Below, one piece after another: positions 1 through 64,000 of a stretch of DNA of 64,000 nucleotides (its first letter is position 1; every line of letters starts with the position of its first letter). The notes under the pieces were generated by a model that worked only from the letters and a program-made list of their open reading frames with translations, was not told where the DNA came from and did not search any database. Location: contig NC_083524.1 of the NCBI RefSeq assembly GCF_032362555.1, forward strand, positions 8,418,001-8,482,000, written 5' to 3'. Source of the DNA: Amyelois transitella (taxonomy: Eukaryota > Arthropoda > Insecta > Lepidoptera > Pyralidae). Both the position numbers and the translations under genes were made by a program.

Positions 1-157
1 CCGCAAAGGATATTTGATATTTCGATTCAATTTCCTTGAAGCACTCCGGTTTACATTTGTATGTTAAATTATATGGCTTCGTTCGAAACTGGGTGGAAAT
101 TAAATTAATAGTAATTATGATACATTTTCATAATTAAATCTGGTGAGCGAGTGGAAG

Positions 158-285
158 ATATCACATACACATATTCCTAACGGGGTAGATAGGCCACGTT
201 CGGCTGTTTGGCTTTATGATAGAATTAGAATCAAGTCGTGATAGTTGCTAGCCCATTGCTTAAAAGAAGAATCCCAAGTTTATAA
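158..285 (-). repeat. SINE-A fragment
   Basis: CGGGGTAGATAG through ATCCCAAGTTTAT. Head missing. Confidence 0.7.
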
Positions 286-289
286 TAAT

Positions 290-536
290 TACTGAAGAGT
301 TTGTTTGTTTGTTTGAACGCGCTAATCTCAGGAACTACTTGTTCGAATTGAAAAATTATTTTTGTGTTGAATAGACCATTTATCGAGGAAGGCTTTAGGC
401 TATATAACATCACGCTGCAACTACTAGGAGAGAAGAAATAATGGAGAATGTGAAAAATATCGGGGAAAATTATTCATCCTTGAGGGCTTCAATGATGCCC
501 AAAATTCCACGCGGATGAAGTGGCGGGCACAGCTAG
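290..536 (+). repeat. Helitron-like 3' part
   Basis: GTTTGTTTGAACGCGCTAAT near the left and GCGGGCACAGCTAG, followed by T, at the right end. This is the CTAG-T terminus seen in lepidopteran Helitron relatives. Confidence 0.5.
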
Positions 537-789
537 TTGTTAATAAATACGGTGGTTACGCAAAAGGCGAGTTTAAGCAAAAATTCCCTTTAAGCCAAGA
601 TCCAATTATACACTGGAACAGCTCTTGGTAATTCGTTTTTGGTTTTTCCTAATTGTTTTAAACGCTCTCCGACTTACTTCACAAGATCTTTGGGGTCCTT
701 TTCAAGGGCATGTAAGTACTTATTCTTAAATGAGTTTGGTTAAATCTTCATAAATATTACACCTTTTTTGGTGAATTTTTTTCCGAATT

Positions 790-822
790 TTGCACCCGTG
801 CGAAGCCGGGGCGGGTCGCTAG
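790..822 (+). repeat. Helitron-like 3' terminus
   Basis: CGTGCGAAGCCGGGGCGGGT then CGCTAG and T. The same terminus recurs at 9002-9029. Confidence 0.5.
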
Positions 823-831
823 TTTAATTAC

Positions 832-1040
832 AAAAAGAAAAGGACCACTCCATCTCTGTCCCATGATGTCGTAAAAGGCGACTAAGTGCTGGGGCTTACA
901 AACTTGGGATTCTTTTTTTAGACTATGGGCTGGCAACCTGTCCCATTAGAATCTCAATTCTTCAATAAAAATCAGATTTTTCAAGACTGTTGGCTCTGTC
1001 TTCTCCACAAGGAATATAGACATGAACATATGTATGTATA
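832..1040 (+). repeat. SINE-A, head truncated
   Basis: AGGACCACTCCATCTCTG to the ACATATGTATGTAT tail, missing about 25 bp of the head. Confidence 0.75.
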
Positions 1041-1330
1041 AAATAACTTTGTCACACTTTAAAGTGCCCGCATAAATTACTTAACTGGTACGTATTAAGA
1101 CTAGCAGCTATTTAGAGTTTAATTTAGGTCTAGACTACGTACAAAGCCTATTGTGCAATATGAGTAATATAAAGCAGCCATACCATTACAATTCCAAGAT
1201 ATGAGCGATCATGACTCACTCTTCATATGGCATGGGTTAAAACAATGTTAAGTACAGAGAAAAGGACTTCTACAACTCAAAAATTGTAAGATATTTAACG
1301 TGTGCATACATACAATCACGTCTATATCAC

Positions 1331-1566
1331 GGCCTCTGTGGCGCAGCGGTAGTACGCTTGTCTGTGACATTGGAGGTCCCGGGTTCGAATCCCGGCCGGG
1401 GCATGATGAGAACTTTTTCTGATTGGCCTGGGTCTTGGATGTTTATTTATATAAGTATTTATTTATTATTAAATATAGTATCGTTGAGTTAGTATCTCGT
1501 AACACAAGTCTCGAACTTACTGCGAGGCTAACTCAATCAGTGTAATTCGACCCTATGTATGTATAA
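1331..1566 (+). mobile_element. SINE-B, tRNA-derived, full length
   Basis: tRNA-like head with an A box in GGCGCAGCGGTAGTACGC and a B box in GGGTTCGAATCCC (RNA polymerase III promoter). The body has CTGATTGGCCTGGGTCTTGG. The 3' end has a GTTGAGTTAG..CTAACTCAA stem and TGTGTAATT. This is not a functional tRNA because the head has no matching acceptor stem. Confidence 0.85.
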
Positions 1567-1587
1567 ATTTTTTTTTTTTTTTTAAAT

Positions 1588-1828
1588 TTTATATCCCTTG
1601 CGGGGTAAACAGGGCCAACAGTCTTGAAAAGACTGATGGGCCACGTTAAGCTATTTGGCTTTAAGATAGAATTGAGATTCTGAATAGTGACAGGCTGCTA
1701 GCCCATCGCCGAAAAGAGGAATCCCAAGTTTAAAAACCTTTCCCTTAGTCACCTCTTACGACATCCACGGGAAATGAGATGGAGTGTTCCTATTCTTTTT
1801 TATATTGGTGCCGGGAACCACACGGCGC
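1588..1828 (-). repeat. SINE-A, full length, diverged
   Basis: TATATCCCTTGCGGGGTAAA through GGTGCCGGGAACCACACGGC. Confidence 0.8.
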
Positions 1829-1968
1829 AAAAGTTTAAGGTTTAAAAATATCAATAGTTTCCATAAACCTGTATCTCTCTACATTCAACGTTTTGTGACA
1901 ATGGCAATGGCTTCGATTTCACGCCAATCCTTCCGAGCTCGCACGCTGTCTGAAAATAAACGAGAGAG

Positions 1969-2170
1969 GAGCATTTACTCCTCTCGGTTTGTTTGGCGTT
2001 TGTTGTGAGACTTTTTTTGTATGTTATACTAGAGTATCTTAAGTGCCGTGTGGTTCCCGGTACCAATTGATTTAAATAGAACCATTTACTCCTCTCGGTT
2101 TGTTGTGAGACTTTTTATGTATGTTATACTAGAGAATCTTAAGTGCCGTGTGGTTCCCGGTACCAATTGA
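1969..2170. repeat. direct duplication carrying SINE-A heads
   Basis: CATTTACTCCTCTCGGTTTG, GTGAGACTTTTT, TGTATGTTATACTAGAG and a SINE-A head occur twice (about 1973-2069 and 2083-2171). The second head continues into the SINE-A at 2141-2384 while the first stops after 26 bp. Confidence 0.75.
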
Positions 2171-2384
2171 TAAAAATAGAACCACTCCATCTCTTTCCCA
2201 TGGATGTCATAAAAGCCGACAAAGACTAGGTTTATTAACTTGGGATTTTTCTTTTAGGCGATGTGCTAGCAACATGTCACTAATTGAACCTTAATTCCAT
2301 TATAAAGCCAGATAAAAGTGGTCTTTTTAAGACCGTTGGCTTTATCTACCCCGCAAGGAATATAGACGTGATAATATGTATGTA
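2141..2384 (+). repeat. SINE-A, full length
   Basis: GTGCCGTGTGGTTCCCGGTA to the TGATAATATGTATGTATA tail. Confidence 0.8.
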
Positions 2385-2729
2385 TATAGTATCATCATTT
2401 TATACACAGTCGTCACGCGGACATGTGTAAATCTGTAGAAAATGCACTTTTTCAGCATCAATAAATCACTTTATCGCGTGAAACTGACGATGACTCTCAG
2501 GAATTTCTCACTTGTAGTTTTGTATCGGATTATCCGATGCATATTTTTTTTTATTTTTTCTTTGATAAATCATCTTAAATAGTCTAAGCTTAATTATCTT
2601 AGAAAATTGGCTTACATATACTGTTAATGATTATAAAAATCGTTTACAAATCACAACTTATAGCCCAAACTGTTCGGTTAGTAATTTTTTATTTGACTTA
2701 GTGCGTACTAAGAGAAGGTTTGACGGCAA

Positions 2730-2960
2730 GTTTTAAATTCTGTGAAATAGCGGTTACACGCTTGTCTGTCCCGACCAAAGCATGATGAGAAACGAACTTT
2801 TTATAATTAACCTGGGACTTTGATGTTTATGTTAATGTCTATAAGAATTTTTTATAAAATATAGTACCGTTGAGTTAGCATCTCAAAGCACAAATTATCG
2901 AATTCAAAATAAAATCGGACTAACTTCGAGGCTAACTCAATCTGTGTAATGGGTCCTAAT
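2730..2960 (+). repeat. SINE-B, diverged
   Basis: Worn head (B box lost), then CCTGGGACTTTGATG, the GTTGAGTTAG stem and GAGGCTAACTCAATCTGTG. Confidence 0.65.
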
Positions 2961-3197
2961 AATAATAATATATATATATAATAACTAATATTATTTCCTG
3001 AAATTCTCACAAGAACGAAAATTAAGAAGATTTTTCGTTTTTTTTTTACTAGTGTATTGTAAGTCCTGCTTATTCAAAACTCACGCCTCTTGTAAAATGT
3101 CAATTTACAACAAAAAACTAAATCTTACGCCACCTGACTAATGTATTTTCTCTGACATCGAAGAAGCTTAAATTGTATTAGATATAAAAATTTCGAA

Positions 3198-3395
3198 GAC
3201 GAACGTATCTTGATGAAATTAAGGACGTCCTGGTAAAGGGTCAGGTCAAAAGTACCCGAAAACGCCGAGCTTGCATGAAAAGACTTATGAATGTGGATGA
3301 AGCGAAGGAAGTATGATCGAGATCGTGGCAAATGGAAAGAGGTAGTCTCTGCCTACCCCTCCGGGAAAGAGGCGTGATTTTATGTATGTATGTAT
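3198..3395 (+). repeat. LINE-R 3' end
   Basis: DEIKDVLVKGQVKSTRKRR, then MKRLMNVDEAKEV, a frame break, and the SAYPSGKEA stop with a (TATG)n tail. Confidence 0.75.
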
Positions 3396-3424
3396 AAAAA
3401 TTTCAATTTTATACTAACAAGGAT

Positions 3425-3500
3425 ATAAAAGATGTAGCCACGGGATCGAACCCACGGACCGTACGAGAAAGCGGTCAAAATTGTCATTTGCTCCGCACGG
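3425..3500 (-). repeat. tRNA-like fragment
   Basis: On the minus strand GTGGGTTCGATCCCGTGG resembles a tRNA T arm and polymerase III B box. There is no complete cloverleaf. TGTAGCCACGGG recurs at 56812. Confidence 0.35.
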
Positions 3501-3628
3501 CACATTTGTCTCGCTTGGTTTTCATTGAGAATATTAAGATAAAAACTTTATTGCTAATCACCTTGGAGTTTGTTGTCTAGTTAAGCAATTTATGAATTAC
3601 ACAGACTTAATCATTTAAGAATTTACAT

Positions 3629-3791
3629 ACATTATATATAATCACGTCTATATCCCTAGCGGGGTAGACAGAGCCACCAGTCTTGAAATGACTGATGGGC
3701 CACGCTCAGCTGTTTGGCTTAGTGATAGAATTGAGATTCAAATAGTGACAGGTTGCTAGTCCATCGCCTAAAAGAATCCCAAGTTTATATC
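3629..3791 (-). repeat. SINE-A, head truncated
   Basis: ATAATCACGTCTATATCCC to AGAATCCCAAGTTTATA. Confidence 0.75.
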
Positions 3792-3949
3792 TAAACAAAA
3801 CATTCCAATTATAATCTAAATAACCCTTTTCATTCTATTGCGGAGTTATTCTTTGCGCTTCGCGTGGCATGAAAATTGCCAGGCGAGTTAAGAATCTTAT
3901 TTTCGAAATGCTTTCGCCGGCGGGTTTACCTGCGCTTGATTTATAAAAT

Positions 3950-4047
3950 AAAAGCCAAATAGCTGAACGTGGCCATTCAGTCTTTTCAAGACTGTTGGCT
4001 CTGTCTACCCCGCAAGCGATATAGACGTGACCATATGTATGTATTTA
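3950..4047 (+). repeat. SINE-A 3' third
   Basis: AAGCCAAATAGCTGAACGTG to the CCATATGTATGTAT tail. Confidence 0.75.
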
Positions 4048-4207
4048 ATTTTAATCTGTATATAAACTATCCGTGCCGTGTGGTTATCAGTACTTTAGAA
4101 TAGTTCGCGGACAGTACTTGTCTTTGAATATAGACTCAATAATTAGAGTTTCCAACTATTAAGATACTTGTTGATTGAAAATGTAAGAAAATACATTCAT
4201 ATTAATA

Positions 4208-4457
4208 CGTATACATAGAAAATACGTCTATATCCCTTGCGGGTTAGATAGGGCCCACAGTCTTGAAAATACTGATAGGCCACGTTCACCTGTCTGGCTT
4301 ACTGATAGAATTGAGATTCATATAAAGTGACAGGTTGCTAGTCCGTCGCCTAAAAGTAGAATCACAAGTTTAATAGCTTATCCTTTAGTCGCTTTTTACG
4401 GCATCCATGGGAAAAAGATGGAGTGGTTCTATTCTAAAATGCCGGGAATCACACGGC
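4208..4457 (-). repeat. SINE-A, full length, diverged
   Basis: ACGTCTATATCCCTTGCGGG to TGCCGGGAATCACACGGC. Confidence 0.75.
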
Positions 4458-4524
4458 TAATAATTTAATATGTGTAATCATTTTACTTCAACTCATATAA
4501 TACCGTAATTGCCTCAATTTTTTA

Positions 4525-4645
4525 TATATGATCCTCTTATTGCCAGGTTGGCTGGAAGAGATCCCATTTAGGGATAAGCCCGTCTTTGTACAGTACAGTT
4601 TTTATTTGTAATGTACTCCTTTTGTGAACGATAAAGCATTTACTT
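4525..4645 (+). repeat. LINE 3' tail, (TTAC)n type
   Basis: GGCTGGAAGAGATCCCATTT, GATAAGCCCGTCTTTGTAC, AATGTACTCCTTTTGTGAAC, AATAAAGC-like end and TTACTTACTTA. Related to 6211, 16125 and 53906. Confidence 0.6.
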
Positions 4646-4990
4646 ACTTACCGTAATTATAACTAACAGCTGATTTCATACGACTTTCATTCAAGTTCAC
4701 GAACTGCATTATTTTCCGTACTGCAATTATTATTAAGCGGCCGCCTTCAACTTTCTCAGTGCATCACCCTTTGTGCAGTAATCGATACGAACTTGAGGTG
4801 GCCAAGTTCAATACTGACTCGTCCACCGCCACCTTGTAACAATTATGTGTTGAAGTTTTTTTTTTTTTATAACACACCTCTTTGTGTACGCAAAGACTAC
4901 ATCAAAGAGGCAATTCTGTGGAGGGTGCAACAGGGAACACGCAGAGGTGAGGCAGAAAAGTTTTATGTAGCACAAAGTATTTGTATATGT

Positions 4991-5036
4991 ACATACATAC
5001 ATATAATCACGTCTATGTCCCATGCGGGGTAGACAA
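4991..5036 (-). repeat. SINE-A 3' tip
   Basis: ACATACATATAATCACGTCT and GCGGGGTAGACA only. Confidence 0.65.
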
Positions 5037-5080
5037 TATTTGAATAGAAGTATTTGTGTACACTAATTTAAATATTTGTG

Positions 5081-5490
5081 TCGTAAAACGAGACTAAGGG
5101 ATAGGCTTACAAACTTGCGATTCTTTTTTAGGCGATAGGCTATCAATCTATCACTTTTTGAATCTCAACTCTATCATTAAGCCTAGCTGAACGTGGCCAT
5201 TCACGTCTTTTCAAGACTATTGGCCCTGTCTACCCCGCAAGGGATATAGACGTGACCATATGTATGTATGTAATTTAAATATTTGCGTCGTAAAAGGCGA
5301 CTAAGGGATAGGCTTACAAACTTGCGATTCTTTTTTAGGCGATGGGCTATCAATTTGTCACTATTTGAATCTCAAATCTATCATTAAGCCAAATAGCTGA
5401 ACGTGCCCATTCACGTCTTTTCAAGACTGTCGGCTCTGTCTACCCCTCAAGGGATATAGACGTGACGTATATATATATATATGTATGTGT
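5081..5490 (+). repeat. two tandem head-truncated SINE-A copies
   Basis: Copies at 5081-5270 and 5287-5490 share the same left junction (AATTTAAATATTTG, GTCGTAAAA) and the same order, so the pair arose by local tandem duplication. The second ends in a (TA)n run. Confidence 0.8.
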
Positions 5491-5648
5491 GTATGTGTAC
5501 TGTATGTGTACACTAACTAATTCAAATGGGAGTTTGGACATACTCGTAACCCAAATAAGGGCCGGCGCCAAACGACACGCGTGAACAGCATCGAGTGGGC
5601 GAACTCACTTCGTTTACATAAACTTGCAAGTTGAATTGCTTGTGTTTC

Positions 5649-5915
5649 CTACATACATACATACATATGGTCGCGTCTATATCCCTTGCGGGGTAGACAG
5701 AGCCGACAGTCTTGAAAAGACGTGAATGGGCACGTTCAGCTATTTGGCTTAATGATAGATTTGAGATTCAAATAGTGACAAATTGATAGCCCATCGCCTA
5801 AAAAAGAATCGCAAGTTTGTAAGCCTATCCCTTAGTCGCCTTTTACGACATCAATGCGATAGAGATGGAGTGGTCCTTTTCTTTTTTGTATTGGTGCTGG
5901 GAACCACACGGCACT
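5649..5915 (-). repeat. SINE-A, full length
   Basis: CATACATATGGTCGCGTC to GGTGCTGGGAACCACACGGC. Confidence 0.8.
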
Positions 5916-6210
5916 GTGTTTCACTAGTGTTTCCTCTTCAGAATTAAAGGGAACTTAGGAGCCACATGTAGCTGGTTAAACAACTTTGATGCTATTGAAA
6001 TTTGTATACCATAAATCTGAATGTAAACCGCAGATCATGTTGGATCGAGTGGTCAAACAGACATATGTTGTAAGTTATTTATTTATGCAGGTATATTTCA
6101 ATGTAGTATGTATTTATATTGTGTTTAAATTAGGTTTAGGTATATTTATAATTTGCAATTTATTTTATATGTACTGCGCCAATCGCCTGTCTATTTTAAT
6201 TTCCTCCCAC

Positions 6211-6337
6211 CCTAAGGTTGACTGGAAGAGATTGCTTTAGCGATAAGTCCGCTTTTGTACCTCATTACCTGTGTTTTGTTTTCTGTTTTTCTTTTTCTTA
6301 TAGTGTAATAAAGTGTCTATCTATCTATCTATCAGAC
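6211..6337 (+). repeat. LINE 3' tail ending in (TATC)n
   Basis: AAGGTTGACTGGAAGAGATT, GCTTTAGCGATAAGTCCGC, TAATAAAGTG and a TATC microsatellite. Confidence 0.65.
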
Positions 6338-7057
6338 GAATCCCATCGCATTAAAATTTTTGATCAAATTAGCGTTTCTATGGAAATTAACAGGAACACG
6401 TTTGATACTGTAATTAAAGATGCTAGCGAAATGAACTCGTGGTAGTAATCAGATCACCCAAAACAAACCTGGAATTGTCTTTTCTAGAAGCTGGCTTCTT
6501 GCCAGACTTTCACTAAAGTTAGATTTTACACATACGAGTGTGTACTTATATACGGAAAAAAATGACTACCTCTTGATTACTACCAACATTGAAGGAAATG
6601 GTTTTAAAAAGAGTGAATTTCTGACACTTATTCTTTTATCCCGTAATGAAGACCGCAAAGAAGTTAATTATATTGAAAAGAGGCTGAATTGCTTCAAGAA
6701 AATGTATATTTGTCCGCGATTGTCTCGCGTTTCGCTGGACCGATTTTGATGCGGTTTTCAGAAAAGTGTTTGTTACACTTAAGAGAAGGTTTTAGAAATT
6801 TAACCGACTTCAAAAAAGGAGCATATCGATTGGTTCTTTAAAAAAGTTATTATAACATATTCACCCTAACTTCTTCAGTTGAAATTATCACATATCACAA
6901 TGAAATTACTTTTTTTAAAAAAGAACACCGCCTTGCTTACAAGCATACATACAAACAGGTTAAACTGAGAAACCACCTTTTTATCACAATGAAATAACTT
7001 TAATAAAAAGAGCAACGCCTGGCGGTTTTCAATCGCGGACAAACATACATACATACA

Positions 7058-7313
7058 GGCCGTGTGGTTCCCGGCACCAATACAAAAAAGAATAGGACCA
7101 CTCCATCTCTTTCCCATGGATGTCGTAAAAGGCGACTAAGGGATAGGCTTGCAAACTTGGGATTCTTTTTCAGGCGATGGACTAGCAACCTGTCACTATT
7201 TGAATCTCAATTCTATCATTAAGCCAAATAGCTGAACGTGGCCATTCAGTCTTTTCAAGACTGTTGGCTCTGTCTACCCCGCAAGGGATATAGACGTGAC
7301 CATATGTATGTAT
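7058..7313 (+). mobile_element. SINE-A, full length, near consensus
   Basis: Reference copy for the family: head GGCCGTGTGGTTCCCGG, GTCGTAAAAGGCGACTAAGG, TTTTTCAGGCGATGGACTAG, CTGTCACTATTTGAATCTCA, CAGTCTTTTCAAGACTG hairpin, TCTACCCCGCAAGGGATATA, tail CCATATGTATGTAT. No clear tRNA, 7SL or 5S head. It interrupts another repeat (pieces at 6880-7057 and 7314-7360). Confidence 0.85.
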
Positions 7314-7360
7314 ACAGGTTAAACTGAGAACCGCCTTTTTTTGGGAAGGCGGTTAAATAA
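7314..7360 (+). repeat. hairpin-ended repeat fragment
   Basis: AAACTGAGAACCGCC, a T run and GGCGGTT form a terminal stem. Related ends occur at 6955-6985, 48520-48560 and 60285-60330. Confidence 0.5.
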
Positions 7361-7623
7361 CCTAGTACCTACTGTCTATTCCAGGGTATTGGCTCTCAGC
7401 CAGACTTTCACTTTATCGTTGCATCAGTCCATGCAACTCTTCGGACTTGTTCCGACTGGATTTTGAAATATTTCCACATATGATTTGATTGAGAACAATG
7501 TGAATGATTATCGTAATCTTGAATAATGAAGGTCGAGCTAGAAAGGCCTTAAAGTTATTTTATCAGATTTACTTTTATACTAGAGAGTCATAATCCTATC
7601 TAATTTAGACTAGAGAGTCATAA

Positions 7624-8027
7624 TCAGCATTTCCCATGAATGTCGTAAATGGCGACTAAGGGATGGGCTGGGATTCTTATTTTAGGACTAAGGGATAGGC
7701 ATACAAACTTGGGATTCTTTTTTAGGCGATGGGGTAGCAACCTGTCACTATTTGAATCAATCAATCAATTCTATCAATAAGCCAAATAGCTGAACGTGGC
7801 CATTCCGTCTTTTCAGGACTATTGGGTCTGTCTACCCCGCAAGGGATATAGACGTGACCATATATATATGTATGTCTTATTTTAGGCGATATGCTAGCAA
7901 CCTGTCACTATTTGAGTCTCAATTCTGACATTAATCCAAACAGCTGAACGTGGCCAATCAATATTTTCAAGACTGTTGGCTCTGTCTACCCCGCAAGGGA
8001 TAAAGACGTGATTATATGTATGTATGC
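7624..8027 (+). repeat. SINE-A array, internally duplicated
   Basis: A first copy (7624-7878) repeats the ACTAAGGGAT..GGGATTCTT segment inside itself. A second, head-truncated copy (7879-8027) joins at the TATG tail. Confidence 0.7.
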
Positions 8028-8125
8028 ACTAATAATTCTCTCTCTCTCGGAAACTCGGAACTCGGAAAGTAATATGTTTGAAATGTTGAGACGACAGTAC
8101 TCTGATGTTTATACGAGTATCTATA

Positions 8126-9004
8126 AATGATAAATTCAAATTCAAACTTTTCAAATTCAAACTTTTATTTGCATAATATGAGTACAACAAGGTCTTAAAT
8201 ATAATGTATAACAGATCTTCATATTTACCCTTTCGGATGTTGCAAACATTTTTTATGTATTAGTAGACATACAAACTTATACATAGAGGTACCTACTTAG
8301 TATCACATTATAATTTTAAATCTAATTAGAATTGTTTAAACCTAGTATTGCACAATTTATATTTATCTGTTAATAGGTGCTTATTTATTATTATTGTAAA
8401 TATTTATAATGTTCTAATGTTTTCAAGTTTACAATGTAAAACTATTATAATCCTACTACTTATTTAAATTAAGGTACTCATCTATAGAATAAAAATTGTT
8501 TTGAAGAAGCATAGACTTAATTTTTTTGTTAAAGTGAGTTAATTTATTTTCATTCTTTATAGAATTTGGTAGTTTATTATAAATTTTTATTCCCATATGA
8601 AATGGGCTTTGGTGGAGCATTTTTATTCTTGCAGGTTGAATGCATAAGTTATTTTTATTTCTGGTGTGATATGTATGTGTATCTTTTATTTGAGTAAATA
8701 AATGCTTATTTTAGTGTACAAATTGACATATATCCTGAATGTAAATTGAAGGTAGTGTTAGTAATTCAAATTTTTTATAATATGGTTTGCAGCTTTCAGT
8801 ATTTTTTATTTCTGCTAATATTCTAACACATTTTTTCTGTAATATAAATACTTCATGAGCGCTACTACTATTACCCCATAGCATTACCCCATACTTTAGC
8901 CAGCAGTAAGCATACGCATAGTAAGCCGATAGTGCAGTTTCAAGATTTGTGCAATGTTTTATTTGATATAGTGCATATATAAATTTACTTAATTGATAAT
9001 ACAC
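8126..9004 (-). pseudogene. 3' end of a Jockey/CR1-like LINE
   Basis: On the minus strand a 97-codon frame (8711-9004) matches the C-terminal part of the same reverse transcriptase class (YYAYAYCWLKYGVMLWGNSS, LQKKCVRILAEI). It is followed by an AT-rich 3' untranslated region and ends in the TTTGAATTTGAA tail at 8130-8170. The 5' side is cut off exactly where a Helitron 3' end begins (9002). Confidence 0.8.
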
Positions 9005-9029
9005 GTGCGAAGCCGGGGCGGGTCGCTAG
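9002..9029 (+). repeat. Helitron-like 3' terminus
   Basis: CGTGCGAAGCCGGGGCGGGT, CGCTAG and T. Identical to 796-822 and directly joined to the cut end of the LINE at 8126-9004. Confidence 0.5.
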
Positions 9030-9314
9030 TTATTAATAAATTCATACATTTTTCAGGGTAGGTATAGCTCTATTATTCAAGCCTGAGTAATAAGAACATT
9101 TCTGTCATGTAAAACTCACGTGTTTAAGCAAATATATGTAAAAGTCATATCAACCTTGAAAACATGACGACACTAAATAATCTGGTTACAGCATATTGCG
9201 TACAACTTAATTAGATTTCATAAATCTGTTTAAATACCCGAAAAAGTAATTAATTCTATTTGTAGCTTTTGCCCGCGACTTCATCCACCTTATTTCTATA
9301 AATTACATGTGTGG
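9030..9314. other. unassigned AT-rich stretch
   Basis: No gene or recognised repeat, except a worn GCCCGCGACTTCATCC Helitron-type motif at about 9270. Confidence 0.5.
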
Positions 9315-9452
9315 TGATGAGCTAGCAACCTGGTACTATTTGAATCTCAATTCTATCATTAAGCCTAACAAGTGAACGTTGATTAACAGTCTTTTCCAGG
9401 CGATTGGCCTTGTCTACACCACAAGGGATATAAACGTGAATGTATGTATGTA
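9315..9452 (+). repeat. SINE-A 3' half
   Basis: GATGAGCTAGCAACCTGG to an ATGTATGTATGTAT tail. Confidence 0.75.
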
Positions 9453-10286
9453 TATAACTTATTATTTTATTCCAATGTCTAAGCTATACTCATATTATAG
9501 TAAAGGTTCATGAAAATTTGTCAAGTAGTTTTTGCGTTGAAGAGTTACAAACACATACTTACATTGTCGTTTATCGTGAAGGGGAATAGTAGGAGTTTTA
9601 TTTCTGAGAATCCCCCCTTTCTCGGTACTCTGAAGTAACTACATGATTTACCTTAATAAAATTAGCATTTTTTTTCGGAAGGAAGGAATTTTAAGAAGTC
9701 ACTAGGTACTTGACGTTGTGAGAAGCGGAAAAACACATAGTTTTCTATTTTTGAGATAAAATAAAATTTGTATGAATTTTGAATATTTTAGGCTTTATAA
9801 TCATTGCAGCAGTTAACTAAGTGTAAATCAAAAAATACAAAAAATATCCCGAGGTCTTCAAATCACTATGAAATCAGTGTCATCCTACCAAAAGTACAAA
9901 AGTCACAAAATGTTGTTCATTGTGAATTTATAGACATAGACAGTTGTATAATAAAACTATAATCACTTCATACGCATAACAAGTTTGTTTATCGTTGATA
10001 TCTGTTGAATTGTTTACCGTAAACAAAACATAACGTCGTAAACAAATCGTTGATGCTACACATGCGCGGGCGCAAGGTCGCAGGATTGGCAGGAAGTAGG
10101 CGCAACTGATGACTCACCAGCAATAACTATGTTTGTACGTGGTTTACTGATAATCTATAATGTTTGTTTGTTTGTAATTTATAGCACAAACAGACGCAGA
10201 GATAAAAGTCTAGAATTAAAACGTTCGTTGGTTTCTTTGTAGTACTAAAAAGAACCCTTTACTTCTGTGTTTTTCCAATATTTTTA
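9453..10286. other. unassigned stretch
   Basis: AT-rich, no coding frame with recognisable protein and no repeat that I can place. Confidence 0.5.
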
Positions 10287-10541
10287 TACATACATATGGT
10301 CACGTCTATATCCCTTGCGGGGTAGACAGAGCCAGCAGTCTTGAAAAGACTGATCGGCCACGTTCAGCTATTTGACTTAATGATAGAATTGAGATCCAAA
10401 TAGTGACAGGTTGCTAGCCCATCGCCTAAAAGAGAATCCCAAGTTTGTAAGCCTATCCCTTAGTCGCCTTTTACGACATCCATGAGAAAGAGATGGAGTG
10501 GTCCTATTCTTTTTTGTATTGGTGCCGGGAACCACACAGCA
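10287..10541 (-). repeat. SINE-A, full length
   Basis: CATACATATGGTCACGTC to GCCGGGAACCACACAGCAC. Confidence 0.85.
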
Positions 10542-11125
10542 CAATATACACATATTTTTATATAATAGACTAGTTAAGCCCAAAATAGACTTCATATAAG
10601 AATACTTAATATTAGCGATGTTTCTCTAACATATAAAGCATGTATTTAAACCGGGATGGTTTACATACATGAATGACTAATGAACTTCTGATGAACTGCA
10701 TCAAAATCCGTTGTGTAGTTCTAAAGATATAAGCATATACATAGATGCGGGAAGCGGGAAACGACTTTGTTTTATACTATGTAGTGAATAGCGACAGCAT
10801 ATACAAATAATTTTTATGTATTATTTGTTTTGGAAAGAGCTTACCTTTTTAATGTTTTACTTTAGTTCCATAAAAAGTATTAGTACCTGAAAACAAAAGA
10901 TAACGTTCATTTAGAAATTAAGTATTTGTCTTCTTATAAATAACCAGATTTTACCCGTAGCTTCGCCCGCGCCTATAACACGACCTCAAAATTAATACAG
11001 ATTCTGCGCTAATGAATCAATTAAGTTTTTACTGAGATCAATAATACCCTATGTCCTTCTGAGACTCTTCATTATCTACTTATAACTGCGTAAATTTTAA
11101 GAAGATTGCTTCAGTAGACCTGTGA
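10542..11125. other. unassigned stretch
   Basis: AT-rich. A Helitron-type motif (CCCGTAGCTTCGCCCGCG) lies near 10955. Nothing else recognised. Confidence 0.5.
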
Positions 11126-11247
11126 CACATACATACATACATATATTCACGTCTATATCCCCTACGGGGTAGACAGAGCCAGCAGTCTCAAAAATACTGA
11201 TTGGCCACGTTCAGCTGTTTGGCTTAATGGTAGAATAGAGATTCAGA
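11126..11247 (-). repeat. SINE-A 3' half
   Basis: CATACATATATTCACGTC to AGAATAGAGATTCAGA. Confidence 0.75.
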
Positions 11248-11667
11248 CCTGTGGAAAGATAACAAACAAAAAATTAACATTTTTCGCATTTATAAAATTG
11301 ATTTGGATTGCGAATGTATAAAACAAAATAACGAACACAAAATGGCCGAGACTAGCCTATGTTCTTTCTACCTCGCAATACATCTGTATACTTAGAGGTA
11401 CATCTATCTAGATGTGCACGTTTCAATTAAATGCAACTCGCGTTATTTAAAATATTTGAAGGAAACCTCATTAATTTTTGCTACAAACTCAGGTGCAACT
11501 AAGTCCATAAAAGTTCAAAGGCAGGTTGTGGGTTAAGTGCTTGCATTACCCGCTCTGTGAGCAAAGTCGGGGCAGGAAACGTGCATAATTCACGAGTTTC
11601 AAGGAGTGCTTAGCACAAATTGTCCTTTTCACAAAAAGTATACTCTCTGCATACTATATGCTTAGTG

Positions 11668-11820
11668 CAGTGTGGTTCCTGGCACCAATACAAAAGAGAA
11701 TAGGACCACTCCATCTCTTTCCCATGGATGTCGTAAAAGACGACTAAGGGATAGGCTTACAAACTTGGGACTCTTTTTTAGGCGTTGGGCTAGCAACCTG
11801 TCACTATTTGAATCTCAAAC
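11668..11820 (+). repeat. SINE-A 5' half
   Basis: GCAGTGTGGTTCCTGGCACC to TTTGAATCTCAAA. Lacks tail. Confidence 0.75.
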
Positions 11821-11902
11821 AACACATTACTCAAGTCATAACATGTAGCGATTCCGACTAGACTACGCTGTATCCAAATTCGAAACTTTAATTAATTATT
11901 TG

Positions 11903-12165
11903 GTGCCGTGTGGTTCCCGTCAACAATACAAAAAAGAATAGAGCCACTCCATTTCTTTCCCATGGATGTCGTAAAAGGCGACTAAAAGATAGGCGCTCAC
12001 AAACTTGGGATTCTTTTTTAGGCGATAGGCTAGCAACCTGTCACTATTCGAATCTCAATTCTATCGTTAAGCCAAATAGCTGAATGTGGCCATTCAATCT
12101 TTTCCAGACTGTTGGCTCTGTCTATCCCGCAAGGGATATAGACGTGACCATATGTATGTATGTAT
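11903..12165 (+). repeat. SINE-A, full length
   Basis: GTGCCGTGTGGTTCCCGTCA to the (TATG)n tail. Confidence 0.85.
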
Positions 12166-12179
12166 ATATGTAATTAATT

Positions 12180-12360
12180 ATTATGGGACACTTCAACATA
12201 ACTTAATAGTTGTCATATCTTTTGGTTTGACAACATTGGTTGACGTCAAAATAATTACTTAAAACTAAGTTTGCTGCCGCTTCTGAAGCGTCAGTGCAGA
12301 AGAAGCGGTAACAAACTGCACTGTAGCATTTTCTTCAACAACGTCAACTTTACAATTATC
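12180..12360 (-). repeat. LINE 3' segment
   Basis: AACATTGGTTGACGTCAAA, GAAGCGTCAGTGCAGAAGAA, AACAAACTGCACTG and TTCTTCAACAACGTCAAC. The same block occurs at 28130, and inverted at 16585 and 42120. It matches the 3' end of the LINE in LAMTOR1 intron 3. Confidence 0.7.
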
Positions 12361-12518
12361 CGAACTTGGAATAGAAATGTGTATTTATATATAATCTCAA
12401 TCACAAAATAGGATCCTTCCTCACCTCTTTTAAACAAGAACAAAACAAGCACAAGCACGTCAATATCTTTTGCGGAGAAGACAGAGCTTATAAGTAACAT
12501 ATGTACATCTTTAAAATA

Positions 12519-12757
12519 TAGTGCCGTGTGATTCCCGGCACCAATATAAAAAGAATAGGACCACTCCATCTCTTTCCCACAGATGCAGTACAAGGCGACT
12601 AAGGGTTAGGTTTATAAACTTGGGATTTCTTATTTAAGCGATGGGCTATTGGAATCTCAATTCTATCATTAATCCTATCAGCTGAACGTGGCCTATCAAT
12701 ATTTCAAGACTGTTGGTTCTATGTACCTCGCAAGGGATATAGACGTGATCATATGAC
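12519..12757 (+). repeat. SINE-A, full length, diverged
   Basis: GTGCCGTGTGATTCCCGGCA to GACGTGATCATATGA. Confidence 0.8.
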
Positions 12758-13148
12758 TGGTAGACACTATGTATTTCTTCACGACCAAACCAGCTAGGTA
12801 TTATGTTTTCCAAGTTATAAATTTTGCATCTGAAGTAAATATTTTACAGGTTATTACGATAAATATGGGCGTCCATAAATTCACGCGAATCAGGAAGGTC
12901 CTTGTAACTTGATCCACGCATATGGCATACACAGAAGCTATTGCAAATCAAGCCCTATGATTGAAGCACCAAAGCGTATTTTACTTTGAGTTTGAGGTTA
13001 CCAGGGCCGTGTTAAGGTCAGATCATTTCTCCAGCAGTGTTTATTGCTGTTTCGATTGATTTAAGGGTAGTAGTTATTCGCGGGCATATTATGTAATATA
13101 TGACTGCCTTTGGTATTTACGTAAACATTATAAGACGAAGCAATAGAA
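12758..13148. other. unassigned stretch
   Basis: No gene or repeat recognised. Confidence 0.5.
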
Positions 13149-13381
13149 TACATACATTCATATAATCACGTTTATATCCCTTGCGGGTAGACAGGACCAA
13201 CAGTCTTGAAAAGACTGATAGGCCACGTTCAGCTGTTTGGCTTAATGATAGAATTGAGTTTCAAATTGTGACAGATCGCTAGCCCATCGCCTAAAAGAAC
13301 AATCCCAAGTTAATATGCCTATCCCTAAGTCGCGAGTGGTCCTATTCTTTTTTTTGTTGGTGCCGGGAACCACAAGGCACG
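13149..13381 (-). repeat. SINE-A with small internal deletions
   Basis: ATAATCACGTTTATATCCC to GGTGCCGGGAACCACAAGGC. The CCATCTCTTTCCCATGG part is deleted. Confidence 0.8.
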
Positions 13382-13636
13382 AAGCAATATATATGTTAAT
13401 TATAAGTTTGGCATGGATTTAGTTCGAAAAGGCATTCGAACTTTTTCTAATGGGCGATATAGTTCAAACTGTAAGTACTCAAGGTCAGGGGCTTTTCATA
13501 AAAATATTTATGAATTTGAATGGAACTTTTTTTTATTTAATATAGAATTAGGCATTTGTTTTATCAACTGATGGTAAGTGACGACGTAGCCTTAAGAAAT
13601 TAATAAAGAAAGCCTATAATAACAATGAATTAATAA

Positions 13637-13692
13637 ACACGGGACAAATAACACAGACTGAGTAAGCCTTTGAGTAAGTTCAAGACTTGTGT
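13637..13692 (-). repeat. SINE-B 3' end
   Basis: GGGACAAATAACACAGACTG and GAGTAAGTTCAAGACTTGTG on the minus strand. Confidence 0.6.
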
Positions 13693-14085
13693 TATGAAAT
13701 ATATGTAAATAAGTTTTTCGAGATCAGAAAAAGGTCGTTTTTCAAAATGGCCGAGCCAAGTACCAAATCCGGAATTTCTGTATCACAGACAAAACTGGTC
13801 TTTTCACGAAAAATTACATAAAAAATTATAACATAGCGAATCACATGAAGATACACGTGTTTACAAGGTTTCCCTCGCGTTGAAAGGCGTAGAAGGTTAC
13901 AAGGGGAGATGAAAAAGGAAAAAGTGAATGAGTAGGTCGAGGGCGCTCTGTGATCGCGGCGAAGGAAGCTAATTAGAATGGTAGTATAAAGATACAAAAA
14001 CCGGCTAAGTGTGTGTTGTGCCCAAAGAAATCAGAATAATTTCAATTTCCTATGTTCGTGCCACATATAGTGTAGTAATTCCTTA

Positions 14086-14306
14086 TCCTACTAATATTAT
14101 AAATGCGAAAGTTTGTGAGTATGTCAGATTGTCAGTATGGATGTTTGTTACTCTTTCACGCAAAAACTACTGAACCGATTACGATGAAATTTGGTATGTA
14201 GGTAGCTGAAGTCCCAGAATAACATATACATAGGCTACTTTTTATGCCGAAGTTCCCGCGGGATTAACAGGGTTTCCATGCGGACGAAGACGCGGGAGGC
14301 CTCTAG
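14086..14306 (+). mobile_element. non-autonomous Helitron-like element
   Basis: Starts TCCTACTAATATTATAAATG after a host A and ends GCCTCTAG before a host T, matching the A-TC...CTAG-T insertion rule of Helitrons. It contains CTACTGAACCGATTACGATG and a degenerate GC-rich stem near the 3' end. No rep/helicase coding. Confidence 0.65.
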
Positions 14307-14339
14307 TTTCAAATAATTACGAACACGTCGGAAAATAGG

Positions 14340-14550
14340 AGGAGGATAGGCTTACAAACTTGGGATTCTTTTTAGGCGATGGACTAGCAACCTGTCACTA
14401 TTTGAATCTCAATGCTATCATTAAGCCAAATAGCTGAGCGTGGCCCATCAGTCTTTTCAAGACTGTTGGCTTTGTCTACCCCACAAGGGATATAGACGTG
14501 ACCATATGTATGTTTGTATATGTATATATGTGTATGTATGTATGTATAGA
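14340..14550 (+). repeat. SINE-A, head truncated
   Basis: GGATAGGCTTACAAACTTGG to an expanded TATG/TGTA tail. Confidence 0.75.
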
Positions 14551-14827
14551 TGTGTATACTCTCCATACTGCTTACTATATTATGTACTGTATTACCCCAT
14601 CAAATCTATGATATTTTTCCGTCTCAGCCCACTGGTTCCCAGTCCCATTTTATATGTTACATGGGACATTACGTATGAGTGGGTCACATACGTGGTGTTT
14701 AGTGACTGATGGCACGAAATTGCACTTTGTTATGTCATGTTAATAGTTCACATCGACGTGAGAAGGCCACTCGTGTAAATTGCTTTTTCTAACAGACTTT
14801 AAAATGAATCAGTTATTTTCTATCTAT

Positions 14828-15054
14828 CTATATAATCTTGTTTTTATTCCTTGCGGGGTAGACAGACACAGAAATCTTGAAAGGCCACGTTTAGCAGTTT
14901 GGCCTAATGATAGAATTGAGATTTAAATAGTGACAGGTTTCTAGCACATCGCCTACAAGAGGAATTCCAAGTTTCCAAGTTTATAAGCCCATCCCTTGGT
15001 TGCCTTTTACAACATGGATACTTCAATTCTAAAGTGCCGGAAACCACACGACAC
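14828..15054 (-). repeat. SINE-A, diverged
   Basis: TTCCTTGCGGGGTAGACAG to GCCGGAAACCACACGACAC. Confidence 0.7.
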
Positions 15055-15355
15055 TAGATGTAGAAACTTACATTCTGATCTTGATATAGCAGTACAGACG
15101 AAGATTACAATCTTATTTCTAATTTTTTTTCACCAACAATTTGCTTACATACATTGTCTTGTGTTTTATTGATTTTCAACAAAAACAAATTGATTATAAT
15201 TGGCCTGTTTCATAAATGGGTGTTGTTTACGATGCATGCTATCACGCGAAAGCATTTAAATATAGATCTACATAACTGCTTAACTGTTTAAGCAGAAAAA
15301 TCTAATTTTCACTCAAGAGTTTTGGATCTGCCGTGTTAAAATAATTAAAATGAGA

Positions 15356-15617
15356 TTGCCGTGTGGTTCCCGGCACCAATACAAAAAAGTATATGACCAC
15401 TCCATCTCTTTCCCATAGATGTCGTAAAAGGCGACTAAGGGATAGGCTTACAAACTTGGGATTCTTTTTTTAGGCGATGGGCTAGCAACCTGTCACTATT
15501 TGAATCTCAATACTGTCTTAAAGCCAAATAGCTGAACGTGGCCTATCAGTCTTTTCAAGACTGTTGGCTCTGTCTACCCCGCAAGGGATATAGAAGTGAC
15601 CATATGTATGTATGTAG
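15356..15617 (+). repeat. SINE-A, full length
   Basis: GCCGTGTGGTTCCCGGCACC to ATATGTATGTATGTA. Confidence 0.85.
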
Positions 15618-15659
15618 TTTTGGATACCAATACAATGTGGTATGAGCTATACCTATATG

Positions 15660-15785
15660 TACATAGATACATACATATAATCAAGTTTATATCCCTTGCG
15701 GGGTAGACAGTTAGACAGTCAACAGTGATGAAAAGACTGACAGAAAACGTTGATCTGTGACAGGTTGCTAGCACATCGCCTAAGA
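15660..15785 (-). repeat. SINE-A 3' half
   Basis: CATACATATAATCAAGTTTA to CACATCGCCTAAG. Confidence 0.7.
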
Positions 15786-16010
15786 TAAGCTTTGAGCTTA
15801 TTTTAATTAGTCTAATTAGTAACTTTTGACTTCGTTAAACCACTAATTTAAGACCTGCAAATATTTATTACTAACTAGGTTATTTGTTTTGTAATTCCAA
15901 TTTTAGAATACCATAAAATACATAAGAATTAATTTAATCCGTCGTTCACATACAAATTTTTAGTTTAATACAATAATCAGTCATGAGAGAGTATATAATC
16001 TCCGTATGTA

Positions 16011-16041
<31 letters not shown>

Positions 16042-16124
16042 GTGTAGTTTATAGGTATATATTATGTATATATTTATAGTATATATGGTGTAAGTAAGTT
16101 TATTATACATTATTATTATCATCC

Positions 16125-16245
16125 ACACAAAGGTCATCCGCTTAACCCAATGGTAGACTGTTAGATAATTCTATTAGCATTAAGTCCGCCTATTGTACTT
16201 TACAAATTGAAATTGTTACAATAAAGAATAAATAAATAGTTCAAC
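16125..16245 (+). repeat. LINE 3' tail ending in (AATA)n
   Basis: CCAATGGTAGACTGTTAGAT, CATTAAGTCCGCCTATTGTA and AATAAAGAATAAATAAATA. Confidence 0.5.
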
Positions 16246-16584
16246 TGCAACAAAAAAATTAAATCTTCGACCATATCTTGAATATCTTGAACAAAGCACA
16301 AGTGTCTATTTTAAAAATATCAAAGCTAGTGAGTTTATTTTCTTAACTTTTACAGAGAGCAGTTTTCTTTGCTGTCAGTTGGAAGCTATACCAGGATTAG
16401 GTGTCTGAAGTCAGAAATAGAAATACTCGAAGATCCAGTGGGATGAACGGAGGGAATATTTTATAAGCTGTTCTAGGAGTTCTATTATAGGATTTGTGGC
16501 TCGTTTAAGAGACGGAGTGGTGCCCTTATAAACACAATCAGACAGGCTAGATTTGTCACGAATTAGTTTCAAATAGTTCCTATA

Positions 16585-16720
16585 TATATTTTGTAAATTG
16601 ACGTCCGACGAAAATGCTGCAGTGTAGTTTGTTCCGCTTCTTCTACACATGCGCTTTGGAAGCGGGAGTAGTTATAATTAGATTTAAGTTATGTGACGTC
16701 AATAAGTGATACCTTGTATC
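16585..16720 (+). repeat. LINE 3' segment, inverted relative to 12180
   Basis: GACGTCCGACGAAAATGCTG, GTGTAGTTTGTTCCGCTTCT and TTTGGAAGCGGGAGTA. Confidence 0.55.
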
Positions 16721-16741
16721 CAATTTTGAACATAAATCTAT

Positions 16742-16981
16742 GCTATTCCCGGCACCAGTAGAAAAAAGAAAAGGACTACTCTATCTCTTTTCCATGGATT
16801 TCGAAAAAGGCGACTAAGCAATTTGCTTACAAACTTGGGATTCTTCTTTTAAGCGATCGGCTAGCAACCTGTCACTATTTAAATCTCAATTCTATCAATA
16901 AGCCAAACAGCTGAACGTGGCCTTTCAGTCTTTTCACGACTTGGCTCTGTCTACCCCGCAAGGGATATAGACGGTATGTAG
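16742..16981 (+). repeat. SINE-A, head slightly short
   Basis: TTCCCGGCACCAGTAG to GGATATAGACGGTATG. Confidence 0.8.
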
Positions 16982-17850
16982 TTTGAAATAAATCACTATT
17001 AAAGCTTCAATGCCCGATTAACCTATTTTGCGAGTCCGTTAATAGTGGAATATCTGTGTACACTGAACACATGGTTGGGCGCTCATCTGGACCAAAATTA
17101 GATCACCATACATACGTGTTTGATAGTGCCCTACATTTTGAAGCCATAGGGTCACGATGACCGACGGCGATTGGAAAGGTTAATGAATCTGAATTAAAAA
17201 GCGTTTTGCTAGTTTAATTCAAGGACGAAATTCTCAATTAGACCGTACTTTTTTTAGTATGTTGATCCCTTTTTTTTAATGGACTGAAACACAGGCTTCT
17301 TTTATTTCATTTATTCTTACTTACATACAACATACCAGTGAGCAAACATGTATAGATATAAATGTAATGTAAAGATAAATGTATATAGGGCTGGTCTTTA
17401 TTTCGCTCAAAAGATAAGCATTGCCATTCAACGTGGCAATGCTGCCAGCCTTCTGGGCACTTTACCTCAAGACTCAGATCTGCCAAGACTTGCATTTTTG
17501 TAAATATTTAGTTTTATATTGAGGCTTATTTGTAGTTTTATTAATAAGTTTTATTTAGATTTATTTAAGTTTTAGTTAGGTAACTTACAATGTGTTATAA
17601 TAATAGCCTGGAAATAATCGTCAAAAACTAAAATTGTAAGAATGATATGTTGTGTACATACACAACATATCATATACTATATCTATACATCTTGCATTCC
17701 ATCATCAGAATGCAATATCACTCATAGTCACGTAACACACGAATGCTATGTTTTTGTATGCATTTTACAATGCTGATTGTAATGATTTAATGATAGGTAA
17801 TGACATTGCTGGGAGTAATGAACTTGAATCTCTCTCTCTCTTTCTTTCAC
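16982..17850. other. unassigned stretch
   Basis: No supported gene. A short palindrome (ATGATATGTTGTGTACATAC / CACAACATATCAT) lies at about 17641-17672. Confidence 0.5.
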
Positions 17851-18432
17851 ATACATACATACATGTAATCACGTCCTAATCCTTTACTGGGTAGACAGAG
17901 ACAACGGACGTAAAGGCCATGTTCAGCTGTATGGCTTAACTAGTTTTTACTTGCAGTGAATTTAGCGCCAACTACAAAAAGTTACTAATTTAACGCAAAC
18001 TACAAAAGAATACCAAATTATTCGTTGGGTAAATTATTTTAAGTTGGGATGATGTCAAGAATAGTTGCTAACCCATCGCCTAAAATATCAATACATACAT
18101 ATGGTCACGTCTATATCCCTTGCGGGGTAGACAGAGCCAACAGTTTTGACAAGACTGAATGACCACGTTCAGCTATTTGGCTTAATGATAGAATTGAGAA
18201 TTGCGATACAAATAGTGACAGGTTGCTAGCCCATCGCCTAAAATATTAATACATACATACTTACATATGGTCACGTCTATATCCCTTGCGGGGTAGACAG
18301 AGCCAACAGTCTTGAAAAGACTGAATGCCCACGTTCAGCTAATTTGCTTAATAATAGAATTGAGATTCTAATAGTGACAGGTTGCTAGCCCATCGCCTTA
18401 AAAAAGAATCCCAAGTTTGTAAGCCTATCCTA
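17851..18432 (-). repeat. array of three SINE-A 3' parts
   Basis: Copies at about 17851-18088 (split by an unrelated insert at 17945-18060), 18090-18246 and 18248-18432. The first two stop at CGCCTAAAATAT and are followed at once by the next (CATA)n tail. A tandem amplification rather than independent insertions. Confidence 0.75.
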
Positions 18433-18811
18433 TATTAATCTCAAGATTATTAGCCTTCTTAACGCAGTTGGCATACATTATGTTTTTTCTGCCCGATTCT
18501 AGACAAACATTGAAGCTTTTTCACACCCACATCACAAAATTCGGTACGGGATAGACAGCGCCTATCGAATAGTCAGTAAACTCGAAGACTACGTTACCTT
18601 GGATGAATAATTGAAGAAATGGGTGAACCTGAACTCAGATAAGAACCAACCTGAATATTTTCGACGTTAAATCCGACCAAATTAATATTTACCTGAAACA
18701 AATTGATTTAAAATAATAAGTATAACAGATTCTACACATTTTTATTGACAGTATGATAAATTTATCGATACTGCACAATGTGGTGTTTATAATTTTAATC
18801 ATTTGACTGAT
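18433..18811. other. unassigned stretch
   Basis: Nothing recognised. Confidence 0.45.
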
Positions 18812-18970
18812 GTGCCGTGTGGTTAGAATTAGTGGTAAGAATAGGACCACTCCATCTCTTTCCCATGGATGTCGTAAAATGCGACTACGGGATAGGCTTA
18901 CAAACTTGGGTTTCTTTTTTAAGGCGATGGTTTAGCAACCTGTCACTATTTGAATCTCAATTCTATAATT
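18812..18970 (+). repeat. SINE-A 5' half
   Basis: TGCCGTGTGGTTAGAATTAG to TGAATCTCAATTCTATAATT. Confidence 0.75.
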
Positions 18971-18984
18971 AGTATTCAAACTAA

Positions 18985-19105
18985 TGTACATAACTTTGAA
19001 AATAGTCATTGATACATGGCCGGGGTGGGATTCGAACCTGTGTTTTTATGCGCATCACGCATTTTAACCGGGCACCTTACGGATTCGACCACAGACGCTC
19101 TTGTT
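18985..19105 (-). repeat. SINE-C, second tRNA-like family
   Basis: On the minus strand GGTCGAATCCGTAAGGTGCC is followed by a B-box-like GGTTCGAATCCCACC and GGCCATGTATCAATGACTAT. The same order occurs at 31345. Confidence 0.65.
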
Positions 19106-19149
19106 CTTGTATTTAACAAGACTGCAACTAGCTTAAGCTTAAGCTAACT

Positions 19150-19392
19150 ACAAAAAAGAATAGGACCACTCCAGCTCTTTCCCGTGGATGTCGTAAAAGG
19201 GGACTACGGGATAGACTCACAAACTTGGGATTCTTTTTTAGGCGATGGGCTAGCAACCTGTCACTATTTGAATCTCAATTCTATCATTGAGCCAAATAGC
19301 TGAATGTGGCCATTCAGTCTTTTCAAGACTGTTGGCTCTGTCTACCCCGCAAGGGATATAGCCGTGACCATATGTATGTATGTATGTATGCG
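19150..19392 (+). repeat. SINE-A, head truncated
   Basis: AAAGAATAGGACCACTCCAG to a (TATG)n tail. Confidence 0.8.
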
Positions 19393-19663
19393 ACTAGCTT
19401 TATCTGCAGTCGACTGTACCTAGTCCATGTGATAGATAACCTTGCTATCAATTAGTTGGCTCTGACCTGGACACATATGTTAGTAAACAGTTGAGTCAGT
19501 GTCGACTATTTGCAACTATACCATATTTGGCTTCAAGGTCAGGATAGTGTTGGTAGTACGTACTTGTATAGAAGAAACGTTTTTATTAGCCTAACATCTA
19601 AATATGAATAAAAATTGTTTTTGTACCAATTATCTTAGTAAGAATTAAGTTTTTATATCGGCA

Positions 19664-19998
19664 GTGCCGTGTGGTTCCCGGCACCAATACAAAGAAGAAT
19701 AGGATCACTCCATCTCTTTCCCATGGATGTCGTAAAAGGCGACTGAGGGATAGGCTTACAAACTTGGAATTCCCTTTTTAGGCGATGGGCTAGCAACCTG
19801 TCATTATTAGGATCTCAATTCTATAATTCGCTCAGCTATTTGGCTTAATGAAAGAATTGAGATTCAAATAGTGACAGGTTGCTAGCCCATCGCCTAGAAA
19901 AGAATCCCAAGTTCTTTCAACCTTTTACGACAACCATGGGAAAGAGATGGAGTGTTCCTATTCTTTTTTGTATTGGTGCCGGGAACCACACGGCACCT
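19664..19998. repeat. inverted pair of SINE-A 5' halves (tail to tail)
   Basis: Plus-strand half at 19664-19827 faces a minus-strand half at 19838-19998, joined near the element's middle with about 10 bp between. Both outer ends are complete heads. The tails are missing, so this is a near-perfect foldback. Confidence 0.85.
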
Positions 19999-20170
19999 AC
20001 TCTCCTACCAAGTTCGACATATGTAGGTACAAAATACGTGATGATCTGTATACACGTGCATTAAATTGCACACACATGCATTATTAGCATGCAAGGCGCA
20101 CGCCATACATATGAGACACCTCGTTATAGTCGTAATGTTTGTTTATCACTATGATAAGTTGCATTATTAT

Positions 20171-20692
20171 CTATACATATAATCACGTCCATATCCCTTG
20201 CGGGGTAGACAGAGTCAACAGTCTTGAAAAGACTGATAGGCCACATTGAGCTATTTGGCTTAATGATGGATTTGAGATTCAAATAGTGACAGGTTGCTAG
20301 CCCATCGCCTAAAAGAATTTCAAGTTTGTAAGCCTATCCCTTAGTCGCCTTTTACAACATCCATGGGAACGAGATGGAGTGGTCCTATTCTTTTTATATT
20401 GGTGCCGGGAACCACACGGCAATATTAATCAAAACATTAAAACATTGCCGTGTGGTTCCGGGCACCAATAGAAAAAAGAATAGGACCACTCCATCTCTCT
20501 CCTATGGATGTCGTAAAAGGCGACTAAGGGGTAGGCTTATAAACTTGGGATTCTTCTTTTAGGCGATGGGCTAGCAACCTGTCACTATATAAGCCAAATA
20601 GCTCAACGTGGCCTATCAGTCTTTTCAGAGCCAACAGGCTCTGTCTACCCTGCAAGGGATATAGACGTGATTATATGTATGTACGTATGTAC
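20171..20692. repeat. head-to-head pair of SINE-A copies
   Basis: Minus copy 20171-20420 and plus copy 20445-20692 with only about 24 bp between their heads, forming a 520-bp inverted repeat. Confidence 0.85.
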
Positions 20693-20866
20693 ATTAAACC
20701 GACATTGAAAACCCGGTAATGGCTAGTGGGGGAACAAAGGTTGACCCCGTACCATCTCGTCACGGACCCTCGTTCCGGATGACGCCGCCTATCATTGAAG
20801 TTTGAATTGCATGTTGCAATTGCATACTCATTTTATTGCGCTTGATACATACATACATACATATAT
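20693..20866. other. small GC-rich segment of unknown origin
   Basis: About 20735-20800 is GC-rich and open (MASGGTKVDPVPSRHGPSF then TGA at about 20802) between repeats. No family recognised. Confidence 0.3.
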
Positions 20867-20873
20867 ACGGGAC

Positions 20874-21094
20874 AAATTACACAGATTGAGTGAGCCTCGG
20901 AGTAAGTTCGAGACTTGTGTTACGAGATACTAACTCAACGATACTATATTTTATAATAAATACTTATATATACATAAACATCCAAGACTCAGGCCAATCA
21001 GAGAAAGTTCGTTTCTTATCATGCCCTGGCCGGGATTCGAACCCGGGACCTCCGGTTTCACAGACAAGCGCACTACCGCTGCGCCACAGAGGCC
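20874..21094 (-). mobile_element. SINE-B, full length
   Basis: Minus-strand head with intact A and B boxes (GGTTCGAATCCCGGCC), body and 3' stem. Confidence 0.85.
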
Positions 21095-21104
21095 GTCATA
21101 CATA

Positions 21105-21330
21105 CATACCTACATACATAAAATCACGCCTTTTTCATGGAGGCGTAGGCAGAGACTACCTCTTTCCACTTGCCACGATCTCTGCATACTTCCTTCGCTT
21201 CATCAACATTCATAATTCTTTTCATGCAAGCTCGGCGGTTTCGGGTACTCGATTGCAGATATAACAACCAATTGTGAATTGTGAGTATATATAATTTGGC
21301 TTCATCCACATTCATCAGTCTTTTCATACA
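21105..21330 (-). repeat. LINE-R 3' end, with a second small piece
   Basis: Minus-strand tail (CATA)n plus the AAATCACGCC end and the DEAKEVCRDRGKWKEVVSAY region. A further piece encoding MKRLMNVDEAK lies at 21294-21330. The tail directly abuts the SINE-B copy at 20874-21094. Confidence 0.7.
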
Positions 21331-22014
21331 TATTTTATATATACTGATTTTAATTTGTTAAAAATGTAAAATTAGAAAAAAAATACATACTTAAAAAAAA
21401 TCATCATTGTCTCAATAAGTCGTCTACTTAAACACCAAAATGACTACTACTTGGTCAAGTCCTTTTTCTTCTAACATTGTACATATATTAATTTAATATT
21501 TCTTGTTAAATTAGTTATCTACATAATAACTTAAAACACAAATGCCACAACTAACATTAAGTAGCAAACAAAATTACGAGATTTCTAAAAATTTTCGCAA
21601 AACCCGAATCTGTTTGACCTAAGCTTTGAATGTCAATATAAAGTTGATAGGTCGCATATACCGTTGGGTAATTATGATAATGAGTATCTTATGTAGGTAC
21701 ATATGTTTAATGTTGTCAGTTTGAAATATGACGTGTTGGGCCATATTTTGTGTTCAATTTGATTACGATGATTGCATTAACTGATTTTAAACTTTTGCGT
21801 TGCATTATACTATTTATAAATAATACAGGTAATTATGTTACAATGATACGTGGTCACAGAATGACTCACGCTCGTGACCACGTCGTGTGTGACCACGTCT
21901 ACTGATATTATTATTTTTTAGCACACACACGTTCCTTTATTAGCACATACTTAAAAAAGAATCTGAAGGCACGCTGCTTATAAATTAAAGTTTTAAATAC
22001 ATACCATCACAACA
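21331..22014. other. mostly unassigned; contains repeat shared with 34.6 kb
   Basis: 21782-21831 (GCGTTGCATTATACTATT, TATAAATAATACAGG) is nearly identical to 34618-34668. It is followed by GTTACAATGATACGTGGTCA, which appears reverse-complemented in the 34.7-kb copy, and by CGTGACCACG repeats. Confidence 0.55.
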
Positions 22015-22140
22015 TACATATGTACATACCATCACGCCTGTGACCCACAAGGGTAGGCAGAGACTATGGAGTTCCACTTGCTAAGATCCTTACTTTCTCT
22101 GGATTCCTAACACTCAAAAATGTTGTCATACATTCTCGAC
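22015..22140 (-). repeat. LINE-R 3' end, diverged
   Basis: ATCACGCC tail, GTAGGCAGAGACTA core and CCACTTGCTAAGATC in the order expected on the minus strand, with many changes. Confidence 0.55.
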
Positions 22141-22867
22141 GACTGATATTCAAATAATGACAATAGGACTAAAGGGGTCAAAATAAAATACTGCATTAGC
22201 AATACAGTATTTATATATAAAATTCTCGTGTCACAATGTTCGTTCTCGTACTCCTCCGAAACGGCTTTGTGAGCATATTGAGTAGGTCTAAGAAACGGCC
22301 GACATCTATTTTTCATACTCTTAACGTTTTTTTTTTAAATAAAAATTATTTATATGGCAAAACAACGTTTGCCGGTTATTTCATATTTATTTCGCTTGGA
22401 AGCAATACGTCCGTCTTACTCGTACAGAGCCCGTGACGCAGAAGTAGAGAGTATAAACTAAACAGTTGGCAGTTATTAAATATTACTTTATATATTCCAA
22501 AAGTGACAGGTTGCTAGCCCATTTCCTAAAAAAGAGTGCCTATAATACTTTAGTCTTCATCTTTTATAATAATATTATAGAATTCAGTTTCAGATAGTGA
22601 CAGGTTGCTAGCCTAAAAGGTTCCATTTACTCAAAACCGCTCCATACTTAGTAGTATAACATAAGATGGTAGGAAATTCGCATCAGTGGAGCGAGTAAGC
22701 CTATTCCAGTCCATAATAATGTGGCGTTGTTATGGCAGTAATAATTATATAGTCGCAACAGTTTTGCGAAGATTTATAGCTGGAGAACACGTAATGTTAC
22801 ACGGAATAGACATCCCAACCAACCCAAAAGAAGTAACGAAGAAATTTAAATAGTTTAAAAAAAACTA
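22141..22867. other. unassigned stretch with two SINE-A crumbs
   Basis: GTGACAGGTTGCTAGCC occurs at about 22502 and 22597 (minus SINE-A core pieces). No gene seen. Confidence 0.5.
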
Positions 22868-23052
22868 GGGATAGGCTTACAAACTTGGGATTCTTTTTTT
22901 TAGTCGATGGGCCAGCAACCTGTCTCTATTTGAATCTCAATTGTATCATTAAGCCAAATAGCTGAACGTGGCCATTCAGTCTTTTCAAGACTGTTGGCTC
23001 TGTATACCCCGCAAGGGATATGGACGTGACCATATGTATGTATATGTATATG
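22868..23052 (+). repeat. SINE-A, head truncated
   Basis: GGGATAGGCTTACAAACTTG to CCATATGTATGTATATG. Confidence 0.8.
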
Positions 23053-23116
23053 AAAAATTTTAGTTTTAGTCCCAAAGAAACGTTTCATATAATTACAACG
23101 CACACATTTTGTTTGT

Positions 23117-23342
23117 ATAGTGTGGTTTCTGGCATTAAAGAATAGGACAACTCCATCTCTTACCCATGGATGTCGTAAAAGGCGACTAAGGGATAGGCTT
23201 ATAAACTTGGGATTCTTCTTGTAGGCGAGGGGCTAGCAACCTCAATTGAATCTCAATTCCATTTAAAAACCATACAGTTCTGTTCAAGACTGTTAGCTCT
23301 GTCTAGCCCGTAAAGGATATAGACGTGATAGTATGTAAGGAT
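23117..23342 (+). repeat. SINE-A, diverged
   Basis: ATAGTGTGGTTTCTGGCA to GACGTGATAGTATGTA. Confidence 0.75.
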
Positions 23343-23759
23343 GTATAGAAATTTTCTGTTTTTATGGTCACGCCTCTTTTCCGGCAGAAATTACAGATGC
23401 AGATTTTTTATTCGTTCTGAATAAGGTCATAATGGTAATGGTTTTAAGCGAAAAGTGCAATCAGTCTAATCTGCAGATCAGCTGTTCCAGTCTATTTGGA
23501 TCAGAGATATCTATCTCTTGCAACATAATCATCGGCTGTAGTGAGAGTTAGTTGCGCAACTTTATGTTGTGGAGAATCACCGTCGAAATTGCTAAAGATG
23601 GGTAGTTGGCGCTCAAACAGTAGCAACTACTAACTAGTCACTTGAAATAAATTTCAATTCATTTATTGCACATCATTTTGTACATTTCAGTTCTAACTAC
23701 TACAATAGTCACTGTTTTAATTATGGGTACAACTAATAATGGGTAAGTTGTTGTTAAGT
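23343..23759. other. unassigned stretch
   Basis: A LINE-R tip (GTCACGCCTCTTTTCCGGCA) near 23367; otherwise nothing recognised. Confidence 0.45.
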
Positions 23760-24022
23760 TTCGTGCGGTTCCCGGCACCAATAGAAAAAAGAATAGGACC
23801 ACTCCATCTCTTCCTCAAGTAGGTATGTCATAAAAGGCGACTGAGGGATTGGTTTACAAACTTGGAATTCTTCTTTTAGGCGATGGGCTAGCAATTTGTC
23901 ACTATTTGAATCTCAATTCTATCAAAAAGCCAAACAGCTGAACGCGGACTTTCAGTCTTTTCAAGACTGTTGGCTCTGTCTACCCCGGATATAGACGTGA
24001 TGATATGTACATATGTATGTTA
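23760..24022 (+). repeat. SINE-A, full length
   Basis: CGTGCGGTTCCCGGCACC to the ATGTATGTTA tail. Confidence 0.8.
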
Positions 24023-24052
24023 TTTGAAATAGGTATTACTGATTTCAAGTGT

Positions 24053-24180
24053 GTAGCGGCCGTTCAGCCTCCATGGACAGACTCTAAGACTTGACATTTT
24101 GGATGACCAAAACTGACTGACAGACTGATAAAAAAAGGACAATCAAAAACTAAGACTAAGACGACGCCTTGAAGGGCCAA
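24053..24180 (+). repeat. copy of the 53.6-kb MITE-like element, one end
   Basis: GTAGCGGCCGTTCAGCCTCC, ATGGACAGACTC and GACTGACAGACTGATAAAAA match the reverse complement of 53624-53767. Confidence 0.65.
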
Positions 24181-24922
24181 AATTCTGTTTCATTCAGACA
24201 CGACCTAACAGCCACCACTAATTCGACCACTGCAGCTATCTCTTATTCTATTAAGTATACATTCGTTACTAAACCGCAATAAATCAAAAATTGTCCAAAT
24301 TGAGAGCAATCACAGTACTCATGACAGCAAGCGTCGGCATGAACATAATTCAATTATCATTAGAACCTAATTCGTGCGTAACCTAATTCTCAATCCTTAT
24401 TTTACAAACAAACACTTTAGCTCTATGATTTTAAAGTTCAAATTGCACCACTTTCGTCGATTTAAGTTGGCTTCAGCCTAATTTTGATCATAGACTTTAT
24501 TACTTATCTAGTAAAGTTAAATTTTCAATGATTTTAAGTCGCAATAAGCGCATACTTCTTGGTTTGGGATTTAGGAGCTGGCGATAGGATTGTTGTCATA
24601 TATTGGATTTAAATAAGAACTTTGTAACTACGTATTCATAAAATATTACTATGAGAATAAGTTTCATTATACATTTTTTTTAAATATCTATATCTATATG
24701 TTGCGATAATTTTATATACCTATTTCAATTGTAATGTTAGTTCACTTTTAGATAACGGTATTATACAACTAATGCATTTACTCGTTATATTTTCGCTAGA
24801 TTGCACTATCTAGTAGTCCGTCTTGAAATAATAACTATTTGTGTTTAGATTAAGCCGGGCTCAAGCTCCTCCCACAGTAGGTATTTTTTGTTTTCTAATA
24901 CCTAAAATGAAAGTGTATTTAA
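24181..24922. other. unassigned stretch
   Basis: No gene or repeat recognised. Confidence 0.5.
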
Positions 24923-25006
24923 AGTGCCGTGTGGCTCCCGGCACCAATAAAAAAAGAATAGGACCACTCCATCTCTTTCCCATGGATGTCGTAAAAGGCG
25001 ACTAAG
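24923..25006 (+). repeat. SINE-A head
   Basis: AGTGCCGTGTGGCTCCCGGC to AAAGGCGACTAAG, then an abrupt change to a (TTC)n stretch. Confidence 0.75.
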
Positions 25007-25991
25007 CTTCTTCTTCTTCTTTGATCAGCTGAATGAATTATGTCGTTGACCTCTGAATCTTACGCGTCGCTTTTCCGCCGGCCGGGGTGATATGACGTAT
25101 TTAGGATCATGGATTTTGATACTTTTATTTTTTTTCGTATTTTCTGAATTATGAACCGATATTTTTCTTTTAACGTTTTTAAATATCCTTTAGATGAGTA
25201 CACTTAACATTTAAAATTATGCAGTTGAATTAAAAGTCACCCTGTATTAGTATAAGAAGAGGATCGACACTATCAGTCAGTTGACATCACATTATCAGCC
25301 GCAATTAAACTTAACACGATATGTACGCAAATATATGTAAAATATATGTATATTGTACACAATTGTAATACGTAATTCAACTTTCCCTGTTTTGACTGCT
25401 TTGTCATGTTTGTCACTCTTTATTACATCACTTACATCTTGAGTAATGTGTCTGGGTTCGTATCGTTGTAATGCTTTCTTTCTAAGTACCCACTCAGTTA
25501 GGTCGAATCACGCGCAGAAATTTTTAATTAATTCGAAGACACTTTCGGTTTATGTGGTACTGAGAGAGAATTTACAAATTTATTATTAGCTGTATAATAG
25601 CCTTTTTATTTGTAAACAGTGCATATAACAAGTTTAACAGCCATATTATTAGCTAATACTATTTTGCCTTTTTTAATTATAAACACTGCATATGACAAGT
25701 TTGGCTGGGGGATTCATGGCTTATTCTGGAGGGAATATTATGGACACCGAAACCCACCATATTTCATCGTCAACAGATGCTGTGAAAATTTTCAGCACGA
25801 ATAATGAATCACCCTGTAGCGTCGTTGACTTAGAATCTAATATGTAACTATAACACAACTTTTGTACTTCCTTTGAGGCTAGCTCAATCTGTGTAATCCC
25901 AGGTCATCTATATGGATATATACCAAAAATTCCAGTCCCACGCCCCGTAGGTCTAGGTCCCGTAGGACTTTGGCTCAATGATAGAATTGAG
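25007..25991. other. unassigned; SINE-B crumb
   Basis: A short (TTC)n at 25007-25021, a GC-rich patch TTTTCCGCCGGCCGGGG at about 25072, and a SINE-B 3' end (GAGGCTAGCTCAATCTGTG) at about 25876-25894. No gene. Confidence 0.5.
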
Positions 25992-26178
25992 AGGTGCTGT
26001 GTGGTTCCCGGCACCAATACAAAAAAGAATAGGACCACTCCATCTCTTTCTCGTGGATGTCGTAAAAGGCGACTAATGGATAGGCTTACAAACTTGGGAT
26101 TCTTTTTTAAGGCGATAGGCTAGCAACCTGTCACTATTTGATTCTCAATTCTATCATTAAGCCAAATAGCTGAACGTT
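25992..26178 (+). repeat. SINE-A, tail missing
   Basis: GTGCTGTGTGGTTCCCGGCA to AAATAGCTGAACG. Confidence 0.8.
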
Positions 26179-26639
26179 TTTTTTTACTTTTCGATTTTCG
26201 AATTATAGTCAAATTTTATTCAAAAACAGCTCCGTATTTTTATTTTAAAAATCCCAAAAAATAATAAGCGACACTTCAAGACCATTACGTAGATACCTAG
26301 TTCAGTAAATTTGTTTAGTTGTTTAACAACTTACTCGTATTGTCAGTGTGCTTTTAGATCGTCTTATGACAAAATATAATTATATTATCATCAGTTACAT
26401 AATCAGTATTCGTGATCTATCATTAAAAAAAATGTGTATAATCATGACACAGCACCATGGCTAGAGGATATAATCTTTTCACCAAACAAATGAGTTTACT
26501 TTTATTATATAACACTATCATTACGTCTAATTATAATATAAGTAACTTAAATTTATTTAAAATTATAATAATTTCAAGCAAGCATTGCATAAGTAACATT
26601 GAATCTCGAAAGATATATTCGGAACACATAAAATAAAGA
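26179..26639. other. unassigned AT-rich stretch
   Basis: Nothing recognised. Confidence 0.5.
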
Positions 26640-26897
26640 AATACATACATACATGCATATGGTCACGTCTATATCCCTTGCGGAGTAGACACAGCCAACA
26701 GCCTTGAAAAGACTGAATGGCCACGTTCAATTATTTGCTTGGCTTATAAACTTGAGATTCCTCTTTTAGAAGACGAACTAGCAACCTGTCACTATTTGAA
26801 TCTCAATTCTATCATTAGACCAAACAGCTAAACATTTCAGACTTTTGATGGCTGTTGGCTCTGGCTACCCCGCAAGAGATATAGACGTGATTATATG
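26640..26897. repeat. inverted pair of SINE-A 3' parts
   Basis: Minus 3' part 26640-26737 fused to plus 3' part 26738-26897, with tails outside. Confidence 0.7.
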
Positions 26898-27799
26898 TTT
26901 TTTTTTTTAAATAAAAACCTGTACGGTGTGCCCCAGGGAAGAATACTTAGTCACACACATTTATTTTACTTTTCATTAATTCTTTGTTTATTGAAGCATT
27001 GTTTTAAAATTGACTTCATTTACAGCTGGCTTATTTATGAGTAATTATATTTAAACTATTTTATTCATTTACTATAACCAATGCAAAGATAAAGTAATTA
27101 AGATGTGTTTCTTTCGCAATTAATATAATTATTACGGATGTTCCATGGAAAAAAGTAAATAATCTCATGACCTTACAGAACATGATCGTCTGAAGAGTTC
27201 ACCAACCTTACGCGCGCAATTACAAGAGTTAATTAGAGTGAGACAGTGAAAGGCAATGCGTGAAAGTAGGGGGTGTGAGCGAGACGAATACACCACGAAC
27301 GTTTACCGTAACGTTAGCAAAAAAATGTAGGTTGAAAAAATTATAGGTTATTTGAGCTGTTTACGTTAGTACGAAATTTGCAGAAATAATATATACTTAT
27401 TTGTAGTTTAATGTTTAGTGGTAATTATGATCGTGACCTTGCGAGGTCGTGGGTTCAAATCACACGTGAAACATTATAACTATGTCCATAGTTGGAAAAA
27501 AGTAAGATAATTTATCTGCTCCTGAAAACGCAACATTGTGGTCAAAGTATTCCAAGCATACGTAATATTCACCCAAAATTTCTTATCCTCATCAATATAA
27601 TTAGTGTTTCTTCTTTCAAGGTCACATTATATCTCGTCATAACCCACATCAATCATACACGTGACAGTTTCAAAGGCGTAGGAGACTGTCTGATTGTTAA
27701 CTTTGTTCGGATATTCCGGTTTCCGAGATTCGAGTCCGTGGAAATTCTCGAACTTGCAACCGTTTAATACAAAACAAGTATAGTATAACACCTGTGTTT
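26898..27799. other. unassigned; weak tRNA-like spot
   Basis: At 27413-27472 TAGTGGTAATTATG (A-box-like) and GTGGGTTCAAATCACAC (T-arm-like) are spaced as in a tRNA, but the unit is only 60 nt with no D arm. Likely a relic. The 91-codon frame at 27492 has no recognisable protein. Confidence 0.4.
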
Positions 27800-27945
27800 C
27801 CTTCAGGACTGACAGAGCCTAAGAGAGGTTTGAGATGACTCAAAGGATAGAATCAGCTGTTGGCTGAAGGAATTGTGATTTAGAAAGTGGCAGGTTGCTA
27901 GCCCATCGTTTCGAAGAAGAATCCCAAGTTTAGAAGCATTCTTTA
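27800..27945 (-). repeat. SINE-A, old fragment
   Basis: AGGTTGCTAGCCCATCG and AGAATCCCAAGTTTA preceded by a worn CAGCTGTTGGCT stretch. Confidence 0.55.
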
Positions 27946-28079
27946 TTTAATTATAGAATATGTTTAACTAAGTGTCAAGCAAAGTGCAAAGAAGCAATGC
28001 TGCCAACTTACTGGGCACCCTGCTCCCTTTTATTTGTGAATATTAGGTTTATTGATTATTTTTATTAAGTACTTTTATA

Positions 28080-28300
28080 TCAAAATTCAAATTCAAAATT
28101 TTTATTCATTATTATAGGATACTATTATATCGCTTAATAATTGTCGTATGGTTTAACAACATTGGTTGACGTCAAATAAATTACTTAATAACTAAGTTTA
28201 CTGCCGCTTCCAAGGCGTCAGTGCAGAAGAAGCGGTAACAAACTGCACTGCAGCATTTTCTTCAACAACGTCAACTTCACAATATTATATATATATATAT
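28080..28300 (-). repeat. LINE 3' end pieces
   Basis: An AAATTCAAATTCAAAATTT tail at 28085, and at 28130-28290 the TTGGTTGACGTCAAA / GCGTCAGTGCAGAAGAAGCG block shared with 12180. An (AT)n run follows. Confidence 0.65.
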
Positions 28301-29067
28301 ATATTTAATATGTTAGATTAATATGTGTGTTAGTATAATATACCTAGATTTTATTTAGGTAATTGATAAATTCTAGGGAATTAATTGGAAAGTAATAAAA
28401 AGGAAGTAATTTTAAGGAATTAATATCTATATTATTAGTATGAATAAAGTCAAACAAAGAAAAATTGTTTTTTTCAGGAAATTCCCATGGTGATAGGAAT
28501 AAAAGTTTAACGTGACCGGGAACTCCAGACAAAAATTTTTTTTAAATTTAAAAATAAACACTTTTTGTCTTTATAATATCAAACAATATGGATAACTATA
28601 GATTTATCGTTATGTTTGAACATCGAATGCAAACTTTGCTTCACTCGTTTGAACTTTGAACTTAAGCCCTCAACCCTTTTGTGAAAAAATAGCCCACTTA
28701 TACCAGAGTGGGTTTATTTGTTTCCAGTTGTGATGTTTTTATTTTTAAAGGGAAAGGGATATAAAAATAAATTCATGGATTATTTATTCATTTTGTTTCA
28801 TTGTCGTGATATACGTGCGCGTTTAATACCTGTATTATTCATAAATAGTATTAAACAACTAAAAAGTTTAAAATCAGTTAATGGCCAATTTCATTAAAAC
28901 CTAACCAAGATTAAGGTGTAATGCACATTCAATTTCTTTGACCACATAAACTACAACGCGAGACCATCTGATGTTATCCGCCCACGGCGTAATTTCACAG
29001 CGTGGGAAGAACGCCTTTACGCCATAATATATCCCGTTATCAAGTTATCCGGAAAATACAATTTTGG
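28301..29067. other. unassigned stretch
   Basis: Nothing recognised. Confidence 0.5.
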
Positions 29068-29531
29068 ATACGTCTCAGATATATCCCTGTTTACGGATAT
29101 TGCGGATATAAAGACCCTGTTAGACGAACGCGTTATTTTGTGGCAGGTCTTAAATAAAACCAGTGTTTACATACATACTTATAATCACGTCTATATCCCT
29201 TGCGGGGTAGACAGAGCCAACAGTCTTGTAAAGACTGATAGGCCACGTTCAGCTATTTGGCTTTAAGATAGAATTGAGATTCAAACAGTGACAGGTTGCT
29301 AGCCCATCGCCTAAAAGAGGAATCCCAAGTTTATAAGCCTATCCCTTAGTCGCCTTTTACGACATCCGTGGGAAAGAGTTGGAGTGATCCTATTCTTTTT
29401 TGTAATGGTGCCGGGAACCACACGGCACCTAGATATATCCCTGTTTAAGGATATTGCGGATATAAAGACCTTGTTAGACGAACACGTTATTTTGTGGCAG
29501 GTCTTAAATGAAACCAGTGTTTACATACATA
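29068..29531. repeat. SINE-A flanked by ~95-bp direct repeats
   Basis: GATATATCCCTGTTTA through ACCAGTGTTTACATACAT occurs on the left (about 29078-29175) and right (about 29433-29530) of a full SINE-A (29168-29427, minus). Confidence 0.8.
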
Positions 29532-29700
29532 TAATCACGAATCTTGCGAGGTAGACAAACTTGGGATGACTTTTCTTTTAGGCGATGCGCTAGCAACCTG
29601 TTACTATTTTAATCTCAATTCTATCATTAAGCCAAATAGCTGGACGTGGTTTTCAAGAGTTTTGGCTCCGTCTAACCCGCATAGACGTGATTTTATGTAT
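29532..29700 (+). repeat. SINE-A, deleted composite
   Basis: A short minus tail fuses at GTAGACAAACTTGGGATGAC into a plus 3' half ending GTGATTTTATGTATG. Confidence 0.65.
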
Positions 29701-29962
29701 GTGCCGTGTGGTTCCCGGCACCAATACAAAAAAGAATAGGATCAATCCATCTTTTACCCTTGGATGTCGTAAAAGGCGACTGAGGGATAGGCTTACAAAC
29801 TTGGGATTCTTTTTTTAGGCGATGAGCTAGCAACCTGTCACTATTTGAATCTCAATCCTATCATTAAGCCAAATAGCTGAACGTGGCCATTCAGTCTTTT
29901 CAAGTTTATTGGCTCTGTCTACCCCGCAAGGGATATAGACGTGACCATACATATGTATGTAT
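29701..29962 (+). repeat. SINE-A, full length
   Basis: Its head starts directly on the tail of the preceding copy (TATGTATGTGCCGTGTGG). Confidence 0.85.
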
Positions 29963-30385
29963 ATATAATTCGAATATATTTCTTCGCGAAAATTGAACAT
30001 TTCTCGTATGTACCTATAGTTTCCCATTTTCAGCAAAAGCAATAGCGATAAATTGTCTACTTCCAGATTTTCCCCATATTCCCGAGAATTCCCGTGAGTC
30101 ATCCATTTCTGAGCAATAATCGACGGTGACTCAGCCCCTTTGAGATGACATCAAACAGATAAAAACCTTTTGTTTAAGGTATATCCATAGCTGTACGTTT
30201 TGAAATTGCTAATAAAACAGTCAGGTCATGTAGAAAATGATTTTTTTCTACATGACTTTGATGTGTTTCCGTAATTCTGTAATATGGTTATTTTTTCACA
30301 ATTACAGTTGAGTTATAACATTATTAGTACCAATCTCACTTACTCTCCAGAGTACTTCTTATATAATAACATATGGCGTATATAT

Positions 30386-30648
30386 ATGTGTGGTCCCGGC
30401 ACCCTTAGGAAAGAAAGAATTGGACCACTACATCTTTTTCCCATGGATGTCGTAAAAGGCGACTAAGGGATAGGCTTGTAAACTTGGGATTCTTCTTTTA
30501 GGCGACAGACTAGCAAACAGTCACTATTTGAATCTCAATTCTATCATTAAGCCAAACAGCTAGACGTGGCCTATCAGTCTTTACAAGACTGTTGGCTCTG
30601 TCTACTCCGCAAGGAATATGGACGTGATTATATGTATGTATGTATATG
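30386..30648 (+). repeat. SINE-A, full length
   Basis: GTGTGGTCCCGGCACCC to a (TATG)n tail. This is the last SINE-A before a 6.5-kb gap. Confidence 0.8.
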
Positions 30649-31340
30649 ACATGTTTCGACCTTTAGACACTTCTAAACTTAGAAATTAGCTTAATTTGCG
30701 TGATTTCTTCAATTGTATTCGCGTGCTTTACCAAATTTTCCACTCTATTTTCCTCTAGGATAAGGTACAAATTGAATTAAAATCCAGTTCAAGTTCGGTA
30801 ACAAACAAACATACAGCCGGATATTCGCACGTAACAATAACAACCGAGTGAATTCTTCCCAAGAAAGCGCATCGGTGCGTGCGTGTTTTTATCATACAAC
30901 AAACTAATTGATGCTAAACTCTCTACTAACAAAAAGTGCCCGCTGAGGTGTGAAATCCAATGACAGATGCTGGACTCATCTGTTATATTTTTAAGAGATA
31001 TGTGCAGTTTAGATAACTCTAAAATAGTCTTTGAAAGCAGACAGTCATCATACACACCACAGATAGACCACCAAATATTTTTATGTTTTTTTTTTAATAA
31101 AGTTAGTTTTGTTTTTGTCTTTTCACGTAGTTCTATGGCAGTTACAAGATCAGATTTATGTTTTTTTTAAAGGTTAGATTTGTTTTTGTCTTTTCACGTA
31201 GTTCAGTCACAAGATCAGATGGTAGGGTAACAACTCTTGCAAGAATCCAAACCAAAATCCTTTTCATGATACGTATGTTAGTAGTTATTAAGTAAATTAT
31301 GTAGGTAGTTTCCAAATAGTATTTTATCTCGTGAAGCTGG
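30649..31340. other. unassigned stretch with a short internal repeat
   Basis: TTGTTTTTGTCTTTTCACGT and CACAAGATCAGAT-type segments occur twice at about 31108-31160 and 31169-31220. No gene. Confidence 0.5.
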
Positions 31341-31475
31341 CCTATCAAAGCGTCGGTGGTCGAATCTGTAAAGTGCCTGGTTAAAATGCGGTTTCGCATA
31401 AAAGACACCGGTTCGAATCCACTGCGGCCATGTACCAATGACTATTTTCGAAGTCATGTACTTACATTAGTTTGA
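31341..31475 (+). repeat. SINE-C, tRNA-like head
   Basis: GTCGGTGGTCGAATCTGTAA, GTGCCTGGTTAAAATGCG, B-box-like CCGGTTCGAATCCAC and GCCATGTACCAATGACTATT. It matches 18985-19105 on the other strand. Confidence 0.65.
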
Positions 31476-34365
31476 TAACTAACAGATGCTTTTACGGTGA
31501 GGAAAAAAACATCGTGAGGATTCTCGATTGAATCAATATGAATAAAAATTAAGAAAACTATGTCTGGCAACTCGTATTCTTAACAATTGTTAAGATTAAA
31601 AGGTGACAATTTAAGAACCTTACACTTAACAATATCGAAATCCACATAACCTAACATCCGGACAAAATGAAGTTGTGAAGAATTAAGATCATTATCGAAG
31701 ACCCGAACAAAATGTAGTTGAAAGTATAAAGCAATAACATCACTAAAGCCGTCAAATTAACGTCGTTATTAATGAACGGCCTGGTGAATTAATTGCCGCT
31801 GAAAGCGCTCTAATAGGTCAATCTCAAGCCTTTTACGCCGACGAACTGGGAGCTTCACTTTGTTGGAAATCTGCAAACCAAATAAGTCAGATAAAATACC
31901 TATTAGGTCGTGTCACCTGATGACATGATTAATTTAGGGCGGTCGATGAAAATTGATCGAAAAACAAAAGATGAAGTTTTAAAAGGGAAATTGTTAGTAA
32001 TAGAAATATGAATAATTTTTTTGGAACAATTTCATGGGTATTTTCAAGATGCAATCCTAAGCCAGGCCATATTAGATATGTTTTTTTTTTGTGACCGGCT
32101 TACGAAGATTTGAGTCTAGTTTTTTTGCACAGAATTTTTGGCGTCGTTGTATATTCCCGTAGATATTTTAATCTCAAATACTTATTGATAATTGCATAGT
32201 CTGCCCGTTCCCCTCACGCCCTAAGCTTAAGAAACTGTTAGAAAATATCATAGTCTTAAAATTTATGAAAAAACATCTCAAAAGATAATTTCAAGTCTAT
32301 CGTAACTTCCTTTATTATTCGATTTAAAACAATGAACATTCGTCATGGCACCAAACCGATATCAGCTAATGGCTTGCTACCGTGTTACTAGCTAATCGCT
32401 GTTGTTCCAAGCTTTCTCCACGAATCGAGTCTAAATGGCCGAAACTATTCTGTTGATAAAATGTTCGTTTAGATAATAACAACGAGATACCGCATTTTAG
32501 ATTGCTACAATTTTTTTTTTAAGATATCCAAACTTTTTGTCTATCCTGCTTTATCAAAATGGGTTAAATTGTACCATATTTATTACCATAGTAAGATTGT
32601 ACTCATTAAATGTATAAAGTATATCTCACCTAAAATATCTATATTAATATTTTTGCCATACCTGTATCAAATAGCAGGTACCCATCGCCGTGAATTTTTC
32701 GATACAAATATCTTGTAAACTTTATAACAAATAATGTAGCCAACAACACACAATAGAGCGGTTAAAAAAATATTTTTGAGATGCTTCATCTTCTGCAGCC
32801 AAATCTTGTATGGTACATAATAAAATCCCATATATCTTACTTCCATTTTAATGTATGGCTAAGTTGATCCTATCCAAGGTGTTTTCAGCCTTCAAACGTG
32901 TAACAAAACACTATCCCACCACGACCCATGGCTGTGCCAGCCTTCCGGTTTATCAAGAATATTTGACAATTTACAAATTTGACCATTTTCTAATGTAACC
33001 CATTCACTAAAACATTTAAACACGTCCGAAGCCATTGTTTCAGCTGCCTCATGTCTTCATTTACAGTTCAGGTTACACAACAGTGTCAGAGCTGTGTTAT
33101 GTTATTGTATTGTAAGGTATTGTGGACTCTGACATTATGTTTATCAATATGCCAGACCTACAATACGATACATAACTTCATTAGTTTTCGAGTGTCAAAT
33201 TATTCATATTATCTTTCATGTTAATATTATTATCGTCGATTATATACATAGAGAAGAGATTTGTAGTTAAAAGAATTATTTAAAAAATTTCGTACAGCAA
33301 TTTCAATGCTTTTTGGCACAGAATAACACTAAAACCTCAGGTATTGCTGATTTTTTTATACATCCCCATCTCTAGTCTAGAGAGTAGACCCAATTGTGAT
33401 TGGGCATTTAATTTTTTTACAGGAATCGTTTCGTGTCCTGTCTGACTTTGCAGGGATACCGCACACATATTAGATCCTTGTTACACATCCAGTTGCTGTT
33501 ACCTTAATGTACAGGTAAATTTTAGGTAACCACTTCTGATATTGCAGTCCAAATTTGCTAAACATAAGGAGAAAAACTCCGGGTTAAAGTCTCGTACAGA
33601 CATAAAGTCAAACAACAGATATTTGTTTATCTATTGACCTTTTACTCGAACGGCTTGACAATCAAGGGACAGAGTTTGTGGACCCAAAAGTTAATGATTT
33701 GTGGACCATTGTCATGTCAAAACTTCTGTCTGTCTCTTTACATTGCCTTATCCCACTTTATTTTGTGTCAAAACTTTTATCGGAACATTAAAACGTTTGA
33801 TTTATGTGGCAACCCTTTGTGTTATGAATAACGTCGAAATTTTTTAGACGGCTTGTCACACCGTTGAAACCTTTTGTGTGGATGCTAAAACAATAACTCT
33901 ACATCAACGGTTCGGTTGACTGCTAGAAAACTCTAGTCATGAGTAATAAATATAAAAAAAAATAGATCGTAAAAACAAATATTTCTCTGGTCGTTTTTTC
34001 TTTTGATGAAGCGAAAGACCCTGAAATAGTAAACATGACCAATCTATAGTATTGCTAGTTTAATAACTATTAAACTCAAAAACATTGGTCCATCAATCGC
34101 AGCTAAATTATCCTCTTTACTTATTGCTTTATTGATGATTAACATCAATCGTTCATCATCAACTGCTTGGCGTTAGTCAGGAGGAGACCGGGGTTCAGGT
34201 TCGACTGCGACGACCAAGACGTCTTTGCTTTTGAGAACAGTTTTTGGTGAAAGTTGTTATTTTATTACACCTCATACTAATTACTATCCATAAGCAAGAG
34301 ATGAAGTCTTCCGATTCTAAAAACCCCACGACTTATTAGAATCGCAATAATATTCAGATTTCTGT
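31476..34365. other. repeat-poor stretch, no gene seen
   Basis: Contains no SINE-A, SINE-B or LINE-R copy and no coding region with recognisable protein. Possibly intron or regulatory DNA of the minus-strand gene whose 5' exon is at 38.6-38.9 kb. Confidence 0.4.
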
Positions 34366-34626
34366 TGTCGAAATGCTAGAAGAGCGTATTTGCGATGTAA
34401 ATTCGCGCAACACATTGAGTGAACTCGGACCCATGTGGCATAAAGGGGGCATTGTATAGGCATTCCTCGATTGTGACGTGAGCAAGTGGAATAACAACTC
34501 TAACATCTGGCATTTATACATTGTCCAAACACCTGCCGGTTTTAGTACTGACAAACTTAATATCTATGGGCTGGTAGTTTAATAAAATATAATCATTTTT
34601 GATAAGTTGCAGAAAGCCGATTTTAA
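34366..34626 (-). pseudogene. decayed reading frame, unknown protein
   Basis: On the minus strand about 85 codons are open except for one TAA: FLQLIKNDYILLNYQPIDIK, FVSTKTGRCLDNV, stop, then MPDVRVVIPLAHVTIEECLY and NAPFMPHGSEFTQCVARIY. The composition looks protein-like, but I recognise no family. The right end overlaps the repeat at 34618. Confidence 0.35.
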
Positions 34627-34790
34627 ACTTTCGCGTTGCATTATACTATTTATAAATAATACAGGTATTAAACGTGCACGTAAAGTACCTTTATTTTATC
34701 TGGAGCGACTAGAGTGTCGCTCGGTCACCACGGATCATTGTAACATGATTCGAAACGTCCGAGATAAAATAAAGGTGCGTTATAAATATC
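34618..34790. repeat. stem-forming repeat, second copy at 21.8 kb
   Basis: 15-base perfect inverted repeat ACCTTTATTTTATCT (34687-34701) and AGATAAAATAAAGGT (34762-34776). Between them are GAGCGACTAGAGTGTCGCTC and ATCATTGTAACATGAT (both hairpins), then TTCGAAACGTCC. Confidence 0.6.
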
Positions 34791-37117
34791 ATTAAAGACA
34801 TTTGTTTATATCAGAATAATATATGGGAACTTATGCAAATTGAAGCGTATATTGAAATAATAAAATCCCATAAAAAATCTGGCTTAAGGATGCAAAGTAT
34901 GAAGGGCAGCTCCAACATCCTAAAACTCAATGATGAGAAAATCAATTCACTGGAGAAATTAATAATGTAAAAATTTAAGTAGTCTGAAGTAAATTTTTCA
35001 TATATATATATATTTTATTGTAATTTATCATCATAAACTACAGAACGAAATTGAAACTTTATTTATCGTTGAGAAAAATATGGATTTAAGTATTTTTTTT
35101 AACATTACCCAAAACTAGTCTAACAAAAATACCTGAAGTGTTCGAAAAAATCTGTTAGCACTTTGTAGCTCCAAATTCCCAAGTTAACTTTCGACTTCCC
35201 CAAAATCAATGTTTACTCAACATAATGAGTCTACTAGGGGTTGAAAAATGTGAGCATTGAAAAACATCGTCAATGAATGTTCAAATAAAATGTGTTGATT
35301 TAAGCCACCTGCGATGTAGGTTTGTGGGTGTTAAATTTTTCGTTTTAATAAAGTTTACTCACGTTGTTGTTAGTGACTACAGATTAAAAAGTAAAAAAAA
35401 AAAAACAAAAACGAAAAAATTTGGTAGTTAACAAATATTTTACTACAGTCCATGCTGTTTTGTAAAGGTTGGCAGAGAATTGTTTTAACATTAAGTTCAT
35501 CTGTTAGAATTATTAAGATCGACTTACTTAGAATCGCATTTTTTCGATAGATTGCAAATTAGCATCGCCAATGCAATTTTATCGTTTTTATACCATACTT
35601 AATTACCAATATTTAGATAAAATTGATCCAGCAACACTAGTTTCTTACGAGAAAATCGAGTGAAACCAAGAGAACGTTAAAGAAATCACTTCCACTATAC
35701 GTGACGACCTAGTCCTCAGACAAGAGTATCGTATTACTAAAAAACCGAGCCCGCATCCTGTCTACAAATAAACTGAGATTGCCCGAGCGACTCTGAGACA
35801 ACATAGTGACACTGCTGGAAAGATGTGGAGAATTGACTTGGGCTCAAAATAGTCTGTAGCCCGATTAACTGTAAAATGTTAGTCTCCAGAGCAAGCTTTC
35901 ATGCTGGTCTGGTAGCAAAAAAAAAAGTGTGTGCCATCAGCTTCAGATAGTAAAAGTCAATCAAGGGGAAGCCTAATAAACTTGGAATTCTTCTTCGTTC
36001 TGTGTTTTGATCTCATTTTTATGGCCTTATCTACCCCGTATGCATAGCAGTGTAGAATCATACTTCAAACCCTAGAGTAGCGATGTTCAATGCAAGTTTT
36101 TTTGTACTCTGAAATAATTTTTATGGGGAACAGAAAATAAACTAATTTGCTCTAATCTCTTCCGTGATTTAACGAGAAAATATTGCCAATTGTAAATTAC
36201 ATATAGACGACTATAGCATTAATATTATATTGAGAAGTTAATCATATTTTTTAAAGTACTGTAATGCAAGTACCTAATCTTACACTTTTTGATCAGGCTC
36301 ATTAGACATCACATCACACACTATTGCGCTTGCGCAGGTCTACCTCATTATCTGAGTTAGTAACTAAGTGTAACAAATTAAAATCCTAATTAATATTCCA
36401 TTCAGAGTCGACACCGTTATAAAGCGATTAACTTGTGCATTAAAAATAAATCTCTTCATCATTGTACAGAATTCAAAGACTCGGCCGATGCGTTGGTGGT
36501 AAGGTGGAAAGCAACGCTTTTTGAATTGGTTAGGTAATATTTTCCCATAATTTTTGGTGCCACTTTGTGTGTTAATTTTGATGAAGCTCTTTAACTAAAT
36601 GAAACATGAAACTATTTCTCGTAGAAATATGATTTATTTTTTCAGATATGTGTGGTTACTACCAATTCTTTTACACATTAACGAGTTTTAGCATTTAGGT
36701 CCATATCTAGTCGTCCGAAAATGGATAAAAAGATACGATTAAACTACTGTCAAAATAACGATAATGCTTATATACCTCACTAGAAATACTATTTATTATT
36801 TGATGTTGCGTACGATTGGAGACTATAAGTCTACAGGATAGTTAACATAAGCAAAAGAATCAAGAACTGGTAACGAATTAAGGTCCTAACAGATACAAAA
36901 TTAATACTCAGAAGAATTCAACTTTACAGTAATACTGATATGAAGGTCAGCCAAATGTTATGATAAATATACAAATAGGAATATACAAAACATAAGAAGA
37001 AATAAGAATAAAAAGTAAAATGGATGCACTAATTAGTTATTCAATTAAATATTTGTCAAGAAACCGGCTCTGTTAGTCAACAGATAACATAAGAAATTAG
37101 CAGCATAATCATGGATA
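34791..37117. other. repeat-poor stretch, no gene seen
   Basis: AT-rich. One isolated AAACCGGCTCTGTTAGTCAA (about 37061) recurs at 37335. No coding exon supported. Confidence 0.45.
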
Positions 37118-37193
37118 AATGTGCCGTGGTTCCCGGCACCAATAGATAAAATAATAGGACCACTCCATCTTCTTCTATGTTTGTATGTATGTA
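37118..37193 (+). repeat. SINE-A with large internal deletion
   Basis: Head GTGCCGTGGTTCCCGGCACC to CACTCCATCTTC, then directly TGTATGTATGTAT. Confidence 0.7.
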
Positions 37194-37679
37194 TCATGAA
37201 TAAAAATTGCTCATAGCAACATAATATTAAATTCGATTCGACCTAAGACTACCAACATTTTCAAATGTTATCGGGAATGGCGTATTACAAGGCAAGTTAG
37301 GAAACGAGACATATTTTTTGTCGTTTGTCAGGAAACCGGCTCCGCTAGTCAACAGGTAGGGTGCAGGGCACTGACCTACGCTGCATGAATGACGTTCAGC
37401 TGGCCTTAATGAAATATCGTTTGTTATTTGTCTTATTATTATTAAAAAAAAAACGTTGAACAACACTCAAAACTTAATATTTGTTATCAAAATTTTTGGA
37501 ACAGTTTTGGATTTCTGTTTGTTTTATTAGATAGGTTTTATTTGATCAAAATTAGGAGAATTGCACAAAAATATTTGATGGTGAAGGAATGTGAAAGAAA
37601 CGAATGAAGAAGTTACTTTACTCGTATGCTTAGATCGTGACAACTGGAAAAATGGTGTTTTTTTTTATAATAGATTTTA

Positions 37680-37738
37680 GTCTTTGACTGTTGGCTCCGT
37701 CTACCCCGCAAGGGATATAGACGTGAATATATGTATGT
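37680..37738 (+). repeat. SINE-A 3' tip
   Basis: TCTTTGACTGTTGGCTCCGT to ATATATGTATGTA. Confidence 0.7.
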
Positions 37739-38613
37739 AGATTCGAGTGCGTTTTACCTCAATATGCCTGTTGGTAAACAAGATGAGGCCTAAGGTGGTG
37801 CATGCAAGCTCAAATAGTGCTCATTCACTCTTCCCTTAAGAATCCCCAAGTTATAGGTATGTATCGGAGAAGAGAGATGTGGGAAGGGAATTCCAAATCA
37901 CAGCGGTTCGCATGATAAAAGATTTTCCTTGGTAGAATACCTACTTAAATGGTACCTACCTACCTATCGAAAGTGTTCAATTTTCTCTGTGGGTTTCAAA
38001 GGAATATTAAAGTAGGTACTTACCTACCTACCAAGTTCATTTGATAACTAGATAGTTACTTTGGACATCTTTTTTGATGTAGTGATCATCTAGTCTTGTC
38101 TGTTCCTTCCAAATATCATCAAGATGCATTCTATGGTTTAGGCATTAAAGCCTGACATACCATGTAACTAGTACCTACGAAATACAGAAGACTATGTAAC
38201 GAAAAACAAAAACAAGTCTAAACACGTCCAAAGCGTTTTTGCCTTAACAAGAAATACACCAAGAGGTCTAGTTTTAAATGATAATGTTAAAAAATAGGTA
38301 CTTAAGCCCGTCAATGCTATGCAATGTAAATATGCTCTTGAGATAATCAATGTACGACGAACGTGCGAAGATAACATAAATTAAACAAAATCTTAAGCAG
38401 CTATATACCTACCTAGGTACCTACTAAACTACTGCAGAGCGTTATACAAATAGCCTTTATTACAATTTTAAGGATCTAATTAATAAATAACTACGTACGA
38501 TAGAGAAGATAAAAATGTACACGTTTTGATACATCAACGGAAATGCAAATGCATCTCATAAACTAAGGAAGTATTGAAGGGTAACGAAGTGTAAGTAGGT
38601 AAAGCTAAATGCC
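37739..38613. other. unassigned, intron side of the candidate 5' exon
   Basis: Several short CTACCTACCTA runs; otherwise nothing recognised. Confidence 0.45.
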
Positions 38614-38619
38614 ACTCAC

Positions 38620-38896
38620 CTCTCGCAAACTGCAGGCGAAACGAGTGGTTTCCAGCTAGTTGCAAGCCGCCCGTGTCCTTATGAACAGAACAAAGGTCTA
38701 CTTTCACCAAACGAGCAGCCCCAAGAGTCGACCATATACGGCCCTCTTGCGATGAGCGCGCCTTCGTCTACTTACGCGCTTTTTTATTGAACGAAACAGT
38801 AACGTTCAATTGAAACGGTAAATTACGATCGCAAAAAATCGTAAACTCACTTCACAAACACTTCTCAGGATCCAACACTGTGATCGCACCGCACTG
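38620..38896 (-). promoter_or_regulatory. probable promoter and 5' non-coding exon of a minus-strand gene
   Basis: On the minus strand a consensus splice donor (GAG then GTGAGT, at 38614-38619) ends a relatively GC-rich block. An arthropod initiator-like TCAGT lies at 38893-38897. The block contains no long open frame, so it would be a 5' untranslated exon with coding exons to the left, perhaps outside the window. This is inferred from the donor, the composition and the lack of repeats. Confidence 0.4.
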
Positions 38897-38939
38897 ATAC
38901 CGTTGTAATGACCGAGAAAAGTTTATCAAGGGCCCGTGT

Positions 38940-39195
38940 CTAAAAAAAGTTGGAAACTTTTCGAACGACGTTTTTTATTTCGCGAACGCAAATGCGTTTC
39001 GGGGCGACGTCGCCGCGCGAATGAATGCCGGCATCAGTCGGCCGCGTAGCGATGAGAACAAAACGACACGCTGGAGAAGCGGAGCGTGCAAACGCGATGG
39101 AATACGGGCGTTGTATGCGGGTGCGGGAGAGACAAAACACAGAACCGTTTGCTAGCCACCACCGCCCGCAACCCGCGCGTGCCAAAATTAAGGGG
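38940..39195. promoter_or_regulatory. GC/CpG-rich block
   Basis: A sharply GC-rich segment with many CG dinucleotides in an AT-rich neighbourhood, directly upstream of the candidate minus-strand 5' exon. Open frames on both strands here are a side effect of composition and have no recognisable protein. Most likely proximal promoter. Confidence 0.4.
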
Positions 39196-40621
39196 AAGCA
39201 AAACACCTGCTCAGTTTTACAAAGTTTAATAATCATGGATAGGTTGGGTATTTCATTGCTATATAATTTGGAACATATATAAAAGTTAAACACTAATTAC
39301 AGATAAAATAACTTTGAAAGGGAATTATCAAAACGTGGTCTTAATATTTAGGTTATGTTATGAATGATACATCGACCTTTATTTTAAATTTTCTTAAATT
39401 TATTCAGTCAGCCTTAATAGAAATGGAGATTTTTATTAAGATATTTAAGATAAGACAAAACACAAACAAGTTTTAATTACTTATAAAAAGTAGGTGATAG
39501 TACTGTGCTTAAAATAATTAAAAAAAAAACACGAAGGTACTGCGTTAAATAATTAATCTAGGCGAGCGAAACCAAGGGCAGAAGCTAGTTCCAAATAAAC
39601 CTAGTTGCAGACAAGTTAAAATTCTTATCATCGTAACTAAGTATCTATACATATACATACATGTTTCACTGAGAATGTTTTGCCATCTTTCTCTGACTGG
39701 TAATAAATAAATGAAACAGACAATTTAAAATGACATTTGTTTGATATACAATTTGTATACATACATTTATTTTATGAGTAAATTAAATTTGTGAATAACT
39801 ATACAAAAGGTGACTGAAAGTATTAAAAAAAATCCTGAATTATACCTATCTATTTACATGCTTTGCAAATTACGATAACATAAAAATTTTAATTTCTCAA
39901 ATAAATAATTACTATTTTATCATCAGAATTTTTGCTTACTTATAAAAATAATTTATCGCAAACTCCGAACTTTATGGTATGGTATTATTTCGATTTAATC
40001 AGGAACAGTATAGATGTGTACCTCTGTAATTAAATATGAAATTATTTTTGTGGGCGACTGTACTTAAAGTATCACAAAATAGACTAAAGTATATAGAAGG
40101 AACTTTGCTCATACTATTATTTATTTATCTGTCTGTGATCAATATGATTAAAATCTTGTATAAATATTACAGTTCAACAAAAGTAGCAGTTCTTACTTTT
40201 AGTTTTTATTGCATTTTTTAACAACATAAAGCCATAAAAAGGAAGTAATTAAAACAATCTTGTTTTATAGCTTGGTTAAAGAATTGTTGGACTGAAAGTA
40301 CTAAAAATACTAACTCAAAATGCAACTTGGGAACTGCTACAATGAGGGAGAAAGATGTATTATCACGTTAAATTCCATTTTGCATACATAAGGTACATAT
40401 TACGCAGGCAGAGATATGGACGAAAGCTTATAAAAAAATAAAATAAACATGATTTTTATGCTTTCATTACATAATCCACTTCAAAATAATTATCTTCAAT
40501 AATTGCAGCCTCAAATAAAGGAAAAGCAAGTCACTAGTTAATCTTATCGTAACTTGTACATTTTACACTGTATTTGTGAGAGAACAATCTTTTATATAAA
40601 ATTCAATTACGTAGATAAATT
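39196..40621. other. AT-rich intergenic stretch downstream of ERGIC2
   Basis: A Helitron-like terminus (GAAGCTAG then T) at about 39580. Candidate ERGIC2 polyadenylation signal (TTTATT on plus strand) at 40205-40210. No gene. Confidence 0.45.
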
Positions 40622-41785
40622 CTAACTATTCTGCTTAATTAAATCCACAGGAACACTTAGTTCGGGTGTTATCAATAAAGGGTTCACTTGCACCCGTTTT
40701 TCCTCAAATAACCTTCGCTGCGCCAACACTTGAGGTGCTACTCTCTTAAAAAACGAAGTCCTTACATACAACACTATACTATTAATAAAACCTATGATAA
40801 AATAAATACCTCCTATAATGGAAAAGAGTCTAAGCATGAACTGTAATATATTCTCTCGCTCTTGATGCACTTTTATCTTCAAGGCCGCCATGTCATACTT
40901 GAAGAATACTCCAGGTACTCCGTGGGATCCACGAGAATGACTTATCGGCCTCTCCAGTTCTTTAACTGAGTACTGAAACGTCTTTATAGACTCGAAGGCC
41001 GTATCAACATCTGTTGGCACAACATCAATGAAGTATTGATAGAGCATACTTTCTTCATTCGTAGTCTTCTCATCTCCTTCTAGTGGGTAAATTATTCCAT
41101 AGGCTGGACTGCCGAAACTCAGTCTGTGTATTCTATGGCTGAAGTTTTGAGGCATGTCATCAAAGAGCATGTTTAGGTGGATATGCCCTCTTGGCAAATG
41201 TAGACTTTTACCAGCAGTTATATGAAAGTTTCCAGCAACTTTGTTCAGGGTTAATACTCCGTGAAGCCTACAGGCGTCGGGTCGTTTGTTGGGTTTGGTT
41301 TTCCTCGGCGGCATCGTCGCTCTGACAGACCCGTGGCCTTTTTTCCATAGTAGTTTCCATATAGAATGGTACTCTTCTCTAAGATATGAATTCAAATACT
41401 TTACTGCATCGAAAGCGTCTTGCTGTTCTTGTGTTAATTCAAACCAGGTGTCTTCCTCTTGTAATTCACCAAACCCGAAGACGCTCTGAGAGGTGGAATC
41501 CAAAATATCAGCACCAATATTAGAGCAAGGCATAGCAACGGTGATATCGATGTTTATCCGCAACTTTTCGTCCATATCCGTGTCAGGCATGAATTTGAAT
41601 ACTAAGTTGCTATCCACATAATAAGTTACTTCACTGTAAATCAACCAGAGAATAATAAAAAATGTGATAACAGAGAAGGTTCCGCCTACCGGTGTACTAT
41701 CTACGTATTCTTCAGGGACTTTTGGAAAAGCATCAAGCTCCTTCACTTTGTCTAATACTTTATTTTTGCCTCTATATCTCAACAT
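40622..41785 (-). CDS. ERGIC2: ERGIC2, ER-Golgi intermediate compartment protein 2
   Basis: Two-pass membrane protein that cycles between ER and Golgi and acts with ERGIC1/ERGIC3-type partners in cargo transport. The 387-residue frame matches the family from end to end: a cytosolic N-terminus with VKELDAFPKVPE (residues 14-25), a first membrane segment at about 36-52, the LRINIDITVAMPC block (75-87), the GNFHITAGK block (185-193), SHRIHRLSFG (216-225), a GVPGVFFKYD block (289-298), and a second membrane segment at about 318-342 followed by a short cytosolic tail. I start at the ATG at 41785, with A at -3. The frame opens seven codons earlier but only with a TTG. The whole coding region is in one exon, which is unusual for this gene elsewhere in animals (see findings). 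It is divergent from LAMTOR1, about 840 bp away. Confidence 0.96.
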   Translation of the reverse strand: MLRYRGKNKVLDKVKELDAFPKVPEEYVDSTPVGGTFSVITFFIILWLIYSEVTYYVDSNLVFKFMPDTDMDEKLRINIDITVAMPCSNIGADILDSTSQSVFGFGELQEEDTWFELTQEQQDAFDAVKYLNSYLREEYHSIWKLLWKKGHGSVRATMPPRKTKPNKRPDACRLHGVLTLNKVAGNFHITAGKSLHLPRGHIHLNMLFDDMPQNFSHRIHRLSFGSPAYGIIYPLEGDEKTTNEESMLYQYFIDVVPTDVDTAFESIKTFQYSVKELERPISHSRGSHGVPGVFFKYDMAALKIKVHQERENILQFMLRLFSIIGGIYFIIGFINSIVLYVRTSFFKRVAPQVLAQRRLFEEKRVQVNPLLITPELSVPVDLIKQNS

Positions 41786-41806
41786 TTTAATTTTTAAAGT
41801 TAGCAA

Positions 41807-42625
41807 ATATACATAGGAAAAAAATATATATTTTCCGGTTCAAAAATTCAAGTGTTTGTTGTTGACGATGACGACTTGACGTGTTTTTGACTTTTTGACA
41901 AATATCAATTTGTTAGATTTTGTCATTGACATTCACAGTGACATGTATTATTTAACTCAGTGTAATACTCTGTGCATAATTAAATATGTATTATTTCTCT
42001 TTGCATTGTTATTTTATTTATTTAAATAAACTCGATCGATTAAAAAGTATATTTTATGTTATTTAAATTTTGTATTAACTAAATAATCATAACAATGTAT
42101 TCTTTCGTCCACATTTCTGTTCTTAATTTGGATAATTTTACAGTTTACGTCATTGAAGAAAATGCTGCGGCGCAATTTTTACCGCTTCTTTATTGACCTT
42201 AGTTTTAAGTACTTTATTTCGCATTAATCAATGTGTAAAAAACCATAAGATATGACAATTATTAAGTGATGTCAAAATGTCCCATAATGAAAAAATCACT
42301 TAATTTAAACTTTTTATTTAAATCCTTGCGATACATATTAAAATAATATTTTGTGTTCACGGGTACATGTTGGTTTACTAATTAAATTTTATTTGCCTGT
42401 ATTTACAAGTAGTTAATCTGAGTTGTGTCTGAGTCTGTCGTTGTCATCTGTCATTATAGCTGTAATTTTGTTTTTTCCTCCTCGTCAGACAGAAATCTTG
42501 TCGCTGCAAAATACGGAATTTGCTATTTTTATCCGCATTTCAGGTTAATAATACAAATATTTATGCAGTCCGACAACGAACACACGCTGCTGCATTCATG
42601 CTTCGACTCATTAAAAAGCGCAGTC
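41807..42625. promoter_or_regulatory. shared upstream region of ERGIC2 and LAMTOR1
   Basis: Divergent intergenic region of about 840 bp between the two start codons. It carries a worn copy (42120-42290) of a LINE 3' segment also seen at 12180 and 28130. The LAMTOR1 leader probably lies in the last 200 bp. No TATA box is convincing. Confidence 0.45.
42120..42290 (+). repeat. LINE 3' segment, old
   Basis: GAAGAAAATGCTGCGGCGCA, TTTTTACCGCTTCTT and AAGATATGACAATTATTAAG match the block at 12180 in reverse. Confidence 0.5.
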
Positions 42626-44209
42626 ATGGGTTGTTGCTACAGTATCTGCCATAAAGAATCCGATCCACAGGTATTTTACGCCTCCTTTTTTAAATTTATC
42701 ATTATTCAATGGGACTTTTATGTGTATTTGACCTTAAACTCTGCTCTAAATGTCCAGAATAATCCAGTTTCTTTGTGCATTGAGTTTGCATTTTTCTTTG
42801 CTTACTCACACATAGTTACTATCATAAATTTTTGACAAATACAGTCGTTTTATGTTATCATCAGTTCCTAGTGGCCGCTTTTTATCAATTTCATTGTACA
42901 TAAACGCGGTCATTACTCATATTTGTTCGGCCTTGTCGCTACAGGTCATTACTATCATAAACATTTTCCCTACTTAAGTATTTTTTGTGATTCTATAAAT
43001 TAAACAATCAAATAAGGTATTTTATATATCGGAACTATATAAAAATGCTTAACTATTCAAGTAACAGGACTCAATTCTAATTAGCTGGATTTAAATGGAA
43101 TGTATTAGCAAAATTGAATAAAGAATAAGGACCACTCTATCTCTGCCCATGGATCTCATAAATGGCGACTAAAGGATTTATACAGTTAGGATTCTTCTCA
43201 TATAGATTCAAAAAATTACAGGTTACTAACCCATATCTACAAGAATATTTTTATACTTTAATAAGTATTAAAGAACTTAAAAACAAAATATATATATTTC
43301 TTTTCTATAATTGATTTGTGATTTATTTATGGAACTATACTTTAAGAATAAAACAATTAAAAAATTAAAAAATAATATATATTTTTCTTTTCTTAAATTG
43401 ATTTTTGATTGATTTTTTAAACTACCTAATATTTTTTTATTGATCTGTCTAAGAACTTATCTTGTATAGTATCTTTTAAATGGTTAAAAGAATTTTTAAA
43501 ATACCTTTGGTGGCTTTGTAGATTACCTACCTCAAACACAATCACAATCAAATAAACTCACGATAGCTTTTCATTTATTCATTCTTCTTGTAAAAACTGA
43601 CTCAATCCAGGATCCATGATCTAAGGCATTACCCTGGGCTCCTCTTCAGAGTAGTGAGGTTGCAACGGGAATTAAAGCCAGGAGGAAGAAGAGATTATAC
43701 AGTTCTTATGCCCATGGAAGCTATAGTCATCCTCCTGGCGATTACAGGATAGAGACTACAGGAAACACATAATGTCTTGGATGTTTATCTATAAAAGTAT
43801 TTATAATAAAATATTGTATCGTTAAGTTAGTATCTTTTAACACAAGTCTCAAACTCACTTCCAGGCTGTCCTGTATATACATATTTACAACTAATATTAT
43901 AAATTCGAAAGTGAGTTTTTTTGTTTGCTTGTCACTTCTTCACAGGTTATTTACTGAATAAGTCTTCTTGAAATATCTCGTTTATGACGGCCTCTGTGGC
44001 GCAGCGGTAGTACGCTTGCCTGTGACACCGGGGGTCCCGGGTTCGAATCCCGGCCAGGGCATGATGAGAAAAGAACTTTTTCTGATTGGCCTGGGTCTTG
44101 GATGTTTATCTATATAAGTATTTATTATAAAATATAGTATCGTTGAGTTAGTATCTCGTAACACAAGTGTCAAACTTACTTCGAGGCTAACTCAATCTGT
44201 GTAATTTGT

Positions 44210-44270
<61 letters not shown>

Positions 44271-46476
44271 ACCCCATGTAATTAAGAGTTTGGAGAAGGA
44301 CATAGGTGACCTAGTAAAAACTATACTTCCCATGGCATTTGCGAAAAACCTGTAGACTTTTGTAGGTGGCGCTAAATTCGTTGCTTTTTTGTAAGTGGCG
44401 CTAAATTCGTTGCTTTCAGTATGTTGGTGCTAAATTCACACAGGCGAAGCTGCGGTTAAAAGCTAGTATTTATATAAATTACAGGAGAACATAGTAAACG
44501 AGAGGACGCACCTGTTAGAGGTGGCGGAACAACAGCAGGAGGCGGCGCCACCGTCGTCGTCAGCGTCGACGCCGCCCCGCAAGCCCGACGAGCAAAATGT
44601 ACTCAGTAGGATATTGCATGAGACTGCCACGTGAGTACATATATCGTGTCTTTATCGGTGTAGGAGCAACAGATTTAAATATATTGAGAGGCCATGTTCA
44701 GCTTAGAAGCTGATGGAATTGAGATTTAAATAGTGAAAGGTAACTAGTCCATCGCCTTAAAAAAAAATACCAAGTTTATTAGCCTTTCCCTTTTCTTTCG
44801 TCATAACGCCTATATTTGGGATAAGTAGGCAGCGACTACATCTTTCCACTTGCCACGATCTCTGCATACCTCTTTCGCTTTATTTTATACTTATTTAAGC
44901 TATTATATAAAGAAACCTATATTGATTAACTGTTAAAGCAGAGCTCCTTGTAGCTGTAACTTTAAGAGCAAAATAAAGGCTTTATTATATAATTGAGGAC
45001 GCCCGCGACCTGTCCGCGTGGAATATCTCAAGAACTCCGGGATAAATTCCTATGTAACACATAGGCTACTTTTGGGTTTTCAGCTACCTACATACCAACC
45101 ACTTCATCGCTATCGGTTCAGTAGTATTTGCGTGAAAGAGTAACAAACATCCACACATACAAACTCACAAACTTTCGCATTTATAATATTCATGAATTAA
45201 TAGGGTTTGTTGTACAATTGCAGTAACGTGATCGACGTGGGCGCACTGGGCCCGTACGCGCTGGAGCCGGGCGCGTACAGCGAGCGCGTGCGCGCGTACA
45301 CGGCGCGCGCGGCGGGGGCGGGCGCGGCCGCCGCGCGCGCGCGCCTGCTGGCCGACGTGCCGCTGGCAGAGAGGAACGCGCTGCTCAGCAGGCCCGGCCT
45401 TACTGCTGAAGATAAGGATTTAGTGAGTATATATTCTCAATGCATGGGTAAACTCACAGGATGCCATCGGAGTGTTTTGCGATCTGACCAAAGCATTTGA
45501 TTGCGTAGATCATAGAACTCTTCTGCTCAAGCTTGCTAATTACGGGTTCGACACTACTGCCGTTGAACTAATTAAATCATATCTTAGTGATAGATTACAG
45601 ATGGTAGATTTTAATAATACAAAATCGAAAGGAGCGAAGGTAAAAATTGGGGTACCGCAGGGTTCCATTTTGGGACCTTTTCTGGTTTATATTAACGAGC
45701 TGTCTTACATGATTGAGAAACAGACTGGCATTGTATGTTTGCAGATGATAAGTCACTAACTAAAATTAAGATGAACCGCCGTAGCGAAATCAGTGATGAT
45801 GTAAATAGCATTTTAGCCGCCATTTCTAACTGGTTTACAATCAACAACTTACTGTTAAATGCAAATAATACCCAATGCATTAATTTTACACTTCCCAATG
45901 TGCGGCAGGCAAATGTCCATATTAGTAAGTAGTAAAAGATTAGATTTTGTTGATAGTAGGTACTACTTTTTTAGGAATAAAATTAGATATTTGAAATGGC
46001 ATGCTCATATTTAGAAACTTTCTAAAGGCTCAGTTCTGCAGCATATGCTATTCGTCGTGTATTAGGCATTTGACGGATGTGGCAACTGCTAAGCTAGTAT
46101 ATTTTAGTTATTTTCATTGTTTAATGTCTTATGGTCTATTGCTTTGGGGATCAGCAGCAGACATGCAAACTATTTTAATTCTAAAAAAAGGGCAATTCAA
46201 GCTATCTGCGGATATTTACTATAACAGTAAATATAGAATAGATTTATTATTCATATGGTTGCCGGTTGAAATAGAAAACGAAGAAAATGCTCCAGTGCTG
46301 TTTGTTACCGCTTCTTCTGCACTGACGCTTTGGAATAAACATAAATAAAAAATAGATACTGACAAGCAATCTTTCCATTGCAGATATCAAATGCCGTTAA
46401 AAAAGCAGCCGCTGCCATATCAGAGTTGCGTGTGGAGCATCACGAGGATTTGGTGGTGCCGTTCAGAGTGCCATAG
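42626..46476 (+). CDS. LAMTOR1: LAMTOR1 (p18), Ragulator membrane anchor, four exons
   Basis: Lipid-anchored scaffold that holds the Ragulator complex on late endosomes/lysosomes, where it recruits Rag GTPases and mTORC1. Exons: 42626-42670, 44485-44630, 45224-45422, 46384-46476. All junctions are GT..AG and the phases join (0, 2, 0) to give 160 residues, against 161 in the human protein. It begins MGCCYS, so Gly2 is the myristoylation site and Cys3/Cys4 the palmitoylation sites. Exon 2 carries RTHLLE and the conserved DEQNVLSRILHETA stretch. Exon 3 opens with NVIDVGA. Exon 4 has ISELRVEHHEDLVVPFRVP, the family C-terminus. Exon 3 is extremely GC-rich with an Ala/Arg-rich insertion. Intron 3 holds a decayed LINE and intron 2 a Helitron remnant. 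Start chosen because the family needs MGCC at the N-terminus. Confidence 0.95.
43120..43240 (+). repeat. SINE-A, very worn
   Basis: AAGGACCACTCTATCTCTGC, CATGGATCTCATAAATGGCG and AGGTTACTAACCCAT in LAMTOR1 intron 1. Confidence 0.55.
43630..43716 (+). repeat. LINE 3' end, CCTGGGCTCCTCT family
   Basis: TACCCTGGGCTCCTCTTCAG, GTAGTGAGGTTGCAACGGGA and AGGAGGAAGAAGAG. A second copy is at 57075-57150. Confidence 0.6.
43768..43870 (+). repeat. SINE-B 3' part
   Basis: GTCTTGGATGTTTATCTATA, GTATCGTTAAGTTAGTATC and a worn 3' stem. Confidence 0.6.
43988..44268 (+). mobile_element. SINE-B, full length, with 58-base A run
   Basis: Head with intact A and B boxes, body and stem. At TGTGTAATTTGTC it runs into 58 uninterrupted A residues (44211-44268). 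Other copies continue with CCGTATATAT instead. It lies in LAMTOR1 intron 1. Confidence 0.85.
44685..44800 (-). repeat. SINE-A fragment
   Basis: GGCCATGTTCAGCTTAGAAG to AGCCTTTCCC in LAMTOR1 intron 2. Confidence 0.55.
44808..44885 (-). repeat. LINE-R 3' end in LAMTOR1 intron 2
   Basis: GTAGGCAGCGACTAC and CCACTTGCCACGATCTCTGC match the LINE-R terminus on the minus strand. Confidence 0.6.
44995..45190 (-). repeat. Helitron-like element, left end lost
   Basis: GACGCCCGCGACCTGTCCGC, CGGTTCAGTAGTATTTGCGT and TTTCGCATTTATAATATT. Same family as 14086 and 58454. Confidence 0.6.
45440..46350 (+). pseudogene. decayed LINE reverse transcriptase in LAMTOR1 intron 3
   Basis: Frame-shifted remains of a non-LTR reverse transcriptase of Jockey/CR1 type: FCDLTKAFDCVDHRTLLLKL (domain with catalytic Asp), VPQGSILGPFLVYINEL, then, after a frame break at about 45735, FADDKSL in place of the usual FADD box, and C-terminal YFSYFHCLMSYGLLLWGS. 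It is 5'-truncated and starts within the reverse transcriptase. The 3' end carries the TACCGCTTCTTCTGCACTGA tail motif also found at 12290 and 28210. Confidence 0.85.
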
Positions 46477-46497
46477 CAGAGACACAACCGAGTAAGT

Positions 46498-46760
46498 ACA
46501 TACATACATATAATCACGTCTATATCCCTTGCGGGGTAGACAGAGCCAACAGTCTTCATAAGACTGATAGGCTACGGTCAGCTGTTTGGCTTAATGATAG
46601 AATTGTGATTCAAATAGTGACAGGTTGCTAGTACATCGCCTTAAAGAAGAGTCCCAGGTTTGTAAGCCTATCCATTAGTCGCTTTTTACGACATCCATAG
46701 GAACGAGATGCGAGTGATCCTATTCCCCTTTTTTTATTAGTACCGGGAACCACACGGCAC
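46498..46760 (-). mobile_element. SINE-A, full length, with target-site duplication
   Basis: Complete element just after the LAMTOR1 stop codon. It is flanked by the 11-base direct repeat ACCGAGTAAGT (46487-46497 and 46761-46771), showing insertion by target-primed copying. In element orientation it starts GTGCCGTGTGGTTCCCGG and ends with the tail ACGTGATTATATGTATG. It carries a small hairpin (AGTCTT..AAGACT) about 60 bp before the tail. Confidence 0.9.
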
Positions 46761-46771
46761 ACCGAGTAAGT

Positions 46772-47872
46772 TTACGTCATGAATCCGAGAAATCAATAGA
46801 TCTATATGCTTAATGCCTCAATGGCTCATATTTAGGTCGAGTGATTCGGCACCATATAATACAATTTTTTGTTTGCTTCTAACCCAGCTGTAATCAAACA
46901 TTCATGTAGAACGTGTCATGCAATCTTAAAAAAACTTTGTCATATCGATTCATTAATAAGATACGTTAAAAGATGTGGTTATAGAAAAAAATGTGAGGAA
47001 TACAGTTCAGTATAAAAATATTATACAAAAGAGAGTTCAATGAAGTAGATGTGTTATCAAAGTCTTGTTTTCTTTTTCCAGGTATTATTATTCTCGGAAA
47101 ATTTATAGATAAAAACAGATATTATAAAATTCATCCTAATCTTAAGCGATCTGTCAGGCGGCCATTTTGTATTGCCCTCTTTCATTAACCGTATCGACAT
47201 GACAAGGATGGCATTACTAAATGTCAGTTTGACAGATAATTTTTTGATTGTAATTAATGTATCTCTAATTTGTATGGTTTACCGATTTACCAATATAAGA
47301 TGTTGTATATTATATAATTGACTGAATCGGCACCAAAAAATGTTTGTTTGTTATCTGAAATTATATATTGCATATTGTAATTTTGTTTCTCATTTTTAAG
47401 TAGATCTAGGGCAGTGCTAAAGCGTGTAAATTCCTCTAATTATGTGACGGATTGATTCCAAGAATATTACTTTTTGATGATTAAATACCAGTCTTAATAT
47501 TTTGTTGCTTGTTTTGACCATATTATAGTTAAGTTATAATAGTTATTTAACCAGTATTCCTTTCCCAGCGTATTTGACTTGTAACCACAATATTATTTTG
47601 CTACATATTATTTTAGCAAATAGTTATTTCATTACATCAAAAATCACTTACAAAGACATAGATTAAGCTAGACCCAGTATGTGTATGTAGATTCACGGGC
47701 CAATCAAAACTCTTATTTTATTGATTGAGCTTTTTTTTACAAAAATTAATGACGCCTTTAATCCTGATCAAAGTGACATGTCAATGATAGAAAAATACTT
47801 TATAACAGCGTTTACACTTTTTAAAGAAAGTCACTTATCCAGGTCCCAAAGATGTACCTTAACATAAATACA
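46772..47872. other. unassigned stretch after LAMTOR1
   Basis: Probably LAMTOR1 3' untranslated and intergenic DNA. No gene recognised. Confidence 0.45.
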
Positions 47873-47985
47873 CATACATACATATAGTCATGTCTATATC
47901 TCTTGCGGGGTAGACAGAGCCAACAGTCTTGAAAAGACTGATAGGACACGTTCAGCTTTTTTTGCTTGTCGATAGAATTATATTG
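47873..47985 (-). repeat. SINE-A 3' part
   Basis: ACATACATATAGTCATGTCT to CTTGTCGATAGAATTA. Confidence 0.7.
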
Positions 47986-49420
47986 TACCTAAACCTGTCT
48001 AGATAAATTTATGTCTTTGATCACTAACCATTATTCCAGTATTTCAGGACAACTAATATTTTACAGTGAAATAAAATATGTTAAGGCCGAAGAACTGCTA
48101 ATTGAATGAATCAATTTGTATATTGTTAGTTAGACTAGGATTACGAAAAAACGTGACTGAATATAGGTGTTGGTTTCTCAAACGATGACGTATGATGAAG
48201 TCGATTTGAACGAATTGTTTAATTTGAAAAAATAAATAAATGGAAAGATTCAATTTAAAAACTAAACTAATTTAAGTAAGACTTAATTTGTATAACATTT
48301 GAAACGGTTTCCCAATTTTTTTTAACCATCATTTGTTTAGAAAAGTAAAACTACTTACTACTTTCGAAAGAAACATTAAAAGATTTGCCATATTATTCTG
48401 TGATAATGGATGGAATAGACCATCCATCATCGGTCAATTCGTTGCTTAATTTCATTTTATTATTGGGCAAAAACAAACGAGTCAGTAGGACGCATCCTAA
48501 CTAAACAAAATATGTGGCGGAAAAACTGAGAACCTTCCCCGTTTGAAGTCGGTTAAAAAAGTAGACTTAATCGTTTGAGAACCGCCATGTTGGTAGTTAG
48601 ACGTAGACACTAAGAATTATCAGGATTGGATAATGCTTATAGTGTTTACTCATTGGAACTTGTAAATTGTGATAGCTTAGAGCTGGGTTCACAATTCATC
48701 TACACCCGCTTTTACAAAACGATGTCACATTTTTCAGTGATAAGTGTTTCGTTATTTTTATTATAAATAAAAATTTCGATTATTTACTAAGAAAATACAT
48801 TTAAAAAATAATAAATTTTGTATTCAATATCATTTGTATATCAATGCGTTGTGGACACGGCTTTATATTTGAAGTAAATGCAGCATTTCCTAAGCTTAAC
48901 ATTTTAAAATAAGTTTTGTGAATTGTATTTTAAAATACTTGTTACAAGAGTTTCATTCAGTTACGTTAAAAAAATATCCTCTACTCAATATTGAAATAGT
49001 AAAATTGTTATTTTATTGCGCACAAATTAAATATGTTTTAAGCTAGTTTCAGATACGATTTTTTTATCAACTTTTCTCAACTCAATTTTATTAATTTAAA
49101 AGATTCGATAAGTTCAATATTGACAAGACTCATCATATCCAAAATAGTAGTATTTTTTTGCGTGAATTTGATAATTCATGTAATTACTGGAACTGAAAGC
49201 TACACATCAGAAAGCAAATAACCTTTAATATGCAAAAGTTGCATATTTTTTTAAATTAAAAAAAATCTTTCCATGCGTATAAACTTCTATGGATGAATTA
49301 CAATGCCTTAACATGTCATCTAGCCAGAATGTCAGATTAATCCCACTTTTATTTGTAATGGTATAATAGTTCTCTTTAAAATGTTTCAAATATGGCTTCT
49401 CGTCATCAATAACATTAGAC
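47986..49420. other. unassigned AT-rich stretch
   Basis: Contains a hairpin-ended repeat piece (AAACTGAGAACCTTCCCC) near 48524. No gene. Confidence 0.5.
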
Positions 49421-49640
49421 GGCCTCTGTGGCGCAGCGGTTGTGCTGGAGGTCCCGGGTCGAATCCCGGCCAGGGCATGATGAGAAAAGATCTTTCTCTG
49501 ATCGTCCTGGGTCTTGGATGTTTATATATATATATATAAGTATTTATTATAAATTGCAGTATCGTTGAGTTGGTATCTCGTAATACAAGTCTAACTTACT
49601 TCGAGGCTAACTCAATCTGTGTTATTTGTCCCGTATATAT
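49421..49640 (+). repeat. SINE-B, head damaged
   Basis: GGCCTCTGTGGCGCAGCGGT, about 15 bp of the head deleted, B box short by one base (CCCGGGTCGAATCCC), then body and stem. Confidence 0.8.
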
Positions 49641-49781
49641 TTATTGTATTTATTTTATGGTATAATAGTTTTCTTAAAATATGTTTTAAATATCGCCTCT
49701 CGTTGTAATAATTAACATTTATATTATCTTTTTGTAAGTGATGTGCCTAAATTTATACATGAGCTGTATTTTAGCAATTAT

Positions 49782-50045
49782 ACATACATACATACATATG
49801 ATCACGTCTATATCCCTTGCGGGGTAGACAGAGCCAACAGTCTTGAAAAGACTGAATGGCCACGTTCAGCTATTTGGCTTAATGATAGAACCGAGATTCA
49901 AATAGTGACAGGTTGCTAGCCCATCGCCTAAAAGAGGAATCCTAAGTTTATAAGCCTATCCCTTAGTCGCCTTTTACGACATCCATGGGAAAGAGATGGA
50001 GTGGTCCTATTCTTTTTTGTAATAGTGCCGGGAACCACACGGCAC
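49782..50045 (-). mobile_element. SINE-A, full length, with target-site duplication
   Basis: Near-consensus copy flanked by a perfect 13-base direct repeat TTTTAGCAATTAT (49769-49781 and 50046-50058). One of the youngest-looking copies. Confidence 0.9.
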
Positions 50046-50448
50046 TTTTAGCAATTATTATTAGCGTTAAACCTATTTGCCTAGATTTGAATGTGATCCG
50101 GTTTTTCATACGTTCTAACTAATGGTCATATGTTCCAGTTAAGACTCAGTCTTGCTTAAGTTTTCATACAAAAGGTTTTTTAATTAAACCATAGTCATGT
50201 GACACATATTTGTGAAAAAAAGAATTTAACCATTTGAAAATTAAAACGAATTGTATGAAAACTTACATTTACAGAAGATTCTTGTTTTAACCAAAAAATA
50301 TAACCTTGAAAACAAACTTAACAAAACCATCAGAATGAAAAATGACCTTTTGTTCATTCCTAATTTGGTTAAATAGAAAGACATAGATTTTTCAATTCCT
50401 TTCAGTCTTTTTAATTACGTGATTTTTGGAAACCGTAAGACGGGAAAA

Positions 50449-50618
50449 TTACATACATACATACATACATTTAATCACGTCTATATCCCTTGTGCGGTAG
50501 ACAGAGCCAACAGTCTTGAAAAGTCTGAAAGCCGCGTTCAGTTCGGCTTAATGATGGAATTGAGATTTAAATAGTGTAAGTTGCTAGCCCATTGCCTATA
50601 AGAAGAATCCCAAGTTAT
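50449..50618 (-). repeat. SINE-A, head truncated
   Basis: (CATA)n TTTAATCACGTCTATATC to AGAAGAATCCCAAGTT. Confidence 0.75.
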
Positions 50619-51249
50619 GAACTTGCGAGTTTTCGAAGTTACCTTTATTTTTTCCGTAAAACTTCTTAGGTGAGTGTTTTTAACCTTTGTTTATAATTCC
50701 ATGGTTAAATAGAGATTTCTAACGAATTTGGCAATATTTGGTCATGATTGTAATTAGATTTTCTGTTATTATTAAACCTCTTAATGACGAAAGTGATTCG
50801 ATAAAAAGATAAGTATGGACAAAAGTTTAACATTGATACGATAAATAGATAAATATATCGAGGTTAAGGCATAGTCTGGTATCTTGTTTTTTTATAAACA
50901 GAAAAGATTTATTTTCAAAATTTGGTTGGTCAAATACTGTAATATATTTAATATGTCAAGCTATTATTCACTTAAGACTTTTTTATGGTTATTTGATTTA
51001 AATACTTAGTAGAGTCTTAGCTCCTGCCTGAAGTTTCTGAAAATCCTTCGTAGCTTTGTGGGTTCAATTTATTGTTTAAGAACTTTATAATCATGACGAA
51101 AGGTTCAAATTTGATGGTCAAAGTCACAGAATAGAACCTTACTGAGAACAAGGAAGTCGCTCCTATAGGAATTTCCATGTAATTTAAAGCAAATTTTAAA
51201 TTCATATATTAAGAGATTACTCATTTACCTTTTATATATTTAAAAGATT
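50619..51249. other. unassigned stretch
   Basis: No gene or repeat recognised. Confidence 0.45.
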
Positions 51250-51335
51250 TAAAAAAAGGAATTATGCGGAGATCGTGGTGACTTTATAGATGTAATCTCT
51301 GCCTACCCCACCGGGAAAGATGTATGATTATTTTT
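51250..51335 (+). repeat. LINE-R 3' end, short
   Basis: GAGATCGTGG then TCTCTGCCTACCCCACCGGG and a degraded tail. Confidence 0.55.
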
Positions 51336-51534
51336 GTAGGTGTTTTTAATATTGACAGAAAATCTAATATTTTTTTTAAGGTATAGATAGATGGTGTTAC
51401 TGTCTATAATTGCGAAAAGGGAATGTGAAAAATATTGTAATTATTAACTGTAATAGTACCTATATTTCGCAAGTAATAAGGAATTTTAAGAATTGGTTAT
51501 TTTGTTATATTATGCACATTATAATTTACTTATG

Positions 51535-51540
51535 AATAAA
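51535..51540 (+). terminator. candidate polyadenylation signal AATAAA
   Basis: AATAAA followed by a GT-rich stretch. It ends a 900-bp repeat-poor stretch, so it could close a very long LAMTOR1 3' untranslated region or an unannotated transcript. Confidence 0.25.
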
Positions 51541-51671
51541 GTGATATTTATATATTGGGTGTATTTATTTATTCTGCTTTATGACAGTAAAATATAACGA
51601 AGTTGGATTTTTTAGGCGATACGGATTTTCAATAGTTGTTTTTAGTTATAGAACTTCGTTATTGGGACACC

Positions 51672-51800
51672 TGAGAAATGTATAAAGAGAGTTATGAATG
51701 TGGATGAAGCGAAGGAAGTATGCAGAGATCGTGGCAAGTGGAAAGAGGTAGTCGCTGCCTACCCCTCCGGGAAAGAGGCGTGATTTTATGTTATGTTATG
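51672..51800 (+). repeat. LINE-R 3' end
   Basis: MKRVMNVDEAKEVCRDRGKW-like frame ending at the SAYPSGKEA-type stop, followed by TTTTATGTTATG. Confidence 0.7.
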
Positions 51801-52123
51801 AGAAACGTAGATTGAGAAATAGATGAAAAATTGTGAAAATACGATTTTCAGTCCATTCACTTTCTTTCTTTCTTTTCAAGACTATTGACCTTTCAGTCTT
51901 TTCAAGACTATTGACTCTTTCTTCGCCGTAAGACGATGAAATAAATTATATCAAAAAATTATTACGGGTCTTAGTTACTAGTGAAATTTAACAAAACGGT
52001 AAGTATTTTTTTGACAAGGTTCTGACAGGTTCAGTATCCTTGGTTTTGACATTCATAAAAAAACTTTAAAGTCAAAAATATTTTTGGTTTGAATTTGTTG
52101 TTTTATAAAATTGTTTATTAAAT

Positions 52124-55100
52124 ATGTCCGTGTTCGATGGAGAGATAGAATTCCGTTCTGTGTACATGGTTGACTATGCCAGGAAAAATAAACCGTAAGT
52201 TTCACGAGGAGTCGGAACCCACCAAAACCACACGGTGTTAAAATCTCGCGTTCTTGTGCCTTGTGCATTGTGAGGATGTGGTGATAAAAATTTAAAAGAG
52301 TATGTTGAGATGGTTCGGTCATGTGGAGAGGACGATTGAAAACAGGTTGACTAAGCAGATATACATGGAGAGTGTGGAGGGAAAGGTCGCAGTGGGAAGA
52401 CCTAGACGAACGTATGTTGATCAAATTAAGGACGTCCTGGTAAAGGGTCAGGTCAAGAGTACCCGAAACCGCCGAGTTTGCATGAAGAGAGTTATGAATG
52501 TGGATGAAGCGAAGGAAATATGCAGAGATCGTGGCAAGTGGAAAGAGGTAGTCTCTGCCTACCCCTCCGGGAAAGAGGCGTGATTTTATGTATGTATGTA
52601 TGTATGTGCCGTGTGGTTTCCGGCACCAATACAAAAAAGAATAGGACCACTCCATCTCTTCCCATGGATGTCGTAAAAGCCGACTAAGGGGTAGGCTTAT
52701 AAACTTGGGATTCTTCTTTTAGGCGATGGGCTAGCAACCTGTCACTATTTGAATCTCAATCCTATCTTAAAGCCAAATAGCTGAACGTGGCCTATCAGTC
52801 TTTAGGCTCTGTCTACCCCGCAAGGGATATAGACCTGATTGTATGTATGTATGTTGAGATGGTTTGGACATGTCGAGAGAATGGATGAGGACAGACTAAC
52901 GAAAGGTATTCATAAGGCAGAGCTGACTAAAAGTGGGACAGGGCCGGCCTCGTCGAACTTTCAAAAATACATACATACATACATATGGTCACGTATATAT
53001 CGCTTGCGGGGTAGACAGAGCCAACAGTCTTGAAAAGACTGAATGGCCACGTTCAGCTATTTGGCTTAACGATAGAATTGAGATTCAAATAGTGACAGGT
53101 TGCTAGCCCATCGCCTAAAAAAAGAATCCCAAGTTTGTAAGTGAACGGGCCGAGGGTCTATTTGTCTAGTCAGAATAAAAAAGAATTTTCCCGTTCAAGA
53201 TAAGAACCGTGTTTATCCCTTTATAGATGTTGACCGTAGCTTCGCCCGCGTGAAACTGAAACTCCCGATAAAACGTTAACGAGGGGGTATTTGCCAAATA
53301 CTTATCATCAAAATCGGTATAGGTGGAGTTTGAGTTTTATGGTTACAAACAATAAAAAATCTTTATTTTATTTTATTTGTACATACATACATACATACAT
53401 ACATATGGTCACGTATATATCGCTTGCGGGGTAGACAGAGCCAACAGTCTTGAAAAGACTGAATGGCCACGTTCAGCTATTTGGCTTAACGATAGAATTG
53501 AGATTCAAATAGTGACAGGTTGCTAGCCCATCGCCTAAAAAAAGAATCCCAAGTTTGTAAGTGAACGGGCCGAGGGTCTATTTGTCTAGTCAGAATAAAA
53601 AAGAATTTTCCCGTTCAAGATACGTCTTGTCGTCTCGTCGTCTTATGGTCGTCTCTTTAGTGTCCAAGTCGATTGTCCTTTTTTTCACAGTCTGTCAGTC
53701 GGTTTTAGTCATCTAAATTTGTCAAGTCAGAGTCTCGTTTGTCCATGGAGGCTGAACGGCCGCTACAGTAAGCCTATCCCTTAGTCGCTTTTTACGACAT
53801 CCATGGGAAAGAGATGGAGTGGTTCTATTATTTTTTATTGGTACCGGGAGCCACACGGATGAACTTTCAAAGATCAAATTTTGAATGTCTTGAAAACTGT
53901 TACTGTTTTATATTTGGAATGTACTCCTTTAGTAAACAATAAAGCATTTCCTTGCTTATGATCTCTTGATGAATGTTTTGCAGCAAAAGTCCCCGTCGAA
54001 AGGCCAAAGATGACGATTGTCTCATAGTTGGACTCAGCAGGGATGCCCTCAAAGCCAAGGACGTCCCTAGAAGATGTCCAGACGTACTCTGCCCGATTGA
54101 CCATGAGTATTATAAGGAGGCCGTCAAACGAGTAAGTTTAATCTTTTTCGTTTTGTTTTAGGAATAAACTCGATATCGTTTATAAGCCTATCCCATAGTC
54201 GCCTTTTAAGACATCCATAGGTAAGAGATGGATTGGTCCTATTCTTTTTTGTATTAGTCCCGGGAACCACACGGATTTTTGCGCGATAAAAACGGCATCA
54301 CCGACACTCGCGACACCGTACTGTTGGATTGTATAAGTCAGATCAACTTGACCTCCTATAATTTGACTTCACCTATCATAACTGCGAGGAACTCGATGAT
54401 ACAAACTCCCATCAAAAGTATGTACATTTGATGGGAGTTTGTAAGTACAAACATGTCTACATAAAATCACGCCTCTTTCCCGGAGGGGTAGGCAGAGAAT
54501 GCCTCTTTCCTTTTTCGTTTGGTTTTAGGAATAAACTCGATATCACAAACATGTGATATCGATGTGTGCCGTGTGGTTTCCAGCATTAATGAAGAAAAAC
54601 ATAGCACCACTTTATCTTTCTTTTCTTTGGGCGATGGGCTATCAACCTGTCACTATTTGAATCTCAATTCTATCGTTAAGTCAAACAGTTGAACGTGGCC
54701 TTTAAGTTTTTTGCTGACTGTTGGCTCTGTCTACCCCGGGAAGGGATTGATTTAATGTTATTATTTTTCACGGTAATTATCACAAACATAAGAACCGTGT
54801 TTATCCCTTTATAGATGTTGACCGTAGCTTCGCCCGCGTGAAACTGAAACTCCCGATAAAACGTTAACGAGGGGGTATTTGCCAAATACTTATCATCAAA
54901 ATCGGTATAGGTGGAGTTTGAGTTTTATGGTTACAAACAATAAAAAATCTTTATTTTATTTTATTTGGATTTATGATTATAATATTAGTATAATGGGGGA
55001 TGAAGGCGACAGTCGAGAATCAAAGGTCTCATTCAGCTAGAACGCTTAGGAAATGACAGGTTCAGATTCAGATAGTTTCAGATTTCTAAAATGATGGGAT

Positions 55101-56741
55101 TCATTACAAAGTTTAGGATTGATTGATTTTCACAAAGTACGCGCAGAAGCTAGATATACTGTTTTTTAACATGTTCTGTAAGTACTTGAACAAATTCTAA
55201 ATGTTACTAATGCCAAGAATAGTTTGCAGAAGACTATCCGAAGTTGACGAAGATGTACATGTCCAAAGAACTGGACCCCACGCCCATTGAACATGAAATC
55301 CAGGACTTAAAGAGGACAGAGTATTTGACCAAGTATTGTTCGAGAGGTACATACATAGATATAGTCACGTCTATATCCCTTAGGGGGTAGACAGAGCCAA
55401 TAGTCCCGAAAAGACTGAATGGCCACGTTCAGCTGCTCGGCTTAATGATGGAATTGAGATCCAAATAGTGACAGGTTGCTAGCCCATCGCCTAAGAAAAG
55501 AATCACAAGTATGTAAGCCTATCCCTTAGTCGCCTTTTTCGACATCCATCGAAAAGAAATGGAGTGGTCCTATTCTTTTTTGTATTGGTGCCGGGAACCA
55601 CACGGCTTTCTAGAGGTATCCTGTTTTGTATATTGTTAAATACAAACGTAGTTTTTGTGCTCACGACTATGACATTACCGAAAGTCCTCTTAAAAAAAGA
55701 GGATGTTTTCAAATTCCCTCAATTCCCTTTCCTCTTGAAAGAAGAAGACAAGATGAGAATTGAGGGAATTTAATAACATCCTTTTTTTAGAGGACTTTTC
55801 GTAATGTCATATCCTAAGGCCCTGACCTCCTATACTTTGACATCACCTATCATCACTGCAAGAAACTCCTATCAAAAGTAATGTGCTCTCTCCAGAACTA
55901 CCGTTCATGTCCGTGAATTTGACTCGCCGCGCCCGAGCCCTACAAACCTTGCGTCTGCCTGACGACATCGAGATACCTGACACCACTCAGAAGGGCTCCT
56001 ACCGTCCGCCCAGGCCGGAGAAATACGCTGAACCGCCGTCCGCCATGTCTCTGAGACCGAAATATGATCCTTCATTGACGCGTAAGTGATTTGTTGTTCT
56101 TCATCTCATATACATATAGTCACGGTTACGCCACTTGCGTGGATACAGAGCTAAAAGACTGATAGGCCACATTCAGCTGTTTGGCTTAATGATAGAATTG
56201 AGATTCAAATAGTGAGAGGTTCCTAGCCAATCACCCAAAATAACAGAATTCCAAGTTTATAAGCCTATCCCTTAGTCGCCTTTTACGACATCCATGGGAA
56301 AAAGATGGAGTGGTTCTATTGGTGCCGGGAACCACACGTTCTACTAATCAGCCGGAAGAAATTCGCCACAAAGGAAGCAGATTTTTCCGTATTTGTAAAA
56401 CAGTTCGTCGGTAAAATTAGTGTGTGTTTTACTTAACAGTATTTTGTTTTATTATACCTTAGTCGCCTATTACGATAACTATGGGCTATATATGGAGAGG
56501 TCCTTTTCTAAAGTGCCAGTAACCACACGGCAGTAGGTTATAAAGCCATTATCTCCTTATGTCAATTTCAGAACAACTTAGGCGCATCCAGCGTATAAGA
56601 ACCGGCGACACCACTTACCAAGCGTGTCACAGCCTCCTCGCCAGGGTGATTCTGGACCAGAAACCCTTTGGCCCGCCCCGGGAAGAACCTGGTTACGGCA
56701 GATGGCTTAACCCCTATACCTATACTTACAGGATCAATTAA
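52124..56741 (+). CDS. unrecognised 232-residue protein, five exons
   Basis: Exons: 52124-52194, 53984-54131, 55223-55346, 55896-56081, 56572-56741. Phases are 2, 0, 1, 1 and every join keeps the frame. The protein begins MSVFDGEIEFRSVYMVDYAR. It has a Lys/Arg-rich stretch (residues 21-31), two Cys in RRCPDVLCPIDHEYY (exon 2), an acidic-basic mixed segment in exon 3 (KELDPTPIEHEIQDLKR), a Pro-rich segment in exon 4 (GSYRPPRPEKYAEPP) and a Tyr-rich end NPYTYTYRIN. No signal peptide or membrane segment is evident. I do not recognise the family. Exon 3's acceptor (AG at 55221-55222) has a poor pyrimidine tract and was chosen because it is the one that keeps frame. A candidate extra exon lies at 54290-54417. 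Introns are packed with SINE-A copies. A polyadenylation signal is at 57280. Confidence 0.75.
52300..52605 (+). pseudogene. LINE-R 3' end (RTE-like), longest clean copy
   Basis: Encodes the last 93 codons of an endonuclease/reverse-transcriptase polyprotein: LRWFGHVERTIENRLTKQIY, GRPRRTYVDQIKDVLVKGQ, MKRVMNVDEAKEICRDRGKW, ending SAYPSGKEA and TGA. The microsatellite tail TTTTATGTATG starts directly at the stop codon, so there is almost no 3' untranslated region, as is typical of RTE-clade elements. It begins abruptly (5'-truncated) and its tail is directly joined to a SINE-A copy. Confidence 0.8.
52606..52854 (+). mobile_element. SINE-A, full length, joined to LINE-R on both sides
   Basis: Head follows directly on the (TATG)n tail of the LINE-R copy at 52300-52605, and its own (TATG)n tail runs straight into another LINE-R fragment. 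Confidence 0.85.
52853..52935 (+). repeat. LINE-R internal fragment
   Basis: Encodes LRWFGHVERMDEDRLTKGIH. It begins exactly where the (TATG)n tail of the preceding SINE-A ends. Confidence 0.65.
52965..53202 (-). repeat. SINE-A 3' part plus left end of the MITE-like element
   Basis: Identical to 53385-53622 at an offset of exactly 420 bp. The copy stops at TTCAAGATA, where the 177-bp repeat begins. Confidence 0.85.
53203..53379 (-). repeat. 177-bp repeat, copy 1
   Basis: AGAACCGTGTTTATCCCTTT, GACCGTAGCTTCGCCCGCGT, AATCTTTATTTTATTTTATT. Identical as far as I can compare with 54791-54967. On the minus strand it begins with an AAATA-rich tail, like a LINE 3' end. Confidence 0.8.
53385..53859 (-). 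repeat. SINE-A interrupted by the MITE-like element
   Basis: SINE-A parts 53385-53561 and 53768-53859 are separated by the insert at 53562-53767. The head is complete (GTACCGGGAGCCACACGG). Confidence 0.8.
53562..53767. mobile_element. 206-bp MITE-like element
   Basis: Inserted in a SINE-A with a 5-base target duplication GTAAG (53557-53561 and 53768-53772). Ends TGAACGGGCCG and, reversed, TGTAGCGGCCG match at 8 of 11 positions. No coding. A partial copy is at 24053-24180 and a left-end copy at 53142-53202. Confidence 0.65.
53906..53962 (+). repeat. LINE 3' tip
   Basis: GGAATGTACTCCTTTAGTAA and AATAAAGCATTTCCTTGC, as at 4610. It lies 20 bp before exon 2 of the 232-residue gene. Confidence 0.5.
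54180..54275 (-). repeat. SINE-A 5' part
   Basis: TATAAGCCTATCCCATAGTC to CCGGGAACCACACGG. Confidence 0.75.
54290..54417 (+). CDS. coding-like segment in intron 2 of the 232-residue gene
   Basis: Open frame beginning DKNGITDTRDTVLLDCISQ, then INLTSYNLTSPIITARN, with a possible donor at 54418 (AAAA then GTATGT) leaving phase 1. That is compatible with joining to exon 4 at 55896. No acceptor is visible because a SINE-A copy abuts its left side. A second copy of its right half lies at 55822-55880, just before exon 4, and most differences between the copies are synonymous. It could be an alternative or decayed exon. Confidence 0.35.
54455..54512 (-). repeat. LINE-R 3' tip
   Basis: AAAATCACGCCTCTTTCCCG and GGGGTAGGCAGAGA on the minus strand. 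Confidence 0.6.
54566..54750 (+). repeat. SINE-A, diverged, with deletion
   Basis: GTGCCGTGTGGTTTCCAGC to GTCTACCCCGGGAAGGGA. Confidence 0.7.
54791..54967 (-). repeat. 177-bp repeat, copy 2
   Basis: Same sequence as 53203-53379, 1588 bp away. Confidence 0.8.
55350..55607 (-). mobile_element. SINE-A, full length, inserted at an exon-intron junction
   Basis: Flanked by TTCGAGAGGTA (55339-55349) and TTCTAGAGGTA (55608-55618). The duplicated target contains the 5' splice site of exon 3 of the 232-residue gene. Confidence 0.88.
55667..55812. repeat. foldback element with ~56-bp inverted arms
   Basis: TATGACATTACCGAAAGTCC, GAGGATGTTTTCAAATTCCC on the left are mirrored by GGGAATTTAATAACATCC and GGACTTTTCGTAATGTCATA on the right. 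The loop is ~30 bp. Probably a small DNA-transposon remnant in intron 3. Confidence 0.7.
56108..56337 (-). repeat. SINE-A, full length, diverged
   Basis: ATATAGTCACGGTTACGCC to GGTGCCGGGAACCACACG. Confidence 0.75.
56458..56532 (-). repeat. SINE-A head
   Basis: CTTAGTCGCCTATTACGA to AGTGCCAGTAACCACACGGC. It ends about 40 bp before exon 5. Confidence 0.7.
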
Positions 56742-56844
56742 TATCAATTAAATCATAGTCCTCGCCTCTTTGGATAGGAGCCCAGGGTTCGCCTTTTTTT
56801 AATGTAGCCACGGGTGCGCACATGTCCAGCCTTAGTAGTAGAGA

Positions 56845-57050
56845 CGGCCTTTGCGCAGGCGCAGCGGTAGTGCGCTTGTCTGTGACACCGGAAGTCCCGG
56901 GTTCGAATCCCGGCCAGGGCATGATGGGAAACGAACTTTCTCTGATTGGCCTGGGTCTTGGATGTTTATCTATATAAGTATTTTTTTATAAAATATAGTA
57001 TCGTTGAGTTAGCTATCTGTGTAATTTGTCTCGTATATATTATATTATAT
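56845..57050 (+). mobile_element. SINE-B, full length
   Basis: Head with a 9-base insertion before the A box (CAGGCGCAGCGGTAGTGCGC), an intact B box and a shortened 3' stem. Lies in the probable 3' untranslated region of the 232-residue gene. Confidence 0.8.
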
Positions 57051-57074
57051 ACCTTATAGGATTTAGATGGTTCA

Positions 57075-57150
57075 AATGTATACCCTGGGCTCCTCTCCAG
57101 AGTGGTGAGGATGCAACCGGGACTAAGGTCAGGAGGAAGAAGACCTAATA
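57075..57150 (+). repeat. LINE 3' end, CCTGGGCTCCTCT family
   Basis: TACCCTGGGCTCCTCTCCAG, GAGGATGCAACCGGGACTAA and AGGAGGAAGAAGACC. Confidence 0.6.
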
Positions 57151-57279
57151 GGATTTAAATATGTCGATTTTGTTTATAATAAGGTTTATACATAATCACG
57201 TTGTTTACTTTTGAGTTAGTTATGATGTTATTATAATTAGTAATTTTTATATCTAAATATTCGTTTATCACATTTTTGG

Positions 57280-57285
57280 AATAAA
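57280..57285 (+). terminator. polyadenylation signal AATAAA for the 232-residue gene
   Basis: AATAAA 540 bp after the stop codon, followed by a T/G-rich stretch. The 3' untranslated region would include a SINE-B copy. Confidence 0.5.
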
Positions 57286-57389
57286 ATTGTTTTCTTAAGG
57301 CAGTTGTTTATTTGTTTCATCATAAAAATAACGTTTTTTTTATATTAAACCCGTGAAAAAAACCTGTTATTAACATGTTACTGGAGATG

Positions 57390-57770
57390 GCAAATAGAGA
57401 CACAATTTTACGTTATAAATGCGGAAGTAACTCGGTATGTCTGTTACGCCTTTACTACTAAACCGATTTTGTTGAAATTTGGTACAGAGATAAATTTGAC
57501 CCTGAGGAAGATAAAGGTTAATTTTGATTGCGAAAAAAGATATCTCGCGAACGAAGTCGCGTTTACACTGTTATTGTTTATCCACACTAATCAAAAAGAG
57601 ATGTGTAAGTAGTTTTGTATGTTTGGAACGAATAAACTCAAAAACTCCTGAAGCGATTTTAATGTTATAATTATGTTCTATTCTACCTGTAAGTACATTA
57701 TAAGGCAATTTTTTTTCTGGAAATTTCCACGGGAGCGAGATCCCGCGAAATAAGCTAGTTACGAGTATTA
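57390..57770 (+). repeat. Helitron-like remnants
   Basis: ACTAAACCGATTTTGTTGAA and CGAACGAAGTCGCG near 57460-57560, then CGGGAGCGAGATCCCGCG and AAGCTAG before T at 57757. Confidence 0.5.
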
Positions 57771-57887
57771 TACCTGAAATCAAGTTGGGAATCACAGATT
57801 AAAAAAGATTACTTAAAAATTTAAATCTATAATGTCATCTACAATGTAAGAACGATTACTAAAGAAAAAGATTTGACTATGCAGAAT

Positions 57888-58080
57888 GTCGTAAAAGGCG
57901 ACTAAGTGATAGACTTATAACCTTGGGATTCTTCTTTAAGGAGATGGGCTAGCACTATTTGAATCTCAATTCTATCATTAAGCCAAACAGCCGAACGTGG
58001 TCTTGCAGTCTTTTCAAGACTGTTGGCTCTGTCTCCCCGCAAGGGATATGTACGTGATTATATGTACCTACGTATGTATA
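57888..58080 (+). repeat. SINE-A, head truncated
   Basis: ATGTCGTAAAAGGCGACTAA to a degraded tail, upstream of the 253-residue gene. Confidence 0.75.
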
Positions 58081-58279
58081 TAGAATGTTAGAATTCACCG
58101 TCAAATCAGTTTGACAATCTAAGATGCCATGCGATGTCAATTCTCAAGTCATTAGCCTGTCAAAATTGATCAAAATAACATGCTATAACTTTACCGTTTC
58201 AAACGAATAATGTGAAAAAAAATTGGCAGTTCATATCAAAATTTTCAGTGGTGATGCGGAGACTTGGTTCTCTTGAAAC

Positions 58280-61200
58280 ATGGATCATTATTTGACGACG
58301 TACAGAAAGGACTACCTATGGCCCAATCTGCCCGGAGCGGGGGGAGGAGGCGCCGCCACCGGAATAGGGGGGATGGCCGAGTATGTGAACATACTACTGT
58401 ATTTTTGAATAAAAATAACTATAATGAAGAGATGATGAGATGAGAATATGATACTAGAGGCCGCCCGCGACTTCGTCCGCATGGAAACCCTATCAATCCC
58501 TCAGGAACTCCGGGATTAAAAGTAGCCTATATGTTATTCTGGGTCTTCAGCTGCCTACATACCAAATTTCATCGTAATCGGTTCAGTAGTTTTTTGGTGA
58601 AAGAGTTACAAACATCCATACTGACATACAAACTTTAGCATTTATAATATTAGTAGGATTATTATGTACTCTCATAACTGCTGTACACAGGACTCCAAAA
58701 CTATCTGGTGAAGAGTTAGCGTTCTACCAAGCGTGTATGCAGCACTCACGCCCCCCAGATTGCAGGTGTCCACAGTACTCTGGTGGGGAGATGCCGCAGC
58801 TGCCTCCGGGGAAAGAAGGCGGTTGGAGTAGGAACGAGGTAGCTAAACCTGATGTTCCAGCCCTTCGATAATATCAGGCTCTGTCAATCCCGTAAGAAAT
58901 ATGGACGTGATACTCGTATGTGTGAACTCAGTAGGAACGAGGTAGCTATTCTTCTTGAGTTACATACATACATATGGTCACGTCTATATTCCTTGCGGGG
59001 TAGACAGAGACATAGTCTTGAAAAGACTGTATGGCCACGTTCAGCTATTTGGCTTAATGATAGAATTGAGATTAAAATAATGACAGGTTGCTAACCCATC
59101 GCCTACAAAAGGAGCCCAAGTTTGTAAGCCTATCCCTTAGTCGCCTTTTACGACATCCATGGGAAAGAGATGGAGTGGTACTATTCTTTTTTGTATTGGT
59201 GCCGGGAACCACACGGCACTTCACGTTTATGACCATATATTGGTTTCTGTCGTCTTTGGAGACCTGTCTGCGACTTTTGACCATGGACCTGAATTGGGTA
59301 AATCTAGTTTCTACGCCTGACGAAGAGTTGGCGTTCTACTCTACTCAGTTTTCTGTCTTTTTCTTCCTTGTGGCGTTAGACCTGTAAACATCAAAATGTC
59401 TCTGGATAGGATCCAAGGGTGTGGTCTTTGACCATGATCCTAGATTGGGGTTTCTACACGAAGAGACTCCACGCGAAGAGTTGGCGTACTGACAAGGTTT
59501 TTTTTATTTCTCGTTACCTTTCTTTGGACCTGGATATCCTTACAGCTTTTTCTCGCGATGTTTTACCCCAACGTAAGATATAATTAAGAGATAAGTATTA
59601 CTTAGTAATTTTGCATAGATCGTGGCAAGTGGAAAGAGGTAGTCTCTGCCTACCCCTCCGGGAAAGGCGTGATTTTATGTATGTATGTATGTTGTAATTT
59701 TCACGAAACATATTGTAAAAAAACTTTATCATTTAACAACAATTTGACAAACTTTATTGTATAATTTTAATTGTCGGTTACATGTCTAAAAATTACATTT
59801 GTTTATTATTTAAGTAACACCAATATTATAATAAGCTAAAACTACTTATAAAAAGTAAGAAAAAAGATGACTACAAACTAAAATTTAATTTACAAATTGT
59901 ACAGTCCCTGCGTAGCATCAACATGCGGGAGTGTGCCTAGAAAGCTGGCAGCATTGCCAATTTGAATGTTATTGTTATTTTTAGATCATGGGACCCTTGT
60001 TGGATCCGAAGTTATACCCGGTACGTGTGGGAGCTGCCCCTGAGACACCCACCTCGCGATATGATCAGCCTAATGCGTTCTTGGACAAGGTAAACACAAT
60101 TTTTTAAAGTAACTTTTGAAAAGAAGAACAGCGTCCAATCGATATATCTCCTAATTTTTTGAAGTAGGTTAATTTTCTAAAAACTTTTCAGCGAAACGCT
60201 AGATAATCGCGGACAAATATACACATAGATATATATACATAAAAACAAACTTACTTATATGTATGTACATACGAACATACACACATACAGGTCAAACTGA
60301 GAACCACCTTTTTTGAGGGCGTTTAAAAATAAAAATCGAGGAAAAAGAAAACTGTTTTCCTCATTTTTTTATTATACCTACGCTTGTAATTATACATACA
60401 CAGATTTGAGTTAGAACTCTAACTTCGAATTGAGACAATATTCCTGTATTCTGTAGTGCAAAACCACATATTTTTCTTCAGGTAGGTCTACCTAGTTCTC
60501 TAGCTTTCTACCTATTCTGTTTTTTTTTTTATCAAACAAAATTTTATCAAATCTCGCCAAAAATTTACCGAAATCCCTTAATTAGTTCGATACGATTTTA
60601 TTTTTGCACAAATATAATGACAACTCACATACATATGTATGTAGGTACCTATGCCATCAGCTGTGGACAATTTAAAACGTTCTTCCTTCAAACTTTGTTT
60701 CAGCTTCAATCAAAATATCCGATGCTGTACAGCATCCTACAAAACGAGGCGTCCCCGGAATTGAAACAAAGGATTGACAGGGATCGTAATAAAACTACGT
60801 ACCAAGTGGACTATTGCGAGAGCGGTAAGTTAATTTTATCGTTTACATACATACATACATATGGTCTTATTGCGAGAGCGGTAAGTTAATTTTATCGTTT
60901 ACATACATACATACATATGGTCTTATTGCGAAAGCGGTAAGTTAATTTTATAATATCGTTTTGTACAAACATACATATACGTCTATAACCCTTGCGGGGT
61001 AGACAGAGCAAACAGTCTTGAAAGAAAGATTGAATGGCCACGTTCAGCTGTTTGGCTTAATGATAGAATTGAGATTCAAATAGTGACAGGTTGCTAGCCC
61101 ATCGCCTAAAAAAGAATCCCAAGTTTGTAAGCCTCTGTTTGTAAGACTCTGTCTACCCCGCAGGGGATATCCCATGAGCCAACAGTCAACTGAGCCAGAG

Positions 61201-61946
61201 CCAACAGTCTATATAGACGTGACCATATGTATGTATGTACTTATAAAGGATTTATAAATTAAAATCTCCAATTACTGTTACAGGACCCGGCGCTAAATTC
61301 GAGGGTCTTCAGCGCGCTTCAGACGAAAGTGGCACGGGCCCGTGTGCGCAGCCCATGCGTCTCCCAGGGGACCCCTGCAGGGTAGGCCCCAAGCCGAGGA
61401 AGGCTGCCCCCAAGACCATATCCAAACAGGCCGGCGCAGGCGGCGCCAGTGATCCCAGGGCTAAATGCGGTAAGGATTCCGGATATCTAATCTAATCATA
61501 TGCTGCTTCTGAAAGCAATTAGGAATGCAACAATGCGAGCGACCAATCCAAGACATACTAGAAAATAAAGCAAATTAATCTTGCGGGGAAGACAGAGCCA
61601 AAAGTCTTGAAGAGACTGGTAGGCCACGTTCAGCTGTTTGACTTTTTGATAGAATTGAGATTCAAATAGTGAGAGGTTGCTAGCCTAATAAGCCCATCCC
61701 GTAGTTACGACATCGATGGGAAATGAGATGGAATGGTCCTATTTTTTTTTATGTTGGTGCCGGGATCCACACGGCACATATATGATTGAAACTTATCTTA
61801 AAACTCTTCCCACTTATTTGCTCACCGTAAGAATTTTATTTATAGAGACCTCATCGGCGGTGCCTCCACTCGGCAAGACGGAATACCAAGATGGCGTCTC
61901 GAAACTCGGAGCCATCATTATGCGGGACAAACTCCACCGGAGATAG
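58280..61946 (+). CDS. unrecognised 253-residue protein, six exons
   Basis: Exons: 58280-58380, 58691-58838, 59985-60089, 60704-60824, 61284-61469, 61846-61946, with phases 2, 0, 0, 1, 1. All joins keep frame. It starts MDHYLTTYRKDYLWPNLPG and continues with a Gly/Ala run. Exon 2 has EELAFYQACMQHS followed by a Cys cluster (PPDCRCPQYSGG). Exon 3 is Pro-rich (LLDPKLYPVRVG). Exon 4 has SKYPMLYSILQNEASPELKQR and TTYQVDYCES. Exon 5 is basic and low-complexity (KPRKAAPKTISKQ). The end is KTEYQDGVSKLGAIIMRDKL. There is no signal peptide or membrane segment. Repeated Y-x-x-D-Y motifs and Pro-rich linkers would fit a structural, perhaps axonemal, protein, but that is inference. Splice donors of exons 2 and 4 are duplicated (see findings). 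Confidence 0.75.
58454..58658 (-). mobile_element. non-autonomous Helitron-like element
   Basis: Minus-strand TCCTACTAATATTATAAATG start and CTAG end (58454-58457), between host A and T. It fills most of intron 1 of the 253-residue gene and is the same family as 14086. Confidence 0.7.
58858..58921 (+). repeat. SINE-A 3' tip with 19-bp flanking repeat
   Basis: GGCTCTGTCAATCCCGTAAG, GGACGTGATACTCGTATG. Flanked by AGTAGGAACGAGGTAGCTA at 58827-58845 and 58930-58948. Confidence 0.7.
58965..59219 (-). repeat. SINE-A, full length
   Basis: CATACATATGGTCACGTC to GGTGCCGGGAACCACACGGC in intron 2 of the 253-residue gene. Confidence 0.85.
59240..59520 (+). repeat. diverged 151-bp tandem repeat with exon-2-like motif
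   Basis: TTTGACCATGGACCTGAATT at 59276 recurs as TTTGACCATGATCCTAGATT at 59427. Both are followed by GTTTCTAC and GAAGAGTTGGCGT, resembling GAAGAGTTAGCGTTCTACC of exon 2. Confidence 0.6.
59612..59694 (+). repeat. LINE-R 3' tip in intron 2 of the 253-residue gene
   Basis: AGATCGTGGCAAGTGGAAAG, then TCTCTGCCTACCCCTCCGGG and a (TATG)n tail. Confidence 0.7.
59695..59984. other. unassigned intron sequence
   Basis: AT-rich intron 2 remainder with a normal acceptor (TTGTTATTTTTAG). Confidence 0.5.
60812..60953 (+). repeat. 56-bp tandem repeat carrying the exon 4 splice donor
   Basis: TATTGCGAGAGCGGTAAGTT starts at 60812 and 60868, and as TATTGCGAAAGCGGTAAGTT at 60924. Each of the first two units ends in (ACAT)n ATATGGTC, which is a SINE-A minus tail. 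Confidence 0.9.
60966..61239. repeat. SINE-A minus part fused to a plus tail
   Basis: Minus part 60966-61137 (TATACGTCTATAACCC to AAGTTTGTAAGCCTC), then plus tail 61138-61239 with a repeated GAGCCAACAGTC insertion and ATATGTATGTATG. Confidence 0.7.
61577..61776 (-). repeat. SINE-A, tail short
   Basis: CTTGCGGGGAAGACAGAGCC to GGTGCCGGGATCCACACGGC in intron 5 of the 253-residue gene. Confidence 0.8.
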
Positions 61947-62139
61947 AAATAGCTACAGACGAAAATCATGGACGAGACTTATATTTGATTGGATTATATG
62001 TGATTTGGAGAAAGTATTCGTTTTATTCTCCTTTAATCATCAAATCGAATTTATAACTGCAAGAATAGATTTTTTTTTCAAGCGTTAACATAAGGCTTTT
62101 TCACACAGCGCTCGTGGAAATTGAACTGATTTTGTTGGA

Positions 62140-62510
62140 CTTAATTTTGCATAAGAGGGTGTTGGTACCAACCATAATATACGGGAGTGAAAGTAGAATG
62201 TGGCAGAAAAGGCATAACGCTAAGGAAATGAGAGTGTTATGAAGTATGACCGGTGTAAAATTAATGGCAAGAGACCAGCATGATAGGGTAAAATTATGAT
62301 GTGAAAGAAGATTTAGTAACAGGAAAAGAAAAGGAAATGCTTACATGGTTAGAGCTTGTAGAAAGAACGCATAAAAACAAGTTGGCTAAGCAAATATACT
62401 CGTACAAGAAGTGTGTGAATGGAAAGGTTGGAGTGGGAAGGTATAGACTAAAGTATCTTGATCAAATTAGGGACGTCTTGGCGAAAGGTCAAGTCAAGAG
62501 TACCTTGTAA
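62140..62510 (+). pseudogene. LINE-R fragment, older copy
   Basis: Reading-frame remains VLVPTIIYGSESRMWQKRHN, then LELVERTHKNKLAKQIY and YLDQIRDVLAKGQVKST. It has several frame breaks and lacks the final 40 codons and the tail. It lies 190 bp after the stop of the 253-residue gene. Confidence 0.75.
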
Positions 62511-62604
62511 GAGAAATATTTTTTTTTGAAGTGTAACAATTATCGAAAATAAGACACAGAGTGATAAATAGACGTTTATGTATAAAAAACACGTATATAA
62601 TTTG

Positions 62605-62968
62605 TCATGTCGGCGACCTAGCGCTAGAAATCAACTCTCCTCTTTTGTAGAGCGTGGCGCCTTCTCTCTTCGTTTCATCTCTTCTGGAGTTCTGCTCCTC
62701 TCGTCTGTGGGTGTGTTCCTCTCTCCTAGAGTTCTGTTCCTCTCTCCTGTGGGTGTGTTCCTCTCTTCTAGAGTTCTGTTCCTCTCTCCTGTGGGTGTGT
62801 TCCTCTCTTCTGGAGTTCTGTTCCTCTCTCCTGTGGGTCTGTTCCTCTCGTCTGGCGTGGTCTTCTCTTCTGTGAATCTGTTCCTGACGGTTGGACCGTC
62901 TCGCAGCTGTGTTGTTCTCGTCGTGCTGGCGGAGCACCACTGCTCGGGCGTCCGATGTGTTGCGTTCT
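62605..62968 (-). other. open minus-strand frame with 14-residue Arg/Glu repeat; possible exon
   Basis: Reading leftward, a good 3' splice site (ctaatttcag) ends at 62969 and is followed by an open frame with ERNTSDARAVVLRQHDENN, then about four copies of HTHRREEQNSRREE-type units, and a TGA at 62605. The repeat is the 42-bp minisatellite. Because 42 is a multiple of three, plus-strand frames are open too, so openness alone is weak evidence. No upstream exon was identified. Confidence 0.25.
62685..62880. repeat. 42-bp minisatellite, about 4.5 units
   Basis: Units start with GTGGGTGTGTTCCTCTC at 62707, 62749, 62791 and (as GTGGGTCTG) 62833. Each unit holds two ~21-bp half units with CTCTCYTCTRGAGTTCTG. 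It is GC-richer than the flanks and has a strong C/T versus G/A strand bias. Confidence 0.9.
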
Positions 62969-63336
62969 CTGAAATTAGTTGTACTTAGTTTTTGCGATGC
63001 TTTTTTTATGGGCTAAAAGAAAATAAATGGTAGATTATTGAAATGTTTAAGAATATTTGCCTACATAGTTTTCAGACCTTCAAAATAACAGACTGAAAGG
63101 AATGGCATGTTGAAATGTCAAAACGATTACGTTAAATGGTAATGGGGAACAACGATCTTGTTTCACAATCTGGGTTACTGGACCATACTAGTTATAATTT
63201 TCACTCCCAAGCGAAGTTCTTTATGTCAGCTTATCTCATTGTTACCGGTAAGCTGATAGAACATCTCTGGTAGCAGTTGTAATAAGAGAAATCCCAGGAT
63301 TTGAAGTAGTTGTCCGTCTGACTTCCCCGGTAACAG

Positions 63337-63428
63337 ACAGGACCACTCTGACTGCGGACGCCGATGACATGATGGGCGGGGGAGACGCGGGCGGACTGGA
63401 CGAAGTAGTTAGAAACACATATGCTTAA
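63337..63428 (+). pseudogene. partial copy of the Asp/Ala-rich exon at 63533
   Basis: The acceptor (taacag at 63331-63336) and the first part of the exon match the copy 196 bp downstream at 87 of 90 positions over 63312-63401, then diverge. It would read (D)RTTLTADADDMMGGGDAGG then LDEVVRNTYA and stop at 63426-63428. The matching block is bounded by the 9-base direct repeat GAAGTAGTT (63303-63311 and 63402-63410), so it looks like an inserted copy rather than an original exon. Confidence 0.45.
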
Positions 63429-63532
63429 ACGACGGCAGATAATGTTAGAGTTATCTCACCTCCCAAGCGATATAAGTCTGTCTATATCGATATCTGCTGG
63501 TCTAGTCGTCCGTCTGACTTCCCCGGTAGCAG

Positions 63533-63672
63533 ACAGGACCACTCTGACGGCGGACGCCGATGTCATGATGGGCGGGGGAGACGCGGGCGGACTGGACGTG
63601 GCCGAGGCGGACGCGGACGCGCCTGATGGAGACGCGGACGCTGAAGCCGCTGACGATCCCACTGCTGATTGA
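63533..63672 (+). CDS. candidate acidic Asp/Ala-rich terminal exon
   Basis: A pyrimidine-rich tract and tagcag precede an open frame reading (D)RTTLTADADVMMGGGDAGG followed by an acidic Ala/Asp repeat ending DDPTAD, with a TGA at 63670-63672. Third codon positions are GC-rich, unlike the flanks. An AATAAA follows at 63830. It needs one base from a preceding exon, which is the phase left by exon 5 of the 253-residue gene at 61469, so it could be an alternative last exon of that gene. A separate gene is equally possible. The opposite strand is also open (Ser/Ala-rich), so coding status is uncertain. Confidence 0.35.
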
Positions 63673-63703
63673 TCAATAATTGATTTGATGTTTGTATAAT
63701 GTA

Positions 63704-63830
63704 ATGCCTTGTGGCTCCCAGCACTTATACAAAAAAAAGAATAGAAAGTGGATGTCGTAAAAGGCGACTTAGGGATAGGCTTATAAACTCGGGATTTTTT
63801 GTTAGGTGACGGGCTAGCAACCTGTCACTA
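63704..63830 (+). repeat. SINE-A 5' half
   Basis: TGCCTTGTGGCTCCCAGCAC to GCAACCTGTCACTA. Confidence 0.75.
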
Positions 63831-63835
63831 ATAAA
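63830..63835 (+). terminator. candidate polyadenylation signal AATAAA
   Basis: Lies 158 bp after the stop of the Asp/Ala-rich exon, at the broken 3' edge of a truncated SINE-A copy. Confidence 0.3.
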
Positions 63836-63909
63836 GTTTAATTTCTGCATTATTTATAAATACTACAATACAACAAGATAATTAAAATTTATTGTTAAAA
63901 GTTTAAGTT

Positions 63910-64000
63910 GGAATTCTCCTTTTAGGCGATGCGCTAGCAACCTGTCACTATTCGAATCTCAATTCTATCATAAAGCCGAACAGCTGATTGTGTCCTGTCA
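63910..64000 (+). repeat. SINE-A middle part, runs off the window
   Basis: GAATTCTCCTTTTAGGCGAT to AGCTGATTGTGTCCTGTC. Confidence 0.7.

Follow-up and report, generated by a model that had tools for sequence, protein, structure and literature searches.

The SINE-A copies beside 5′ splice sites in the window (the whole 64,000-nucleotide stretch analysed, G000:C20:8418001-8482000, in a genome of 327 Mb and 33 contigs that we read as lepidopteran from its repeat type) are best explained, at a probability that we put at roughly 0.57, by survivable placement in short introns, with a target-site duplication (TSD) that at times copies the donor. The features on which this reading is built are the repeats, the TSDs, AT-rich targets, an excess of elements on the donor side in other genes, and short residual introns. 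According to this reading, (i) SINE-A would enter AT-rich sites by target-primed reverse transcription and leave TSDs of about 8-16 bp; (ii) insertions in exons or in the branch point and acceptor region would mostly be lost; (iii) in short ancestral introns, the strip just past the donor would be the main tolerated place, where SINE-A and LINE copies would pile up; (iv) a close landing, as in case 1 below, would give a TSD covering the donor, so that a functional donor stays with the exon and the spare goes to the far side; and (v) separate small tandem duplications would add donor copies, as in case 3. Selection may thus be the cause of the donor-side placement. The preliminary description of this DNA had proposed that only insertions that restored a donor survived in exons. 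The survival part of that proposal agrees with the recurrence of donor-side tails in unrelated genes and with host introns that are short when repeats are removed, but the word "restored" fits case 1 and perhaps case 2, and does not fit the pattern at large.

The three cases lie in two neighbouring anonymous genes, g232 and g253, for which nine donors in all had been described, and both gene models read through. The frame and splice check gave g232 5 exons and 232 codons and g253 6 exons and 253 codons, each with an intact frame and GT-AG introns. Neither protein had a Pfam match up to an E value of 1, and comparison with the PDB returned nothing convincing for g232 or g253 (best E values of 0.8 and 0.11). 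A third gene, which we take to be LAMTOR1 from its sequence alone, adds three donors to the window set.

Case 1 is an ordinary antisense insertion, in agreement with the earlier account of a full SINE-A copy bracketed by a donor-bearing repeat. Exon 3 of g232 (55223..55346, plus strand; frame and splice check) has its donor after TTCGAGAG. The exon-side TSD copy, TTCGAGAG|GTA (55339..55349, plus), is followed by a full-length antisense SINE-A (55350..55606, minus; 92% to the consensus by alignment) and by the intron-side TSD copy, TTCTAGAG|GTA (55608..55618, plus). The TSD is 11 bp long and covers the donor, and its two copies, TTCGAGAGGTA at 55339 and TTCTAGAGGTA at 55608, are identical at 10 of 11 positions, with one mismatch. 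When exon 3 is prolonged to the intron-side donor copy, it runs into in-frame stops; therefore, the exon-side donor is presumably the one used. In the same gene, another antisense SINE-A in the window SINE map begins at +29 of intron 4 (56110..56338, minus). Separately, about 33 nt just past the exon-2 donor of g232 (54148-54180) recur about 360 nt downstream (54507-54540) around SINE-A pieces.

In case 2, at exon 2 of g253, the exon-side repeat copy (58827..58845, plus) carries the donor GAG|GTAGCT at 58839 and the intron-side copy (58930..58948, plus) repeats it; the two copies of AGTAGGAACGAGGTAGCTA, at 58827 and 58930, are identical at 19 of 19 positions. Between them lies an 84-nt sense insert (58846..58929, plus), which appears from its alignment and from a second genomic copy to be the tail of a divergent element. 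Insert nucleotides 32-79 (48 nt) match the SINE-A end at 78%, with a local score of 41 against a shuffle maximum of 23, and the first 30 nt have no SINE-A likeness above chance (424 of 500 shuffled sequences score at least as high). The second copy, on another contig (C29:2115249), covers insert nucleotides 3-67 at 89%, and the insert thus probably represents a divergent element in its own right. The exact donor-spanning repeat had been correctly described, but the insert that had been taken for a SINE-A 3′ tip is SINE-A-like only in nucleotides 32-79 of its 84. A repeat that spans the exon-intron junction takes the form of a TSD in case 1 and of a 19-bp repeat around a relative in case 2. As judged from the reading frame, use of the downstream donor in case 2 would add in-frame stops. 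The same intron also holds a full antisense SINE-A (58963..59218, minus; consensus alignment), for which no TSD was found.

Case 3, at exon 4 of g253, has a different origin. The donor is present three times, as had been noted (60825, 60881, and 60937), but the copies were made by a 56-bp tandem duplication of donor and tail, not by SINE insertions. Tandem Repeats Finder reports a single array (60812..60951, plus) with a period of 56, 2.5 copies, and 98% matches, comprising the exon-4 end, the donor, and SINE-A tail; the repeated unit extends from the exon end to a point within the tail of an antisense SINE-A. The first two units agree at 56 of 56 nt; in the third copy, the sequence is GCGAAAGCGG. 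Independent SINE insertions, considered as a candidate origin, were excluded because of the tandem duplication with its identical first two units; an insertion would moreover need a 33-nt TSD, compared with TSDs of 8-20 nt found elsewhere, the 20-nt one being largely tail repeat. The likely source of the duplicated tail is an antisense SINE-A just downstream (60966..61134, minus; consensus positions 88-258 by alignment). Use of the second donor copy would add 56 nt and shift the reading frame, and use of the third would add in-frame stops. On reading-frame grounds, the exon-side donor would be the one in use. Cases 1 to 3 are a local cluster of two different processes. Elsewhere in the genome, a kinesin exon end, its donor, and the following (ACAT)n run form a tandem triplication much like case 3 (L089, C2:12292010-12292470).

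LAMTOR1 carries two further antisense copies. A full SINE-A after its stop codon (46499..46759, minus; consensus alignment) is flanked on both sides by ACCGAGTAAGT, identical at 11 of 11 positions (copy 1 at 46487..46497 and copy 2 at 46761..46771, both plus). The duplication that had been described here is therefore present, but it begins 10 nt past the stop codon, in the 3′ untranslated region, and is donor-like by its sequence. At the start of LAMTOR1 intron 2 (44631..44792, plus), the donor GTGAGT is followed at once by the tail of an antisense SINE-A (44636-44792, 74% identity). A LINE reverse-transcriptase-like open stretch, named by eye, begins soon past the exon-3 donor of this gene (45430-46340).

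The preliminary description had also suggested a nicking enzyme that prefers GAG/GTA-like targets, which the insertion sites make very improbable. In the window, the tail junctions of the 63 copies that have a 3′ end are AT-rich and reveal no motif. GAG does occur within the last 7 nt of 5 of these 63 junctions by our own reading, compared with about 3.4 expected at window composition by our own arithmetic. Among copies with an intact end from the window and from genome loci (141, of which 140 were scored), 35 of 140 had a TSD at a score of at least 8, compared with 1.4 expected by mismatched pairing. Short TSDs of this kind are expected of a LINE-mobilised SINE that moves by target-primed reverse transcription. 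The first bases of the 35 TSDs lean T, A, A, A, and a donor motif is absent from their profile as from that of the 63 junctions. The enrichment of donor-like sequence among SINE-A TSDs that had been proposed did not appear in these 35: the empty sites reached a donor score of at least 6 in 5 instances, compared with 3.0 at random positions (P 0.16), with a scoring matrix typed from a donor consensus. In addition, the offsets from donor to tail junction differ among cases 1-3, and both orientations occur.

A reading that we consider unlikely, although less so than the other alternatives, is that the cases are a coincidence of a very SINE-dense stretch and a reader who was looking at splice sites. 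SINE-A covers 13,270 of the 64,000 window bases (21%) in 89 pieces, compared with 4.9% of 20 random 10-kb regions (range 0 to 19%). A window permutation that kept each intron's SINE content, and in which the ends of LAMTOR1 exons 1 and 2 were placed 2 nt too far, gave 3 elements within 30 nt of a donor where 1.4 were expected (P 0.10-0.14) and 5 within 50 nt where 2.2 were expected (P 0.03), so that the window taken alone spans P values of 0.03-0.14. SINE-A lay within 30 nt of none of the 12 window acceptors and within 50 nt of 2. In all of these counts, the acceptor ends of two LAMTOR1 introns are off by one, intron 2 being 1 nt too short and intron 3 being 1 nt too long. Against coincidence, the donor-side placement recurs on other contigs, in genes for kinesins and myosins.

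For these genes, 40 kinesin and 56 myosin donors were sampled, each being the best-scoring GT near the end of a profile match; the choice is visibly poor at L065, L083, L149, and L170, and L065 was dropped, which left 95 donors (39 of the 40 kinesin loci). An antisense element starts within about +21 at 7 of the 95, namely 4 SINE-A (L090, L097, L100, and L157) and 3 LINE (L073, L160, and L145), where the aligned part of L145 begins at +40 and its tail was read back by eye to about +17. When the donors were scored by a fixed signature, namely a CATACATA run anywhere in +1..+30, 6 of the 95 were positive against 0.46 expected from random regions; the myosin distances in this count were measured from the profile end and not from the donor, and at one of the six positives (L159) the repeat stands alone, with another SINE after it. 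The corresponding sense-tail count, 0 of 95, controls for the repeat only, as the tail of a sense element would lie on the far side. An antisense SINE-A or LINE tail close to about 6-7% of the 95 sampled donors can be taken as a rough rate. On the acceptor side, SINE-A lay within 30 nt of the acceptor at none of 20 loci examined, where two copies stop about 36 to 38 nt short of the AG by our own count, and at none of 10 further loci, where the nearest lies 32 nt from the profile start. A sense LINE tail at L119 ends about 20 nt before the acceptor, so acceptors are not wholly free of such elements.

Copying of the donor is the rarer part of this pattern. In the kinesin loci long enough to reveal them, the TSDs of donor-side elements start at +2 (L090 and L097) or +3 (L073), just short of the junction, and none of the TSDs at sampled donors contained the exon-intron junction (kinesin loci, the myosin windows being too short for TSDs); thus, TSDs that copy the donor are less common than insertions on the donor side. 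Repeats of at least 10 nt that span the donor within 90 nt occurred at 3 of 95 donors (exact repeats without SINE-A of 15 nt at L085, 33 nt at L128, and 12 nt at L177) and at 2 of 156 control positions deeper in kinesin introns; L089 has a donor-spanning repeat within 420 nt. Since such repeats are about as frequent at the controls, these data do not mark out the duplication of a donor in itself as special, which fits the coincidence reading.

The preferred reading, survivable placement, draws on the size of the host introns. In a short intron, an insertion that spares the donor, the branch point, and the acceptor has room only beside the donor. The window introns with donor-side insertions have repeat-free lengths of 142, 214, 138, 55, and 517 nt, the last being the long residual intron 2 of g253 (case 2). 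The kinesin locus L090 reads exon|GTAAGAATAACAT, antisense SINE-A, TAAGAATAACAT again, and then the remaining intron; this intron is 332 nt long, and 55 nt with its own donor and acceptor are left when the element and one TSD are removed. The same locus bears on an introner-like origin, in which SINE insertion created the introns and the TSD supplied the splice sites. The TSD of case 1 does hold AG|GT at the exon side, but the element does not account for the whole length of the introns, and SINE-A as a creator of introns was dismissed on the complete 55-nt intron that L090 keeps without the element; of all the explanations considered, this is the least probable.

In a geometric model of first insertions, which barred 2 nt next to the donor and 40 nt next to the acceptor, 8 donor-side first insertions were observed and 4.15 were expected (P 0.022); without the acceptor exclusion, 2.87 were expected (P 0.003). 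Three of the intron lengths entered were guessed and several were approximate, L090 was entered as 75 nt, and the window count of 4 includes cases 2 and 3, which were placed by hand. A test of relative position (KS P 0.0005) makes the skew look stronger than it is, since its four kinesin introns included three that had been chosen as donor-side. Geometry explains much of the donor-side skew, not clearly all of it, and leaves a modest, roughly two-fold excess.

This excess could instead reflect a hot spot, in which the LINE machinery would cut the coding strand within a few bases downstream of 5′ splice sites more often than at other places, perhaps where that strand is exposed by transcription, and so leave antisense tails beside donors. 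Such a hot spot seems to us rather improbable, and a real integration bias past 5′ splice sites, possibly co-transcriptional, with placement reflecting integration as well as survival, slightly more so. Besides the two-fold excess after geometric correction, the orientation of the elements speaks for it, since, within about +21, antisense elements begin at 7 of the 95 sampled donors and a sense element at 1 (L145 by eye). The sense elements near sampled donors are LINEs at +19 (L125), +26 (L147), and +38 (L175) and a SINE-A at +35 (L080), so that sense copies join as the range widens to +50 (7 antisense and 4 sense in the sampled genes). When the window and the sample are combined, the counts within +21 are 10 antisense and 2 sense, compared with 5 and 6 further into kinesin introns (P 0.07). 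A preference for antisense copies near donors is thus suggested but not established. The sense SINE-A consensus has an acceptor-like ATTCTTCTTTTAG before GCG, which might drive the loss of sense copies.

The hot spot also finds no sequence preference in the junctions or TSDs. A genome-wide hexamer test was applied to copies with an intact tail end that match an exact tail pattern; older copies escape this pattern, and the L090, L097, and L100 sequences do not match it. GTAAGT occurred 480 times at 0-30 nt before the tail against 397 times at 100-130 nt, AGGTAAGT occurred 36 times, and ACTTAC occurred 1113 times, 62 of the 100 among the matches listed overlapping the tail itself. Position bins were drawn from 77 of the 100 GTAAGT matches listed and from all 100 ACTTAC matches listed. 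Scaled from these, the 9-20 nt bin holds about 168 GTAAGT (27 of 77) and about 134 ACTTAC (12 of 100). The GTAAGT figure, scaled to 480, amounts to about 14.0 per position near these well-kept tails, compared with 12.8 per position at 100-130 nt. No clear donor-specific hexamer peak was seen genome-wide beyond the tail-adjacent bases, where ACTTAC rises too.

Survivable placement has a counterpart in mammals. In human and mouse (PMC3088655), transposable elements (TEs) very near exons are far rarer at acceptors than at donors, an asymmetry that is explained there by a donor signal of about 6 bp and an acceptor signal of 20-50 bp, and most TE classes have an antisense bias near exons. The elements described here likewise lie more often on the donor side than on the acceptor side, and the same reasoning would apply. 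In contrast to mammals, where TEs near exons are under-represented overall (PMC3088655), donor-adjacent tails are more frequent here than in random regions, with an antisense bias that is suggested and not proven. Canine merle offers a single-locus comparison, in which a reverse-orientation SINE lies at the boundary of a PMEL exon and its 15-bp TSD falls on the splice site (PMC7349775). That splice site is an acceptor, and the merle SINE interferes with splicing and causes a phenotype, whereas the insertions described here sit at donors and are apparently tolerated. Among the open-access articles listed on splice donors, TSDs, and lepidopteran SINEs, no title or opening abstract described donor-adjacent SINE clustering in an insect. 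Donor-side SINE tolerance is probably an insect instance of a known principle, with a modest unexplained excess. It provides a definite way for short introns in insects to lengthen at the 5′ edge, with a spare donor acquired from time to time. If young insertions share the bias, transcription- or splicing-linked targeting would be indicated; if they do not, the pattern would be an insect example of the mammalian tolerance rule.

Three window stretches, at 3337, 52543, and 59634, match SINE-A consensus positions 201-258 at 78% and have the same (ATGT)n tail in which SINE-A ends; we take them to be LINE 3′ ends. SINE-A was most likely moved by a LINE that shares its 3′ end. No RNA polymerase III head (tRNA, 5S, or 7SL) was matched by Rfam in 58940-59260 at E values up to 1, a search that a degenerate head could escape. 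Exact-pattern searches of collections of viral contigs and genome contigs found no SINE-A relatives, and literature searches with SINE-A sequence strings found no match. HaSE1 (PMC3272025) and PxSE5 (PMC8010984) share a 3′ end with a LINE, and an (ATGT)n tail is reported for SfSE1 and PxLINE1.1 (PMC8010984). PMC3272025 gives HaSE1 TSDs of 5-18 bp, describes HaSE3 as well, and has HaSE1 and HaSE2 without exon copies in that study. We liken SINE-A to HaSE1, HaSE3, PxSE5, and SfSE1 by these features, and assign it to no family (PMC3272025, PMC8010984).

Other repeats in the window were also observed. Head-to-tail SINE-A pairs or arrays lie at 5064-5485, 7630-8026, and 18091-18430, two of them with short common flanks between the copies; tandem duplication with one end in the tail may be recurrent. 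Two near-identical 5′-truncated antisense SINE-A copies (52966-53200 and 53383-53622) run into the same non-SINE sequence, and this pair is a composite or duplicated element. Finally, a 42-bp tandem repeat of 4.3 copies (62674-62855) lies within open frames of both strands.
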